DNA from: Bacteroidota bacterium
Lineage (GTDB): Bacteria > Bacteroidota > Bacteroidia > Cytophagales > Cyclobacteriaceae
Assembly (NCBI GenBank): GCA_022567155.1
Contig: JADFHN010000001.1
Coordinates: 1 to 64,000 of the forward strand
Reading direction: 5' to 3'
DNA length: 64,000 nucleotides
Positions 1-64,000 of this stretch are shown here, one piece after another (positions within the stretch are counted from its first letter, which is position 1; the number at the start of each line of letters is the position of its first letter). The notes under the pieces were generated by a model. The model searched no databases. It was not told the DNA's origin and saw only the letters and a list, made by a program, of their open reading frames with translations. The translations under genes and the position numbers were made by a program.

Positions 1-270
1 TCAATTCGGGACACGACAGACTCAATTTGGACACCGCCAGACTCAATTTGAGCACTGACAGACTCAATTTGGACACCGCCAGACTCAATTTGGACACCGC
101 CAGACTCAATTTGGACACCGCCAGACTCAATTTGGGTACTGCGAGACTCAATTTTGGTACTACGAGACTCAATTTCTGTACCTCAAGACTCAATTTCGGT
201 ATCAGGAGATTCAATTCCGACACCGCGCGACTCAATTCGGACACCGAGAGACTCAATTCAAGCGCCTGTA
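1..270. repeat. 21-bp tandem repeat (minisatellite), cut by the left edge
   Basis: Twelve units begin at 19, 40, 61 and so on to 250 in perfect 21-bp register, with a partial unit at the edge. The first nine bases of each unit are GACTCAATT (GATTCAATT at 208). The units at 19, 61, 82 and 103 are identical; those from 124 onward drift progressively. One plus-strand frame is open from the edge to a stop at 273-275 and would encode a heptad of the type LDTARLN. The consensus unit is open in all three plus frames and two minus frames, so the open frame is weak evidence of coding. It could be the 3' end of a repeat-rich gene or a non-coding minisatellite. Bases 271-336 hold nothing recognisable. 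Confidence 0.9.
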
Positions 271-336
271 GTTGAAATTAAATAATAAAGCGGTTACTCT
301 GTCATACGCCAACGAACATAAGATCCAGCCGCTGTT

Positions 337-3300
337 CTACTTTACCGGGGCCACATACATTACTCCTTTTTCAGCAAATAACTTGTTATATGTTTTTAAG
401 TCTTCCTCAATGAGTTTTTCTATGGCCGATTTATGCGCCAGCCATTCCGTTTTTAAGTCTTCGAATCTTTCTTTCTCTCCGCTTGTCACAGGTGGTTCGC
501 TACTGTCAATCAGATTCTTCAGATAAAGCATGTTTGCATCCAGTTTGTTCAGATAGTTCACCACATCCTGAAAAGTTTCTTGTTTCGGTTGTATCAACAA
601 GGTTTCAAGGCTGTCGATGCTATTTATAATCGTTTTGCCGGAGTCGATCAGCTCCTCAAATTTGGTATCTTCTTCTTCTTTAACCTCCTCCTTTAGTTTA
701 TCGAATCGTTTATTGAAATCAGAAATCTGCATTTTGATACTCCGCAATTCAATCACCGAATTGTATAATTCACCAACCATGTCGTCGAGCTCACGTACCA
801 TCTGGTCGTGTATGGCATATTCTCCGGTAGTGGAAGCATACCTTGGATCTTTAATGACCGTGAGGGATTGTTCGAGCACATTGTCGCCGTATGTCAGGCG
901 TACTTTGTATGTTGCCGGTATCACCTTATATCCGGCTATGCTGCCAAAAGGGACAAGTTTTTCCGGTTTTTTCAAAGCACGGGTCCGGAGATCCCAGCGT
1001 AGCGTATTCATTCCCGGCTTATACGATAGTGTATCCTTGTTATCTTCACTTTTCAGGGTATATTGGCGGAGAACCTTTCCATCTAAATCCGTGATTTGGA
1101 TGTTAAAATCGGTTGAGTCTTCTTCTGAATCTGATTGCATCAGGTATCTGATTTCTGCTCCGTTATAGGGATTCGTACCCTGTCCGTTTTTATTCGCATT
1201 TTTATCTGCAGAACCATCTGTTCGATAAACCTGCCGGGGTTCAAACATGTGAATGCCGCCGGCAGCAATATCAGGAGATAACTGATGTAAAGGTGTGAGA
1301 TCATCAAGAATCCAGAATGCGCGCCCCTGGGTGGCGGCTACAAGATCATTGTGTGTTACTATCAGATCGGTAACGGGTACTACCGGCAGGTTCAGCTGAA
1401 AAGAAGACCAGCGTTCACCGCCATCGAACGATATAAAGAGCCCCCTTTCGGTACCGGCGTATAAAAGATTTTTTCTGTTCGGGTCTTCACGTACTACCCT
1501 CAGATAGTGCAAAGGTGGAATTCCATTGGTTTTTAATTGCCAGGTTTTACCATGATCAGTGGTTTTATAAATGTAAGGTTTAAAATCACCGAACTTATAA
1601 GCCGTTACTGCCAGATACACAGTACCTGGTTTATGGGGAGATATTTCAATGGCGTTAACTATGGCTTCCGGCATTCCCGGGGGCGTCACATTTTGCCAGC
1701 TTTTCCCGCCATCCCTGGTAAGATGCACCAGGCCGTCGTCGCTTCCTGCCCATAGTTCACCTGCATCAAAGGGGCTTTCGGCGAGATACATGATAGTACC
1801 ATAAACTTCACCACCCGCGGCCTCGTTGGTTATCGGGCTGCCGCCTAATCCCTGGCGTGTCGTGTCATTACGGGTAAGATCGGGGCTGATTTCATCCCAG
1901 CTAATACCCCGGTTCAATGTTCGGAGCACTTTATTGCCAGCGTGGTAGATCACACTTTTGTCGTGTTGCGACATAATGATCGGGGCATTCCAGTTGAACC
2001 TGTAGCGGACTTCCCTGCTGCTGCTACCCAGGCCAAGAAACGGATAGGCCATAATGTCCTTCACTTTCCGGGTCGATCGTTCCCATTCCTGGATGATACC
2101 CTGGTAACAACCGGCATAAACATATTCCGGGTTATCCGGATCAAAAGCAGGGAAAGCGCTTTCACAACCTCCGATTCCTGCAATCCAGTCTGTACGCCTG
2201 ATTCCTCCGCCGGAAGTCCTGTACGGGATTGTCAGCGCCGAATTGTCCTGCTGGCCGCCGTAAACCCAGTAGGGAAATTGGTTGTCGGTATTTACCCTGT
2301 AAAGCTGTGCGGTAGGCTGATTGTCCTGGGCTGTCCAGGTTATGCCTCCGTTGAAGGAAATATTGGCGCCACCATCATTTGCGTTGATCATAATGTACGG
2401 ATTTTCCGGGTTGATCCATAAATCGTGGTTATCGCCATGAGGTACGGTAACCTGCGCAAATGTTTTACCTCCGTCAATGGATTTCATAAAAGGCGCATTT
2501 AATACATACACCTTATTTTCATCTGCGGGATCGGTAAATACGTGCATGTAATACCAGGAACGCGCTCTTAATATTCGTTTGTCATTGATCAGTTTCCATG
2601 TTTTACCGCCATTATCGGAACTGTAAAGTCCTCCTTTTTCCGATTCAATGATCGCCCAGATTTTCTGAGGGTTGGCCTTTGATACCGATATACCGATTTT
2701 ACCCATGAGCACATCGGGCAATCCTTCTGTTAGCTTTTGCCAGGTATTGCCACTGTCTTTCGATTTATAAATGCCGCTTCCTTCCCCACCGCTATAAATC
2801 TGCCATGGAGTACGCTGGTGTTCCCAGAATGCAGCATACAGGATGCGCGGGTTGGTCATATCCATACTAAGGTCGCTTGCTCCGGCTTTGTCACTTACGT
2901 GCAAGATCAGTTTCCATGTTTTTCCACCGTCTGCGGAGCGGTAGATGCCTCGTTCAGGATTCGGTTTATACGGGTTTCCCTGTGCTGCTACATACACCAG
3001 GTCAGGATTATGCGGATGAATCCTTATTTTGCTGATATGCAACGTAGCCTCCAGGCCCATATGCTGCCAGGTTTCTCCACTATCGGTACTTTTATAAACC
3101 CCGTCTCCAGAAGAAGTCATTACGCCACGAACAGGCGCCTCACCCATACCCACGTAAATTACATTCGGATCAGATTCTGCAACAGCTATGGCGCCAACTG
3201 ATCCTGTCTGAAAAAATCCGTCAGAAATATTTATCCAGTTTTTTCCTGCGTTGGTGGTTTTCCATACCCCGCCCCCTGTTGAACCAAAATAGTAGGTAAG

Positions 3301-3513
3301 CGGTCTGGATGTAACACCTGCGACTGCCGTCGAACGCCCGCCCCGAAAAGGTCCGATGTTCCTCCATTTAAGATCCTGATACAGGCTTTCATCGAATGTC
3401 AGTGTAGTACTTTGGTTTTTTACATTTCCTTTTTTTCGTTTTTGAGAATAAGACGTGCTATGCAGCAGCAGGAATAAAAGGAAAATAGAAATAAACAGAT
3501 GCAGATTCCTCAT
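337..3513 (-). CDS. Secreted BNR/VPS10-type beta-propeller protein
   Basis: A 1058-residue protein with an N-terminal signal peptide (hydrophobic core about residues 6-20, ending near SYSQ). About 700 residues follow with many Asp-box-like motifs of the form S/T-x-D-x-G-x-x-W ([40 protein letters not shown]), the mark of sortilin/VPS10 and sialidase-like propellers. This suggests one or two propellers. The C-terminal third has a beta-rich part (about 790-890) and a charged, coiled-coil-like helical end (about 910-1050). Such proteins are common in Bacteroidota and are often labelled glycosyl hydrolase, but no catalytic residues can be assigned here. It is probably exported to the periplasm or surface. 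It is transcribed alone, divergently from the hydrolase at 3657. Substrate is unknown. Confidence 0.85.
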
Positions 3514-3578
3514 AACAGTTAGATTTTGGATTTCCTGAAGGTTGAATTTAGAACCTTAAATTGAAAATGCAAGAAAAT

Positions 3579-3602
3579 TATTTTTGTGGGTAGGTTGCAA
3601 CC
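3579..3602 (+). promoter_or_regulatory. -7 element and palindrome upstream of the alpha/beta hydrolase
   Basis: TATTTTTG at 3579-3586 fits the Bacteroidota -7 consensus TAnnTTTG. No well-spaced TTTG -33 box is evident. The perfect 10-bp palindrome GGTTGCAACC (3593-3602) lies where the transcript would start, which would suit a repressor site. The ATG is at 3657. Confidence 0.45.
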
Positions 3603-3656
3603 GTTTATAATTGCACTTAATTAAGATTTCAGTATTTGCAAAATTGAAATTACAAC

Positions 3657-4583
3657 ATGAAAATGAGATACACTTTATTAGTGATTTTTTTACTCGTCAT
3701 TATTTCATTCTATTTTTTCCAGACGCCTGAAAAGGAATTCGAAGAGATTTATCCATATGAAGATTCTGTACGCACCTCGCTGTTGTCATTCAGAAAAGCC
3801 AAATTAAAGAAAATTGAAAACGATGGTATTATCTGGGAATATTATTATTCTGATAATGGAGGTAAAGGTGAAACGATATTATTTGTTCACGGTATGGGGG
3901 GTGCCTATGATATCTGGTGGCAACAAATTGAGAGCCTGAAAGATAAGTACAACATTATAAGCATCACGCTACCTCCGGTAAATACGTTAAAAGCTGCTGC
4001 TGAGGGTTTGGTTGCGGTTTTGGATTATGAAAAGATTGCTAAAACACATGTTGTTGGTACCTCCATTGGTGGATATATTGCACAGTACCTGATGTATCAT
4101 TATCCAAGCCGCGTTAGCAAAGCGGTTCTGGGAAACACATTCCCTCCCAATGATATTTATATAAATGAAAATAAAAACCTGCGAAAAATTTTACCACTGA
4201 TCCCCGAGTGGGTGATTATGTATCTTTTCCGGAAAAATGCATCGGAAAAGATCATACCTGCCTCCGAAAATTCAAAGTTGGTCGAAAGTTACCTGCATGA
4301 GCAGTATTATGGATATATGAGTAAGAAACAGTTTATCGGACGATTCGATATTGTACTGGAATATTTTGAATTAAAGCAAAATCCGGATACAGAGATGAAG
4401 ATAATACCCAAATTAATTATTGAATCTGATAATGATCCTCAGGTAAAAGAAGTCCTCAGGGAAAAATTAAAAATGCAATACCCTGAAGCTGAGGTATTTG
4501 TATTCCATGAAAAAGGGCATTTCCCGTATTTAAACCAGCCTCAGAAATATACACAGGTACTGGACTCATTTTTCAGAAAATAA
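3657..4583 (+). CDS. Membrane-anchored alpha/beta hydrolase
   Basis: A 308-residue alpha/beta-hydrolase-fold protein. Residues 4-21 form a hydrophobic segment that could be a signal anchor or an uncleaved signal peptide, placing the enzyme on the periplasmic side of the inner membrane. The oxyanion-hole motif HGMGG is at 78-82, the nucleophile elbow GTSIGG at 134-139 (Ser136), a likely acid Asp at 258 or 260, and the catalytic His at 288 in KGHFPY. The triad is therefore complete. The fold covers esterases, lipases and peptidases, and nothing here fixes the substrate. It is a single-gene unit with its own -7 element upstream and a strong hairpin downstream. Confidence 0.85.
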   Translation: MKMRYTLLVIFLLVIISFYFFQTPEKEFEEIYPYEDSVRTSLLSFRKAKLKKIENDGIIWEYYYSDNGGKGETILFVHGMGGAYDIWWQQIESLKDKYNIISITLPPVNTLKAAAEGLVAVLDYEKIAKTHVVGTSIGGYIAQYLMYHYPSRVSKAVLGNTFPPNDIYINENKNLRKILPLIPEWVIMYLFRKNASEKIIPASENSKLVESYLHEQYYGYMSKKQFIGRFDIVLEYFELKQNPDTEMKIIPKLIIESDNDPQVKEVLREKLKMQYPEAEVFVFHEKGHFPYLNQPQKYTQVLDSFFRK

Positions 4584-4690
4584 ATTTGACAGAAAAAAAT
4601 TTTTGTAATTAAAAATTATAATGCTAAATTGCCAATGCTGAAAAGCAAAAACACCTAATTAGTCCTATTTATTTTGAGTTTTTGACCTTG

Positions 4691-4724
4691 AGGCGCCTTT
4701 TTGACCGAAGGCGCCTTATTTTAT
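4691..4724. terminator. Bidirectional intrinsic terminator
   Basis: A 9-bp perfect stem, AGGCGCCTT (4691-4699) with AAGGCGCCT (4708-4716), loop of 8 nt, followed by TATTTTAT. It lies between two convergent genes (hydrolase ending 4583, minus-strand gene ending 4748) and could serve both. Each arm contains the self-complementary GGCGCC. Confidence 0.7.
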
Positions 4725-4747
4725 GCTGCAACCAGTATCAGGCAGAC

Positions 4748-5554
4748 TCATGGAATAATTTCATAAATCTTGAGGGTATTATCAGAGATGAGAAATACCC
4801 GGTCACCATTCACCAGCACAAAATTAAATTCTTCTTTAGAAGGTAAAGGTATTCCGGTTAAAGCTCCGTTGTACAGATTCATAAAAATCAGATATCCGTC
4901 TTTCATATAATACATCCTGTCGCCGGCAAAATTAAAATATTCAATTCCTTTTACCGGAATTTTCTTTTTATAATTTCCGATGTTGTCAAACATAAACAAC
5001 CCCAGTTGTTTATCGCTGACAAAAAGAAAATTCTGGTATTCTTTCATGAAACTGATATTATAGTTGTCCGGATCGATGATCAGATCGAGAGGCGTTTCTA
5101 TTTCTAGAATGTTTGCATGAATGTTATATTTTTTGAGACTGAAGTCGGTCTGATCCAGCAACCACAGGTTATTGTCGTTGCTAATGGTGGCCAGCGCAGC
5201 AAACCCAATTACGGCTGGATTAAAAGAATAATGCGGTGAAGAACGAAAAAACCGGTCAAGGAGTATATATTCCTGGAAGTCCTGGTAAAACACAAACACC
5301 CTTAATCCAGATCCGGCTTCAATCAGAGAGATGGACGCATTTTTTCTCGGAGAAAAAGCCAATAGTGAATCTCCCGTACTGCTGTATTTGTATATCAGGC
5401 CTTTATCTGATACAAGATAAAGGTTGCCGTTATTGTCAACCGACACATTTACAATTTTGGCATGAAGCTCAACATCATACACAAAGTCAAGTTCCTGAGA
5501 ATATGCAGGAGACGTGGCCAGAATTAGAAAAAGTGCAAAAAAAATCCGTGTCAT
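4748..5554 (-). CDS. Secreted protein of unknown function, probably a small beta-propeller
   Basis: A 268-residue protein with a clear signal peptide (first 19 residues, ending PAYSQ). The rest is beta-rich with repeated patterns such as NGNLYLVSDKGLIYKY, NNLWLLDQTD, LFVSDKQLGLFMFD and DRMYYMKDGYLIF, which resemble propeller blades of NHL/PQQ type. No catalytic motif was recognised. Its start codon overlaps the stop of the LpxH-like gene by four bases (ATGA on the minus strand), so the two are likely translationally coupled. That coupling suggests a periplasmic or envelope role, but no function can be assigned. Confidence 0.75.
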   Translation of the reverse strand: MTRIFFALFLILATSPAYSQELDFVYDVELHAKIVNVSVDNNGNLYLVSDKGLIYKYSSTGDSLLAFSPRKNASISLIEAGSGLRVFVFYQDFQEYILLDRFFRSSPHYSFNPAVIGFAALATISNDNNLWLLDQTDFSLKKYNIHANILEIETPLDLIIDPDNYNISFMKEYQNFLFVSDKQLGLFMFDNIGNYKKKIPVKGIEYFNFAGDRMYYMKDGYLIFMNLYNGALTGIPLPSKEEFNFVLVNGDRVFLISDNTLKIYEIIP

Positions 5555-6324
5555 CGGAGGGCGTCAAATTTAATAAGGCTTACTTGATGGCCATCAAATT
5601 CAGCGTAATATGAATTGGTAACCCAATCACCCAAATTAATGTAGGTACTCGACTCATTGATTTTTATTTCTAGTGGGACATGGCGGTGTCCGAAAATGTA
5701 GTAATCAAAATGTTCCTTTTCTTCATTCCTTTTACAGAAGTCTAATAAAAAATCGGTATCCTGTTCAAATGTGTCAGTTCCTTCATTGCTGATCCGGCTT
5801 TTGCCCGCCCAGTATTTTGCCAGTCCGATTCCAAGATTCGGATGAATACGTGCAAATGCCCATTGACATATCTTGTTGCTGAATATTTTCTTCATAATTT
5901 TGTAAGTTATATCGCTGGGTCCGAGTCCGTCGCCATGCCCCACTAAAAGTTTTATTCCATTGATCTCCAACTTCATAGGTTCTCTGTAGATATTAATATT
6001 GAGTTCTTTTGGAAAATAATCAAACATCCACATATCGTGATTGCCGGTAAAAAAAATAACCGTAGTGCCGGAATCAGTGATTTCGGCAAGTTTGCCCTGT
6101 AGCCTAACGAAACCTTTTGGAATTGCATTTTTATATTCGAACCAGAAATCAAAGATATCACCAGCCAGAATAATGGCTTCGGCTTCTTCTTTTATATGAT
6201 CAAGCCATGCCACAACCTTCTTTTCTGTGTGCAGGCTGCCTTTTCCATCCGGAGCCCCCAGATGGAAATCAGATGCGAAAAACAACTTCTTGTTATCCGG
6301 GAGTTCTTTTAGGGTATCCAGCAT
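5551..6324 (-). CDS. lpxH: LpxH-like UDP-2,3-diacylglucosamine diphosphatase
   Basis: A 257-residue calcineurin-like metallophosphoesterase with every metal-binding motif: DFHLG (Asp19, His21), GDIFDF (Asp56), GNHD (94-97), GHGD (His130) and GHRH (213-215). Length and the SDFHLG start fit LpxH, which hydrolyses UDP-2,3-diacylglucosamine to lipid X plus UMP in lipid A synthesis at the inner membrane. Other UDP-sugar or generic phosphoesterases of this superfamily have the same core, so the substrate is inferred. It lies 70 bp downstream of ftsH on the same strand and is coupled by a 4-bp overlap to the secreted protein that follows. Confidence 0.8.
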   Translation of the reverse strand: MLDTLKELPDNKKLFFASDFHLGAPDGKGSLHTEKKVVAWLDHIKEEAEAIILAGDIFDFWFEYKNAIPKGFVRLQGKLAEITDSGTTVIFFTGNHDMWMFDYFPKELNINIYREPMKLEINGIKLLVGHGDGLGPSDITYKIMKKIFSNKICQWAFARIHPNLGIGLAKYWAGKSRISNEGTDTFEQDTDFLLDFCKRNEEKEHFDYYIFGHRHVPLEIKINESSTYINLGDWVTNSYYAEFDGHQVSLIKFDALR

Positions 6325-6394
6325 AAATTATGAAATATAAAGATCAGATACCTGGAAGTATCTGATCAGGAATAAGCCAAAAATGATAATAGTA

Positions 6395-8539
6395 TTAATG
6401 CTCTTCAATTGGTTTTTCGGGCGATTTATCACCAGCCCCCGGTGCTTCATCGGTGGTGCTGATTTCGCCCAGGCCATTCGATCCTTTCTTTCCTGCTCCG
6501 GTCTTATCATTGGAATTTTTGTTTTCGGCATCGAGGGTAATTTCCTGATCCTCTTTTTTTGCCTTTTCGCGTGCCTTCTTCTCCTTTTCTTCTACACGTT
6601 TGGTAAACTCCTCATAAGCTGTAGGATGTTTAAATGGACGTTTACCAATCAAAGCCTCCAGGTCGCTTTGGAAAATAACTTCTTTTTTAAGTAGTTCCTT
6701 TGCTACTATGATAAGCTCTTTTTTCTTATTTGTGAGCAATTCTTTTGTTCGCAGGTAAGCCCCATCCACTATTTTCTTCACCTCCTGATCGATCAACTCG
6801 GCAGTTGCTTCTGAATAAGGCTTGTTAAACTGATACTCCCCTGGTTTTGATTCATAGTAGGAAATATTACCGATCTTGTCATTCATTCCATAAATGGTTA
6901 CCATGTTGTACGCCATTTTGGTGATTCTTTCAAGATCGCTTAATGCGCCGGTTGAGATTTTTCCTAATACAATTTCTTCTGCCACACGTCCTCCGAGCGC
7001 CATGCACATATCATCCATAAGCTGATCGGTTTGGTAAAGATACTGTTCTTTGGGTAAATACTGCGCATAGCCTAATGATGCAATCCCTCGTGGAACAATG
7101 CTTACTTTCACCAGCGGGTCTGCATGTTTGAGAAACCAGCCTGCAACCGCATGACCGGCTTCATGATAGGCCACGATCTCTTTTTCTTCGGGTAAAATGA
7201 TCTTGCTTTTCTTTTCAAGACCTCCGATCACCCGGTCAATGGCATCCTGAAAATCGTCCATATCCACAGCCTTTTTGTTTTTCCGGGCGGCGATAAGTGC
7301 AGCTTCATTACTTACATTGGCAATTTCGGCGCCTGCAAAACCAGGCGTTTGGGCAGCAAGCTTTTTCGTATCTACCGTCTTGTCAAGTTTTATGGGTTTC
7401 AGGTGAACCTTGAAGATGGCTTCCCTTCCCATGATATCCGGTTTATCTATGCTGATCTGCCGGTCGAATCTGCCGGGACGCAACAATGCAAAATCCAGCA
7501 CATCCGGCCGGTTGGTTGCAGCGAGAATGATAACCCCGGAATCAGTCGAAAAACCATCCATTTCTACCAACAGCGAGTTCAGAGTGTTTTCTCTTTCGTC
7601 ATTGGCGCCGGGCACCTGTCCGCGCGCTCTTGACCGGCCAATAGCATCTATTTCGTCAATAAATACAATACAGGGCGCTTTTTCTTTTGCCTGCTTAAAA
7701 AGATCCCTGACCCTGGCCGCCCCGACACCTACAAACATCTCTACAAAATCAGAACCCGATAAGGAGAAAAACGGAACGGCGGCTTCTCCGGCCACCGCTT
7801 TGGCCAACAAGGTTTTACCGGTGCCGGGAGGTCCTACCAGCAATGCGCCTTTTGGAATTTTGCCTCCTAACTTCGTGAACTTGCCGGGGGTCTTCAGGAA
7901 ATCAACAATTTCTTTCACCTCTTCCTTAGCCTCATCAAGTCCGGCAACATCATCAAACGTGATTTTCACTTTGTTGTCAGCATCAAACAAAGCCGCCCGT
8001 GATTTACCTATATTAAATATCTGACTACCAGGCCCGCCTGATCCGGTCATCCGGCGCATCAGGAACCAGAAACCGAAAAGTATCAGAATAAGAAATCCCC
8101 AGTTGAACAGAAAACTCATTACATCATGCCGGTCTTCAATTGTATAGGAGATGGTCTGCCCGGTTGATTCTTCCAGAATCCTGAGGCGTGAAATAAAAGC
8201 AGCAGGCTCAAGCAACTGAAAACGGTATTGCGGACCATCTCCTGATGCAAAAGGGCCCCTGTTTTCAAGCTCTGACCTGTATTTGGCATTTTGAAGTGCA
8301 TCGCTTTTCAGATAAACCTCAACAATTTCCTGATTCTTTATGATCGTAATCCGGTCCACATCTTTACTCTCCACCATTTCTTCGAACCGGTTCGGAGGAA
8401 TTTCGATGGTTGCACCAGACCTGTTGAAATAGGTAACTGCAAAAATTAAACCCACCAATGACACGATAATCCAAATCTGATAGTTTGGCTTATGTGGTGC
8501 ATTGGAGCCCATTTTTTTCTTATCCTTTTTATTTGCCAT
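6395..8539 (-). CDS. ftsH: ATP-dependent zinc metalloprotease FtsH
   Basis: A 714-residue membrane AAA+ protease. Two transmembrane helices (about 21-37 and 146-161) flank a periplasmic domain. The AAA module has Walker A GPPGTGKT (236-243), Walker B around [11 protein letters not shown] (291-301) and the arginine-finger region LLRPGRFDR (352-360). The zinc site HEAGH is at 459-463. It degrades misfolded membrane proteins and short-lived regulators, and in enterobacteria LpxC, which makes the nearby lipid A gene notable. The charged C-terminal tail after about residue 640, rich in Glu, Lys, Asp and Asn, looks disordered. It follows rsfS on the same strand after 68 bp. Confidence 0.97.
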
Positions 8540-8607
8540 TTACTTATTATTCTCTGATTCTATATTATCATTAATTAGTAACGTGAAAATTGCCGGGAGG
8601 TATGGAA

Positions 8608-8979
8608 TCAGGATGCAATCCTGGTTACTTCGCCGTCTCCCCATAGTTCTTCAAGGGCAAAAAAAGTACGTTTTTCGCTCTTAAATACATGGGCAACCAC
8701 ATCAACATAATCTAATAAAACCCATTCATTATTTTTCTGGCCCTCTTTATGCCAGGGGTCTTGTTGGTCTGATGTATAAACAAATTCCTCGATCGATTCA
8801 GATATAGCACTAACCTGTGTGTCAGAGTTTCCCGTACAAATAACGAAGAAGTCTACAATGGAGTTGGGCACATGCCTGAGATCCAAAACCACAATATCAT
8901 AAGCTTTCTTTTCCTGCATTCCTTTTACAACCACTTTGCTCAGTTCTTCGGAAGGTAGAAAGCTATTTCTCTTCAGCAT
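8608..8979 (-). CDS. rsfS: Ribosome silencing factor RsfS
   Basis: A 123-residue RsfS/Iojap-family protein with the conserved core YDIVVLDLR, DFFVICTG, NEWVLLDYVDVVAHVF and LEELWGD. The family binds ribosomal protein L14 on the 50S subunit and blocks subunit joining when nutrients are scarce. Length is normal for the family. It heads the minus-strand unit rsfS-ftsH and is divergent from the biotin ligase, sharing a 39-bp intergenic region in which each strand has a TAnnTTTG element. Confidence 0.93.
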   Translation of the reverse strand: MLKRNSFLPSEELSKVVVKGMQEKKAYDIVVLDLRHVPNSIVDFFVICTGNSDTQVSAISESIEEFVYTSDQQDPWHKEGQKNNEWVLLDYVDVVAHVFKSEKRTFFALEELWGDGEVTRIAS

Positions 8980-8983
8980 TCAC

Positions 8984-9009
8984 TAACTTTGGTTTAACAA
9001 ACAAAAATA
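8984..9009. promoter_or_regulatory. Face-to-face -7 elements for birA (+) and rsfS (-)
   Basis: TAACTTTG at 8984-8991 on the plus strand points toward birA. CAAAAATA at 9002-9009 reads TATTTTTG on the minus strand and points toward rsfS. Both fit TAnnTTTG. Predicted start sites would lie within a few bases of each other, giving a 5' leader of about 20 nt for each gene. Good -33 boxes are not seen for either. Confidence 0.5.
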
Positions 9010-9018
9010 CAAAATTAC

Positions 9019-9780
9019 TTGTATAAAAGTCTTGCCAAAACTTCGATTGTAGGAAAAAAGGTTATTTTCATGCCATCTTGTCATTCAACTAATGACATTT
9101 GTGCTGAATTTGTTACGGCAGGTCAGGGTGAAAACGGATTGGTGATAGCCACCGACTACCAGACCAATGGCCGTGGACAAGGTGCAAACCTGTGGGTATC
9201 CGATAAAGGCGAAAATTTGATTATCAGTGTTTTATTGGACACCTCGTTTCTTGCCGTATCGCAGCAGTTTTATCTGAATATGGTGGTTTGCCTTTCAATT
9301 CTGGAGGTTTTAAAAAACTTTCTAGGCGAGAATGTAAAGATAAAGTGGCCCAACGACATATATTACAGTGATAAAAAAGTATGCGGCGTATTAATTCAGA
9401 ACATTCTGAAAGGAACCTCCATGGAATATTCCATTGTGGGAATCGGAATTAATGTAAATCAAGTTGAGTTTTCTCCTGAAAACGCCGCCTCGTTACGAAT
9501 GATTACCGGCAAATGGTATGAGTTACAAACTATATTCGAACTTACGGGTGAAAAGCTTGAAAAGTATTATTTACTGTTGAAAGACGGCAATAATGAATCG
9601 CTGAAAAGACTTTACTTGAAAAACCTGCTGTGGTATCAGGAAGCACATAATTTTGCCCTCAAATCCGGCGAGGAAATCAAGGGTATGATTACAGATGTGG
9701 AGGAATCGGGTAGGTTGATTATAAAAAGCGGAGAGGTAATACACCGGTTTGGATATCAGGAAATCAGGTTTGTTCGCTAA
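9019..9780 (+). CDS. birA: Biotin--[acetyl-CoA-carboxylase] ligase (monofunctional)
   Basis: A 253-residue biotin protein ligase. STND (23-26), GRGQG (51-55), KWPNDI (109-114) and GIGINVNQ (141-148) mark the catalytic core, which makes biotinyl-5'-AMP and transfers biotin to a carrier lysine. There is no N-terminal helix-turn-helix, so it is not the repressor type. The start is TTG at 9019: an in-frame stop lies at 8995-8997, and the first ATG (9070) would delete the first core strand. A candidate client protein, the biotin carrier at 15543, lies 6 kb away. Confidence 0.92.
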   Translation: MYKSLAKTSIVGKKVIFMPSCHSTNDICAEFVTAGQGENGLVIATDYQTNGRGQGANLWVSDKGENLIISVLLDTSFLAVSQQFYLNMVVCLSILEVLKNFLGENVKIKWPNDIYYSDKKVCGVLIQNILKGTSMEYSIVGIGINVNQVEFSPENAASLRMITGKWYELQTIFELTGEKLEKYYLLLKDGNNESLKRLYLKNLLWYQEAHNFALKSGEEIKGMITDVEESGRLIIKSGEVIHRFGYQEIRFVR

Positions 9781-9787
9781 TATAACC

Positions 9788-9818
9788 TTTGACTGCAGCA
9801 ACTTATCGTGTAACTTTG
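9788..9818 (+). promoter_or_regulatory. Promoter of ahcY
   Basis: TTTG at 9788-9791, 19 bp, then TAACTTTG at 9811-9818. This is a full match to the Bacteroidota -33/-7 consensus. The ATG is at 9855, giving a leader of about 30 nt. Confidence 0.7.
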
Positions 9819-9854
9819 CGTTTCAAAAATCCGAAACTTTATAAAAAATAATCA

Positions 9855-11162
9855 ATGATTGACACACAATTGAACTACAAGGTAAAAGATATTTCACTTG
9901 CCGGTTGGGGAAGAAAAGAAATAAGGCTTGCAGAAGCGGAAATGCCCGGATTAATGTCCTTGCGTGAAGAGTACCGTGACAGTAAGCCATTAACAGGAGC
10001 GAGGATAGCCGGCTGTCTGCACATGACCATTCAGACCGCTGTACTTATTGAAACGCTGACTGAACTTGGCGCGGAGGTTTCATGGTCTTCATGCAATATT
10101 TTTTCAACGCAAGATCATGCTGCCGCTGCAATTGCAAAAACAGGGATCCCCGTTTTTGCCTGGAAGGGAATGAACGAAGAAGAATTTGATTGGTGTATCG
10201 AGCAAACATTATTCGCGTTCGAAGGAGGTAAGCAGCTCAATATGATACTGGATGATGGTGGCGACCTGACCAACATGGTATTTGACAAATTTCCGGAACT
10301 TGTAAAAGAACTTAACGGTGTGTCCGAAGAAACGACCACCGGCGTACACAGGTTGTATGAAAGGATGAAAGAAGGTACTCTTCCGGTTCCTGCCATTAAT
10401 GTGAATGATTCAGTCACAAAATCAAAGTTTGACAATAAATATGGTTGCAGGGAATCGCTTGTAGATGCCATACGCAGGGCTACCGACCTGATGCTTGCAG
10501 GTAAAATTGCTGTGGTAGCAGGTTATGGCGATGTAGGAAAAGGTTCTGCGCAGTCACTCAGAGGCGCCTGCGTACGTGTAATAATAACCGAAATTGACCC
10601 TATCTGTGCGCTTCAGGCAGCAATGGATGGTTTTGAAGTTAAGAAAATGACCGATGCGGTGAAGGAAGCCGATATAGTGGTAACGGCCACCGGAAACAAG
10701 GACATCATTACAGGAGAACATTTTCTGTTGATGAAGGATAAGATCATTGTATGCAATATCGGGCACTTTGATAATGAGATAGATGTGGCCTGGCTTATCA
10801 GTAATTACGGCGATACAAAAGACACGATCAAACCACAGGTTGACCTTTACAATGTGGAGGGCAAGGATATCATCATATTGGCAGAAGGCAGATTAGTTAA
10901 CCTGGGTTGTGCTACGGGGCACCCTTCATTTGTAATGTCAAATTCATTTACAAATCAGACCCTTGCACAGATCGAGCTATGGAATTACAAAGATAAGTAT
11001 AAAAATAAAGTTTATACGCTTCCGAAGCATCTTGATGAAAAAGTAGCTCGGTTGCATCTTGCGAAAATTGGCGTTGAACTCGAAAAACTTACTCCTGAGC
11101 AGGCAAAATATATTGGGGTAACCGTTGACGGTCCTTATAAGCCGGATTATTACCGGTACTAA
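9855..11162 (+). CDS. ahcY: Adenosylhomocysteinase
   Basis: A 435-residue S-adenosyl-L-homocysteine hydrolase, which splits SAH into adenosine and homocysteine and so relieves product inhibition of methyltransferases. Substrate-domain motifs include CLHMTIQTA (54-62), DDGGD (133-137) and [11 protein letters not shown] (160-170). The NAD-binding motif GYGDVGKG is at 223-230, and [13 protein letters not shown] follows near the C-terminal third. The C-terminus ends DYYRY, as in the family. The sequence is complete, with its own strong promoter. The glycosyltransferase gene follows after 24 bp and may be co-transcribed. Confidence 0.97.
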
Positions 11163-11186
11163 TCCTCTACCCTGGTTGTATTTTCA

Positions 11187-12053
11187 ATGAAGGTAAGTGG
11201 CTTTACGATTATCAGGAGAGCAATTAAGTTTGATTTTCCGGTCCTGGAAGCCATCAATTCCATTCTCCCCTTATGTAACGAATTTGTAGTAGCGGTTGGC
11301 AATTCTGATGACGGTACACTTGATTTGATCCGGAAAATTGGCGACCCGAAAATCCGGATTATTGAAACAATTTGGGATGAGCGGCTGATAGGAAAAGGAG
11401 GGAGCGTGCTGGCAGCAGAAACGAACAAAGCTCTCGATGCAATTTCGGATGATGCAGACTGGGCATTTTATATCCAGAGCGACGAAGTAGTACATGAGAA
11501 AGACCTCCCGACTATTTATTCAGCAATGGAAAAATGGAAGGAAAACACGCAAGTTGATGGTTTGCTCTTTAAGTATTTACATTTTTATGGGTCGTATGAT
11601 TATCTGGCCAGTTCACCTCATTGGTATTCCAGAGAGATTCGGATCATAAAGAACCACAGATCGGTATATTCATTCAGCGATGCCCAGGGTTTCCGAATGG
11701 GAAAAAATAAAAAACTAAGAGTAAAACCAGTGGATGCTTTTATTTATCATTATGGCTGGGTAAAGCATCCGATAACCATGCAAAAGAAAAGGTTATTTCA
11801 TCTTAAATGGCAAAATGAGGAAGTTAGTAAGGAAGAACAAAACACCCGGCAGTTTGATTACTCAAAAATAGATACTTTACAATTGTTCAAAGGCACCCAT
11901 CCAAAAGTAATTCAGTCGAGGATCGAGCAAAAAAACTGGAAATTTGAATATGATATTGCCTTCAACAGACTTTCTTTAAAAAATAGGATTAAAAAAGCAG
12001 TTAAAAAATATTTTGGTATTGAACTTGAGTATAAGAATTATCGTTTGATTTAG
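11187..12053 (+). CDS. Glycosyltransferase, family-2-like
   Basis: A 288-residue GT-A-type protein. It begins with a beta-strand and helix (GFTIIRRAIK), then FVVAVGNSDDGT (33-44), and has an acidic Q-S-D-E motif at 97-100 in the place of the metal-binding DxD. Later HHYGW-like (FIYHYGWV) and basic C-terminal segments resemble glycosyltransferases that recognise their acceptor with a positively charged tail. The family moves a sugar from a nucleotide donor; donor and acceptor cannot be told. No membrane segment is seen, so it probably acts at the cytoplasmic face. Close spacing suggests transcription with ahcY. Confidence 0.75.
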   Translation: MKVSGFTIIRRAIKFDFPVLEAINSILPLCNEFVVAVGNSDDGTLDLIRKIGDPKIRIIETIWDERLIGKGGSVLAAETNKALDAISDDADWAFYIQSDEVVHEKDLPTIYSAMEKWKENTQVDGLLFKYLHFYGSYDYLASSPHWYSREIRIIKNHRSVYSFSDAQGFRMGKNKKLRVKPVDAFIYHYGWVKHPITMQKKRLFHLKWQNEEVSKEEQNTRQFDYSKIDTLQLFKGTHPKVIQSRIEQKNWKFEYDIAFNRLSLKNRIKKAVKKYFGIELEYKNYRLI

Positions 12054-12088
12054 GATAAATAAAATCAGATATACACATTTAATTTTAC

Positions 12089-12096
12089 TATTTTTG
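12089..12096 (+). promoter_or_regulatory. -7 element immediately before the sigma-factor gene
   Basis: TATTTTTG at 12089-12096 matches TAnnTTTG. It ends only six bases before the ATG at 12103, so a transcript from here would be leaderless or nearly so. No TTTG box is found 19-20 bp upstream. Confidence 0.4.
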
Positions 12097-12102
12097 AATC
12101 AG

Positions 12103-12690
12103 ATGTCAGAAACAAAAAGGCAACAATATTCAGTGGATGAGAAAGCGAAAGTCTTTGATGGAGAGTTTTATCCTCACATCGATTCGATGTATAATTTTGC
12201 TTATCGCCTTACTTTTGACGAAGATGACGCAAAGGATCTTGTTCAGGACACCTACCTGAAAGCCTTTCGTTTTATAGAATCGTTTCAGGAAGGAACTAAT
12301 GCTAAAGCATGGTTGTTTCGAATATTGAAAAACAATTTTATCAATGATTTCAGGAAGAAAAGTAAGGAACCTTCCAAAGTAGATTATCAGGAAGTTGAAT
12401 CTTATTATAATTCTGATGATGTTAATAAAAGTATTACCACCGATTTGAGAGTTGATACCCTCAAAGATATGATGGGGGATGAGGTTTCTACTGCACTCAA
12501 CACGCTGGATGTAGATTTCAGAACGGTGATAATACTTTGTGATCTGGAAGGATTTAAATACGACGAAATGGCAAGGATACTCGATATCCCTATTGGTACT
12601 GTTAGATCGCGGTTACACAGGGCAAGAAACCTGCTGAGAGAAAATCTGAGATTATATGCAAAAACAATGGGCTATATTAAAAAGAGTTAA
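12103..12690 (+). CDS. ECF-type RNA polymerase sigma factor
   Basis: A 195-residue sigma-70-family protein with region 2 (about residues 16-87, including AYRLTFDEDDAKDLVQDTYL and the NNFINDFRKK recognition segment) and region 4 (about 132-185, FKYDEMARILDIPIGTVRSRLHRAR). It lacks regions 1 and 3, as ECF factors do. The ATG at 12103 is preferred over the in-frame TTG at 12094, which overlaps the -7 element. The next gene starts at the base after its stop codon and looks like its anti-sigma partner. The regulon is unknown. It resembles the constitutively expressed ECF factors that precede gmk/nadD in this phylum. Confidence 0.92.
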   Translation: MSETKRQQYSVDEKAKVFDGEFYPHIDSMYNFAYRLTFDEDDAKDLVQDTYLKAFRFIESFQEGTNAKAWLFRILKNNFINDFRKKSKEPSKVDYQEVESYYNSDDVNKSITTDLRVDTLKDMMGDEVSTALNTLDVDFRTVIILCDLEGFKYDEMARILDIPIGTVRSRLHRARNLLRENLRLYAKTMGYIKKS

Positions 12691-12990
12691 ATGACAAAAA
12701 CATTACAAAGCTGGATCAAAAAAAATATAATCAGCAGGTATGCAATGACCAATTGCCCTGATGAGGAGCGCTGCCTGCATGTGCTGGAAGTAATTCTTGA
12801 CAATGAATCCACACCTGAAGAAGAACAGGAATACTTTGAGCACATTGACCAATGCTGGGCATGTTATAAAAATTACAATCTGGAAAAAGCTATCAGGGAA
12901 CTTATCAAAAGGAAAATTGAGAAAAAACCGGTTCCTGATGATCTTGTAAAAAGTATTAAACTTGAGATTGAAAAATTAGTAATTGAATAG
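12691..12990 (+). CDS. Small zinc-finger anti-sigma factor
   Basis: A 99-residue soluble protein with a zinc-finger pattern: Cys22/Cys28 upstream and H51-x3-C55-x2-C58, the H-x3-C-x2-C signature of ZAS anti-sigma domains. There is no transmembrane helix, so it acts in the cytoplasm rather than transmitting an envelope signal. It probably binds and holds the sigma factor encoded directly upstream, and a redox or zinc-ejection switch is possible. Its ATG follows the sigma stop codon without a gap and its end overlaps gmk by 8 bp, so expression of the three is likely coupled. Confidence 0.8.
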
Positions 12991-13561
12991 CAAGGAAGGC
13001 AAGATACTCATTTTTTCTGCACCGTCAGGTTCCGGTAAAACCACTATTGTCGGATATTTGCTGAACAACAATCCGGACCTGGGGTTTTCCATTTCAGCTT
13101 GTACACGCAATAAACGGGGTAATGAGGAGGTGCATGGCAGGGATTACTATTTTCTTACCCACAAAGAATTCAAGGAAAAAATAGCCAGTAATGAATTTAT
13201 TGAATGGGAAGAAGTGTATGATGGAAACTATTACGGAACCTTGAAATCTGAAATTCAACGGCTCTGGTCAGAAGGCAAGAATGTGATTTTCGATGTAGAT
13301 GTAAAAGGCGGGCTTAACCTTAAAAAATATTTCGGCGACAAAGCATTATCTGTTTTTGTTAAAGTTGGTTCGGAAGAAACATTAAGAAAAAGACTGAAGG
13401 AAAGAAAAACTGAGTCGGAAGAAACTTTGGCTAAGCGATTGGATAAAGCTAAATTTGAGCTGTCTTTTGCTGATCAGTTTGATGTTGTACTTCTTAACGA
13501 AACCCTCGACGAATCGCTTCGGAAAGCACAGGAAATTTACAACGAATTCAAGACAAAGTAA
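12983..13561 (+). CDS. gmk: Guanylate kinase
   Basis: A 192-residue GMP kinase, which makes GDP from GMP with ATP. The P-loop APSGSGKT is at residues 13-20, followed by the GMP-binding segment ([17 protein letters not shown], about 32-48) and the lid region ([14 protein letters not shown]). The start is TTG at 12983: a stop codon precedes it directly at 12980-12982 and no ATG lies before the P-loop. It overlaps the anti-sigma gene by 8 bp and precedes nadD by 21 bp. Confidence 0.95.
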
Positions 13562-13582
13562 AACGTTTTTAGTTTTCCTGAA

Positions 13583-14158
13583 ATGAAAGTAGGCCTGTTT
13601 TTCGGATCATTCAACCCCATACATACAGGTCATCTTATTATAGCCGGTATAATGGTGGAAACTACTGATATTGATAAGGTGTGGTTTGTAGTTTCTCCAC
13701 AGAATCCCTTGAAAAGGAGCAAATCGCTATTGCATGAATTTGACCGACTCGACATGGTGCGGGCAGCCATCTATGATAACTATAACCTGGAAGTATCAGA
13801 TGTGGAATTTCGGATGCCGAAACCAAGTTATACCATCGATACGATGACATACCTTGCTGAGAAACATCCTGACAAGAGGTTTGTATTGATTATAGGTGAG
13901 GATAATCTTAAAACATTTCCAAAATGGAAAAATCATAACATCATCATTGAAAATTTTGAAGTGTATGTTTATCCACGTCCGAAATCAGTTGATTCCGATT
14001 TGAAAACGCACCCTAAAGTACGCATGGTGGAGGCTCCCATGATAGATATTTCCGCTACATTTATCAGAAAGTGCATCAAACAAAACAGATCGGTTAAGTA
14101 CCTTGTTCCGGATTCGGTGGAAGCAATGATCCGGTCAAAAAAGTTTTACCAAAACTAA
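13583..14158 (+). CDS. nadD: Nicotinate-nucleotide adenylyltransferase
   Basis: A 191-residue nucleotidyltransferase that turns nicotinate mononucleotide and ATP into deamido-NAD. GSFNPIHTGH (8-17) is the HxGH-type nucleotide site, and ISATFIRKCIK near the C-terminus is the ISSTxxR-type motif. It is the last gene of the sigma/anti-sigma/gmk/nadD unit. Its TAA shares the tetranucleotide CTAA (14155-14158) with the TAG of convergent frr, so the two genes overlap by four bases with no terminator between them. Confidence 0.95.
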   Translation: MKVGLFFGSFNPIHTGHLIIAGIMVETTDIDKVWFVVSPQNPLKRSKSLLHEFDRLDMVRAAIYDNYNLEVSDVEFRMPKPSYTIDTMTYLAEKHPDKRFVLIIGEDNLKTFPKWKNHNIIIENFEVYVYPRPKSVDSDLKTHPKVRMVEAPMIDISATFIRKCIKQNRSVKYLVPDSVEAMIRSKKFYQN

Positions 14159-14715
14159 ACAGTCATTATCTCTTCCTCTTTCTTTTTGACCAGCTCATCA
14201 ACTTTTGAGGTATGCGCTTCGGTCATTTTATTGAGTTTTTCTTCAGATATTTTTAACTCATCTTCTGATACGCCATCTTTCTGAAGTTGTTTGAAGTGGT
14301 GCTGGCAATCATGCCGTGCATTGCGAATACTGATTTTACCATTTTCCACTTCATGCCGCACCTGTTTTACAAGGGCCAGTCTTCGTTCTTCTGTTAATGC
14401 CGGAATGTTGATAATGATCTGTTCGCCATCATTCTGTGGGTTGAGCCCCAGGTCGCTGTTTATGATTGCTCGTTCGATGTCTGGGATAATCGATTTTTCC
14501 CAGGGCTTGATCATCAGGGTTTTTGCATCGGGGGTATTTACAGAAGATACCTGATTGATAGGCGTTGGAGATCCGTAATATTCCACCATGATGCCGTCGA
14601 GCATGTTGGGCATGGCTTTACCCGCTCTGATTTTCGTTAATGCATTATTTACATGATCAACCGAATTATTCATCATTTCTTCGGCATAATCAAGATAGAA
14701 ATTAATGTCTTCCAT
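14155..14715 (-). CDS. frr: Ribosome recycling factor
   Basis: A 186-residue RRF, which with EF-G splits the post-termination ribosome. Conserved features are KIRAGKAMPNMLDGI, the central beta-domain (EYYGSPTPINQVSSV) and the C-terminal helix NARHDCQHHFKQL. Its length matches the E. coli protein. It follows pyrH on the minus strand by 30 bp, the order seen widely in bacteria. Its 3' end overlaps nadD by four bases. Confidence 0.97.
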   Translation of the reverse strand: MEDINFYLDYAEEMMNNSVDHVNNALTKIRAGKAMPNMLDGIMVEYYGSPTPINQVSSVNTPDAKTLMIKPWEKSIIPDIERAIINSDLGLNPQNDGEQIIINIPALTEERRLALVKQVRHEVENGKISIRNARHDCQHHFKQLQKDGVSEDELKISEEKLNKMTEAHTSKVDELVKKKEEEIMTV

Positions 14716-14741
14716 GTTACTATATTTTTCAAATCTCAGAA

Positions 14742-15446
14742 TTAATTAATCAGCGTTCCTACGCTTTCGCCATTTATAATTCGTGCGAGGTTGCCTGCCC
14801 GGTTCATATCGAAAACAATAATCGGCAAATTATTTTCCTGACACAAGGTAAAAGCAGTCATATCCATGATGTTCAACCCTTTTTCAAATGCTTCGTGAAA
14901 TGAAAGATGAGCATAGCGGGTAGCATCGGCATTTTTCTCCGGATCAGAAGAATAAACCCCATCCACACGGGTTCCTTTAAGTACCACATCAGCGTGAATT
15001 TCAATTGCTCTTAAAGCAGCAGTGCTGTCGGTTGTGAAATACGGATTTCCGATTCCGGCGCCAAATATCACAACCCGGCCTTTTTCAAGATGCCTTTCGG
15101 CACGCCTTTTTATAAAGGGTTCGCAGACCTGCTCCATATTAATCCCAGACATAAGCCGGGTAAACATCCCTAGTTTTTCAAACGCACTTTGCAATGCCAT
15201 GCCATTGATTACGGTGGCGAGCATCCCCATATAATCGCCCTGTACACGATCAATTCCGATTTTTTCGGAGTCAACACCACGGAAGATATTGCCCCCACCT
15301 ATTACAATTGCAATTTCTGTTCCTTTATCATGTACAGTTTTAACATCGAGGGCATATTGCTCAAGCTGGGCAGGGTCGATGCCGAATTTCCTCGAACCCA
15401 TAAGCGCCTCGCCGCTGAGCTTCAGAAGAATTCTGTTAAATTTCAT
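14742..15446 (-). CDS. pyrH: UMP kinase
   Basis: A 234-residue amino-acid-kinase-fold UMP kinase, making UDP from UMP. KLSGEALMG at the N-terminus, VIGGGNIFRG and the Thr/Asp nucleotide site (LKGTRVDGVYSSDP) identify it. The chosen start is the ATG at 15446. An in-frame start at 15479 would add 11 residues with no family match. Bacterial PyrH is a hexamer controlled by GTP and UTP. A CAAATATA (TATATTTG on the minus strand) at 15477-15484 is a fitting -7 element. Confidence 0.96.
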   Translation of the reverse strand: MKFNRILLKLSGEALMGSRKFGIDPAQLEQYALDVKTVHDKGTEIAIVIGGGNIFRGVDSEKIGIDRVQGDYMGMLATVINGMALQSAFEKLGMFTRLMSGINMEQVCEPFIKRRAERHLEKGRVVIFGAGIGNPYFTTDSTAALRAIEIHADVVLKGTRVDGVYSSDPEKNADATRYAHLSFHEAFEKGLNIMDMTAFTLCQENNLPIIVFDMNRAGNLARIINGESVGTLIN

Positions 15447-15476
15447 TAAAACGGATAAAAAATAAGCAGTTGCAGG

Positions 15477-15484
15477 CAAATATA
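15477..15484 (-). promoter_or_regulatory. -7 element of pyrH-frr
   Basis: CAAATATA reads TATATTTG on the minus strand, matching TAnnTTTG, about 30 bp ahead of the pyrH ATG. No clear -33 box is seen. Confidence 0.4.
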
Positions 15485-15498
15485 ATTAAGTATGATAA

Positions 15499-15524
15499 GT
15501 ATGCTAAATGAGTATGCTAAATGA
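15499..15524. repeat. 13-bp perfect tandem duplication
   Basis: GTATGCTAAATGA occurs twice in a row (15499-15511 and 15512-15524) between pyrH and the biotin carrier gene. It is upstream of the pyrH -7 element. Role unknown; probably a slippage product. Confidence 0.85.
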
Positions 15525-15542
15525 AACGATCTGCTTTTCATG

Positions 15543-16043
15543 TTAAAATTGTATAAGTATCTTATTCTTCTCTACGCTGTCACCAACATTAACATGGATT
15601 TCTTTTATCATACCGTCAGCAGGCGATTTTATCACATTTTCCATTTTCATGGCTTCCAGCACAATTACATTGTCTCCCTTTTTTACCTCATCCCCTACCC
15701 GACAGAGAATTTCCATGATCAAACCGGGCATCGGAGCTTCTATGTTACTTATTTCGGATGTCAGTGCCTTACTCATTCCCATTTTCTCAAGCAACAGGTC
15801 ATGGTGGTCTCTGAGTACAACCTTATGTTTCCTTCCGTTGACTTTCAATACATATGTTTTATTCTCGGGATCGGCATCCAACACACTTATTTTAAACCTT
15901 GCACGGCCACTACGGGCAATCATTGCACCATCTCCTAACGATGTAATTTCCAGTGAGAAGGCTTCACCGTTTATAATAAAGTGTGGCCCTGCCAGATCTT
16001 CGATCTCAAATTCATCCCTGTCGTTAAGATAAGCTTTGATCAT
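15543..16043 (-). CDS. Biotin carboxyl carrier protein of an acyl-CoA carboxylase
   Basis: A 166-residue protein whose last 70 residues form a biotinyl domain, with EAMKM at 130-134 and Lys133 the expected biotin site, followed by the usual SPADG turn. The first 90 residues are a beta-rich region as found in carrier subunits of propionyl/methylcrotonyl-type carboxylases of this phylum. No biotin carboxylase gene is in the window. A carboxyltransferase that could be its partner is at 54487, far away. Pyruvate or oxaloacetate decarboxylase-type use cannot be excluded. Confidence 0.85.
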   Translation of the reverse strand: MIKAYLNDRDEFEIEDLAGPHFIINGEAFSLEITSLGDGAMIARSGRARFKISVLDADPENKTYVLKVNGRKHKVVLRDHHDLLLEKMGMSKALTSEISNIEAPMPGLIMEILCRVGDEVKKGDNVIVLEAMKMENVIKSPADGMIKEIHVNVGDSVEKNKILIQF

Positions 16044-16069
16044 TAGTATTTTTAGGTAAACTACATCTG

Positions 16070-16077
16070 CAAAAATA
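16070..16077 (-). promoter_or_regulatory. -7 element of the biotin carrier gene
   Basis: CAAAAATA reads TATTTTTG on the minus strand, 27 bp ahead of the start codon. No well-placed -33 TTTG is seen. Confidence 0.4.
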
Positions 16078-16156
16078 GAATTTTATAATTGTTAATAAGG
16101 TTTTTTTACATCATAGAATTGTAAATTTTTGCTCAAATATCTTTTTAATATAAAAG

Positions 16157-16187
16157 TTTGATTAAAATGAAAAAGCCTCTATTTTTG
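16157..16187 (+). promoter_or_regulatory. Promoter of the tRNA-Tyr/Gly/Thr-tuf unit
   Basis: TTTG at 16157-16160, 19 bp, TATTTTTG at 16180-16187. This is a full consensus match about 75 bp ahead of tRNA-Tyr. No terminator is evident between the tRNAs and tuf, so tuf may be read from it as well. Confidence 0.7.
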
Positions 16188-16261
16188 CACTTCCTTAAAA
16201 ATGGGATGGGATAAATACGTGCCATTTTCAGGGCAATTTAGTTCTTTTATTGATAGTTTCG

Positions 16262-16343
16262 GGGGATGTCGCATAGTGGCAATTGCAACGGACTGTAAAT
16301 CCGTCGACTCAGGTCTTCGCTGGTTCGAGTCCAGCCATCCCCA
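16262..16343 (+). tRNA. tRNA-Tyr (anticodon GTA)
   Basis: An 82-nt type II tRNA. The acceptor arms GGGGATG (16262-16268) and CATCCCC (16336-16342) pair perfectly and the discriminator is A343. The anticodon GTA is at 16295-16297. The long variable arm and the GGTTCGAGTCC T-arm are present. CCA is not encoded. Confidence 0.95.
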
Positions 16344-16362
16344 CATCCGTTGATACGGAAAT

Positions 16363-16435
16363 GCGGGAGTAGCTCAGTTGGTAGAGCGACAGCCTTCCAA
16401 GCTGTAGGTCGCGAGTTCGAGCCTCGTCTCCCGCT
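16363..16435 (+). tRNA. tRNA-Gly (anticodon TCC)
   Basis: A 73-nt tRNA. The acceptor arms GCGGGAG (16363-16369) and CTCCCGC (16428-16434) pair perfectly. The anticodon stem ACAGC/GCTGT encloses the loop CTTCCAA, with the anticodon at 16396-16398. The T-arm has GAGTTCGAGCC. CCA is not encoded. Confidence 0.95.
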
Positions 16436-16528
16436 CTAACATTGGTTGATTGCACGCAGTATGATTGGTTCCAGCAGTACAATTGGTAATTTTAAATCGT
16501 CAAATCAGCAGATCACCAAATGATATCA

Positions 16529-16600
16529 GCCGATGTAGCTCAGAGGTAGAGCGCTTCCTTGGTAAGGAAGAGGTCACGGGTTCAAATCCCGTCATTGGCT
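16529..16600 (+). tRNA. tRNA-Thr (anticodon GGT)
   Basis: A 72-nt tRNA. The acceptor arms GCCGATG and CATTGGC pair with one G-T. The anticodon stem CTTCC/GGAAG encloses the loop TTGGTAA, with the anticodon at 16561-16563. The T-arm has GGGTTCAAATCCC. It precedes tuf by 77 bp. The 93 bp between it and tRNA-Gly contain three copies of ATTGGT and no gene. Confidence 0.95.
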
Positions 16601-16677
16601 CGAAGTAATCAGTAGAATGAAATTTTTGGATTAATTTAATTTTAAATTTATATCAACTAAATAAGGATTTTTCAAAC

Positions 16678-17865
16678 ATGGCTAAAGAAATTTTTGATCG
16701 TTCCAAACCACATGTAAATATCGGAACCATTGGTCACGTTGACCATGGGAAGACTACCTTGACCGCAGCCATTACAAAGGTATTGGCCAAGGAAGGTCTT
16801 GCAGAGGTAACAGAGTTTGCCTCCATTGACAATGCTCCTGAAGAAAGGGAAAGGGGTATTACTATCAACACAGCGCACATCGAGTACCAAACACATAACA
16901 GGCATTATGCCCATGTTGACTGTCCGGGGCACGCTGACTATGTAAAGAACATGGTAACCGGCGCTGCCCAGATGGACGGAGCTATTCTTGTAGTAGCGGC
17001 AACTGATGGACCAATGCCTCAAACCAGAGAGCATATCCTGCTTGCACGTCAGGTGGGGGTTCCTGCAATCGTAGTATTTATGAATAAGGTTGACCTTGTT
17101 GACGATCCTGAACTGCTCGAACTTGTAGATATGGAAATCAGAGAACTTCTTACTTTCTACGAATTCCCGGGTGATGATATTCCTGTAATACAGGGCTCGG
17201 CTCTGGGAGCACTTAATGGTGAAGCCAAGTGGGAAGAGAAAGTAACAGAATTGCTGGAAGCTGTGGATAATTATATTCCGATTCCCAAAAGACTTATCGA
17301 TAAGGACTTCCTGATGCCGGTTGAAGACGTATTCTCTATTACGGGAAGGGGTACGGTTGCAACAGGCAGAATCGAAAGAGGTATAATTAATTCGGGTGAT
17401 CCTGTACAAATACTCGGTATGGGAGCAGAGAAACTTACTTCGGTTGTTACCGGTGTGGAAATGTTCCGCAAAATACTTGACAGAGGTGAAGCAGGTGACA
17501 ACACCGGTCTTCTTCTGAGAGGTATTGAAAAAACAGAAGTTAAAAGGGGTATGGTGATCTGTAAACCTGGTTCTGTAACACCTCATCACAAGTTCAAAGC
17601 GGAAGTATATGTGCTTTCAAAAGAAGAAGGAGGTCGTCATACACCTTTCTTCAATAAATATCGTCCACAATTTTATTTAAGAACAACTGACGTTACAGGT
17701 GAAATCATGCTTCCTGACGGAGTAGAAATGGTGATGCCTGGGGACAATGTCACAATAGATGTAGAACTGATCAATACCATAGCTATGGAAAAAGGCCTCA
17801 GATTTGCGATCCGTGAAGGAGGCAGAACCGTGGGCGCCGGCCAGGTTACTGAAATTATTGAATAA
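16678..17865 (+). CDS. tuf: Elongation factor Tu
   Basis: A 395-residue GTPase that delivers aminoacyl-tRNA to the ribosome. The P-loop GHVDHGKT is at 19-26, DCPGH and NKVDL follow, and domains 2 and 3 are complete ([11 protein letters not shown], then the C-terminal [13 protein letters not shown]). It sits between tRNA-Thr and tRNA-Trp rather than between fusA and rpsJ, like E. coli tufB. It is the only tuf in this window. Expression is probably from the tRNA-Tyr promoter. Confidence 0.99.
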
Positions 17866-17890
17866 GGCACAGACAGGTCATTTTATGGCG

Positions 17891-17926
17891 CAAACGCGTT
17901 TCTGAAATTTATAATAAACGCGTTTG
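17891..17926. terminator. Hairpin after tuf, overlapping the next promoter
   Basis: CAAACGCGTTT (17891-17901) and AAACGCGTTTG (17916-17926) form an 11-bp perfect stem with a 14-nt loop. There is no true T-run after it, so termination is possible but uncertain. Its right arm contains the TTTG that serves as -33 box of the tRNA-Trp/secE promoter. Each arm is also nearly self-complementary (AAACGCGTTT), which would suit a DNA-binding protein. Confidence 0.55.
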
Positions 17927-17954
17927 TGTTATACTTTTAAAAGTAATACCTTTG
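17923..17954 (+). promoter_or_regulatory. Promoter of the tRNA-Trp-secE-nusG-rpl unit
   Basis: TTTG at 17923-17926, 20 bp, TACCTTTG at 17947-17954. A full consensus match 25 bp before the tRNA-Trp gene. Confidence 0.75.
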
Positions 17955-17978
17955 CACTCGCTTTTGAAGGGCGCATGA

Positions 17979-18051
<73 letters not shown>

Positions 18052-18072
18052 CAAGGCAAAAAACCGGGGAAA

Positions 18073-18264
18073 ATGGATAAAGTACAGGCATTTATAAGAG
18101 AATCAACAAATGAGATGAGGTACAAGGTCAGTTGGCCAAAGTACAAAGATCTACAGAATTCCTCAGTATTGGTTTTGGTGGCGTCCTTGATTCTTTCTTT
18201 GTTTATAGGTGTGGTAGATTTTTCATTTGAAAATTTAATGGAGTGGTTTTACACCGCTTTCTAA
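18073..18264 (+). CDS. secE: Preprotein translocase subunit SecE
   Basis: A 63-residue SecE with the conserved amphipathic part (TNEMRYKVSWPKYKDLQ) and a single transmembrane helix (about 32-52). It clamps SecY in the inner membrane. The ATG at 18073 is chosen because an in-frame GTG at 18049 lies inside the tRNA-Trp gene. The single-helix short form is normal outside the enterobacteria. nusG follows 10 bp later. Confidence 0.95.
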   Translation: MDKVQAFIRESTNEMRYKVSWPKYKDLQNSSVLVLVASLILSLFIGVVDFSFENLMEWFYTAF

Positions 18265-18274
18265 GCTGTAGGGG

Positions 18275-18832
18275 ATGAGTGATCCAAAGTGGTATGTAAT
18301 CAGGGTTATCAGTGGCCAGGAAAAGAAGGTTAAGCTTTATCTGGAATCTGAAATAGAACATGAAGGCCTTCAGGAGTTTATTCCTCAGGTGCTGATTCCA
18401 TCTGAAAAGGTTTATGAGATGCGTAATGGAAAAAAACGCGTCAGAGAAAGAAATTTCTTTCCGGGTTATGTGCTGGTATCTGCCGATCTAACACACGGAG
18501 AAACAAATCATATCATCAACAGCATTCCAGGAGTGATCGGTTTTCTTGGTTCCGGGGGAATGACCCAATCCAAAGAACCTGTTCCGTTAAGGCAGGCGGA
18601 GATAAACAGGATTCTCGGAAAAGTGGATGAAATTGATGACAGAGAAGAAAAACTTGATATACCTTATATAGTTGGTGAATCGATAAAAGTAATGGATGGT
18701 CCGTTCAGCGGGTTTATTGGTACGGTAAAGGAAGTCTTTGAAGAGCGTAAGAAGCTTAACGTAATGGTGAAGATATTCGGCAGGAATACACCTGTTGAAT
18801 TGAGTTATATGCAAGTTGAAAAAATTGACTAA
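18275..18832 (+). CDS. nusG: Transcription termination/antitermination factor NusG
   Basis: A 185-residue NusG. The N-terminal NGN domain begins [15 protein letters not shown] and contains the FFPGYVLV motif. The C-terminal KOW domain has [16 protein letters not shown]. It binds RNA polymerase and couples it to Rho or the ribosome. Its length matches the E. coli protein. It sits between secE and rplK with gaps of 10 and 5 bp. Confidence 0.97.
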
Positions 18833-18837
18833 GGAAA

Positions 18838-19281
18838 ATGGCTAAGGAAATAAGTGGATATCTGAAGCTTCAAATAAGAGGCGGGCAAGCTAATCCTTCT
18901 CCTCCTGTGGGCCCTGCTTTAGGAAGTAAGGGATTGAACATCATGGATTTTTGCAAGCAGTTTAATGCCAGAACCCAGGAAAAGAAAGGCCAGGTGCTTC
19001 CGGTAGTAATTACAATATACGCAGATAAATCTTTAGATTTTGTAATTAAAACACCACCGGCTGCTGTCTTGATTAAAGAGGCAGCTAAAAAGAAAAAAGG
19101 ATCACCTGAACCCAATCGTGAGAAAGTCGGATCGGTTAGCTGGGATCAGGTAAAGCAGATTGCCGAAACCAAAATGCCGGATCTGAATTCATTTACGATT
19201 GAATCAGCCATGAAAATGGTGGCAGGTACGGCAAGAAGTATGGGTATAACCGTTTCCGGGACAGCACCCTGGGGAAAATAA
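18838..19281 (+). CDS. rplK: 50S ribosomal protein L11
   Basis: A 147-residue L11 that builds the GTPase-associated centre of the 50S stalk base. The proline-rich PPVGPALG (22-29) of the N-terminal domain and the RNA-binding C-terminal domain ([11 protein letters not shown]) are complete. It is followed by rplA after 12 bp. Confidence 0.98.
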
Positions 19282-19293
19282 ATTTTATTGAAT

Positions 19294-19992
19294 ATGACAA
19301 AGCTGACTAAAAATCAGAAGAAAGCACTCGAAAACTACAATGCATCCGAAGAGTATTCACTGGAGGATGCTAGCAAATTATTAAAAGAGATAAATTATGC
19401 CAAATTCGATGCTTCTGTTGATGTGGACGTCCGGCTTGGCGTAGATCCTAAAAAATCTGATCAGATGGTTCGTGGGGTAGTAACATTACCCCACGGTACA
19501 GGTAAAGAAATAAAGGTGCTGGTTTTCTGCACCCCGGACAAGGAACAGGAAGCAAAAGACGCAGGTGCTGACTACGTAGGTCTCGATGATTATATCAAGA
19601 AAATAGAAGATGGCTGGACAGATATTGATGTGATCATTACCATGCCAGCCGTAATGGCTAAAGTAGGTAAACTTGGACGCGTGCTTGGCCCGAGGGGATT
19701 AATGCCAAACCCTAAGGCCGGCACAGTAACTCCTGATGTGGGTAAAGCCGTAAAAGATGTAAAAGCAGGTAAGATAGATTTTAAAGTAGATAAGTTTGGG
19801 ATTATACATGCAGGTATAGGTAAAATTTCTTTCGAACCTGAAAAGATTGCTGAAAATGCATCTGAAATTATTCAAATCATATCGAAACTGAAACCGGCTT
19901 CAGCCAAGGGCACATATTTTAAAAGTATCAATCTATCGAGCACAATGAGCCCGGGAATTAAAATTGATAAGAGCTCAATAGAAGGAATATAA
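19294..19992 (+). CDS. rplA: 50S ribosomal protein L1
   Basis: A 232-residue L1 of the mobile stalk at the E site. [18 protein letters not shown] is the signature. The ATG at 19294 is preferred over an in-frame TTG at 19288. In many bacteria L1 represses its own L11-L1 message; no obvious mimic of the 23S site was identified here. Confidence 0.98.
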
Positions 19993-19994
19993 TC

Positions 19995-20534
19995 ATGACA
20001 AGGGAAGAAAAGGTACAGGTAATTGATGAGCTGTCAGAAAGGCTGACCAGTAATGAACATTTTTATATTACGGATGCGTCTGGCTTTACTGTTGATCAGA
20101 TAAATACTTTTCGGAGAATGTGTTTTGACAAAGGACTCCAATTTAAGGTCTATAAAAATACGCTCATCAAAAAAGCACTTGACAAACAGGAAAATGATTA
20201 TTCGGCATTTGATGGTACGGATGTGTTAAAAAGTTATTCAGGAATAATTTTTAGTCCTGAATCGGCAAATCTTCCTGCGAAAGTCATAAGAGAATTCAGG
20301 AAAAAAGGTTTTTCTGAAGATAAACCGAAATTAAAAGCTGCTTCCATAGAAACAGAGATATTTATTGGCGAGGAGTATCTCAAAACACTCAGTGAGCTTA
20401 AATCTAAAAACGAGATCATCAGTGAAATCATTGGTCTTCTCCAGTCTCCGGTTAAGAATGTAATTTTAGCACTGGAGAGTGGAAAGCATAATATCACCGG
20501 AATTATTAAAACGTTATCAGAAAGAGACGAGTAA
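19995..20534 (+). CDS. rplJ: 50S ribosomal protein L10
   Basis: A 179-residue L10, the stalk base protein that carries L7/L12 dimers on its C-terminal helix. The N-terminal TREEKVQVIDEL and the central YKNTLIKKAL region are typical. It begins two bases after the rplA stop codon. The 52 bp to rplL are very A/T-rich, without a recognisable hairpin. Confidence 0.97.
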   Translation: MTREEKVQVIDELSERLTSNEHFYITDASGFTVDQINTFRRMCFDKGLQFKVYKNTLIKKALDKQENDYSAFDGTDVLKSYSGIIFSPESANLPAKVIREFRKKGFSEDKPKLKAASIETEIFIGEEYLKTLSELKSKNEIISEIIGLLQSPVKNVILALESGKHNITGIIKTLSERDE

Positions 20535-20586
20535 TATTATTTATTGTTAAACCAAAATTGTATAAAATTTTAAAATTATATTAGTA

Positions 20587-20967
20587 ATGGCGGACTTAAA
20601 AACATTTGCAGATCAGTTAGTGAATTTAACGGTCAAAGAAGTAAACGAGCTGGCTGATATTCTTAAGGATGAGTATGGTATTGAGCCTGCTGCGGCAGCT
20701 GCTCCGGTAATGGTTGCGGCCGGAGACGGTGGTGATGAGGGCGGTGCAGAAGAAAAATCAGCTTTCGATGTTGTACTTACTTCACCGGGTGGAGCAAAAC
20801 TTGCTGTGGTTAAGTTGGTTAAAGAACTTACCGGACTTGGATTGAAAGAAGCTAAGGAGCTTGTTGACAGCTATCCGAAGGCAATTAAAGAAGGAGTAGC
20901 AAAAGACGAAGCAGAAGGATTAAAGAAACAGCTTGAAGAAGCTGGCGCTGAAGTAGAGTTGAAGTAG
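20587..20967 (+). CDS. rplL: 50S ribosomal protein L7/L12
   Basis: A 126-residue stalk protein that recruits translational GTPases. The N-terminal dimerisation helices (1-32) are joined to the C-terminal domain by an Ala/Gly/acidic hinge (about 36-56). The C-terminal domain has the factor-binding helix [19 protein letters not shown]. It is the last of the four stalk genes before rpoB. Confidence 0.98.
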
Positions 20968-21119
20968 CACTTTGACTCAGGAATATCTTTTGTGACAGCA
21001 GCAGGCTTGGCCAGAAACAGTCAGGTCATTTTCTGTTTGTACACAATTAAATGATTAAGTATCAAAATTGACGGGCAGCCGAGCTACCCATTAAATTAAA
21101 ACCTTAAATTATAGAAGCT

Positions 21120-24100
21120 TTGACAAACTCAAAAAAAAGCACGAAAAGAAAAAGTTTCTCTTCCATTAAAAGGGTTATCGATTATCCTGATTTTCTTAGT
21201 CTTCAATTAAAATCATACGAGGATTTCTTGCAGTTAGATACCCCAGCAGAAAAAAGACAGCAGGAAGGCCTGTATAAGGTTTTTTCTGAAAACTATCCGA
21301 TATCAGACTCCAGAGAAAACTACCTGCTTGAATTTATCGATTATATGTTAGATCCACCCAAGTACTCTGTTACAGAGTGCATCGACCGTGGATTGACTTT
21401 CTCCGTCCCCTTAAAAGCAAAGCTCAGACTTTCGTGTAATGATGAGGACAATGAGGATTTTGAAACGATTGAACAGGAAGTATTTCTGGGAAACATTCCC
21501 TATATGACCAAAAAGGGATCGTTTGTCATCAATGGAGCCGAAAGAGTAATTGTTTCCCAGTTGCACAGATCACCGGGGGTGTTTTTTGCACAAAGTAAGC
21601 ATACCAACGGTACCAAACTTTACTCTGCAAGGATCATTCCTTTTAAAGGGTCATGGATAGAATTTGCTACCGATGTGAATAATGTCATGTATTCTTACAT
21701 CGACAGGAAAAAGAAATTTCCGGTTACTACATTGTTAAGAGCTATTGGATACGGCTCTGACAAAGATATTCTGGATCTGTTTGGGTTGTCGGAAGAAGTT
21801 GACGCAACTAAAAAAAAGCTTATAAAAGTTATCGGAAGAAAGCTTGCCGCCAGGGTACTCCGCACATGGACGGAAGATTTTGTAGATGAGGATACGGGCG
21901 AAGTGGTTTCGATTGATAGAAACGAAGTGCTTCTCGAACGGGACCATGTGATTGAGGAAGAAGATATTGAAACCATTCTTGATTCGGGAACCAAATCAAT
22001 CATACTTCATAAGGATGATGTCAGCATTACCGATTACCAGATTATATTCAACACATTGGCAAAAGATAATTCAAACTCCGAAAAAGAAGCCGTTGAGCAG
22101 ATATATCGCCAGTTAAGAAATACCGATGCACCGGATGAACAAACAGCTCGTGATATCATACATAGCCTGTTTTTCAGTGAAAAAAGATATGATCTGGGTG
22201 AGGTTGGCAGATACAGGATCAATAAAAAGCTGGGGCTTGATATTGATTCCGACAAGAGGGTGCTTACCAAAGAAGATATTATTCTGATCGTAAAATACCT
22301 CATTGGCCTGATCAACTCGAAGGCCGTTGTGGATGATATTGACCACCTTTCGAACAGGAGGGTAAGAACTGTCGGAGAGCAACTCTATACACAGTTTGGC
22401 GTTGGATTGTCCCGCATGGCCAGAACCATCAAGGAGAGGATGAATGTACGGGATAACGAGGATTTCAAGCCGGTCGATCTGATCAATGCGCGAACGCTAT
22501 CTTCCGTTATAAATTCTTTCTTTGGCACTAATCAGCTTTCGCAATTCATGGATCAAACCAATCCGCTGGCTGAAATAACCCATAAACGAAGAATGTCAGC
22601 TCTGGGACCCGGTGGTTTATCAAGGGAAAGAGCCGGTTTTGAAGTTAGGGATGTGCATTATACCCACTATGGAAGACTTTGCACCATAGAAACTCCCGAA
22701 GGCCCCAATATCGGCCTGATATCTTCATTATGCGTACATGCCAAAGTGAATGCCATGGGTTTCATCGAAACCCCCTATCGTAAGGTGGTCAAAGGTAAAG
22801 TAAACATGAGTGCAAATGTGGTTTATCTTACCGCTGAAGAAGAGGATACATTCAACATCGCACAGGCAAATGCACCATTGACGGACAAAGGTGAATTTGT
22901 TAATGAAAGGGTAAAAGCAAGGTACGAAGGTGATTTTCCGGTAGTTGCTCCTGAAAAGATTTCTTATATGGACATTGCCCCGAACCAAATTGTGTCGGTT
23001 GCTGCTTCATTAATTCCATTCCTTGAGCATGACGATGCAAACAGGGCGCTGATGGGCTCTAACATGCAACGGCAGGCAGTGCCGCTTATGCAACCGCAAG
23101 CTCCCATTGTGGGAACCGGACTGGAAGAACGAGTTGCATTTGATTCGCGGGCGTTGATCATTGCTGAAGAAAATGGTGTGGTTGAATACGTGGATGCAAA
23201 CAAGATCGTAATCAGATATGACTTTTCTGAAGATGATCTGTTAACAACTTTCGATACCGAAGTCAGAACGTACAAGCTGATCAAATTCAGAAGAACAAAT
23301 CAGGATACCTGTATAAACCTGAAATCGTTGGTTTTTAAAGGTGACAATGTAATAAAAGGGCAGCCGCTTTGCGAAGGATTTGCGACAAAAAATGGCGAAC
23401 TCGCGCTGGGAAGAAATCTGAAAGTGGCATTTATGCCCTGGCAGGGTTATAACTTTGAAGATGCCATCGTCATCTCTGAAAAGGTAGTGCGCGATGATGT
23501 GTTCACCTCCATACATATTGAAGAATTCGAACTCGAGGTAAGAGATACCAAACGGGGTGAAGAAGAATTCACATCTGAGATTCCAAACGTAAGCGAAGAA
23601 GCCGTTAAGAATCTTGATGAAAATGGCATCATCAGGGTAGGAGCCGAAGTTACCGAGGGCGATATTCTCATTGGAAAGATCACCCCTAAAGGTGAATCAG
23701 ATCCTACTCCGGAAGAAAAACTGCTCCGGGCGATTTTTGGCGATAAAGCCGGAGATGTTAAAGATGCATCGTTGAAGGCTTCCCCTTCGCTACGGGGCGT
23801 CGTGATTGACAGAAAGCTTTTCAGCAGGCCTAAAAAAGATAAAGATTCACGTACCAGGTCTAAAAAAGAGGTAGAGGCGCTCAAAGCCAAATACAGTAGC
23901 GACCTACTGGCACTGCGTGAGATTGTAATTGAAAAGATCACTAAAATGCTCAGTGGTAAAACCAGCGCCGGAATTAAACACAAATTTGGCGACGTGCTGA
24001 TAAGTAAGAGAACAAAATTCAATGCCGACAACATTGAACAAAATCTATTTCCTGAGAAAAACGCTTATCGCGATGAGAGCAACTACAACGTCCCGGAAGA

Positions 24101-24995
24101 GGTAAATCTCATTTCTGACGTAAAACTTGATAACTGGACTACCAATGAACAAATAAATAAAATGCTTGTAAAGCTTATCAAGAGCTATCTAAACAAAAGA
24201 AACGAATATTCAAGTGATTTCAAGAGAGAGAAATTTACACTTGAAGTGGGAGATGAGTTGCCAGCAGGTATAGTTCAGCTTGCTAAAGTTTACGTAGCTA
24301 AAAAGAGAAAGCTTAAGGTGGGCGATAAAATGGCAGGGAGGCATGGTAATAAAGGTGTAGTTGCCCGGATTGTACGCGAAGAGGATATGCCGTTTATGGA
24401 AGACGGTACACCTGTGGACATTGTGCTTAACCCGCTGGGTGTACCTTCCAGAATGAACCTTGGCCAGATTTATGAGACAGTACTTGGTTGGGCAGGAATG
24501 AAACTGGGAAGAAAATATTCAACGCCGATTTTCGATGGAGCTAGCATTGATGAGGTTGCTGCCGAGCTTGAGGAAGCCAATCTTCCCGAATTTGGGCGAA
24601 CATATCTGTACGATGGGCTTACCGGCAATAAATTTGATCAGAAAATTACCGTAGGTGTGATTTACATGCTTAAACTGGGACATCTTGTGGATGATAAAAT
24701 GCATGCAAGGTCAATCGGTCCTTATTCACTCATTACACAGCAACCGCTTGGTGGTAAAGCGCAATTTGGTGGTCAACGTTTTGGTGAAATGGAAGTATGG
24801 GCGCTGGAAGCTTTCGGTGCTTCACATGTGCTTCAGGAAATTCTTACCATCAAATCAGATGATGTGATTGGACGTGCCAAAGCTTATGAGGCTATTGTTA
24901 AAGGTGAAAATATGACAAAGCCAAATATACCGGAGTCATTCAATGTGCTTGTTCATGAATTACGTGGTTTAGGGCTTGAGATTACACTTGAATAA
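21120..24995 (+). CDS. rpoB: RNA polymerase subunit beta
   Basis: A 1291-residue complete beta subunit. The rifampicin-binding region, near residues 470-500, has the wild-type pattern [13 protein letters not shown] and SALGPGG, so the usual sensitive residues are present. [10 protein letters not shown] and the C-terminal [15 protein letters not shown] are conserved. The start must be non-ATG: an in-frame stop is at 21105-21107, and TTG at 21120 is the only standard start before the conserved DYPDFL segment. 152 bp separate it from rplL; that stretch has no gene, a TATCTTTTG close to but not matching the -7 consensus, and no convincing terminator. rpoC follows after 45 bp. Confidence 0.98.
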
Positions 24996-25040
24996 TTATC
25001 GCTGATATTCCGAGTTTATCGAGATTATTAAACTTTTATT

Positions 25041-28000
25041 ATGTCATTCAGAAAAAATAAAAAAATTAATACAAACTTTTCTACAGTCACAATAAGCCTG
25101 GCTTCTCCTGAGTCAATACTGGAGAGTTCTCACGGCGAAATAATGGCGCCTGAAACAATAAACTATAGAACATACAAGCCGGAAATGGGTGGCTTGTTCT
25201 GTGAAAGAATTTTTGGTCCTGTTAAAGACTGGGAATGCCATTGTGGCAAATATAAGCGTATCCGGTACAAAGGGATTATCTGTGATCGTTGTGGTGTGGA
25301 AGTGACAGAAAAGAAAGTTCGCCGCGAAAGAATGGGCCACATCGAATTGGTGGTTCCGGTGGCACATATCTGGTATTTTAAATCACTTCCCAACAAGATT
25401 GGTTATCTGCTTGGATTGCCCACAAAAAAGCTAGACATGATCATCTACTATGAGCGGTATGTGGTGATTCAGCCGGGTATTATGGAGGAAGAAGGAATCA
25501 GTAAAATGGATTTTCTGACAGAAGATGAGTATCTGGATATTCTAGATAAACTACCCAGGGAAAATCAAATGCTGGATGATGACGAGAAGAATAAGTTTAT
25601 TGCCAAGATGGGTGCCAAGGGCCTTGAAATGCTCCTTGCACGGATCGAATTAGATCAGTTGTCGTACACATTAAGGCATCAGGCAGCGACAGATACTTCG
25701 CAGCAACGTAAAGCAGAAGCGCTAAAAAGGCTTAAAGTTGTAGAAGCATTCAGGGATGCACGTACGAGAATTGAAAACCGACCCGAGTGGATGGTGATTA
25801 GGATGGTGCCCGTAATCCCTCCCGAGCTCAGGCCTTTGGTGCCGCTTGATGGCGGACGGTTTGCCACTTCTGACCTGAATGACCTCTACAGAAGAGTGAT
25901 TATCAGGAATAACAGACTTAAACGTTTGATCGATATCAAAGCGCCTGAAGTGATTCTCAGAAATGAGAAACGCATGCTGCAGGAAGCCGTTGACTCATTG
26001 TTTGATAACTCAAGAAAGGTAAATGCCGTACGGTCCGACGGTAACCGTGCCCTCAAATCGCTGAGTGATATGCTCAAAGGCAAGCAGGGACGTTTCCGCC
26101 AGAACCTTCTTGGAAAGCGGGTTGACTATTCCGGTCGTTCTGTCATTGTAGTTGGCCCGGAGCTAAAGCTTCATGAATGCGGGCTGCCCAAAGACATGGC
26201 TGCTGAGCTTTTCAAGCCTTTTATAATTCGCAAGTTGATTGAAAGAGGTATTGTAAAGACGGTAAAATCAGCTAAAAAGATCGTTGACAGAAAAGATCCT
26301 GTTGTATGGGATATCCTGGAAAATGTGCTTAAAGGTCATCCTGTGCTGCTTAACCGGGCGCCGACACTGCACCGGTTGGGCATTCAGGCATTTCAACCTA
26401 AACTTATCGAAGGGAAAGCAATTCAGATACATCCCCTTGTCTGTACCGCATTTAACGCCGACTTTGACGGTGACCAGATGGCGGTGCATGTACCATTAGG
26501 TCAAGATGCAGTCATGGAAGCATCTATACTTATGTTATCATCGCACAATATACTTAATCCTGCAAACGGAGCCCCAATTACGGTTCCTTCACAGGATATG
26601 GTGCTTGGACTGTATTATATAACCAAAGGCCGCAAAGGTGATAAGGGTGAGGGAATGGAATTCTACAGCCCTGATGAAGTGATAATAGCTATTAATGAAG
26701 GTGTTCTTTCGAAACACGCTATGATTAAAGTGCGAACTAAAATACGAAATGAGGAGGGCGAACTTGAAACAAAAGTAATTGAAACCGTTGCCGGAAGAGT
26801 GATATTTAACCAGTGCGTTCCCGAAGAAGCAGGTTTTGTGAATGAGCTTCTTACAAAGAAGAAATTACAAAAGACGATCGGTGAGGTATTTAAAATTAGC
26901 GGTATGGCAAGAACCGCACAATTCCTTGATGATATCAAAGACCTTGGATTTATGTCTGCATTCAACGGCGGACTCTCCATGGGACTTGATGATGTGCAAA
27001 TACCAAAATCGAAACCAAAGATGATTGATCAGGCCAAGAAAGAAGTAGATGCGGTTTGGAGCAACTACTATATGGGGCTGATTACGGATAATGAGCGGTA
27101 TAACCAGGTAATTGATATCTGGACCCGTATTAATTCACAGCTTACTTCAGAGTTGATGGGGCATTTAGAGGAAGACCAGCAGGGATTTAACTCCATTTAC
27201 ATGATGATGCACTCCGGAGCCCGTGGTTCAAGAGAGCAAATACGTCAGTTGGGCGGAATGAGAGGGCTTATGGCCAAACCACAGAAAAATCTGGTAGGAT
27301 CTGTTGGGGCCATCATTGAAAACCCTATCCTTTCTAACTTCAAAGAAGGGCTTGATGTAATTGAATATTTTATTTCTACACATGGTGCACGTAAAGGGTT
27401 GGCTGATACGGCGCTTAAAACAGCTGATGCAGGGTATCTTACCCGCCGGCTGGTAGATGTGGCACAGGACCTTGTTATTACAGAAGACGATTGTGGTACC
27501 TTGCGGGGAGTAAGGGTAACAGCCCTGAAGGATAACGAAGATATTATCGAACCGCTTTCTGAAAGAATTCTGGGCCGCGTTTCAGTGCATGACATTTTTG
27601 ATCCGATAACTGAGGAATTGATACTGTCGGGAGGTGAAGAAATCATAGAAGATATTGCCAAACAGATCGAAGAAACTTCCATTGAAGAAGTGGAAGTAAG
27701 GTCACTGCTTACCTGCGAAACCATGCGGGGAGGTTGCGCCAAATGTTATGGAAGAAACCTTGCCTCTGGTCGAATGGTTGAAGTGGGAGAGGCCGTAGGT
27801 GTAATTGCTGCACAGTCAATCGGCGAGCCTGGTACACAATTGACGTTGAGAACATTCCACGTGGGTGGAACAGCCTCAAATATTACCGTTGACGCCCAGG
27901 TGCGTGCTAAATTCAGCGGCAAAGTAGAATTTGAAGATCTCCGGTCAATCAAAACTACCAACAATGACGGTGAAGAGGTGAATGTTGTGATGGGACGTTC

Positions 28001-29360
28001 GGGAGAGATCAGGGTGGTTGATCCAAAAACGAAGAAAGTATTCATCACCAACCATGTACCTTACGGAGCATTTCTCAAAGTTAAAAACGGAACTAAAGTT
28101 GAAAAAGGAGATGAACTTTGTTTCTGGGACCCATACAACGCTGCGATCCTATCTGAATTCGACGGTACAATCGAATTTGAATCAATAGAAGAAAATATCA
28201 CATTCCGCGAAGAGTTTGACGAACAAACCGGACACCGTGAAAAAGTGATCATTGATAGTAAGGATAAAACTAAAAATCCTGCATTACGCATCAACGGCGC
28301 AAAGGATAAGAGTAAATCTTATAACATCCCTGTAGGGGCGCACCTTGCCGTAGAGCACGGTGATAAAATACTTGCCGGCCAGATACTGGTAAAAATTCCG
28401 AGGACCATTGGCAAATCAAGGGATATTACAGGTGGACTTCCTCGGGTAACGGAATTATTTGAAGCCCGGAACCCTTCAAATCCTGCTGTTGTGAGTGAAA
28501 TTGATGGTGTGGTTTCATACGGAGGTATAAAAAGAGGAAACCGGGAAGTATTTATTGAATCCAAAGACGGAATTAAAAAACGCTACCTTGTTCCCTTGTC
28601 AAAGCATATTCTGGTTCAGGATAATGACTTTGTAAAGGCAGGAATGCCGCTTTCTGACGGAGCAATCACACCTGCTGACATTCTGTCTATTAAAGGGCCT
28701 ACGGCCGTTCAGGAGTATTTGGTAAATGAAATCCAGGAAGTGTACCGGTTGCAAGGTGTGAAAATCAACGATAAGCATATCGAGGGTATTGTTAGCCAGA
28801 TGATGCAAAAGGTTCTTGTTATGGAGCCGGGTGATACGACATATCTGACCAATCAAATGGTGGATAAGTTCGTTTTCAGGGAAGAAAATGACAAGATACT
28901 CGACATGAAAGTGGTGACGGATGCGGGAAATTCAGAAAACTGCAAACCCGGGCAGATTATTACTTCACGACAGCTTAGGGATGAAATTTCCAACCTGAAA
29001 CGCAGAGACTTAAAACTCATAAAAGTGAGAGATGCCGAACCGGCAGTATCCCGGCCTACACTTCAGGGTATTACGCAGGCTTCGCTTGGAACAGAAAGCT
29101 TTATTTCAGCGGCTTCATTCCAGGAAACAACCAAGGTATTAAGTGAAGCCGCGATACGGGGTAAACGCGACTACCTCAAGGGTTTGAAAGAAAATGTGAT
29201 CGTTGGACATTTAATACCGGCTGGAACAGGAGTGAGGGAATACGATAACATATTAGTAGGCAATAAGGAAGAGTATGAAAAACTCGTTGCCGCTAAAGAA
29301 GAGTTTGAAAAAAGCAGGGAAAACCAGGAAAGCGAAAGTCAGGATGTATTATTAACATAA
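25041..29360 (+). CDS. rpoC: RNA polymerase subunit beta'
   Basis: A 1439-residue beta' subunit. The zinc ribbon is C66-x-C68...C81-x2-C84. The catalytic magnesium motif NADFDGDQM lies near residue 475, and the second zinc cluster ([11 protein letters not shown]) near 890-905. The trigger-loop region and C-terminal GREY-like end ([10 protein letters not shown]) are present. The last 40 residues are charged and probably disordered. It is directly followed, six bases on, by the DUF3467 gene. Confidence 0.99.
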
Positions 29361-29366
29361 GAACGT

Positions 29367-29699
29367 ATGGCAGACAATAAGGAAAAGAAAAAAGCAGCCA
29401 ATCCCAATCAGATCAACATCGAGTTGTCTGAGGAAATAGCGGAAGGCGTATATTCGAATTTGGCGATGATTTCACACTCAAACAGCGAATTTGTCATCGA
29501 TTTTATACGTCTTATGCCCGGGGTACCCAAAGCCAAGGTTAAGTCAAGGGTTGTTATTACACCAGAGCACGCCAAACGCTTGTTGGTTGCTTTGGGCGAC
29601 AACATTAATAAGTATGAGGAAACCTTCGGGCCGATTAAAAAAACAATTGAAGCGCCTAAATTTCCAATAAATTTCGGTGGTGCAATCGGAGAGGCATAA
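29367..29699 (+). CDS. DUF3467 domain protein
   Basis: A 110-residue small protein of the DUF3467 family, with the core NLAMISHSNSEFVIDFIRL, RVVITPEHAKRLL and LGDNINKYEETFGPI. The function is unknown in general. It follows rpoC by six bases, an arrangement that recurs in Bacteroidota, so it may act with RNA polymerase or merely share its transcript. No metal site, signal peptide or membrane helix was seen. Confidence 0.88.
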   Translation: MADNKEKKKAANPNQINIELSEEIAEGVYSNLAMISHSNSEFVIDFIRLMPGVPKAKVKSRVVITPEHAKRLLVALGDNINKYEETFGPIKKTIEAPKFPINFGGAIGEA

Positions 29700-29724
29700 C
29701 AGCCCATTCTTATAGGCCGTTATG
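29695..29724 (+). terminator. Hairpin at the end of the rpoBC-DUF3467 unit
   Basis: CATAACAGCC (29695-29704, containing the stop codon) pairs with GGCCGTTATG (29715-29724) with one mismatch and a 10-nt loop. No T-run follows, so efficiency is doubtful. A full promoter for rpsL follows 34 bp later. Confidence 0.45.
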
Positions 29725-29757
29725 CATGGAATAGGATATAAATTTGTCTTTGATAAC

Positions 29758-29789
29758 TTTGTATCCTATTTTTCGATTCAATACCTTTG
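29758..29789 (+). promoter_or_regulatory. Promoter of rpsL-rpsG-fusA-rpsJ
   Basis: TTTG at 29758-29761, 20 bp, TACCTTTG at 29782-29789. The same TTTG is part of a second consensus element, TAACTTTG (29754-29761), which may be an upstream alternative start. The ATG of rpsL is at 29836. Confidence 0.7.
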
Positions 29790-29835
29790 CAGTCCGAAAT
29801 TTTGAAGCCTTAAGAAAAAAATAAAATAAGAGAAA

Positions 29836-30210
29836 ATGCCTACTATACAACAGTTAGTAAGAAAAGGGCGTAAAAACCTGACTTCAAAATCAAAATCACC
29901 GGCGTTGGATTCCTGTCCGCAGCGAAGGGGAGTTTGTACCCGGGTTTATACTACTACCCCTAAAAAGCCGAACTCCGCGATGAGAAAAGTGGCCAGGGTT
30001 AGATTGACCAATGGTAAAGAGGTAAATGCCTATATACCCGGTGAAGGCCATAACCTTCAGGAGCACTCCATTGTACTGATACGTGGTGGCAGGGTTAAGG
30101 ATTTGCCCGGCGTGAGATATCATATAATCCGGGGAGCGCTTGACACTGCCGGAGTTAGCGGCAGACTGCAGGGCAGATCGAAGTATGGAACAAAAAAACC
30201 GAAAAAATAA
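29836..30210 (+). CDS. rpsL: 30S ribosomal protein S12
   Basis: A 124-residue S12 of the decoding centre. [19 protein letters not shown] holds the lysines (43/44) whose change gives streptomycin resistance, and [10 protein letters not shown] the second such site and the methylthiolated Asp. Both are wild type. It is the first gene of the str-type unit, 18 bp before rpsG. Confidence 0.99.
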
Positions 30211-30228
30211 ATTTAAAAATATAGCAGA

Positions 30229-30696
30229 ATGAGAAAAGCGAAACCCAAGAAAAGGTATATTCTTCCTGACCCGAAGTATAGTGATACGTTGGTAACCAAA
30301 TTCGTTAATAATCTGATGTTAAAGGGAAAGAAGAGCCTTGCTTACTCAATTTTTTATAATGCAATCAGCATAGTTGAAGAAAAATCAGGTGAAAGCGGAC
30401 TGGAAACATGGAAGAAGGCGCTGAATAACATTATACCTTCGGTAGAAGTAAAAAGCAGGCGGGTTGGTGGAGCAACATTTCAGGTACCCCTGGAGGTAAG
30501 ACCCGAAAGAAAGAATTCATTAGGCATAAAATGGCTTATTCATTATGCAAGATTGAGGGGAGAGAAAACAATGAAAGAGCGTCTGGCTAGTGAAATTATT
30601 GCTGCTTCAAAAGGCGAAGGTTCTGCTGTAAAAAAGAAAGACGATGTTCATAGAATGGCCGAAGCAAATAAGGCATTTTCGCATTTCAGGTTTTAA
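30229..30696 (+). CDS. rpsG: 30S ribosomal protein S7
   Basis: A 155-residue S7 that nucleates the 30S head and contacts the E site. The N-terminal MRKAKPKKR, the [17 protein letters not shown] hairpin region and the C-terminal [14 protein letters not shown] are conserved. fusA follows after 23 bp with an AGAGGAG Shine-Dalgarno-like stretch in between. Confidence 0.98.
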
Positions 30697-30719
30697 GGAT
30701 CAGAGGAGTTAGACGAATT

Positions 30720-32846
30720 TTGAAAGATTTAAAATACTTACGAAATATAGGCATCATGGCTCATATTGATGCCGGCAAAACAACTACGACTGAACGGGTG
30801 CTGTATTATACAGGTCTGAGTCACAAAATCGGGGAAGTGCACGACGGTGCGGCCATTATGGACTGGATGGAACAGGAACAGGAGCGGGGGATCACCATTA
30901 CCTCTGCGGCTATCACCACTTCGTGGAAATACCCTACCGAGCAGGGACATGTATTATCAGAAACCAAGGATTTTACTATCAACATTATTGACACACCGGG
31001 TCACGTTGACTTTACCGTGGAAGTTGAACGCTCATTGCGTGTGCTGGATGGAGCAGTGGCACTGTTTTGTGCCGTTTCAGGTGTAGAGCCACAATCGGAA
31101 ACCGTTTGGCGTCAGGCTGATAAGTATAATGTGCCAAGAATTTGTTTTGTAAACAAAATGGACCGGGCAGGCGCCGACTTCTTTAATGTGATAGATGAAA
31201 TAAGAGAAAAGCTGGGAGCTAATCCGGTTCCGATACAGGTGCCAATCGGTGAGGAAGAAGATTTTATCGGAGTGGTGGACCTGATAACCAATCAGGCTAT
31301 TGTCTGGAATGAAGAAGACAAGGGGATGACCTACAAGGTGATGGATATTCCGGATGACCTGATAGGTGTCGTAGAGGAGTGGAGACAGAAGTTGGTTGAA
31401 AGCGTGGCAGAGTATGACGATGCATTGCTGGAAAAATTCTTTGATGATCCCGATTCAATCACAAAAGACGAAATGCTCGAAGCCATCCGTAAGGCCGTGA
31501 TTGATATGTCATTCACACCTGTTCTTTGTGGTTCGGCTTTTAAAAATAAAGGGGTTCAGGCTATGCTTGATGCGGTATGTGCCTTTTTACCATCGCCGCT
31601 GGATCTTCCTCCGGTAGAAGGAATAAATCCGGATACCGACAAAATTGAAACAAGGAAACCAGACATTAGTGAACCGTTTTCGGCACTTGCTTTCAAAATA
31701 GCCACTGATCCTTTTGTAGGAAGGCTGTGTTTCTTTAGGGTGTATTCCGGTAAACTCGATTCCGGTTCGGCGGTTTATAATATGCGGACAGGAAAGCGGG
31801 AAAGGATATCACGTATGATGCAAATGCATTCGAATAAGCAGAATCCGATTGATCGTGTAGAAGCTGGCGATATTGCTGCAGGTGTTGGCTTTAAAGATAT
31901 TAAAACCGGTGACACACTGGTTAATGAAAAGAATAAAATCATACTGGAATCAATGACATTTCCTGAGCCTGTTATCGGGTATGCCATTGAGCCCAAAAAA
32001 CAAGCTGACGTTGACAAGCTGGGACTGGCCATTTCAAAACTTGTAGAAGAAGACCCTACACTTAAGGTTTACACAGACGAAGAAACAGGTCAAACCGTAC
32101 TGAGAGGAATGGGCGAGCTTCACCTTGAAATTATCATTGACCGCCTTAAGCGTGAATTCAAGCTTGAGATCAACCAGGGAGCTCCGCAAGTTGCTTATAA
32201 GGAAGCGCTCACACTTATGATTGAACATAAGGAGGTCTATAAAAAACAAACAGGAGGTAGAGGTAAATTCGCCGTCATTGTGTTTGAGTTAGGCCCCAGA
32301 AGCGATAGCAAGGAAGGGCTTGAGTTTGAAAATCAGATCGTTGGCGGTGTAATTCCCAGAGATTTCATTCCTTCGATTGCGAAAGGATTTAGGCAGGCAA
32401 TGAAAAACGGACCCCTCGCAGGTTACCAGGTGGATTCCATGTATGTGCGATTATTTCACGGGTCCTTCCACGATGTTGACTCCGATTCACTTTCGTTTGA
32501 GTTGGCAGCAAGACTTGGTTTCAGGGAAGCGGCAAAAAAGGCAAAACCCGTATTGATGGAACCGATCATGTCCGTCGAGGTGGTTACGCCTGAAAAATAT
32601 ACTGGTCCGGTAAACAGTGACTTGAATAAAAGAAGGGGAATTATGAAGGGGATGGATTCCAAAGGTGGAGCTCAGATACTTAAAGCTACCGTACCTCTAT
32701 CCGAGCTGTTTGGATATGTAACTGATTTAAGAACAATCACATCAGGACACGCTTCAGCATCGCTTACTTTTTCTCATTACGCTAAGGTGCCCAAGCATTT
32801 GGCTGAAGAAATTATTGAAAATGTTAAAGGCGTTCCGGTGAGTTAA
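30720..32846 (+). CDS. fusA: Elongation factor G
   Basis: A 708-residue translocase GTPase with the P-loop AHIDAGKT at 14-21, the switch region [14 protein letters not shown] at 91-95 and all five domains to the C-terminus. The start is TTG at 30720. It aligns with the family N-terminus, and the first ATG falls inside the first G-domain strand. AGAGGAG at 30702-30708 precedes it by 11 nt, one of the few purine-rich ribosome sites in the window. It works with frr in ribosome recycling and with tuf in elongation. Confidence 0.98.
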
Positions 32847-32859
32847 CAATTAATAAATT

Positions 32860-33165
32860 ATGGCACAAAAAATTAGAATTAAACTCAAATCCTACGACCA
32901 CAATCTGGTTGACAAATCGGCGGAAAAAATCGTAAGAGCGGTAAAAACTACCGGAGCAGTTGTGAGCGGACCAATTCCGTTACCAACCGAGAAGGAAAAG
33001 TTTACCGTGCTTCGTTCTCCGCACGTGAATAAAAAATCGCGGGAACAATTCCAGATTTGTACCTATAAAAGATTGGTGGATATTTATTCCAATAGTACAA
33101 AAACGGTGGATGCACTGATGAAGCTGGAATTGCCCAGTGGGGTGGACGTGGAAATTAAGGTTTGA
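32860..33165 (+). CDS. rpsJ: 30S ribosomal protein S10
   Basis: A 101-residue S10, also the NusE partner of NusB and Nus[15 protein letters not shown] and the loop [28 protein letters not shown] are typical. Here it ends a transcription unit instead of starting the S10 operon: a terminator-like hairpin and then a new promoter separate it from rplC. Confidence 0.98.
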
Positions 33166-33188
33166 TTAAATTCAATAATAATCCTGAA

Positions 33189-33227
33189 AAAGAACCAATA
33201 ACACTAAAATCTGTTGGTTCTTTTTTT
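33189..33227 (+). terminator. Intrinsic terminator between rpsJ and rplC
   Basis: A 10-bp perfect stem, AAAGAACCAA (33189-33198) with TTGGTTCTTT (33214-33223), loop 15 nt, merging into a run of eight T (33221-33228). This is the classical intrinsic form, 24 bp after the rpsJ stop. Confidence 0.75.
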
Positions 33228-33261
33228 ATAGGCGATGGTTCTTGAAAATAGAAGCGGAGTT

Positions 33262-33293
33262 TTTGGCATCTACTTTTTAATTAACTATCTTTG
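33262..33293 (+). promoter_or_regulatory. Promoter of the rplC-led ribosomal operon
   Basis: TTTG at 33262-33265, 20 bp, TATCTTTG at 33286-33293. A full consensus match. The rplC ATG is at 33356, leaving a leader of about 55 nt, in which an autoregulatory site for L4 could lie. Confidence 0.75.
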
Positions 33294-33355
33294 CAATCCT
33301 TTGCGAAAAAGATTGCGTTTTTTAACAAAAAACCGCTTTTTTAAGAGTAAAAACA

Positions 33356-33988
33356 ATGTCTGGGATAATAGGGAGAAAAATAGGAATGACCAATGTATTC
33401 AGCGAGGATGGACGCAGTATTGCGTGCACGCTGATACAGGCCGGTCCTTGTGTGGTAACACAAGTAAAGAATGAAGAAACTGACGGATACAGGTCGATCC
33501 AGCTCGGGTATGGTGAGCGCAAGGAAAAACGGACTACCAAAGCAATGAAAGGCCACTTTGACAAAGCCAGCACGACTCCTAAGAAAGTTATAAAAGAATT
33601 CAGAAATTTCCGGATAGAATTTAATAATGAAGTTCAACTAGGTCAGGAAATCACAGTTGCTGATGTATTTGAGGAGGGTGACTATGTGGACGCCATCGGA
33701 ATTTCCAAAGGAAAAGGGTTTCAGGGTGTTGTAAAAAGGCATAATTTTCGAGGAGTTGGCCAGAGAACGCATGGCCAGCATAATCGTGAAAGAGCGCCGG
33801 GATCAATTGGTGGAGCTTCCAGCCCGTCCAGGGTGTTTAAAGGCATGAGAATGGCCGGTCAGACAGGCGGCAAAAGGGTGAAACTCCTCAATCTGAGGGT
33901 GATAAAAATTTACCCGGAAGACCATTTAATACTTGTGAGCGGTGCGGTGCCAGGCTCTAAAAATTCAACTGTGATATTAGAGAAGTAA
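33356..33988 (+). CDS. rplC: 50S ribosomal protein L3
   Basis: A 210-residue L3, one of the first proteins on 23S rRNA, reaching to the peptidyl transferase centre. [19 protein letters not shown] holds the glutamine that is often methylated. The protein is complete. It is the first gene after the internal promoter and precedes rplD by 4 bp. Confidence 0.98.
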
Positions 33989-33992
33989 GGAA

Positions 33993-34628
33993 ATGAACAT
34001 TGCAGTACTTAAAAATACAGGCGAAGATACTGGAAGAAAAGTAAAACTCAATAAGGATATATTCGGTATTGCACCCAATGACCATGCAATATACCTGGAT
34101 GTAAAACAGTACCTGGCAAACCAAAGACAGGGAACGCATAAAGCAAAGGAAAGAGCAGATATCGTTGGGTCAACAAGAAAAATAAAAAAGCAAAAAGGCT
34201 CCGGGACTGCCAGAGCAGGGAGTATTAAGTCTCCCTTGTTTCGGGGTGGAGGACGTGCTTTTGGCCCGAGGCCAAGAGATTATTCCTTCAAACTGAATAA
34301 GAAAGTTAAAATACTAGCAAGAAAATCGGCGTTGAGTTACAAGGCAAAAGAGAAATGCATTGCTGTACTGGAAGATTTTAAACTCGAAGCGCCGAAAACA
34401 AAAGCGTATTTAACTATGCTTTCCGATCTTTCGTTTGCAGATAAGAAGACCCTTCTGGTATTGGCGGAAAACAATTCCAACATTTATATGTCAAGTAGGA
34501 ATCTTAAGAAAGCAAGTGTGACCACCGCGGATCGTATCAATACCTACGACGTTGTAAATGCCGATATACTGGTATTTTTTGAGAGTTCTATTAAAAAGGT
34601 TGAAGAATTATTGACAAGCAAGAAATGA
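33993..34628 (+). CDS. rplD: 50S ribosomal protein L4
   Basis: A 211-residue L4 whose extended loop ([20 protein letters not shown]) lines the exit tunnel. In E. coli L4 represses the S10 operon. The same may hold for the rplC leader here but no structure was matched. Its stop overlaps rplW by four bases (ATGA). Confidence 0.97.
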
Positions 34629-34912
34629 GTGTATTAATAAAGCCATTGATTACGGAAAAGGCTTCGTCTATGAATGAAAAAGGCAAGTATGGATTCATCG
34701 TGGACAAGAAGGCAAATAAAGTGGAAATAAGGAAAGAAGTAGAAAAAATGTACGGCGTGTCCGTAGAAAGTGTTAACACCATGATTTACCAGGGTAAAGC
34801 CAAATCAAGGTTTTCGAAGTCGAGAGTAATTAAGGGTAGAGCACCTTCTTTCAAGAAAGCTATTGTAACGGTAGCCGATGGAGAAGTTATTGATTTCTAT
34901 AGCGGTATTTAA
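34625..34912 (+). CDS. rplW: 50S ribosomal protein L23
   Basis: A 95-residue L23 at the tunnel exit, the docking point of trigger factor and [24 protein letters not shown] and the C-terminal [14 protein letters not shown] are conserved. Translation is probably coupled to rplD through the four-base overlap. Confidence 0.97.
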
Positions 34913-34925
34913 AAGAAATTAACAG

Positions 34926-35750
34926 ATGGCAGTTAAGAAATTAAGACCAATAACGCCGGGACAGCGATTCAGGACTGCGCCTATGTTTGATCTTATTACA
35001 ACTGATACACCTGAAAAGTCGCTTATTGCTCCTCTAAAGAGATCAGGAGGACGCAACAATCAGGGACGTATGACGATGAGATACATGGGAGGAGGTCATA
35101 AAAAGAAGTACAGGATAATTGATTTCAAAAGAAACAAGCATGGTGTACCTGCAAGGGTAAAAAGCATCGAGTACGATCCTAATCGTTCGGCTCGAATCGC
35201 TCTTTTGTATTATGCCGATGGCGAAAAAGCATATATCATAGCACCTGAAGGGCTTAAAATTGGCCGGGAGGTGATTTCAGGAGAAAAGGTTGCACCGGAG
35301 GTAGGTAATGCATTGCCACTTTCTGCAATACCTTTAGGAACCATTGTTCATAACATTGAACTTAAACCCGGTAAGGGTGGCGCTCTTGCAAGAAGCGCCG
35401 GAACTTACGCACAGCTACTGGCACGCGAAGAAAAATATGCCACTTTAAAACTCCCCTCTGGAGAAATGCGGATGGTGTTAACCACCTGCTATGCTACCGT
35501 AGGATCAGCATCTAATTCAGATCATATGCTTGTGACACTTGGGAAAGCAGGTCGTAACAGATGGCTTGGCAGAAGGCCCAGAGTACGGGGCGTGGCAATG
35601 AACCCGGTTGACCATCCGATGGGCGGTGGTGAAGGAAAAGCTTCGGGAGGACATCCGAGATCAAGAAATGGGATTTTAGCCAAGGGTTTTAAAACCCGGC
35701 CTAAAAAAAAGTATTCTGACAAGTTAATTATTGGTAGAAGAAAAAAATAA
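34926..35750 (+). CDS. rplB: 50S ribosomal protein L2
   Basis: A 274-residue L2, needed for peptidyl transfer and subunit joining. The C-terminal [19 protein letters not shown] carries the conserved histidine. The stop and the rpsS start share one base (TAATG). Confidence 0.99.
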
Positions 35751-36028
35751 TGGCAAGATCACTTAAAAAAGGACCCTATATTGACTTCAGGCTTGAGAAA
35801 AAAATTGAAGTGATGAATGATTCGGGTAAAAAATCTGTGATCAAAACCTGGTCAAGGAGGTCAATGATATCTCCTGATTTTGTTGGTCACACGTTTGCAG
35901 TACATAACGGAAATAAATTTATTCCAGTATATGTAACTGAAAACATGGTAGGTCATAAGCTTGGAGAGTTTGCCCCGACACGTACTTACAGAGGACATGC
36001 TGGCAAAAAAGACAAGGGCAAAAGATAA
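35750..36028 (+). CDS. rpsS: 30S ribosomal protein S19
   Basis: A 92-residue S19 of the 30S head, with [34 protein letters not shown] and the basic C-terminal tail. The one-base overlap with rplB suggests coupled translation. Confidence 0.98.
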
Positions 36029-36036
36029 AAAGAATT

Positions 36037-36423
36037 ATGAAGGCAGTAGCAAAATTACATAATGTACCTACTTCACCTAGAAAAATGATGCAGGTGGCTG
36101 ATATGATACGGGGCGAAAGAGTAGCAAAGGCTTTGAATATTCTTAAATATGAGCCAAAAATCGGCGCAGCCAGGCTGGAAAAACTGCTGCTGTCAGCTAT
36201 TGCCAATTGGCAAAATAAAAACGAGGATGAAAGTCTTGAAAATGCAGACCTTTTTATAAAAGAAATACGCGTTGACAACGGCCGGATGCTGAAAAGATTG
36301 AGGCCGGCGCCACAGGGCAGGGCACACAGGATCAGAAAAAGATCTAACCACGTTACACTAGTGATTGACAGCATGTCGGAGCCGGCAGCTGAAAACAACG
36401 ATAACAAAGAAGATAAAGAATAG
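36037..36423 (+). CDS. rplV: 50S ribosomal protein L22
   Basis: A 128-residue L22 with the tunnel hairpin near [22 protein letters not shown]. The last 17 residues are an acidic extension (ending NNDNKEDKE) beyond the usual end, much milder than the tail of L17. Confidence 0.97.
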
Positions 36424-36425
36424 GT

Positions 36426-37148
36426 ATGGGACAAAAAGTAAATCCTATTGGACTGAGACTTGGTATCATTAGAGGATGGGACTCTGCATGGTATGGAGGC
36501 GATACGTTTGCTGAAAAGCTTGTTGAAGACCATGGCATCAGAAAATATATCCGTTACAGGATACCTAAAGGTGGAATTTCGAAAATTATTATCGAACGTA
36601 CGTTAAAACGGATAACTATTACCATTCACACTGCCCGTCCGGGAGTTGTTATCGGGAAGGGAGGAGCAGAAGTTGATCGTATAAAGGAAGAACTCAAGAA
36701 AATTACCGGGAAAGATGTGCAGATAAATATCTATGAAATCAAGCGTCCCGAATTAGATGCCAGATTGGTAGGAGAGTCTATTGCCCAGCAGCTTCAGGCA
36801 AGAATTTCATACCGGAGAGCAATGAAACAGGCGATAGCTTCGGCTATCAGGGTTGGCGCTCAGGGTATAAAAATAAAAGTTTCAGGACGGCTCGGAGGAG
36901 CTGAAATGGCCCGTAGCGAACAGTATAAAGAAGGACGCATTCCGCTCCATACGTTGCGGGCTGATATAGATTACGCTGTTTCTGAAGCTAATACGGTATA
37001 TGGAAAAATCGGAATAAAGGTATGGATTTTCAAAGGAGAGGTGTATGGTAAAAGAGATCTTTCTCCAAATGTGGGGATAGCAAGCAATGTGCCTGGTGGT
37101 AGAAGAAGAGGCGGTGATAACCAGGGCTCAAGAAGAAGGAGGAGATAA
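36426..37148 (+). CDS. rpsC: 30S ribosomal protein S3
   Basis: A 240-residue S3 with the KH domain signature [12 protein letters not shown] and the C-terminal domain ([12 protein letters not shown]). The tail is Gly/Arg-rich and ends in a run of five arginines. S3 forms the mRNA entry site and helicase with S4 and S5, which are encoded downstream. Confidence 0.98.
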
Positions 37149-37178
37149 GGAAGTTTTTTACTGAGAGAACAGAAAGAG

Positions 37179-37601
37179 ATGCTACAGCCAAAACGAACTA
37201 AGTACAGGAAGAAACAAAAAGGCAGAATCAAAGGGATTGCGCAGCGCGGTCATACCATTGTATTTGGTTCATTTGCTATAAAGTCACTGGAACCCGGGTG
37301 GATTACATCGCGTCAGATCGAAGCTGCCCGTATTGCTATGACCAGGGCAATGAAAAGGCAAGGTCAGGTGTGGATACGTATATTTCCGGATAAGCCCATC
37401 ACAAAAAAACCGGCTGAAGTAAGAATGGGTAAAGGTAAAGGTGCTCCTGAATACTGGGTGGCTGTAATAAAACCCGGAACTATTTTGTTCGAGGCTGGTG
37501 GCGTGCCGCTTAACCTGGCAAAAGAAGCACTCAGGCTGGCAGAGCAGAAGCTGCCGGTAAAAACGAAATTTACTGTTCGTAGAGATTACGTTGCAGAATA
37601 A
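37179..37601 (+). CDS. rplP: 50S ribosomal protein L16
   Basis: A 140-residue L16 at the A-site side of the central protuberance. [32 protein letters not shown] and [14 protein letters not shown] are the signatures. rpmC follows after 6 bp. Confidence 0.98.
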
Positions 37602-37607
37602 GGAATT

Positions 37608-37805
37608 ATGAAGAACTCAGAAATACGGGCTTTAACAATTGATGAGTTAAAGCAAAAAATAACAGGCGAAAAAGAAGCGTTGCTGAAATTGAAATTTGCG
37701 CACGCGGTTTCACCGATCGAAAATCCAATGAAGATCAAAGAAACTAAAAAGCTAATTGCCAGATTGATGACGGCTTTAAGAGCCAATAAACTTGAAAATG
37801 CTTAA
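37608..37805 (+). CDS. rpmC: 50S ribosomal protein L29
   Basis: A 65-residue two-helix L29 near the tunnel exit. [14 protein letters not shown] and the [12 protein letters not shown] region fit the family. Its length is typical. Confidence 0.95.
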
Positions 37806-37809
37806 TCCG

Positions 37810-38067
37810 ATGGTGCAAAGAAATTTAAGAAAAGAAAGAGTAGGGCTGGTAACCAGCCATAAGATGGATAAATCCATTTCGATATTGGTAATCCGGAAAG
37901 TGAAGCACCCCGTGTATGGTAAATTTATGACCAAGTCAAAGAAATTTATGGCCCATGACGAGAATAACGATTGCGGTATTGGTGATACTGTTCGGATTAT
38001 GGAAACCCGCCCGTTGAGCAAAAATAAGAGGTGGAGGTTAGTAGAAATCATTAAAAGAGCTAAGTAA
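37810..38067 (+). CDS. rpsQ: 30S ribosomal protein S17
   Basis: An 85-residue S17 with [27 protein letters not shown] and [14 protein letters not shown]. Two earlier in-frame starts (TTG 37792, ATG 37798) overlap rpmC. ATG 37810 gives the family length and is preferred, but 37798 cannot be excluded. Confidence 0.95.
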
Positions 38068-38069
38068 AG

Positions 38070-38438
38070 ATGATACAGCAGGAATCCAGATTAAATGTTG
38101 CTGATAACAGTGGAGCAAAAGAAGTGTTATGCATTCGTGTACTCGGAGGTACGGGTAGGCGTTATGCATCTGTGGGCGACAAGATAATCGTTACTGTAAA
38201 ATCCTCGCTTTCATCAAGTAGTATGAAAAAAGGTACTATATCAAAGGCTGTTGTGGTACGGACAAAAAAAGAAGTCAGAAGAAAGGACGGCTCCTACATT
38301 AAATTCGAAGATAACGCTGCCGTGCTTCTTTCAGCCAACGATGAGCCGAGAGGTACCCGTATTTTTGGTCCCGTAGCACGGGAATTGCGTGAAAAGCAGT
38401 TCATGAAGATTGTTTCATTAGCCCCTGAAGTATTGTAA
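38070..38438 (+). CDS. rplN: 50S ribosomal protein L14
   Basis: A 122-residue L14 at the subunit interface, beginning [19 protein letters not shown]. It is the binding target of RsfS, encoded at 8608 in this window. It is only two bases downstream of rpsQ. Confidence 0.99.
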
Positions 38439-38442
38439 GGCT

Positions 38443-38784
38443 ATGAAAAGGAGATTTAACAAACAGCAAAAGTTGCATATCAGGAAGGATGATATGGTAA
38501 AAGTAATATCCGGCAACCATAGAGGTAAAACTGGTAAGGTGCTGGAGATATTCCGTAATAAGAACAGGGCAATTGTTGAAGGCGTGAATATTGTTACCAA
38601 ACATATCAAACCTTCTGCTTCACATCCGGAAGGTGGCATTGAAAAGAGCGAAGCAGCTTTACGCATCAGTAACCTTATGCTTATCGATCCCGCCACAGGC
38701 GATCCAACACGTACGGGAAGGAAAAGAGACGAAAATGGCAAGTTGAAAAGATATTCCAAGAAAACAGGAGAATTTATAAAGTAA
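38443..38784 (+). CDS. rplX: 50S ribosomal protein L24
   Basis: A 113-residue L24, an assembly initiator with a KOW motif ([17 protein letters not shown]). The C-terminal [15 protein letters not shown] is typical of the phylum. Its stop shares one base with the rplE start. Confidence 0.97.
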
Positions 38785-39338
38785 TGGCAATTCCAAGATT
38801 AAAAGAGAAATATTTGAAAGAGATCGTGCCTGCACTTAAGGAGAAATTCCACTATAAATCTGTGATGCAGGTTCCGAGAATACTCAAGATTAGCGTGAAT
38901 AAAGGAATCGGAGCTGCAGTTGCTGATAAAAAACTTGTAGATACCGGTGTTGAAGAACTTTCAATTATCACCGGACAACGGGCAGTACCCACTAAGGCGA
39001 AAAAATCAATTTCAAATTTTAAACTGAGAGAAGAAATGCCGATTGGCGCCAGGGTTACACTTAGGGGAGACCACATGTATGAGTTCATTGACCGGCTGAT
39101 GACTGTGGCCCTGCCTCGCGTGAGAGATTTCAGGGGTATTAGCGAAAAAGGATTTGACGGTCGTGGTAATTACACAATTGGGGTGAAGGAACAAATTATA
39201 TTTCCTGAAATAAGCATTGACAAGGTGAGCCGGATTAATGGCATGAATATCACATTTGTGACCAGTGCGGGCACGGATGAAGAAAGTTATGAACTGTTAA
39301 AGGCATTTGGATTTCCTTTTGCAGACAAAAACAATTAA
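38784..39338 (+). CDS. rplE: 50S ribosomal protein L5
   Basis: A 184-residue L5 that binds 5S rRNA and the P-site t[35 protein letters not shown] and the C-terminal KAFGFPF are conserved. The gene is complete. Confidence 0.98.
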
Positions 39339-39349
39339 TTAAAAAGTAT

Positions 39350-39619
39350 ATGGCAAGAGAATCGGTAAAAGCTCGTGAAAGAAAAAGGGAGAAACTTGTT
39401 GCAAAATATGCAGCAAAGAGGGCTGAATTGAAAAAAGCCGGAGATTATGTGGGGCTCGATAAACTTCCGAGAAATTCTTCCAAAGTCAGGCTGCATAACC
39501 GATGCAAGCTTACAGGCAGACCAAAGGGATATATGCGAAAGTTTGGTATTTCCCGGGTAACATTCAGGGAATTGGCCAGCGATGGAAAAATTCCCGGAAT
39601 TACTAAAGCGAGCTGGTAA
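39350..39619 (+). CDS. rpsN: 30S ribosomal protein S14 (zinc-free form)
   Basis: An 89-residue S14. The C-terminal [23 protein letters not shown] is diagnostic. Only one cysteine is present, so it is the long form without the CxxC...CxxC zinc knuckle. L36 downstream also lacks its zinc ligands. Confidence 0.98.
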
Positions 39620-39658
39620 ATCGAAACTTTTAATTAAATAAGAATAAAATAATTTCCG

Positions 39659-39666
39659 TACCTTTG
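39659..39666 (+). promoter_or_regulatory. -7 element ahead of rpsH, inside the ribosomal operon
   Basis: TACCTTTG matches TAnnTTTG and sits in the 83-bp gap between rpsN and rpsH, wide for this operon. There is no TTTG 19-20 bp upstream, so its strength is uncertain. Confidence 0.45.
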
Positions 39667-39702
39667 CAGCCCCATTTTAGGGTATGGATAAAATTAAAGA
39701 AT

Positions 39703-40101
39703 ATGACTGATCCGATTGCAGACTATTTAACGAGGGTAAGGAATGCCATAAAGGCAAAACTACAGGTTGTGGAAGTACCTTCTTCTAACATAAAAAAGGA
39801 GATCACCAAGGTGCTTTATGACAAAGGGTATATCTTGAATTATAAATTTGAAGATGATATTAACCATCAGGGTAATATCAAAATTGCATTGAAATATAAT
39901 CCGGTATCAAAAAAGAATGCCATTATCGGGTTGAAGCGGATAAGTAAACCGGGATTACGGAAGTATGTTGGTGCTAACGAGCTCCCCAGGGTATTAAATG
40001 GACTTGGTATAGCCATTTTGTCTACGTCCAAAGGAATAATTTCAGATAAAGAAGCCAGCAAACTGAATATTGGTGGGGAGGTTTTGTGTTTTGTTTATTA
40101 A
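39703..40101 (+). CDS. rpsH: 30S ribosomal protein S8
   Basis: A 132-residue S8 that organises the 30S platform. It begins [15 protein letters not shown] and ends GGEVLCFVY. The ATG at 39703 is chosen; the in-frame TTG at 39664 overlaps the -7 element. In E. coli S8 represses the spc operon at rplE. Confidence 0.98.
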
Positions 40102-40116
40102 AATAGTAACAAGGAG

Positions 40117-40671
40117 ATGTCACGGATAGGAAATAAACCGATTAAAATACCCGAGGGAGTAACTGTAGATATTAAGGAAGATCATATTGTTGCCAAAGGA
40201 CCTAAAGGTGAATTTAAACAAGCCTATAATTCGGAATTTGAGATTGTACGGGGAGAAGGAGAACTTATATTGAAAAGGCCGAGTGAGCAAAAAACACACA
40301 AGGCACTGCATGGTTTGTATCGTTCGCTTATCAACAATGCCATAGTGGGTGTGCATGAAGGGTATAAAAAGGAGCTTGAATTGATTGGTGTTGGTTACAA
40401 GGCTTCTACACAGGGTAATGTGCTTGAACTGGCGCTGGGCTTTTCGCACAGCATCTTTTTTGCCATTCCCGAAGAGTTAAAAGTGACTGCGGGATCTGCC
40501 AAAAGAAAAAAAAGCCTGCTGGTTACCATTGAAGGCATTGACAAACAACTGGTTGGCCATATAGCCGCTAAAATCAAGTCGTTCAGGAAGGTGGAACCTT
40601 ATAAAGGTAAGGGTATTCGTTTTGTTGGAGAGTATGTTAGACGAAAAGCGGGTAAAACTGCAGCTAAATAA
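40117..40671 (+). CDS. rplF: 50S ribosomal protein L6
   Basis: A 184-residue two-domain L6 beside the sarcin-ricin loop. It begins MSRIGNKPIKIPEGV and has the conserved EPYKGKGIRFVGEYVRRKAGK end. The gene is complete. Confidence 0.98.
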   Translation: MSRIGNKPIKIPEGVTVDIKEDHIVAKGPKGEFKQAYNSEFEIVRGEGELILKRPSEQKTHKALHGLYRSLINNAIVGVHEGYKKELELIGVGYKASTQGNVLELALGFSHSIFFAIPEELKVTAGSAKRKKSLLVTIEGIDKQLVGHIAAKIKSFRKVEPYKGKGIRFVGEYVRRKAGKTAAK

Positions 40672-40687
40672 ATGGAATTACTTAATT

Positions 40688-41038
40688 ATGGCTATTGAGA
40701 AAACACAACGTCGTCTAAAAATCAGAAGAGGGATCAGGAAAAAGATCAAGGGTACTGCTGAAAAACCCAGGTTGTCAATATTTAAAAGCAACAAGGCCAT
40801 TTATGCACAGGTGATCGATGATCTTAATGGTCATACGCTGGCAGCATTCAGCTCCCGTCAGGCAGGTATAAAGGGTAATGTAACCATAGATGGCTCCAAA
40901 AAAGTGGGTGTTAAACTGGCTGAAGTGGCTAAGGCTTCCGGCATTTCAGTAGTAGTGTTTGACAGAGGTGGTTATAAGTATCATGGGCAGGTGAAAGCAC
41001 TGGCAGAAGGAGCCAGAGAGGGAGGCCTTGAATTCTAA
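40688..41038 (+). CDS. rplR: 50S ribosomal protein L18
   Basis: A 116-residue L18 that carries 5S rRNA with L5. RRGIRKKIKGTAEKPRLSIFKS and YKYHGQVKALAEGAREGGLEF are conserved. ATG 40688 is used. A longer in-frame start at 40622 would overlap rplF and adds residues unlike L18. Confidence 0.97.
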   Translation: MAIEKTQRRLKIRRGIRKKIKGTAEKPRLSIFKSNKAIYAQVIDDLNGHTLAAFSSRQAGIKGNVTIDGSKKVGVKLAEVAKASGISVVVFDRGGYKYHGQVKALAEGAREGGLEF

Positions 41039-41060
41039 AATTTGAATGAATTAAAAGCGT

Positions 41061-41582
41061 ATGACTCGGAGTAGTAATATTAGGTCTGTAAAAGCCAGCG
41101 AAATTGAGCTTACTGAAAAGGTAGTGGCCATCAAAAGGGTAGCAAAAGTGGTGAAAGGCGGACGGCGTTTCAGCTTTTCGGCCATTGTTGTAGTTGGAGA
41201 TGGCAATGGTGTAATCGGCTATGGATTGGGTAAAGCAAATGAAGTAACGGATGCCATTGCAAAAGGTATTGATGGCGCCAAGAAAAATCTGGTGAAAGTG
41301 CCGGTGGTGAAGCATACCGTACCGCATGAAGCTATTGGTAAATATGGAGGAGGTGTTGTATTGCTAAAACCTGCTTCACCGGGTACTGGAGTAATAGCAG
41401 GAGGTGCTATGCGTGCCGTACTGGAGAGCGCCGGCATAAAAGATGTATTGGGTAAATCAAAGGGTTCTTCAAATCCGCATAACGTGGTGAAGGCAACGTT
41501 TGATGCCTTAACCAATATGAGAGATGCACATACCGTGGCACAATACAGGGGGATTACATTGTCTAAAGTATTTAACGGCTAA
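41061..41582 (+). CDS. rpsE: 30S ribosomal protein S5
   Basis: A 173-residue S5 with the double-stranded-RNA-binding N-terminal half ([24 protein letters not shown]) and the GHU-type C-terminal half. It shapes decoding accuracy together with S4 and S12. Confidence 0.98.
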
Positions 41583-41588
41583 GTTGAA

Positions 41589-41768
41589 ATGGGGAAAGTA
41601 AGGATTTCACAGGTTAGAAGTATCATAAAAAGGCCGAGAAACCAAAAGCGCACCATTAAAGCGCTTGGGCTGGGCCGGATTGATAGGAGCGTGGAAGTAG
41701 AGCTCACGCCTCAGATTGCCGGGATGATCAGAAAAGTGAATCATTTAATATCTGTAACAGAGCTTTAA
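41589..41768 (+). CDS. rpmD: 50S ribosomal protein L30
   Basis: A short gene of 59 codons read directly from the sequence: it starts MGKVRISQVRS, has KRPRNQKRTIKALGLGRI and ends ISVTEL, then TAA at 41766-41768. It lies six bases after rpsE and two before rplO, exactly where rpmD is expected. Confidence 0.96.
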   Translation: MGKVRISQVRSIIKRPRNQKRTIKALGLGRIDRSVEVELTPQIAGMIRKVNHLISVTEL

Positions 41769-41770
41769 AG

Positions 41771-42217
41771 ATGAAACTACATACGTTAAAACCTGCAAAA
41801 GGATCTGTCAGAACAAACAGAAGATTGGGCAGGGGACAAGGATCAGGAAGAGGAGGAACCTCTACAAGAGGACATAAAGGAGCCCAATCAAGATCAGGGT
41901 ATTCACGGAAAATCGGTTTTGAAGGCGGTCAGATGCCCCTCCATCGAAGGGTGCCCAAATTCGGTTTTCACAATCCTTTCAGGGTAGAATATAAAGCGGT
42001 AAACCTGGATACCCTTACTGAACTTATCGGAAAAACAAAAGCAAAGGAAATTACTGTTGATTTCCTGGTAGAACATGGAATTGCAGGTAAAAAAGATCGT
42101 GTCAAGATTCTTGGTCGTGGAGATTTTAATGCTAAAATAAATATCAGCGCACATGCATTTTCTGCGTCAGCAATAAGCAGCATTGAGGCAGCCGGAGGAA
42201 CCGTAACGAAGGTTTAA
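41771..42217 (+). CDS. rplO: 50S ribosomal protein L15
   Basis: A 148-residue L15, with the glycine/arginine-rich N-terminal arm (RRLGRGQGSGRGGTSTRGHKG) and the compact C-terminal domain. It is followed by secY after 3 bp, the universal order. Confidence 0.98.
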   Translation: MKLHTLKPAKGSVRTNRRLGRGQGSGRGGTSTRGHKGAQSRSGYSRKIGFEGGQMPLHRRVPKFGFHNPFRVEYKAVNLDTLTELIGKTKAKEITVDFLVEHGIAGKKDRVKILGRGDFNAKINISAHAFSASAISSIEAAGGTVTKV

Positions 42218-42220
42218 TTT

Positions 42221-43546
42221 ATGAAGAAGTTTTTCCAGACGATAAAGAACATATTTACCATTGAGGACCTGAGAATAAGGATTCTAAACACCTTAGGAAT
42301 TCTTATGATTTTCAGGCTCGGTTCTTTTATTGTTCTTCCTGGTGTCGATCCGGTTATTTTAAAGGCTGTAGCCGGAGAAGCGCAGGGAATTTTCGGAATT
42401 ATAAACACCTTTCTAGGAGGGGCATTTTCAAGGGCATCTATTTTTGCCCTGGGCATCATGCCTTATATATCTGCTTCCATTGTTATTCAGCTTCTCGCTG
42501 TTGCCGTTCCGTATTTTCAGAAACTCCAGAAAGAAGGAGAATCGGGCAGAAAAAAGATCAATCAGATTACACGGATGCTTACAATAGCGATCACGTTTAT
42601 GCAGTCGATAGGATATATTGCGGCAACGATCCCTGCCGAGGCAATCATGCTTGATCCTTTTGTGTTTAAGGTAACTTCCATCATCGTGCTTATTTCAGGT
42701 ACGATGTTTACCGTGTGGCTTGGAGAGCGGATTACTGAAAAAGGGATTGGTAATGGTATTTCGATGCTGATTATGATTGGAATCATTTCAAGACTTCCGT
42801 TTGAAGTGGTGGCAGAAATGGCGTCAAAAGGAATGAGCGGGGCCTTGTTCTTTGTTTTAGAAATTGTTGCATTGTTCTTTATTGTAGTGGCAGTGGTGGC
42901 TTTTACACAGGCTACACGCCGGATACCTGTACAATATGCCAAACAGGTAATCGGAAACAAAGTATATGGCGGGCAAAGACAATATATTCCATTGCGGGTG
43001 AACTCATCTGGGGTTATGCCCATCATCTTTGCCCAGTCTCTTATGTTTTTGCCACCACTGATAGCCAATATCTGGGCGAGCAACAGTGACATAGCCGCTT
43101 ATGTAGGAACAACATTCAGCGATTTTACATCATGGCAGTATAATCTTACATTTGGTATTCTGATACTTGTATTTACATTTTTTTATACAGCAATCACCGT
43201 AAATCCGAATCAGATTGCAGAAGATTTGAAAAGAAACGGAGGTTTTATTCCAGGTATCAAACCCGGGAAAGCAACTTCTGAATATATAGATACTGTATTG
43301 ACACGTATTACACTTCCTGGTTCCATCTTTCTTGCCATAGTGGCTATCATGCCGGCATTTGCAAATATGGCCGGTGTAGGCATTGGATTTTCTCAGTTTT
43401 ACGGAGGCACTTCTCTGCTTATTATGGTGGGTGTGATACTCGATACATTACAACAAATAGAAAGTTATTTGTTGATGAGACATTATGAAGGCCTGATGAA
43501 ATCAGGAAGGATTAGGGGACGTTCTCAAAATGTTGCTGTGGCTTAA
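42221..43546 (+). CDS. secY: Preprotein translocase subunit SecY
   Basis: A 441-residue channel of the general secretion pathway, with ten predicted transmembrane helices. The N-terminal plug region is followed by FLGGAFSRASIFALGIMPYISASI. The cytoplasmic loops that bind SecA and the ribosome are near RRIPVQYAKQ and NPNQIAEDLKRNGGFIPGI. SecE is encoded 24 kb upstream. Confidence 0.99.
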   Translation: MKKFFQTIKNIFTIEDLRIRILNTLGILMIFRLGSFIVLPGVDPVILKAVAGEAQGIFGIINTFLGGAFSRASIFALGIMPYISASIVIQLLAVAVPYFQKLQKEGESGRKKINQITRMLTIAITFMQSIGYIAATIPAEAIMLDPFVFKVTSIIVLISGTMFTVWLGERITEKGIGNGISMLIMIGIISRLPFEVVAEMASKGMSGALFFVLEIVALFFIVVAVVAFTQATRRIPVQYAKQVIGNKVYGGQRQYIPLRVNSSGVMPIIFAQSLMFLPPLIANIWASNSDIAAYVGTTFSDFTSWQYNLTFGILILVFTFFYTAITVNPNQIAEDLKRNGGFIPGIKPGKATSEYIDTVLTRITLPGSIFLAIVAIMPAFANMAGVGIGFSQFYGGTSLLIMVGVILDTLQQIESYLLMRHYEGLMKSGRIRGRSQNVAVA

Positions 43547-43558
43547 GCCTTGTAGTAA

Positions 43559-44332
43559 ATGATTTACTATAAGTCGGAGGATGATATTGAACGTATACGT
43601 GAAAGTGCGGAAATTCTTAGCAGAGCGCATAGTGAGATTGCAGCCGAAATAAAACCGGGTGTTGCCACAAGGAAGCTGGATGCACTGGCTGAATCATACA
43701 TCATGGATCATGGCGGTGTACCCTCGTTTAAAAATTATAACGGGTTTCCGTTTTCGCTGTGTATATCACTGAATGAAAATGTAGTTCATGGATTACCGTC
43801 GGAGTATGAGCTGAAAGAGGGCGACATTGTAAGTATTGACTGTGGCGTATTTTATAAGGGATTCCACAGTGATTGTGCCTATACTTATCCTGTTGGTGAA
43901 GTTTCCATAGAGATTGAGGCACTGTTGAAGGTGACAAAAGAGTCCCTTTATATAGGTATTGAAAAAGCTGTAGCAGGTAACCGGGTGGGCGACATTAGTA
44001 ATTCCATCCAGACATACGTGGAAAAGCACGGATATTCCGTTGTGCGGGAGTTGGTAGGTCATGGATTGGGAAGAGGCCTGCACGAATCTCCGGAAGTACC
44101 AAATTACGGTAAACGCGGCCGAGGGGCAAAACTGAAACCGGGATTGGTAATTGCCATTGAGCCAATGATCAATCTGGGAGGGAAGAGCATCGTGCAGGAA
44201 ACAGACGGATGGACGATCCGGACTACCGACCGAATGCCTTCAGCACATTTTGAACATACGATAGCGATATTTCAGGATAAAACCGAAATTTTAACTACAC
44301 ATAAATATTTGGAAGAAAAAATTTGTAAGTGA
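43559..44332 (+). CDS. map: Type I methionine aminopeptidase
   Basis: A 257-residue metallopeptidase that removes N-terminal methionine. The metal ligands are in place: Asp94, Asp105, His167, Glu200 and Glu231, with substrate His77. It has no N-terminal extension. Its location between secY and infA is common outside enterobacteria. Confidence 0.97.
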
Positions 44333-44333
44333 T

Positions 44334-44552
44334 ATGACAAAACAAGCTTCTATAGAACAAGACGGAACCATTGTAGAAGCACTGTCTAATGCAATGTTCA
44401 GAGTAGAACTTGAAAACGGGCACCGTGTAATTGCCCATATATCAGGTAAAATGAGAATGCACTATATTAAAATTTTACCGGGTGATAAGGTAAAACTTGA
44501 AATGTCACCGTATGATCTTACAAAAGGAAGAATAACTTACAGGTATAAGTAA
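44334..44552 (+). CDS. infA: Translation initiation factor IF-1
   Basis: A 72-residue OB-fold protein, with [22 protein letters not shown] and the C-terminal [14 protein letters not shown]. It is one base downstream of map and 6 bp before rpmJ. Confidence 0.98.
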
Positions 44553-44558
44553 ACGAAA

Positions 44559-44675
44559 ATGAAAGTAAGAGCATCCATAAAAAAGCGCAGTTCTGATTGT
44601 AAAATAATCAGAAGAAAGGGAAAGCTGTACGTGATCAACAAGAAGAATCCAAGATTCAAACAAAGACAAGGTTAA
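44559..44675 (+). CDS. rpmJ: 50S ribosomal protein L36 (zinc-free form)
   Basis: A 38-codon gene read directly from the sequence: it starts [15 protein letters not shown] and ends NPRFKQRQG. The zinc-binding set (two close Cys, a later Cys and His) is reduced to a single Cys14, so it is the zinc-independent form. Position between infA and rpsM is canonical. Confidence 0.96.
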
Positions 44676-44693
44676 ATATTTAAAGATTTAGAT

Positions 44694-45071
44694 ATGGCTA
44701 GAATTGCAGGAGTCGATATTCCCGGACAAAAAAGAGGAGAAATCGGACTAACGTACATCTATGGTATTGGACATAGTTCCGCCCAGAAGATTCTGAATAA
44801 AGCAGAAATTTCGTGGGATAAAAAGATAGATGACTGGACTGTTGAAGAATCTAACCGGATAAGATCGATAATAAACGAAGAATTTAAAATCGAAGGAGTT
44901 CTGAAATCTGAAGTCCAGATGAGTATCAAACGTTTGCTGGATATTGGATGTTACAGAGGACTAAGACACAGAAAAGGCCTGCCGGTAAGGGGGCAACGAA
45001 CAAAAAACAATGCCCGCACCCGTAAGGGAAAAAGAAAAACGGTAGCCAATAAGAAAATGGCGCTTAAATAA
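44694..45071 (+). CDS. rpsM: 30S ribosomal protein S13
   Basis: A 125-residue S13 of the 30S head, starting [45 protein letters not shown] is the signature that also reaches the P site. Confidence 0.98.
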
Positions 45072-45113
45072 TAATTAATGGCTTGAAGCCTGATAAATAA
45101 ATAAGCATAACAA

Positions 45114-45506
45114 ATGGCACAAAAAAGGAAAACCAGGGGCAAGAAAAGAGTTGTTGTTGTAGAAGCTGTAGGCCAGGCACACATCAAAGCTTCATTTAAC
45201 AACATCATGATTTCAATGACCAATACATCAGGTCAGGTAATCTCATGGGCGTCAGCCGGAAAAATGGGATTTAAAGGATCAAAGAAAAACACCCCGTATG
45301 CCGCCCAGGTAACAGCACAGGATTGCGGACAAACCGCGTACGATCTGGGTTTGCGCAAGGTTGAGATATTTGTAAAGGGACCCGGTGCTGGTCGTGAGTC
45401 AGCCATCAGAACGATCCAAAGTTTGGGAATTGAAATTACCGCAATTAGGGATGTGACCCCGCTGCCACATAATGGATGCAGGCCTCCAAAAAGGAGAAGA
45501 GTTTAA
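45114..45506 (+). CDS. rpsK: 30S ribosomal protein S11
   Basis: A 130-residue S11 of the platform, with the [17 protein letters not shown] stretch and the ending [11 protein letters not shown]. The glycine-rich [12 protein letters not shown] is conserved. Confidence 0.98.
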
Positions 45507-45533
45507 TAACACGAATTAAAGAGATTAAAGAGA

Positions 45534-46136
45534 ATGGCAAGATACAGAGGTCCAAAAGATAAAAAAGCAAGAAGATTTAACGACCCGATTTTTGGCCCAA
45601 GCAAGGTACTCCAGCGAAAGGCATATCCTCCAGGTCAGCATGGTCGTAGCAGAAGGAGAAAGCAGTCTGAATATGCGATTCAGCTTATAGAAAAACAAAA
45701 AGCCAAGTACACTTATGGCGTTCTGGAAAGGCAATTCCGGAACCTGTTTGAGAAAGCATCACGGAAAGGTGGAATAACGGGTGAAGTGCTGCTTCAGCTC
45801 CTTGAATCAAGGCTTGATAATACAGTTTACAGACTGGGTATAGCGCCTACCCGACGTGCAGCCCGGCAACTCGTTCTTCATAGACATATTACTGTGAATG
45901 GAGCTGTTGTGAATATCTCGTCATATTCTCTTAAAATCGGAGACATGGTTGCAGTAAGAGAAAAATCAAAATCTCTTGAAGTGATTACTGAAAGTCTTGC
46001 CGGATTAGGTAAGAGATATCCCTGGCTGGAATGGGACGGCAATGAGTTGAGAGGGAAAGTAATATCTTATCCGATGAGGGAAGATATACCTGAGAATATT
46101 CAGGAGCAACGAATCGTAGAATTGTACTCGAAATAA
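45534..46136 (+). CDS. rpsD: 30S ribosomal protein S4
   Basis: A 200-residue S4 with the S4 RNA-binding domain ([27 protein letters not shown]). It nucleates 16S assembly and, in E. coli, represses the alpha operon. No zinc-binding cysteines are present. Confidence 0.98.
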
Positions 46137-46212
46137 TTAATTAAGAAAAAATCACAGAATGCCTGAAGGTTTTAATTTGCCGCCGGGTGTTGAAAACTTA
46201 AATATTAAAAAT

Positions 46213-47208
46213 ATGTCAATATTAGCGTTTCAAATGCCCGAAAAGGTAGTAATGGAGAAAGCAGATGATTTTCATGGTATGTTTGCTTTCAAGCCTTTGG
46301 AAAAAGGATATGGTGTTACGATTGGTAATGCCCTGAGAAGAATTCTTCTATCATCGCTTGAAGGTTATGCTATTAGCGCAATTAAAATACCGGAAGTTTT
46401 ACATGAATTTTCAACTATTAAAGGTGTTGTGGAAGACGTGTCTGAGATTATCCTTAATCTTAAAATGGTAAGGTTCAAGAAAATAGGTGAAACCATTGAT
46501 AACAAGCATAAAATCAATATTTCCATTAAAAGGCAAAAACAGTTCACCGCCGGTGATATTGCCAACTTTATGTCAGTTTTTGAGATACTGAATCCGGACC
46601 ATGTGATCTGCAACCTGGATGAAAAAGCTGAGTTTGAAATTGAGCTTACTGTAGATAAAGGAAGAGGATATATTCCTGCCGACGAAAATAAGCCAAACGA
46701 GCAAGTGTTTGGATACATTCCGATCGATGCCATCTACACCCCTATCAAATCGGTGAAATATTCAGTTGAGAATACACGTGTTGAGCAAAAAACCGACTAT
46801 GAGATGCTTATCATCGATATCGAAACAGATGGGTCGATTCATCCGGAAAATGCCCTTAAAGGTGCTGCCTATATCCTGATTCAGCATTTTATGTTATTTT
46901 CTGACCAGAGTATGGTTCTTGACACAGGCGATTCTGGTGAGCCGGAAGCAGTTGATGAAGAAATGCTTCATATGAGAAAGCTGCTGAAGACTCCTTTGAG
47001 CGATTTAGACCTTTCTGTCAGAGCCTACAACTGCCTGAAAGCCGCCGATGTGAAATCACTGGGGGATCTGGTGAGGCTGGAAATTTCGGATATGATGAAG
47101 TTTAGGAACTTCGGCAAGAAATCACTGGCAGAACTTGAGCAGTTGGTTTCTGATAAGAACCTTACTTTCGGTATGGATCTGAACAAGTACAAACTTGAGG
47201 AAGAGTAA
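46213..47208 (+). CDS. rpoA: RNA polymerase subunit alpha
   Basis: A 331-residue alpha subunit. The N-terminal assembly domain has [19 protein letters not shown]. The C-terminal domain (about 260-325; [23 protein letters not shown]) binds upstream DNA and regulators. ATG 46213 gives the phylum-typical start [12 protein letters not shown]. An in-frame ATG at 46159 would add 18 residues (starting [11 protein letters not shown]) not known from the family, and remains possible because it leaves a tighter gap to rpsD. Confidence 0.97.
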
Positions 47209-47210
47209 CA

Positions 47211-48083
47211 ATGAAACACGGCAAGAAATTTAATCATCTTGGAAGAACGACATCGCACCGGAAAGCGATGCTGTCTAATATGGCTTCATCACTGATTCTG
47301 CATAAACGTATTCAAACTACTGTTGCCAAAGCCAAGGCGCTAAGAAAATATGTAGAGCCTTTGCTAACAAAAGCCAAGGCTGATTCCACACATTCCAGAA
47401 GAATTGTTTTTTCCTATTTGCAGAATAAGGAATCGGTTCAGACACTTTTTGATGAAGTGGCCGACAGGATAGCCGAACGCCCAGGAGGATACACGCGTAT
47501 AATTAAAACCGGTAGCAGACTTGGTGATAATGCCGAAATGTGTTTCATCGAGCTGGTTGATTATAATGAACTGATGCTCAAAGAGGCTAAGCCTGCCAAA
47601 GCCAAAACCAGAAGAGGCAGAAAGGGAGGAAAGACAATGGAGGCAGCTCCTGAAGTTGCTGTTGATCCTGCAGAAGCAAAAGAATCAACCGAAACAGCCG
47701 ATGAGAAGGCGGCAGAAGAAAAAGAAGAAATGGTAAAAGTTGCTGAAGAGGTTTCAGGAACTGAAGAAACAAGTACAACAGAGGAAGAAGTGCAAACGGA
47801 AGAAGAAACAAAAACAACCGAAGCAACAGAAGAACAAACGGACACGGAAATTGCAAAAACCTCCGGGGAGGCCGAAGATGACACTGAGGTTGTGGAGACC
47901 GAGTCTGTGAATGACAAAGCTGAAGAAGTTATTGAGGCTGAAGCTACCGTTGAGACAGAGGGAACGGAATCAGGGGAGGAACGAGCAGATGAAACCGCTG
48001 AAGATGATCAGACACCTGGCGAAGAGAAAAGCAGCGAGGATGCTGATGAAACCAAGTCGGATCAGGAAAAAAAAGAAAAATGA
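47211..48083 (+). CDS. rplQ: 50S ribosomal protein L17 with a long acidic tail
   Basis: A 290-residue protein. The first 125 residues are a full L17 ([37 protein letters not shown]). A short basic linker (126-141) follows, then about 148 residues that are almost only Glu, Thr, Ala, Asp, Ser, Val and Lys. Bacteroidota L17 often carries an extension, but this one more than doubles the protein. The tail is likely disordered and, near the tunnel exit where L17 sits, would place a strongly negative arm on the ribosome. Its base composition is in keeping with its neighbours, and the frame is intact. Confidence 0.95.
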
Positions 48084-48104
48084 ATAATTACCGATAATAT
48101 ATGC

Positions 48105-48137
48105 AAAGGGATTGGGCGGAAGTCTGATCCCTTTTTT
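48105..48137 (+). terminator. Intrinsic terminator of the ribosomal super-operon
   Basis: An 8-bp perfect stem, AAAGGGAT (48105-48112) with ATCCCTTT (48127-48134), loop 14 nt, followed by a run of T to 48137. It lies 21 bp after the rplQ stop. The end of its T-run is also the first base of the carA -7 element. Confidence 0.75.
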
Positions 48138-48144
48138 ATTTTTG
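48137..48144 (+). promoter_or_regulatory. -7 element of carA
   Basis: TATTTTTG at 48137-48144, directly attached to the upstream terminator. A weak TTG at 48112-48114 is the nearest thing to a -33 box. Start codon at 48169. Confidence 0.45.
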
Positions 48145-48168
48145 CTCACACTTATACCCCGCAAGCAT

Positions 48169-49263
48169 ATGAAAACATCCTCAAAAAAAGTGGCCTTTCT
48201 GCTGCTGGATGATGGTCTTTTTTTCAAAGGAACGGCCATCGGCAAAACAGGTACATCGGGAGGTGAAATTTGTTTCAATACAGGTATGACTGGTTACCAG
48301 GAGATTTACACCGATCCCTCGTATTATGGCCAGATCATTGTAAATACTACTGCTCATATCGGTAATTATGGGGTGTTTGACAAAGAGCAGGAATCAGATC
48401 GCCCACAAATTTCGGGGATAGTTGTAAATTATTTTTCGGAAATATATTCGAGACACAAGGCTAAGGGCGGTTTGCAGGCGTATCTGGAAGAAGCAGACAT
48501 CGTAGGTATTGCGGATGTTGATACCCGCATGATTGTCCGCCATATCAGATCGAAAGGTGCGATGAATGCCATAATTTCATCCGAACCTGATAAAGATAAG
48601 CTGAAGGAAGAACTGGCAAAGGTGCCATCAATGGAAGGGCTTGAGCTATCATCTGTAGTGTGTACGGAATCTCCGTATATGGTAGGTGAAAATGGACGCT
48701 ATAAAATTGCCGTACTTGATCTTGGGATCAAGAAGAGCATTCTTACAAACATGGCTGACAGGGGTTGTGCCTGTAAGGTATTTCCTGCAAAAACAAGTTA
48801 CCATGAGATGGAGAAATGGAAACCGGACGGATATTTTATTTCCAACGGCCCTGGTGATCCATCGGTAATGGATTATGCAGTTGATACGTTGAAAGCAATT
48901 CTGAATGGGGGCAAGCCCTTGTTCGGCATTTGCCTGGGGCATCAGATACTGGCCAGGGCATGTGGAATTTCTACATATAAAATGCACCATGGGCACCGTG
49001 GACTAAATCATCCGGTAAAAAACGTGAAAAACGGATCCTGTGAGGTAACTTCGCAGAACCACGGTTTTTGTGTAAGCGCCGATAACATCAGAAAGTCCGA
49101 TATGATCGAACTTACCCATGTGAACCTGAACGATGATACTGTTGAAGGATTTACCGTCAAAGGGAAGAAGGCGTTTTCGGTGCAGTTCCATCCTGAAGCC
49201 TCTCCGGGTCCTCACGATTCAAGGTACTTATTTGATGATTTTATCAAAATGATTAAATCGTAA
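48169..49263 (+). CDS. carA: Carbamoyl-phosphate synthase small subunit
   Basis: A 364-residue glutaminase subunit that passes ammonia to CarB for carbamoyl phosphate (arginine and pyrimidine synthesis). The N-terminal CPSase domain has FNTGMTGYQEIYTDPSY. The class I amidotransferase domain has nucleophile Cys255 in GICLGHQ and the partners His341 and Glu343 in HPEA. ATG 48169 is chosen; an in-frame start at 48112 lies inside the upstream terminator. carB is not in the window. The 210 bp after it hold no gene and no clear signal. Confidence 0.96.
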   Translation: MKTSSKKVAFLLLDDGLFFKGTAIGKTGTSGGEICFNTGMTGYQEIYTDPSYYGQIIVNTTAHIGNYGVFDKEQESDRPQISGIVVNYFSEIYSRHKAKGGLQAYLEEADIVGIADVDTRMIVRHIRSKGAMNAIISSEPDKDKLKEELAKVPSMEGLELSSVVCTESPYMVGENGRYKIAVLDLGIKKSILTNMADRGCACKVFPAKTSYHEMEKWKPDGYFISNGPGDPSVMDYAVDTLKAILNGGKPLFGICLGHQILARACGISTYKMHHGHRGLNHPVKNVKNGSCEVTSQNHGFCVSADNIRKSDMIELTHVNLNDDTVEGFTVKGKKAFSVQFHPEASPGPHDSRYLFDDFIKMIKS

Positions 49264-49461
49264 AACAAGAACATGTATTTGTAATTTGATTAAAATGAGT
49301 ATAATTCATCGTGTATAATAAAAAGTCAGGCCAAGGCACCGGTAATATGCGATAAACAAAAAGAATGCTGAATGCCGGTTTATAACCACCGATTTCGAGA
49401 CATGAAATATGATAGCAATAGCATCATCAAACCACAAGCAATGTATTTCCAATACATTTAA

Positions 49462-50748
<1,287 letters not shown>

Positions 50749-50782
50749 TATCTTGTTATTTCTATTATTCAAGTATGCCTCT

Positions 50783-50808
50783 GGTGGTGGGGTTACCCTG
50801 CCACTACC
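50783..50808 (+). terminator. GC-rich hairpin after eno
   Basis: GGTGGTGG (50783-50790) pairs with CCACTACC (50801-50808) with one G-T, and inner GG/CC pairs shorten the loop. There is no T-run, so it may be a processing or weak termination structure. Confidence 0.4.
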
Positions 50809-50811
50809 GGC

Positions 50812-50819
50812 TATCTTTG
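50812..50819 (+). promoter_or_regulatory. -7 element ahead of the FtsB/DivIC-like gene
   Basis: TATCTTTG at 50812-50819, right after the eno hairpin. A -33 box is not seen. The leader to 50952 would be about 125 nt. Confidence 0.35.
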
Positions 50820-50951
50820 CGTGTCAGTGCGGATCAAAAAGTGAGCTAAATGTACTATTTCACGAATGACATATTTTACATCAGGATGAAATATAGCGGT
50901 TGAAAATTGAATATTTAATATGATTTTCCTTAATTTGAGGCAAAATACAAA

Positions 50952-51245
50952 ATGATGTTTAAGAAAATACCTGCTTTTTCACGAAATTTTTTCTTTCTGA
51001 CAGCATTCTTTTTCCTGATGTGGATGCTGTTTTTCGACTCAAATGATATTTATTCGCAGTATAAACTAAGCAGAAAACTTAATAACCTTGAAGCTCGTAA
51101 GGCCTATTATCAGGAAAAGATCATGGAAGTGCGACAGGACAGGGAAGAATTGTTAAGTAACCCTGAATTGCTGGAAAAATTTGCCAGGGAGAAGTATTTA
51201 ATGAAGAAACCCTCAGAAGATATTTATGTGCTTGTTGAAGAATAG
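50952..51245 (+). CDS. Septum formation initiator, FtsB/DivIC-like
   Basis: A 97-residue bitopic membrane protein with a short cytoplasmic N-terminus, one transmembrane helix (about 12-29) and a coiled coil (about 37-72, with heptads such as LNNLEARKAYYQEKIMEV). The YLMKKPSEDIYVL end matches the FtsB/DivIC family, which bridges FtsL and FtsQ in the divisome. Location after eno is the common arrangement. It starts with two ATG codons, either usable. Confidence 0.85.
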   Translation: MMFKKIPAFSRNFFFLTAFFFLMWMLFFDSNDIYSQYKLSRKLNNLEARKAYYQEKIMEVRQDREELLSNPELLEKFAREKYLMKKPSEDIYVLVEE

Positions 51246-51317
51246 CCGCTGCTGAACAATTTCACCCCTGATTTCGTTTTATCATTAATCGTTACGTAAA
51301 ATCTTAAAATCTTAAAA

Positions 51318-51851
51318 GTGAGGACTTGTATATCAGCCTTAATAATTTTTGTGCTTATGCTGTTTGTTCAAGCTGCAAATGCACAGAAAGATATAAACAT
51401 GGATTCTAATCCGGGATTTATGGACAGAGTTTATACGGGTGGCGGGCTTTCGTTTTCAAGCAGTTCATTTACAACATATATTGGCGTATCACCCATAGTG
51501 GGGTATATGCTAACCAATAAGTTGTCTGTGGGAGTGGGTATAAACTACCAGTACTTCAAAGATAAGTTTTACGATGTGGACGATCACAGATATGGTGGCA
51601 ATGTATTTGTCATGCAAATGCTTGTTTACAGGCTATTTTTGATGGGACAATACAGTTTTATAAATCTTAACCGGACTCCGCAGATAGAAAATTCACCGCG
51701 TAAGACCTGGACACGTTTCCTGATCGGGGGCGGACTTTCGCAGCCATTAGGCAAGGCGTCGATCAATTTTATGGCGCTCTATGATATTACGTACGATAAT
51801 AACTCCCCATATGCTTCTCCCTGGGTTATAGGCGCCTTTATCTCCATTTAA
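51318..51851 (+). CDS. Small outer-membrane beta-barrel-like protein
   Basis: A 177-residue protein with a signal peptide (about 1-22, ending AANAQ). Alternating hydrophobic strands rich in Tyr and Gly follow (GGGLSFSSSSFTTYIGVSP, LSVGVGINYQYF, FLIGGGLSQPLG), ending in ISI, which suits an eight-strand outer-membrane barrel. It begins with GTG at 51318. No family was recognised with certainty. It stands alone between the division gene and a convergent gene. Confidence 0.65.
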   Translation: MRTCISALIIFVLMLFVQAANAQKDINMDSNPGFMDRVYTGGGLSFSSSSFTTYIGVSPIVGYMLTNKLSVGVGINYQYFKDKFYDVDDHRYGGNVFVMQMLVYRLFLMGQYSFINLNRTPQIENSPRKTWTRFLIGGGLSQPLGKASINFMALYDITYDNNSPYASPWVIGAFISI

Positions 51852-51878
51852 ATATTGGGTTCTACTGTTATTTTATTC

Positions 51879-51932
51879 GAAATGATTAAATGCGTAAATA
51901 CGTAAATGTGGAAATGATTGAATGCGTAAATA
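51879..51932. repeat. Pair of 22-bp direct repeats
   Basis: The 22-bp segments at 51879-51900 and 51911-51932 both read GAAATGATT(A/G)AATGCGTAAATA, differing at one base, 32 bp apart from start to start. A third partial copy of the core (CGTAAAT) lies between them. They are in the 244-bp gap between two convergent genes. Role unknown. Confidence 0.8.
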
Positions 51933-52032
51933 TTATCTATTGTTCATTTTGAATATTTCTTTCCCGGTCATCCGTCTCTACAAAAATTTATTTTAGCATT
52001 TTAGCATTCGGTTATAATTCCATTCCTCATTA

Positions 52033-52078
52033 AACCTGCCTGCCGGTGCCACAGGCATCCCGATGGGGCAGGCAGGTT
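52033..52078. repeat. Long inverted repeat, possible terminator or REP-like element
   Basis: AACCTGCCTGCC (52033-52044) and GGCAGGCAGGTT (52067-52078) form a 12-bp perfect stem. Inside it GGTGCC and GGCATC can pair around ACA. It is much richer in G+C than its surroundings and lies between convergent genes. It could end transcription from both sides, or be one copy of a dispersed palindromic element. Confidence 0.7.
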
Positions 52079-52095
52079 CGTGGTAAAGCCAATTA

Positions 52096-53163
52096 TTAAA
52101 ATACGATCCCCATCTTTTCCGACAGTTCCTCCAGATCGCTGATCACTTTTTCATTAAGCGGTATTCCGTTTTCAAGTCGTTCTTTTTCAAATTCCCTTTC
52201 AGGATCTCCCGGTATAATTACATGTTCTTTACCTGGGATGGTATCGGCATTTCTGAATCGTGATATCCAGTTATCCATATGGGTTTTGAATTCTTCAGCC
52301 GGACGGAAAGCATCGATTCTAATGGCTCCAATAAAATGGCCTATTCCTTCACCTACGGAATCATCGCTGAGGGGTAGAAAGCTTACAAACGGAGGTACCC
52401 AGGGGCCATAATTTGCACCTGAGAATATGGCAGAAAATATATCAACAATCGCTCCCAGGCAATAGCCCTTATGGCTTCCGTGCTCCCTGTCACCGCCCAG
52501 GGGCAATAATGCGCCGCCGTTTTTCAGCGCATGCGGATTTTCTGTTGGGAATCCGTCTTCGTCCTGTATCCATCCGAGCGGGGCTATTTCATCTTTTCTT
52601 TGCAAAATTTCAAGCTTTCCGTTTGTAGCGGTGGTAGTCGCAAAATCAGCAATAAACGGTGGCTGATTTTTGGCAGGAATGGCTACTGCAATGGGGTTTG
52701 TGCCAAGCAACCTTTCCTTCGAAAAGGTAGGAGCCACAAGCGGACTTGCATTGGTCATCACAATGCCTATCATATCATGCGAAAGTGCCATGCCGGCATG
52801 GTACCCGGCGATCCCAAAATGATTTGTATTACGGACAGCCACCCAGCCGGTGCCGGCAGTTTCTGCTTTTTTTATAGCTATTTCCATAGCCCGCGGTGCA
52901 ACCACCAGCCCCAGCCCGCGGTCGCCGTCTACCACTGCCGTGCTGGGTGTTTCATGCACTATCTTAATTTCGGGGCTGGCATTTACTCTACCTGCATCCC
53001 AAAGCCTGACATAACCGGTAAGCCGTGCCACTCCATGTGAGTCCACACCCCTGAGGTCTGCCGACAACAGAGCTTCGGATGCCACCGAAGCCTCATCGGC
53101 CGGACAGCCAATTTTCAGGAAAACATTATGTGCAAAAGATTGAAGTCTCTGATAACTATACAT
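52096..53163 (-). CDS. Ldh-family (malate/L-lactate-type) dehydrogenase
   Basis: A 355-residue protein of the Ldh_2 (YlbC/AllD/DpkA) NAD(P)H-dependent family, distinct in fold from classical malate dehydrogenase. RGVDSHGVARLTGY, the NTNHFGIAGYH segment with the catalytic His, and LGTNPIAVAIPA are diagnostic. Members reduce 2-oxo acids or cyclic imines, and the substrate cannot be told here. It is a single-gene unit. The 147 bp upstream hold no gene or clear promoter. Confidence 0.9.
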   Translation of the reverse strand: MYSYQRLQSFAHNVFLKIGCPADEASVASEALLSADLRGVDSHGVARLTGYVRLWDAGRVNASPEIKIVHETPSTAVVDGDRGLGLVVAPRAMEIAIKKAETAGTGWVAVRNTNHFGIAGYHAGMALSHDMIGIVMTNASPLVAPTFSKERLLGTNPIAVAIPAKNQPPFIADFATTTATNGKLEILQRKDEIAPLGWIQDEDGFPTENPHALKNGGALLPLGGDREHGSHKGYCLGAIVDIFSAIFSGANYGPWVPPFVSFLPLSDDSVGEGIGHFIGAIRIDAFRPAEEFKTHMDNWISRFRNADTIPGKEHVIIPGDPEREFEKERLENGIPLNEKVISDLEELSEKMGIVF

Positions 53164-53310
53164 TATGAAGTGTGTGTTTATAAGTATTAAGCAATATTTA
53201 TCTGCTATTACATGATGGCTATATTATTGTAAAACTATTGGAGCGAAGTAAAACCTGTGAAATATTTAGTCAGAATCAATATTAAAATGTAATTAATGTT
53301 GCACTATAAG

Positions 53311-54255
53311 TCACAATGAAGTATTCCGATACATTAAATTAAACAAAATACCTTCTTTCATTGCGTATCTTGAAATCCGCATTTTCTTAAATAAATGTTT
53401 GGATAACACCCAGTTAATCAGGCATGTAGCCATCACAATCATTTCAGCACGCAATGGTGTCATGCCCGGTATGCGCATCCGTTCTTCATAGGTTTTACTT
53501 TTCAACTCCTGAAAAATGGGGACAAAGGCGCTTTTATCAAAATTGCCTTCAAATTTTCCTTTGGTTGACGGAATATTATTCCGGATCTCAAAAATATCAC
53601 TTAAAGTGTCAAATGTGCCTGCGCAGCCTGCCAACACCTCCGGCTGATAGCGCACCAACGCTTCAGAAAGCGGAGCAAGCCGTTCGTCCAGAAACTGGTA
53701 AAGCCTCTCAACATCATTTTCACTGATTGGTTCGTCATTGTGAAACCTGTCCTTCAGGCGCTGAGCACCGATTTCAAAACTTTCGGACCACATTATCTGT
53801 TTGGCATCACAAATAATAAACTCATTGCTCCCGCCTCCGATGTCAATGATCAAATGTATGATATCCTGCATTTGTATCGCTTCACGAACTCCTGCGTATA
53901 TAAACTCAGCTTCAGATTCTCCGTCAATAATCTGTGGTTTTAGTCCGGTTGCAGATTTGATTTTCGAAATAAATGTACCTGCGTTTCCTGCACTTCTGAA
54001 AGCGCTGGTAGCATAAATTTTCACTATTCCTACGTCAAGGTTATCTGATGTTGTTTTGAATTTCCGTAAAGTTTGTAATGCACGGATCTGAGCTTCAGGA
54101 GTAATAAATCCTTTTGTAATGCCTCCTGCACCTATTCTTACAGGAGTGGTTTCGCTATGGATCACTTTAAAGGAGTTATTGTGAATATCTGCCACTAATA
54201 AATGGAAGGTGTTGGTTCCAAGATCAATAATGGCAACTCTTTTGGCTGATTTCAT
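53311..54255 (-). CDS. Ppx/GppA-family phosphatase
   Basis: A 314-residue ASKHA-fold phosphatase with DLGTNTFHL (11-19), DIGGGSNEF and GCAGTFDTL, the two phosphate loops and the adenosine-type loop of exopolyphosphatases. It covers only the N-terminal catalytic half; E. coli Ppx is about 510 residues and has an extra HD-like C-terminal part. Substrate is probably polyphosphate, or pppGpp as in GppA. Not linked to a ppk gene in this window. Confidence 0.88.
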   Translation of the reverse strand: MKSAKRVAIIDLGTNTFHLLVADIHNNSFKVIHSETTPVRIGAGGITKGFITPEAQIRALQTLRKFKTTSDNLDVGIVKIYATSAFRSAGNAGTFISKIKSATGLKPQIIDGESEAEFIYAGVREAIQMQDIIHLIIDIGGGSNEFIICDAKQIMWSESFEIGAQRLKDRFHNDEPISENDVERLYQFLDERLAPLSEALVRYQPEVLAGCAGTFDTLSDIFEIRNNIPSTKGKFEGNFDKSAFVPIFQELKSKTYEERMRIPGMTPLRAEMIVMATCLINWVLSKHLFKKMRISRYAMKEGILFNLMYRNTSL

Positions 54256-54278
54256 TGGGTAAGCAAGCAGATTTGTGG

Positions 54279-54286
54279 CAAATATA
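54279..54286 (-). promoter_or_regulatory. -7 element of the Ppx/GppA gene
   Basis: CAAATATA reads TATATTTG on the minus strand, 24 bp ahead of the start codon. The -33 box is not convincing. Confidence 0.4.
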
Positions 54287-54429
54287 GCCTATATCTACGG
54301 GTTCAATTACGCGATGAACCAACAACTCTGTGTATGGTATTTAGCGTTAGCTGTTTGTGATATTTAGGCGGATGCTTGAGCCGTGCCGGGCAGGTGTTAT
54401 AATCATTAAAGAAGTTGCTACTCTTTAAT

Positions 54430-54461
54430 TACCTTTGATACCTATACGGATGGTATATTTG
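54430..54461 (+). promoter_or_regulatory. Tandem -7 elements ahead of the carboxyltransferase operon
   Basis: TACCTTTG (54430-54437) and TATATTTG (54454-54461) both match TAnnTTTG. The TTTG of the first lies 16 bp ahead of the second, closer than the usual 19-20. The start codon is at 54487. The rest of the 231-bp gap holds no other signal besides the ppx element. Confidence 0.45.
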
Positions 54462-54486
54462 AATAACCGGACAAAATCTGGAATTT

Positions 54487-56076
54487 ATGAATTCAAAAAA
54501 AGCTCAATCAAAAGCCGCAACTTTTTTTAAAAGTAAAGAAGAAAGATTTGCTGAATTAGAAAGGAAAAATAAGGAGGCGCTTTTGGGCGGGGGAAAGAAG
54601 CGAATTGAAAAACAACATGAAAAGGGAAAACTCACGGCGAGGGAAAGGCTTGATTTTCTTCTTGATGAAGGAAGTTTTGAAGAAATGGGTAAGTTTGTTA
54701 CCCATCGAAGTCATGAATTTGGCCTCCAAAAACAACAATACCTGGGCGATGGCGTAGTTACCGGATATGGAACCATAAATGGGCGCCTGGTATATGTGTT
54801 TTCACAGGATTTTACCGTTTTTGGTGGATCACTGGCGGAAGCGCATGCGGAGAAGATTGTAAGGATTATGGATCTTGCCATGCAGAACGGAGCTCCTGTG
54901 ATCGGGCTGAATGATTCCGGGGGTGCGAGGATACAGGAAGGGGTGGTTTCACTTGGAGGGTATGCCGATATATTTTACCGGAATACGCGTGCTTCCGGTG
55001 TAATACCTCAGATATCTGCTATTATGGGTCCCTGTGCTGGGGGTGCCGTATATTCACCGGCTATTACGGATTTTATCCTGATGGTGCAGAATACCTCGTA
55101 CATGTTTGTGACAGGGCCAAACGTAGTAAAAACAGTTACCCACGAGGATGTTTCGGCAGAAGAATTGGGTGGCGCCGATACGCACAGTGTAAAAAGCGGT
55201 ATCTCACATTTTTCGTGTGCCAATGAAATCGAATGCATCGATAAACTGAAGCGGTTACTTAGTTATATTCCTCAGAATTGTGAGGAGGATCCGCCTGCAC
55301 TTGATTACAATGCCGGAAATGAGGTACGGGAAGTGCTTGACGATATTGTGCCTGCTAACCCGAATATACCATACGACATGAAAAGTGTAATCAACGGTAT
55401 TTTGGATGAGGAGAGTTTTTTTGAGGTACAAAAGGATTTTGCCGAGAATCTTATTATCGGATTTGGACGGCTTGCAGGAAGGTCAACAGGAATTGTGGCT
55501 AATCAACCGGCTTCGTTTGCAGGAGTACTCGATATTAAATCCAGCAAGAAAGGAGCAAGATTTGTACGTTTCTGTGACAGTTTCAATATCCCTCTTCTTG
55601 TTCTTGAAGATGTGCCCGGATTTCTTCCCGGAACAGATCAGGAATGGAACGGCATCATTACCAACGGGGCAAAATTACTTTACGCCTTCAGTGAAGCCAC
55701 GGTGCCCCGGATTACTGTAATTACAAGAAAAGCCTATGGCGGCGCCTATGATGTGATGAATTCAAAGCATATCGGCGCCGATATGAACTATGCCTGGCCC
55801 ACGGCTGAAATTGCCGTCATGGGTGCAAAAGGTGCTGCCGAAATTATTTTCAGAAGAGAAATTACCGAATCTGAAAATAGCCAGGCCAAACTTCAGGAGA
55901 AAGTGGATGATTATACCGATAAGTTTGCGCATCCTTACAAGGCTGCTGAAAGAGGGTATGTTGATGAGATTATTTTACCCAGAAATACACGAATGAAGCT
56001 GATTCGTGCATTTACCATGACCAAAAACAAAGTTGATACGCTTCCCAGAAAAAAACATGGTAATATTCCTTTGTAA
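54487..56076 (+). CDS. Acyl-CoA carboxylase, carboxyltransferase (beta) subunit
   Basis: A 529-residue carboxyltransferase of the PccB/MccB family, which moves CO2 from carboxybiotin to an acyl-CoA. The paired crotonase-fold halves are complete: [35 protein letters not shown] in the first, and [31 protein letters not shown] in the second. Propionyl-CoA is the usual substrate for such proteins in Bacteroidota, but 3-methylcrotonyl or geranyl-CoA types look alike. No biotin carboxylase is adjacent; a carrier protein is encoded at 15543. It heads an operon with the SDR (3 bp gap) and M42 peptidase genes. Confidence 0.92.
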
Positions 56077-56079
56077 TAT

Positions 56080-56778
56080 ATGGACAAAGTAGCGCTTGTA
56101 ACAGCAGGAAGTCAGGGAATAGGAGCGGCCTGTGCCAGGAGGCTTGCAAAAGATGGATTTAAGGTGGCCGTGCTTTCCCGATCGGAAGAAGCCAAAAAAA
56201 TTGCAGCCGAAATTGAAGGGATAGCATGGCAGGGGTCTGTTACTTCACCATCTGATCTTAAAGATTTTGCCGAGGCAGCAATCCGGACATGGAACCGGAT
56301 TGATGTGGTGATAAACAATACTGGCCACGCTGCACGGGGAGAGTTGATAGAACTTACGGATAATCAATGGCAGGAGGGATTTGAGATATATTTTATGAAT
56401 GTAATACGAATGGCCCGCTTTGTAACACCGGTCATGCAGCAGCAGGGGTCCGGATGCATCATCAACATCTCGTCTTTTGTTGCCCTGGAACCCTCATTGG
56501 AATACCCGGTATCTTCGGCAATACGTGCGGCGCTGGCAAATTACGTCAAACTGTATTCAAACCGGTATGCAGCACATGGAATACGGATGAATAATGTGCT
56601 GCCGGGATTTGTTGACAGCTATCCGTCTGACAAAGAAGTTATCGCTATGATTCCCGCACACCGGCAAGCCAAAACATCTGAAGTAGCAGGTATCGTATCT
56701 TTTCTTGCTTCAGAAGAAGCCTCATATATCAACGGGGAAAACATTAAAATAGACGGAGGACTGTCAAGAGGATTTTAA
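56080..56778 (+). CDS. Short-chain dehydrogenase/reductase with an atypical active site
   Basis: A 232-residue SDR-fold protein. The nucleotide motif TAGSQGIG (8-15) and NN (79-80) are present, and the C-terminal YINGENIKIDGG is typical. The catalytic Ser is Ser131 or Ser132 and Tyr142 is present. Four residues later, where Lys is expected (YxxxK), Ser146 is found in EYPVSSA. This pattern is known from a side branch of the family, so the protein may reduce by another mechanism or act as a sensor. It is three bases after the carboxyltransferase gene and 22 before the peptidase gene. Confidence 0.88.
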   Translation: MDKVALVTAGSQGIGAACARRLAKDGFKVAVLSRSEEAKKIAAEIEGIAWQGSVTSPSDLKDFAEAAIRTWNRIDVVINNTGHAARGELIELTDNQWQEGFEIYFMNVIRMARFVTPVMQQQGSGCIINISSFVALEPSLEYPVSSAIRAALANYVKLYSNRYAAHGIRMNNVLPGFVDSYPSDKEVIAMIPAHRQAKTSEVAGIVSFLASEEASYINGENIKIDGGLSRGF

Positions 56779-56800
56779 TTATCAAATAAAACAAGCAATT

Positions 56801-57871
56801 ATGGAAAAAAAAAGCAGTCAGTTTCTCGAGAAATATCTCAACAATGCATCACCAACAGGGTTTGAGTCATCCGGCCAGAGAATATGGCTCGACTACCTGA
56901 ATCCATTTGTAGAAGATTATTTTACTGACACTTATGGAACTGCAGTAGCTATCATCAATTCTGATGCTGATTATAAGGTGGTTATAGAGGCACATGCTGA
57001 TGAAATATCATGGTTTGTAAATTACATTACTGATAGCGGATATATTTATGTAGTGCGGAACGGGGGGTCGGATCACCAGATAGCACCAGGGAAAAGAATA
57101 AATATTCATGCCGACAAGGGCATCGTAAAAGGAGTATTTGGTTGGCCTGCAATACATGTAAGGCAGGGCGAAAAAGAAACCCAGCCATCCATGAAAAACA
57201 TATTCATCGATGTTGGCGCTGACAGCAAGAAGGAAGTAGAAAAATTGGGCGTGCATGTAGGCGCAGTGATTACATTTGAGGATGAATTGATGGTGCTGAA
57301 TAATAAATACTATGTGGGCAGGGCGCTTGATAACAGAATAGGTGGGTTTATGATTGCAGAAGTTGCAAAACGACTATCAAAGAAAAAAATAAAACTTGAT
57401 TTCGGGCTTTACATTGTTAATTCTGTTCAGGAAGAGATTGGATTGCGCGGCGCACAGATGATAGCTGAACGTATCAGGCCTGCGGTTGCCATCATTACCG
57501 ATGTGTGTCACGATACCATGTCGCCGCTGTATAACAAAAAGAAAAGCGGCGAACAAAAGGCGGGACTAGGCCCGGTGCTTACCTATGGCCCTGCGGTACA
57601 TAACAATGTGCTGAAAATGATCATAAAAGTGGCTGAGAAAAAGAAGATACCCTTTCAACGGGCAGCAGTATCGCGATCTACCGGTACGGATACAGATGCG
57701 TTTGCCTATTCGAGCGAAGGGGTTGCCTCTGCGCTGATTTCTTTACCGCTGAAGTATATGCACACCACGGTGGAAACAGTGCATATGAAAGACATCGAAA
57801 ATGTGATTAAGCTTATATATGAGTTTCTTTTACAGCTTAAACCAGGTCACGATTTCCGGTATATCAAATAG
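56801..57871 (+). CDS. M42-family aminopeptidase
   Basis: A 356-residue metallopeptidase of the M42 (glutamyl aminopeptidase/TET) family. Metal ligands are visible in EAHADEISWF (His65, Asp67), ALDNRIGG and VQEEIGLRGA, plus the Asp and His of ITDVCHD and MHTTVE. The family forms dodecameric tetrahedra that digest short peptides in the cytoplasm. It ends the carboxyltransferase-SDR-peptidase set. Its 3' end converges on the unknown gene at 58011, across 139 bp without a clear terminator. Confidence 0.92.
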   Translation: MEKKSSQFLEKYLNNASPTGFESSGQRIWLDYLNPFVEDYFTDTYGTAVAIINSDADYKVVIEAHADEISWFVNYITDSGYIYVVRNGGSDHQIAPGKRINIHADKGIVKGVFGWPAIHVRQGEKETQPSMKNIFIDVGADSKKEVEKLGVHVGAVITFEDELMVLNNKYYVGRALDNRIGGFMIAEVAKRLSKKKIKLDFGLYIVNSVQEEIGLRGAQMIAERIRPAVAIITDVCHDTMSPLYNKKKSGEQKAGLGPVLTYGPAVHNNVLKMIIKVAEKKKIPFQRAAVSRSTGTDTDAFAYSSEGVASALISLPLKYMHTTVETVHMKDIENVIKLIYEFLLQLKPGHDFRYIK

Positions 57872-58010
57872 GTTGCCCTGAATTTTATTTAAGAATTTTT
57901 AAAGACCTGCCCCGGGATTTTTACAACAGGCTAAAATCCTGAAATGGGTGATTCACAAGTAGTAAATAAAATAATGCAGACAGCCAGACTAAGATTATCG
58001 ATTCATAGAA

Positions 58011-59855
58011 TTAAGCTGGTACAGTCTGTTTTCCGAGCTGGCTGGAATCTTCCATCAGGATCATACCAACATGATACAGTTCATCCCTGAGTTGGTTCAG
58101 GTCATTCAGGACCATATTTTTTAGGCCGTTGAGTTTTAAATTAAAATCCGAAATCAACTGGTTATAATATTCTATGCCATCATTTAAATTTTGCTGAAAA
58201 GTAAGAAAGTACTTGCGTTGCCTTTCTTCTATGGGCATAGCTACTTCTGAAATCAGATTTTTCAGGTAGTCGATATACATTTTCAGTTCTTTGATAAACA
58301 TATGAGGGCGGTCATTTACCTTAATGATGTTTATTCTTCCGTAAATATGATCCACCATTTCCTTTAAGGAAACCTTTTCTGTAAAGTATGCCATATTCGG
58401 TCCCGGACAAATAGAAACCCCCGTTCCATTGGCTTTTGTATTGATATCGTTTACGATCATAGCTGCAGTTCCCAATCCTACACAAAGACAGGACTTGTTA
58501 ACTATTTTTTCAAACTCAGCCTTGTACGCTTCAGGGTCCATTAGTTTTTCTTCCAGTTCCTTGATTTTAATGTACTGATACTGCCGTGATGCAGTACAGA
58601 TAGATTTGTCAGTATAGTCTTTATTAGAAACCAGAAATTTCTTTGGGCACGGACTTCCAGGCCGGTTTTTGTTTATTAGTTCCTGTTTTTCAATGTCTTT
58701 GGAATTACTTCTCAATGTATTAAAAGGAATACCCAGAGGAGAAATGTTACTGAGGTACAAATCATCTTCGCCCGCTTCGCACAATTTGTTTCTTGTATAC
58801 GTATCAACATTGGTAACTTCCGAAACCAAAAGAAACGGAGTGGCCCAGCCAACCGCATCAAGCTCATAATGCTCAAGTAGAAACTGATGCTCCTGTGCTG
58901 TACCGACTCCTCCTTGCGTAGTGATTTTTATCTGAGGAGGTGTTGCGGGACAAGGGCGGTTTTTGTTATTCAGCGACTGTACCAGAATTTCATATACGGT
59001 TTGAATCAGTGTATTACGGCTGTTTTTAAATTCTTCCAGAATAGGCCCCAGCAGAAATCCATCGGTTGCAAAAGCATGTCCTCCGCAGTTCAGTCCGGAT
59101 TCAACCCTGTATTCAGAAACCCAAAGTCCTTTTTTAGCCAGAAATTTACCCTGTATTAATCCAGATCGATAATCACTTACCTTAAGTACAATCTTCTTTT
59201 TAATATACCCGTTTTTGTCAGGATAGAAGTCCTCAAATTGCTCAAAATAGCCGTATAGCCTCGGATTCAAGCCGGCAGATAATATTATCGAAGACTCAAG
59301 GCAGCTATTTGCAAAACCTCTCAGCGAAGCATGCGCATCATTGTATTCGGAAGGAAGTTTTTCATTTTTTTTGTAATTTTCCTTATCAAGTTTAGTCATG
59401 ATATTTACATCAATACTGCCAATAGCAAGGTTTTCATGAATCCAATCCCGAATATTTTTTAAATTGCTGTTTTTAACAAACAAGTCAAATTTTTGTCTCA
59501 ATTCGGTTGCATCAGGAAGCAGACTGAAATATTTCTCCAATTCACTTCCACTATCAATAATGGAGTTTTTTAGGCTTGCAAATTTCTCTTTTACTATTTT
59601 ATCAATGAGGTTGAGATACTCGGTGATTCTTTTTGCTCTGAAATCATCAATTTTGTTAGTAATAGCCTTGAAAGGCAGCTTGTATTTACTGCTGTAAAAC
59701 TCCCGCATCTTTTCAATAAGGATATCATCAACCAATGAGATCACAGAAGATATACCCAGGTGAGCAACCTTTACGGGGGTATCAATAGAGAAAGATGTTC
59801 CCATTACCGGTATGTGAAAAGTGTGGTTTTGAGCTTTATTTTTTTCGTTTTTCAT
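58011..59855 (-). CDS. Uncharacterised 614-residue protein, FMN/TIM-barrel-like
   Basis: No family can be named with confidence. No signal peptide or membrane helix is seen. A start HIPVMGTSF (14-22), NCGGHAFATDG (256-266) and QGGVGTAQEHQFLL (314-327) followed by VGWATPFLLVSE (335-346) recall the glycine-rich phosphate and flavin sites of nitronate monooxygenase/FabK/glutamate-synthase-type barrels. Nine cysteines (185, 257, 302, 359, 403, 420, 456, 458, 483) include a C-x-C pair and three C-P contexts, compatible with a metal or redox role. Residues 70-180 and 500-600 are mostly helical, the last likely coiled coil. It has a full promoter of its own and stands alone between shikimate gene aroA and the M42 gene. 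Confidence 0.75.
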   Translation of the reverse strand: MKNEKNKAQNHTFHIPVMGTSFSIDTPVKVAHLGISSVISLVDDILIEKMREFYSSKYKLPFKAITNKIDDFRAKRITEYLNLIDKIVKEKFASLKNSIIDSGSELEKYFSLLPDATELRQKFDLFVKNSNLKNIRDWIHENLAIGSIDVNIMTKLDKENYKKNEKLPSEYNDAHASLRGFANSCLESSIILSAGLNPRLYGYFEQFEDFYPDKNGYIKKKIVLKVSDYRSGLIQGKFLAKKGLWVSEYRVESGLNCGGHAFATDGFLLGPILEEFKNSRNTLIQTVYEILVQSLNNKNRPCPATPPQIKITTQGGVGTAQEHQFLLEHYELDAVGWATPFLLVSEVTNVDTYTRNKLCEAGEDDLYLSNISPLGIPFNTLRSNSKDIEKQELINKNRPGSPCPKKFLVSNKDYTDKSICTASRQYQYIKIKELEEKLMDPEAYKAEFEKIVNKSCLCVGLGTAAMIVNDINTKANGTGVSICPGPNMAYFTEKVSLKEMVDHIYGRINIIKVNDRPHMFIKELKMYIDYLKNLISEVAMPIEERQRKYFLTFQQNLNDGIEYYNQLISDFNLKLNGLKNMVLNDLNQLRDELYHVGMILMEDSSQLGKQTVPA

Positions 59856-59954
59856 TTAAAGATGGTTTCGTAAAAATGCTGGAATTGGTAAATCAAATTG
59901 TCCGCCAGGCCAACAATACATAATTGTACGGAGTGCGGAGGTACATTTAAATAG

Positions 59955-59986
59955 CAAAGATATCAATTAACAGGATTATATTCAAA
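59955..59986 (-). promoter_or_regulatory. Promoter of the 614-residue gene
   Basis: On the minus strand, TTTG (59986-59983), 20 bp, then TATCTTTG (59962-59955). This is a full consensus match giving a leader of about 90 nt. A 7-bp inverted repeat, CAAATAT (59990-59996) with ATATTTG (60001-60007), lies just upstream and could be an operator. Confidence 0.7.
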
Positions 59987-60037
59987 TGACAAATATCATT
60001 ATATTTGCATCAGGCTGTATATCAATGAGCTATAAAA

Positions 60038-61270
60038 TTAAATATTTATTAGTTCCACACCCGAATTTGCCACATCACTCCAAAATGAAGGATAGGACTT
60101 TTCTACAACCGTAGGTTCGGTTATTTCAACATCCATTACCGTACAAAGAGGAGCAAATGCCATTGCCATCCTGTGATCATCATAAGTATTTAAAACGGTT
60201 TTCCTTGGTAATACACCACCCGGAACCAGTTTATATTCATCATCTCCTGATTGCACAAATGTGCAATTGATTTTTGAAAGTTCATTCTGAAGTGCAGCAA
60301 TCCGGTCGGTTTCTTTTATACGTAAACTGCGGATTCCGGTGAATTTCGCTTTTATTTTTTTTGCAGCACATACTACTGCAATGGTTTGTGCCAGATCGGG
60401 GCAGTCGGTAAAATCAATGCTGACTTCAGATTTAGCTTTAATTTTAGACAATTGTATGCCTGCATCGTCAAATATTGTTTTTACCCCCAGTTCAGCCATT
60501 ATTTCACAAATAACTTTATCTCCTTGTAAAGATTGGTTTTTTAATCCCGGAAGAAAAATTTCGGCGTTGTTTGCCAGTGCCACAAAGGCAAACCAATAGG
60601 AAGCTCCGCTCCAGTCAGGTTCTATGGTGATATCTTTACACTCGATCGGCTGACCAGGGATAGTGATCACCTGATTTTTCCAGTCATAAGTGACACCAAA
60701 CTGCGAAATAATATTTAGCGTCATTTCAATATATGGTTTGCTGCCAGTTTTGCCTGTCAGTTCTATTGAAAGGCCGTTGGGAAGAGCCGGCGCTACCATG
60801 ATAAGCGCCGATATATACTGGCTGCTCACGTTTCCGGGTATGCTGACAAATGCGGACTTTTGTTGCTTAAACCCGGATATGCGGATGGGAGGAAAACCTG
60901 TGTTATTTAAATATGTGATTTCACAACCAATCTGTCTAAGTGCGTCAATAAGTATTCGTATGGGCCTTTCCTGCATACGCAAGGTCCCTGTTAGCACCTT
61001 TTGCTGCCTGGTAATTGCATAATATGCTGTAAGAAAACGCATAGTTGTACCTGCATCGTGAACATTTTGCACTTCATCGTTGTTATTTAGTAGTGAGCGG
61101 AGGGTTCTGGTGTCTCTGGCGGTTGAGAGGTTGGTAATACTGGTATTTTTTCCAGATAACGCCATTAAAATCAGAACCCTGTTGCTCTCACTTTTAGATC
61201 CTGGAACATGAATAAAAGATGTTTTGAGCTGCGAAGTATTTTTTAATAGTATGTTTTCAGGTCTGTTCAA
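60038..61270 (-). CDS. aroA: 3-phosphoshikimate 1-carboxyvinyltransferase (EPSP synthase)
   Basis: A 410-residue enzyme that joins PEP to shikimate-3-phosphate. PGSKSESNR (23-31, Lys26), DAGTTMRF (72-79), the DWSGASYW segment (219-226) and the C-terminal DDHRMAMAFAPL are present. Gly74 is the counterpart of the glyphosate-contact glycine of E. coli, and Phe79 replaces the usual Pro, as is common in the phylum. It is separated from aroB by a small oppositely directed gene and so has its own transcript. Confidence 0.95.
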   Translation of the reverse strand: MNRPENILLKNTSQLKTSFIHVPGSKSESNRVLILMALSGKNTSITNLSTARDTRTLRSLLNNNDEVQNVHDAGTTMRFLTAYYAITRQQKVLTGTLRMQERPIRILIDALRQIGCEITYLNNTGFPPIRISGFKQQKSAFVSIPGNVSSQYISALIMVAPALPNGLSIELTGKTGSKPYIEMTLNIISQFGVTYDWKNQVITIPGQPIECKDITIEPDWSGASYWFAFVALANNAEIFLPGLKNQSLQGDKVICEIMAELGVKTIFDDAGIQLSKIKAKSEVSIDFTDCPDLAQTIAVVCAAKKIKAKFTGIRSLRIKETDRIAALQNELSKINCTFVQSGDDEYKLVPGGVLPRKTVLNTYDDHRMAMAFAPLCTVMDVEITEPTVVEKSYPSFWSDVANSGVELINI

Positions 61271-61400
61271 TTTAATATTTATTCGAATAGTTGAAAAATA
61301 TATTTAAATAATAGAATCTATTTATTTACTTTTACGTATAATCAAATAAATATATTTTTTCAGGCACGTTTATTGTGTCATTTAATTATCAATCAAAAAT

Positions 61401-61592
61401 ATGAATAAATCGGTCACCATATTTTTAGGTGTTGCTACCGGAGCTTTTTTTGCCCTGGTAGCATTTACAAAAGCGGGTCGTAAGCTACGGAAAAGCATAC
61501 TGAAGAAAGCTGATGAATTGAAAGAATCAATGATTTTTGATATTGAAAAAAAAGCCAGGTATATTCATGACTCTGAAGTTTTATATAACTAA
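61401..61592 (+). CDS. Small YtxH-like membrane protein
   Basis: A 63-residue protein with an N-terminal transmembrane segment (about 5-23, containing two glycines and GAFFALVAF), followed by a basic and then helical tail (GRKLRKSILKKADELKES). This resembles YtxH-type proteins with a glycine-rich helix and amphipathic tail. Function unknown. It lies between aroA and aroB on the opposite strand, divergent from aroA, and its stop shares CTAA (61589-61592) with that of aroB. Confidence 0.65.
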   Translation: MNKSVTIFLGVATGAFFALVAFTKAGRKLRKSILKKADELKESMIFDIEKKARYIHDSEVLYN

Positions 61593-62638
61593 GTTTTGAG
61601 ATTCCGGTAATAGTCTAATGCTTCAATGGCGCCAGTACGATCTATCTCTACATCATAAACTGCCTTGCCAATATCTTTTAGCAGGGTGAAACGTATTTTA
61701 TTATCTACATTTTTTTTATCCTGCATCAGCATTTCCACAAACGTAGATTCATTTATTTGCTTTAAATCTTTGTTTCCGAAATATTTCAGAATAATTGCGA
61801 CAATTCTGTGGTGATTTGCTTCAGGCATTGCAAGATTTCTGACCGATAACCAGGATTCGCAAATCATCCCGATTGCCACGGCTTCTCCATGCAGCATTTC
61901 TGTGTTGTTTTGTTGTAGAAAGTTTCCTTCCAATGCATGTCCTATGGTATGGCCGAAATTCAGGATCTTTCTGAGCCCTTTTTCAACTGGGTCTTCTTCT
62001 ACGATGTCGTTCTTAATTTCAATTGACCTGTAAATCAGGGTTTTCCAGTCCGTATTTGTGAGATCTGCTATATTTTCATGAACTTCAAAATAGGCGGCAT
62101 CGTATATCAAACCATGCTTGATTACTTCTGCAAATCCGGAAATCCGCTGATTATCCGGAAGTGTTTCCAGAAACACCGGATCAATGATGACCTTGTCGGG
62201 CACCCGGAAAACACCTATTTGATTTTTATAAGGGCCAAGGTCAATTCCAAGCTTACCTCCTACGCTGGCATCTGCCATGGCCAGCAAGGTGGTCGGTATA
62301 TGGATGAAATCAATTCCTCTTTTAAATGTGGCAGCACAAAATCCCCCCATATCACAAATAACACCTCCGCCCAGGTTGATCAGCAGCGAACTCCTGTCAA
62401 AGTGCTGAGCAGAAAGCCATTTCCAGATTTCTTTGCTTGTATCCATATTCTTATGGTTTTCACCGCTGCTGATTGTAAATGTAGTATGGGCAGGCAAAGC
62501 GTTTTTAACCTTTGGATAACATAGTTCAATGGTATTTTCATCGGCAAGCACACCAATTTTTGAATACCTGTTTTTATTCAGGAAAGTTTCGAGCGATAGC
62601 TGTACGGGGTAGTTTATCGAAATATAATCGGGGATCAT
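61589..62638 (-). CDS. aroB: 3-dehydroquinate synthase
   Basis: A 349-residue NAD- and zinc-dependent cyclase acting on DAHP. The NAD-binding GGGVICDMGGF (90-100) and the zinc ligands Glu171, His234 and His250 (same spacing as the fungal enzyme) are in place. Its start overlaps the stop of the DAHP synthase gene by four bases (62635-62638), so the first two steps of the pathway are translated together. The 3' end overlaps the YtxH-like gene by four bases. Confidence 0.95.
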   Translation of the reverse strand: MIPDYISINYPVQLSLETFLNKNRYSKIGVLADENTIELCYPKVKNALPAHTTFTISSGENHKNMDTSKEIWKWLSAQHFDRSSLLINLGGGVICDMGGFCAATFKRGIDFIHIPTTLLAMADASVGGKLGIDLGPYKNQIGVFRVPDKVIIDPVFLETLPDNQRISGFAEVIKHGLIYDAAYFEVHENIADLTNTDWKTLIYRSIEIKNDIVEEDPVEKGLRKILNFGHTIGHALEGNFLQQNNTEMLHGEAVAIGMICESWLSVRNLAMPEANHHRIVAIILKYFGNKDLKQINESTFVEMLMQDKKNVDNKIRFTLLKDIGKAVYDVEIDRTGAIEALDYYRNLKT

Positions 62639-63726
62639 GTTTTGTTTCCTGTATTATTTTTTTTCATGATTTCAGTTTGCGACCGTATGGATTCATCATG
62701 AATCAGCTTATACAGTTTTTCCACAAACATTTTATCAAGTTTAAGAGATGTTCCCAGGTCGCTGCGGGTTTTCAGAAGGTACTTCCACCGTTCGAGCTGG
62801 AAAACAGTGACGTTGTTTTCTTTTTTATAAAATCCAATTTCATCAACCAGTTTCATTCGTGCCGAAAGCGTTTCGAGCAGTTCCTGGTCCACCAGGTCAA
62901 TTTTTTCCCGGAGTTCTTCAAGTTTGGTCAAAAACCGCACATTATCGCTTGTTCTTTTGCGAATTTTTAGTCCGTCAATGAGGCGCTTTAGTTCGTCCGG
63001 TGTTATTTGTTGTTTAGTGTCGCTCAATGCTTCTTCAGGACGGATATGTACTTCCACCATTAAGCCGTCATAATCCAGGTCCATGGCTTTTTGGCAAAGT
63101 TCCATTATCATGCTTCTTTCGCCGGCTATATGGCTTGGATCACATATCAGCGGCATTTGAGGCAGTTCACTCTTAAGTTCGATAGCCAGGTGCCAGGTGG
63201 GCGGATTACGGAACCGTGATTTCTGAAAAGATGAAAACCCACGGTGTACTGCAGCAAGTTTGGTGACACCGGCACGGTTTATCCGTTCGAGCGCTCCAAG
63301 CCACAGCGAAATATCGGGGTTGAGTGGGTTTTTGACCAGTACCGGTTTATCTACCCCTTTAATGGCTTCAGCCAGCTCCTGAACAGCAAAGGGGTTTGCG
63401 GTTGTACGCGCTCCGACCCAGAACACATCGATATTCGCTTTCAGCGCCTTTTCGACGTGCAACGGAGTGGCCACCTCGGTTGCAAACTTTAAGCCCAATT
63501 CATCCCTTATTTCACTGATCCAATTCAGGGCGCTGTCGCCGGCACCTTCAAAATTTCCCGGCCGGGTTCTCGGTTTCCATACACCCGCCCGGATAATGTC
63601 TATACCTATGGTTTTAAGGCTTGCTGCAGTGCTGTAAAGCTGTTCTTTTGATTCTGCACTGCAGGGACCTGCAATAATAAGCGGGGGGTATTTTACACCC
63701 CAGGTATGCATGCCGGAAATATCCAT
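62635..63726 (-). CDS. Bifunctional DAHP synthase / chorismate mutase
   Basis: A 363-residue fusion. Residues about 1-250 are a type I-beta DAHP synthase (GPCSAES 20-26, AGVWKPRTRP 47-56, DPSH 196-199). About 266-350 is an AroQ-type chorismate mutase (LREKIDLVDQELLETLSARMKLV). The mutase is at the C-terminus, as in other Bacteroidota and unlike Bacillus, where it is N-terminal. The mutase part usually gives feedback control by prephenate. It is the first gene of the minus-strand pair with aroB. No consensus promoter was seen in the 98 bp upstream. Confidence 0.94.
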   Translation of the reverse strand: MDISGMHTWGVKYPPLIIAGPCSAESKEQLYSTAASLKTIGIDIIRAGVWKPRTRPGNFEGAGDSALNWISEIRDELGLKFATEVATPLHVEKALKANIDVFWVGARTTANPFAVQELAEAIKGVDKPVLVKNPLNPDISLWLGALERINRAGVTKLAAVHRGFSSFQKSRFRNPPTWHLAIELKSELPQMPLICDPSHIAGERSMIMELCQKAMDLDYDGLMVEVHIRPEEALSDTKQQITPDELKRLIDGLKIRKRTSDNVRFLTKLEELREKIDLVDQELLETLSARMKLVDEIGFYKKENNVTVFQLERWKYLLKTRSDLGTSLKLDKMFVEKLYKLIHDESIRSQTEIMKKNNTGNKT

Positions 63727-63801
63727 AAAACATTATTTCTGCAATATTCAGGCAAATTTTAAATTTTAAATGATAACAACCTAAAACAAATTCCGGTTTT
63801 A

Positions 63802-63809
63802 TATATTTG
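63802..63809 (+). promoter_or_regulatory. -7 element ahead of the proline dehydrogenase gene
   Basis: TATATTTG matches TAnnTTTG, 15 bp before the ATG at 63825. No -33 TTTG at the right distance. Confidence 0.4.
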
Positions 63810-63824
63810 CCCGAAAAATAAGGT

Positions 63825-64000
63825 ATGGATAGGATTGACCTGGAATCATTTAACAATACAGAAGTTGCCTTTGCTGCAAAATCCAACTGGAAATTAAAAA
63901 AAGCATACTGGCTGTTTTTAACTATTAAAAATCCTGCACTCTCTCGTATTACTACCTTCCTGGCTAAAATGTTTCCGGTTAAACCACTTATCAAAGCAAC
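63825..64000 (+). CDS. Proline dehydrogenase, N-terminal fragment cut by the window edge
   Basis: Only the first 58 codons are inside the window. They read MDRIDLESFNNTEVAFAAKS followed by a KKAYWLF segment and LAKMFPVKPLIKA. This matches the N-terminus of the short Bacteroidota proline dehydrogenases, which oxidise proline to pyrroline-5-carboxylate and pass electrons to the quinone pool. It is divergent from the DAHP synthase/aroB pair, a neighbourhood familiar in this phylum. The frame is open to the edge. Confidence 0.75.
   Translation, partial: MDRIDLESFNNTEVAFAAKSNWKLKKAYWLFLTIKNPALSRITTFLAKMFPVKPLIKA

Follow-up and report, generated by a model that had tools for sequence, protein, structure and literature searches.

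The window, which is the whole stretch of 64,000 nucleotides that was analysed, belongs to a draft genome of 4.09 Mb and carries on its minus strand an open reading frame (ORF) for a protein of 614 residues, the features of which are collected in Table 1. As far as can be read from their translations, its flanking genes encode an M42-type aminopeptidase (56801..57871, plus strand) and aroA (60038..61270, minus strand). The latter is part of an ordinary shikimate cluster (60038-63726, minus strand) that lies upstream of the 614-residue gene on the same strand and comprises, by the names read, aroA (EPSP synthase), aroB (3-dehydroquinate synthase) and a DAHP synthase-chorismate mutase fusion. 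A first-pass annotation, made from the letters of the sequence, had described a complete 614-residue frame with the motifs HIPVMG, NCGGHAFATDG, QGGVGTAQEHQFLL and VGWATPFLLVSE and with nine cysteines, at positions 185, 257, 302, 359, 403, 420, 456, 458 and 483, and all of these were found in the protein as described.

Table 1. Coordinates in the window of the ORF, its promoter elements and the regions of the encoded protein
Feature	Position	Strand	Basis or remark
FabX-like flavoenzyme ORF (predicted nitronate-monooxygenase fold), unnamed family	58011..59855	-	614 aa, ATG to TAA; structural model and conserved family
C-terminal helical region, residues 519-607	58035..58301	-	secondary structure of the model
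Cys-rich region, residues 403-483 (C403, C420, C456, C458, C483), proposed Fe-S-binding subdomain	58407..58649	-	all five Cys present in each of 112 sequences; region lies within the VIA alignment to FabX
Glycine loop QGGVGT following barrel strand 7, residues 314-319	58899..58916	-	Q314, G315, G316 and G318 invariant or nearly so; aligned by hhalign to AAGGIA of the NMO profile
CGGH, residues 257-260, at the putative catalytic His position of the NMO family (FabX H182)	59076..59087	-	C257 and H260 invariant in 112 sequences; GGH aligned to NMO/FabK profile
Helical insertion, residues 72-142, four helices	59430..59642	-	secondary structure of the model
-7 element TATCTTTG (TAnnTTTG)	59955..59962	-	23 bp downstream of the palindrome
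-33 TTTG element	59983..59986	-	shares one base with the palindrome; 20 bp to the -7 element
CRP/FNR-type palindrome ATGATATTTGTCAT	59986..59999	-	centre at about -41 relative to the predicted start of transcription

Distribution and conservation of the family

Full-length close homologues of the protein are encoded in 33 of 98 relatives, and the family is present in 75 of the 198 sampled Bacteroidota species, spread over the phylum. In the GTDB species-level genome collection at least 576 matched stretches were found; those listed are mostly from Bacteroidota, with a few labelled Ignavibacteria, Calditrichota, Cloacimonetes, Planctomycetota and Sumerlaeota. Throughout these hundreds of genomes, members are 46-66% identical to the window protein, nearly always over the full length, and almost always there is one copy per genome. 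Sequence conservation on this scale places the ORF beyond chance. One genome (G244) contains, beside an intact copy, a second and broken one with several stops and frame changes (C1:4371167-4372922), and the copies of two others (G173 and G248) have single stop codons.

Among 112 distinct family sequences, cysteines 257, 403, 420, 456, 458 and 483 are conserved in every case, and cysteines 185, 302 and 359 are not conserved. Conservation of at least 98% extends to N151, K225-V226-S227-D228, R230-S231, K241-K242, E252-S-G-L-N-C-G-G-H260, Q314-G315-G316, G318, G336-W337, P340-F341, S372-P-L-G375, G400-S401, G460-L461, P484-G-P-N487 and H503-I-Y505, and of the conserved positions N151, E252, C257, G258-G259-H260, Q314-G315-G316, G336-W337 and the five cysteines on the C-terminal side are invariant. 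The window protein itself deviates from the family by having A338 and S345 (in FLLVSE) where at least 95% of members have G338 and P345.

Pfam and NCBIfam scans of the window protein and 20 members returned sub-threshold coiled-coil noise alone, and PF03060, the model of nitronate monooxygenases (NMOs), matched neither the window protein nor any of the 20. PDB sequence searches likewise gave noise, and three family profiles run with hmmsearch against PDB sequences do not reach FabX; in plasmid records searched with tblastn, no family match was found. A candidate model, NF001645, was rejected as noise, scoring 22 bits where its cut-off demands 162. As judged by sequence comparison, a family with neither a Pfam or NCBIfam model nor a PDB sequence match is a real annotation gap, and it matters in view of what is missed, namely a mostly single-copy protein of ~50-60% identity in more than one third of the sampled Bacteroidota species.

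Predicted fold and the cysteine-rich region

An AlphaFold2 model of the window protein built from 55 family members (mean pLDDT 89.3, pTM 0.91) has the alternation of strands and helices of a TIM barrel, with barrel strands at residues 13-15, 37-40, 148-153, 189-193, 221-226, 246-252, 310-314 and 334-336. The first-pass annotation had suggested a flavoenzyme of the NMO/FabK/PfaD kind, and the prediction bears this out, in that the top 49 solved matches of the model are all FabX, FabK, PfaD, enoyl reductases of fatty acid synthases or nitronate monooxygenases. In VIA alignments, every one of the top structures is Helicobacter pylori FabX, with Z of 24.6-26.2, rmsd of 3.1-3.3, as many as 332 residues aligned and identities of 20-21%. 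The best of them covers 331 of 363 residues at Z 26.2, rmsd 3.2 and 20% identity, and the runners-up are FabK (Z 22.6 at most), 2-nitropropane dioxygenase, PfaD and the enoyl reductase domains of fungal and mycobacterial fatty acid synthases. Foldseek also ranks FabX first (E 4.3e-10); with an earlier model built from 20 sequences, FabX was on top in VIA (Z 26.6) and PfaD in Foldseek. A profile comparison by hhalign with Bacteroidota FabK/NMO proteins, which reaches E 1.7e-4 at a probability of 50% only, pairs the GGH, GGIG and GTRF-like positions, in agreement with the earlier reading of GGH and GG(I/V)GT loops. Furthermore, the large helical insertions formerly placed at 70-180 are seen in the model as helices within 72-142, and the supposed C-terminal coiled coil as a helical region. 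On the strength of the model, the window protein almost certainly has the FMN/NMO fold, although the predicted fold by itself shows no substrate.

FabX of H. pylori (HP0773; PDB 7e1q), an acyl-ACP dehydrogenase/isomerase, shares with the window protein the FMN-type TIM barrel, the GGH motif and a matching C-terminal subdomain, which in FabX holds a [4Fe-4S] cluster. It differs in having 363 residues rather than 614, the additional helices 72-142 and 519-607 being found in the window protein; moreover, the window family is a separate one, 46-66% identical internally, not matched by PF03060 and with another spacing of cysteines. In FabX, the barrel takes up residues 1-266 and the [4Fe-4S] subdomain the 97 residues 267-363, the ligands being C300, C304, C308 and C320 (PMC8626469). 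Because 331 of the 363 FabX residues are aligned, leaving about 32, at least ~65 of the 97 residues of this subdomain must be matched in the window protein. The five cysteines invariant in this region thus form a probable site for the bound metal that had been considered possible at first pass. The spacing of the FabX ligands, C300-x3-C304-x3-C308-x11-C320, is absent from the family, whose C403, C420, C456, C458 and C483 are spaced otherwise, and the family is therefore classed as FabX-like, not as FabX.

Judging from the structural match, the window protein probably holds an Fe-S cluster. The unlike spacing would also suit a protein of the same fold and regulation in which the invariant cysteines are zinc ligands or are paired in disulfides, but this is unlikely, given that they sit in a subdomain structurally matching the [4Fe-4S] subdomain of FabX and that the gene is co-regulated, as described below, with genes for oxygen-labile Fe-S enzymes (HemN and 2-oxoacid:ferredoxin oxidoreductase). 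The VIA alignment ends where residue 507 of the model meets residue 363 of FabX, which suggests that C483-P-G faces FMN like F339-T-G341 of FabX; with C483-P-G so placed, C403, C420, C456 and C458 are the likeliest cluster ligands in the model.

Residues were mapped onto FabX by motif spacing. By this mapping, H260 would correspond to the catalytic H182 of FabX, C257 to S179, which adjoins FMN, N151 to N99 and S227 to S149; the distance of 33 between S227 and H260 equals that between S149 and H182 (FabX positions from PMC8626469). In FabX, the helix after strand 5 binds ACP via K152, R160 and R164, and in the family, helix 229-241 and the next turn carry R230, K237, K241 and K242, at positions that are invariant or hold K/R in most members, the equivalence to FabX being by motif spacing only.

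FabK (enoyl-ACP reductase II) and PfaD (an enoyl reductase of PUFA/PKS synthesis) belong to the same superfamily of FMN TIM barrels and share the GGH and GGIG loops. They follow FabX in the structural ranking (Z 20-22.6), and the PfaD alignments reach further into the C-terminal helices, up to residue 573, as would be expected if the window protein were an enoyl reductase of this type that uses NAD(P)H on a special acyl chain at low oxygen. We consider this improbable, since FabX outscores both in two aligners and the five invariant cysteines stand where FabX has its Fe-S subdomain, in place of the NAD(P)H-binding motif of FabK, an enzyme devoid of an Fe-S subdomain (PMC8626469); in addition, pfa or PKS genes were not noticed in the neighbourhood.

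Promoter and probable low-oxygen regulon

The minus-strand promoter predicted at first pass, TTTG followed after 20 bp by TATCTTTG, is present, and the palindrome that overlaps it had been missed. For flavobacterial promoters, TAnnTTTG has been published as the -7 consensus (PMC9723704), and a sigma-70 scan is not informative for Bacteroidota. The palindrome emerged from a comparison of 115 family upstream regions as ATGAYNNNNRTCAT, i.e. ATGAYN4RTCAT. Perfect copies occur in 26 of these regions against 0.2 expected from shuffles, and at least nine of ten positions are matched in 48 against 7.5 expected, most carriers being without a perfect site. Genes neighbouring the homologues in the same loci have a perfect palindrome in 30 of 690 cases, so that the family is enriched for it (odds ratio 6.4, p 1.4e-9). 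In those regions that have a TAnnTTTG box downstream of the palindrome, the distance between the two is 22 bp in 12 cases and 23 bp in two, including the window (0.06 expected per offset), and this fixed offset puts the palindrome centre near -41, where CRP/FNR activators of class II sites bind. With its TGA-N6-TCA core at about -41, the window gene is very probably, on sequence grounds, under low-oxygen control of the FNR type.

In the window's genome the palindrome occurs 51 times, many of them inside genes, against 10 for a reversed control pattern. One intergenic site (L222), a perfect one, lies upstream of a gene for a CRP/FNR-family protein whose N-terminal SCANCKHC...C makes it a candidate for the regulator, and the gene for a 2-oxoacid:acceptor (ferredoxin) oxidoreductase subunit (L216) has the same composite promoter as the window gene. 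The composite of palindrome and TAnnTTTG is found in 42 of 198 Bacteroidota genomes, the control pattern in almost none, and genomes of one flavobacterial-type family hold as many as 15 sites each. In such site-rich flavobacterial genomes it precedes ccoNO (cbb3 oxidase), hemN (oxygen-independent coproporphyrinogen oxidase), hemA, nirK (copper nitrite reductase), pckA (PEP carboxykinase), PPDK (pyruvate phosphate dikinase), pta (phosphate acetyltransferase) and genes for methylmalonyl-CoA epimerase, c-type cytochromes and an Rrf2 regulator. By its promoter sequences, this gene set reads as a classic low-oxygen regulon, and as the window gene shares the composite with ccoNO, hemN, nirK and fermentation genes, its promoter sequence makes it a member. 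Like FNR/ANR-type anaerobic regulons, the set combines a TGA-N6-TCA core at about -41 (class II) with targets such as ccoNO, hemN, nirK and fermentation genes; unlike them, the Bacteroidota version consists of ATGAY-N4-RTCAT and a -7 TAnnTTTG box, with the cognate regulator at the stage of a candidate. The composite, ATGAY-N4-RTCAT with TAnnTTTG at 22-23 bp, is usable for regulon annotation.

This regulation bears on a further explanation, that the protein is a monooxygenase detoxifying nitronates or nitroalkanes and induced with nitrosative stress. Nitronate monooxygenase/2-nitropropane dioxygenase (PF03060) has the same fold and catalytic His motif, NMO structures of this superfamily are among the matches (Z 18-20), and some loci have neighbours resembling nitric oxide reductase, RIC/ScdA and Rrf2 in their translations, one Rrf2 being confirmed. 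Such a function is nevertheless very improbable: NMO chemistry consumes O2, yet the promoter is of the low-oxygen type; the cysteine-rich region also differs, PF03060 fails to match, and an ordinary PF03060 protein is encoded separately in the genome (L119, G000:C163:17181-18077).

The flavoenzyme-plus-metal reading of the first-pass annotation is thus supported at the level of the predicted fold, and to it are added FabX as the closest relative, the likely kind of metal centre and the low-oxygen regulation.

Neighbourhood and proposed function

Homologues are usually transcribed alone, and no conserved fatty-acid-synthesis operon was found around them. Recurrent neighbours in 99 homologue loci are nadA-nadB, Rrf2 regulators, the anaerobic ribonucleotide reductase gene nrdD together with nrdG, a copper ATPase and ccoN/cbb3-oxidase genes. 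In some flavobacteria nrdD directly adjoins the homologue; an overall co-occurrence of the family with NrdD is absent (4 of 75 carriers vs 7 of 123 non-carriers). A true FabX, sought by its Cx3Cx3C motif among Bacteroidota PF03060 matches, was not found in the examined loci.

The frequent company of nadA-nadB, beside the homologue in 17 of the 99 loci and in differing orders, among them gene-nadA-nadB and, on a single strand, nadA-nadB-gene, underlies the main rival explanation, namely that a low-oxygen FMN/Fe-S enzyme of this fold acts on a substrate other than acyl-ACP, for instance in NAD or cofactor metabolism, and resembles FabX in scaffold and cofactors only. An identity to FabX of only 20% and the inserted helices, which FabX lacks, speak in the same direction. 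However, NadB alongside already covers the oxidation step of the NAD route, the adjacency is found mostly in Flavobacteriaceae with gaps of ~200 bp that suggest separate transcription, and the closest folds, FabX, FabK, PfaD and the enoyl reductases of fatty acid synthases, work on acyl chains bound to carrier proteins. We regard a non-acyl substrate as conceivable and rather doubtful.

The best explanation, held tentatively, is an FMN-binding, FabX-like and probably [4Fe-4S] enzyme that would provide unsaturated acyl chains at low oxygen. FabX dehydrogenates and isomerises decanoyl-ACP, which creates the double bond for unsaturated fatty acid synthesis, and a FabX homologue of Neisseria gonorrhoeae is described as required for anaerobic double-bond formation with an electron acceptor given as unknown (PMC8626469; PMC11300592). 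UfaA of the same species (NGO1024) has a role like that proposed for the window protein, in anaerobic unsaturated fatty acid synthesis, and is an ordinary FabX homologue sharing ~36% identity with the Bacteroidales FabX described in PMC11300592. By analogy, O2-independent dehydrogenation and isomerisation of acyl-ACP for unsaturated fatty acids is a possible activity of the window enzyme, albeit one we put at somewhat less than even chances.

In such a scheme, an FNR-type regulator would turn the gene on at low oxygen via the class II site. The substrate would be an acyl-ACP (or acyl-CoA), from which His260 would abstract a proton while hydride passes to FMN, and the resulting trans-2-enoyl thioester would be isomerised to a cis-3-enoyl intermediate, the Fe-S cluster handing the electrons on. 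H. pylori FabX needs O2 in vitro, and an anoxic version would therefore need another acceptor. The outcome would be unsaturated acyl chains made without an O2-dependent desaturase, as is the role of FabX in H. pylori. HemN is the oxygen-independent partner of an oxygen-dependent step, and a FabX-like enzyme co-induced with it suggests in the same way a replacement of oxygen-dependent desaturation. More broadly, the family may, with similar reserve, represent a widespread and unnamed class of Fe-S flavoenzymes with its own ligand set and extra domains, which under FNR control would serve the O2-independent formation of unsaturated fatty acids, or a corresponding dehydrogenation at low oxygen, in facultative Bacteroidota.

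Placement in the FabX branch and under low-oxygen control makes testable how membrane fluidity is maintained without oxygen in Bacteroidota that use O2-dependent desaturases. FabX is moreover presented as a species-specific drug target under development (PMC12079444), and a broad look-alike family bears on the selectivity of such an approach. PF00487 desaturases are encoded by 58 of 75 carriers vs 61 of 123 non-carriers (p 1e-4), a difference confounded by phylogeny, and 17 of the 75 carriers are without any. At a single locus, in a MAG of the Saprospiraceae, the gene for a PF00487 fatty-acid desaturase (L042:4805-5974) overlaps the start of the homologue (5974-7779) by one base.
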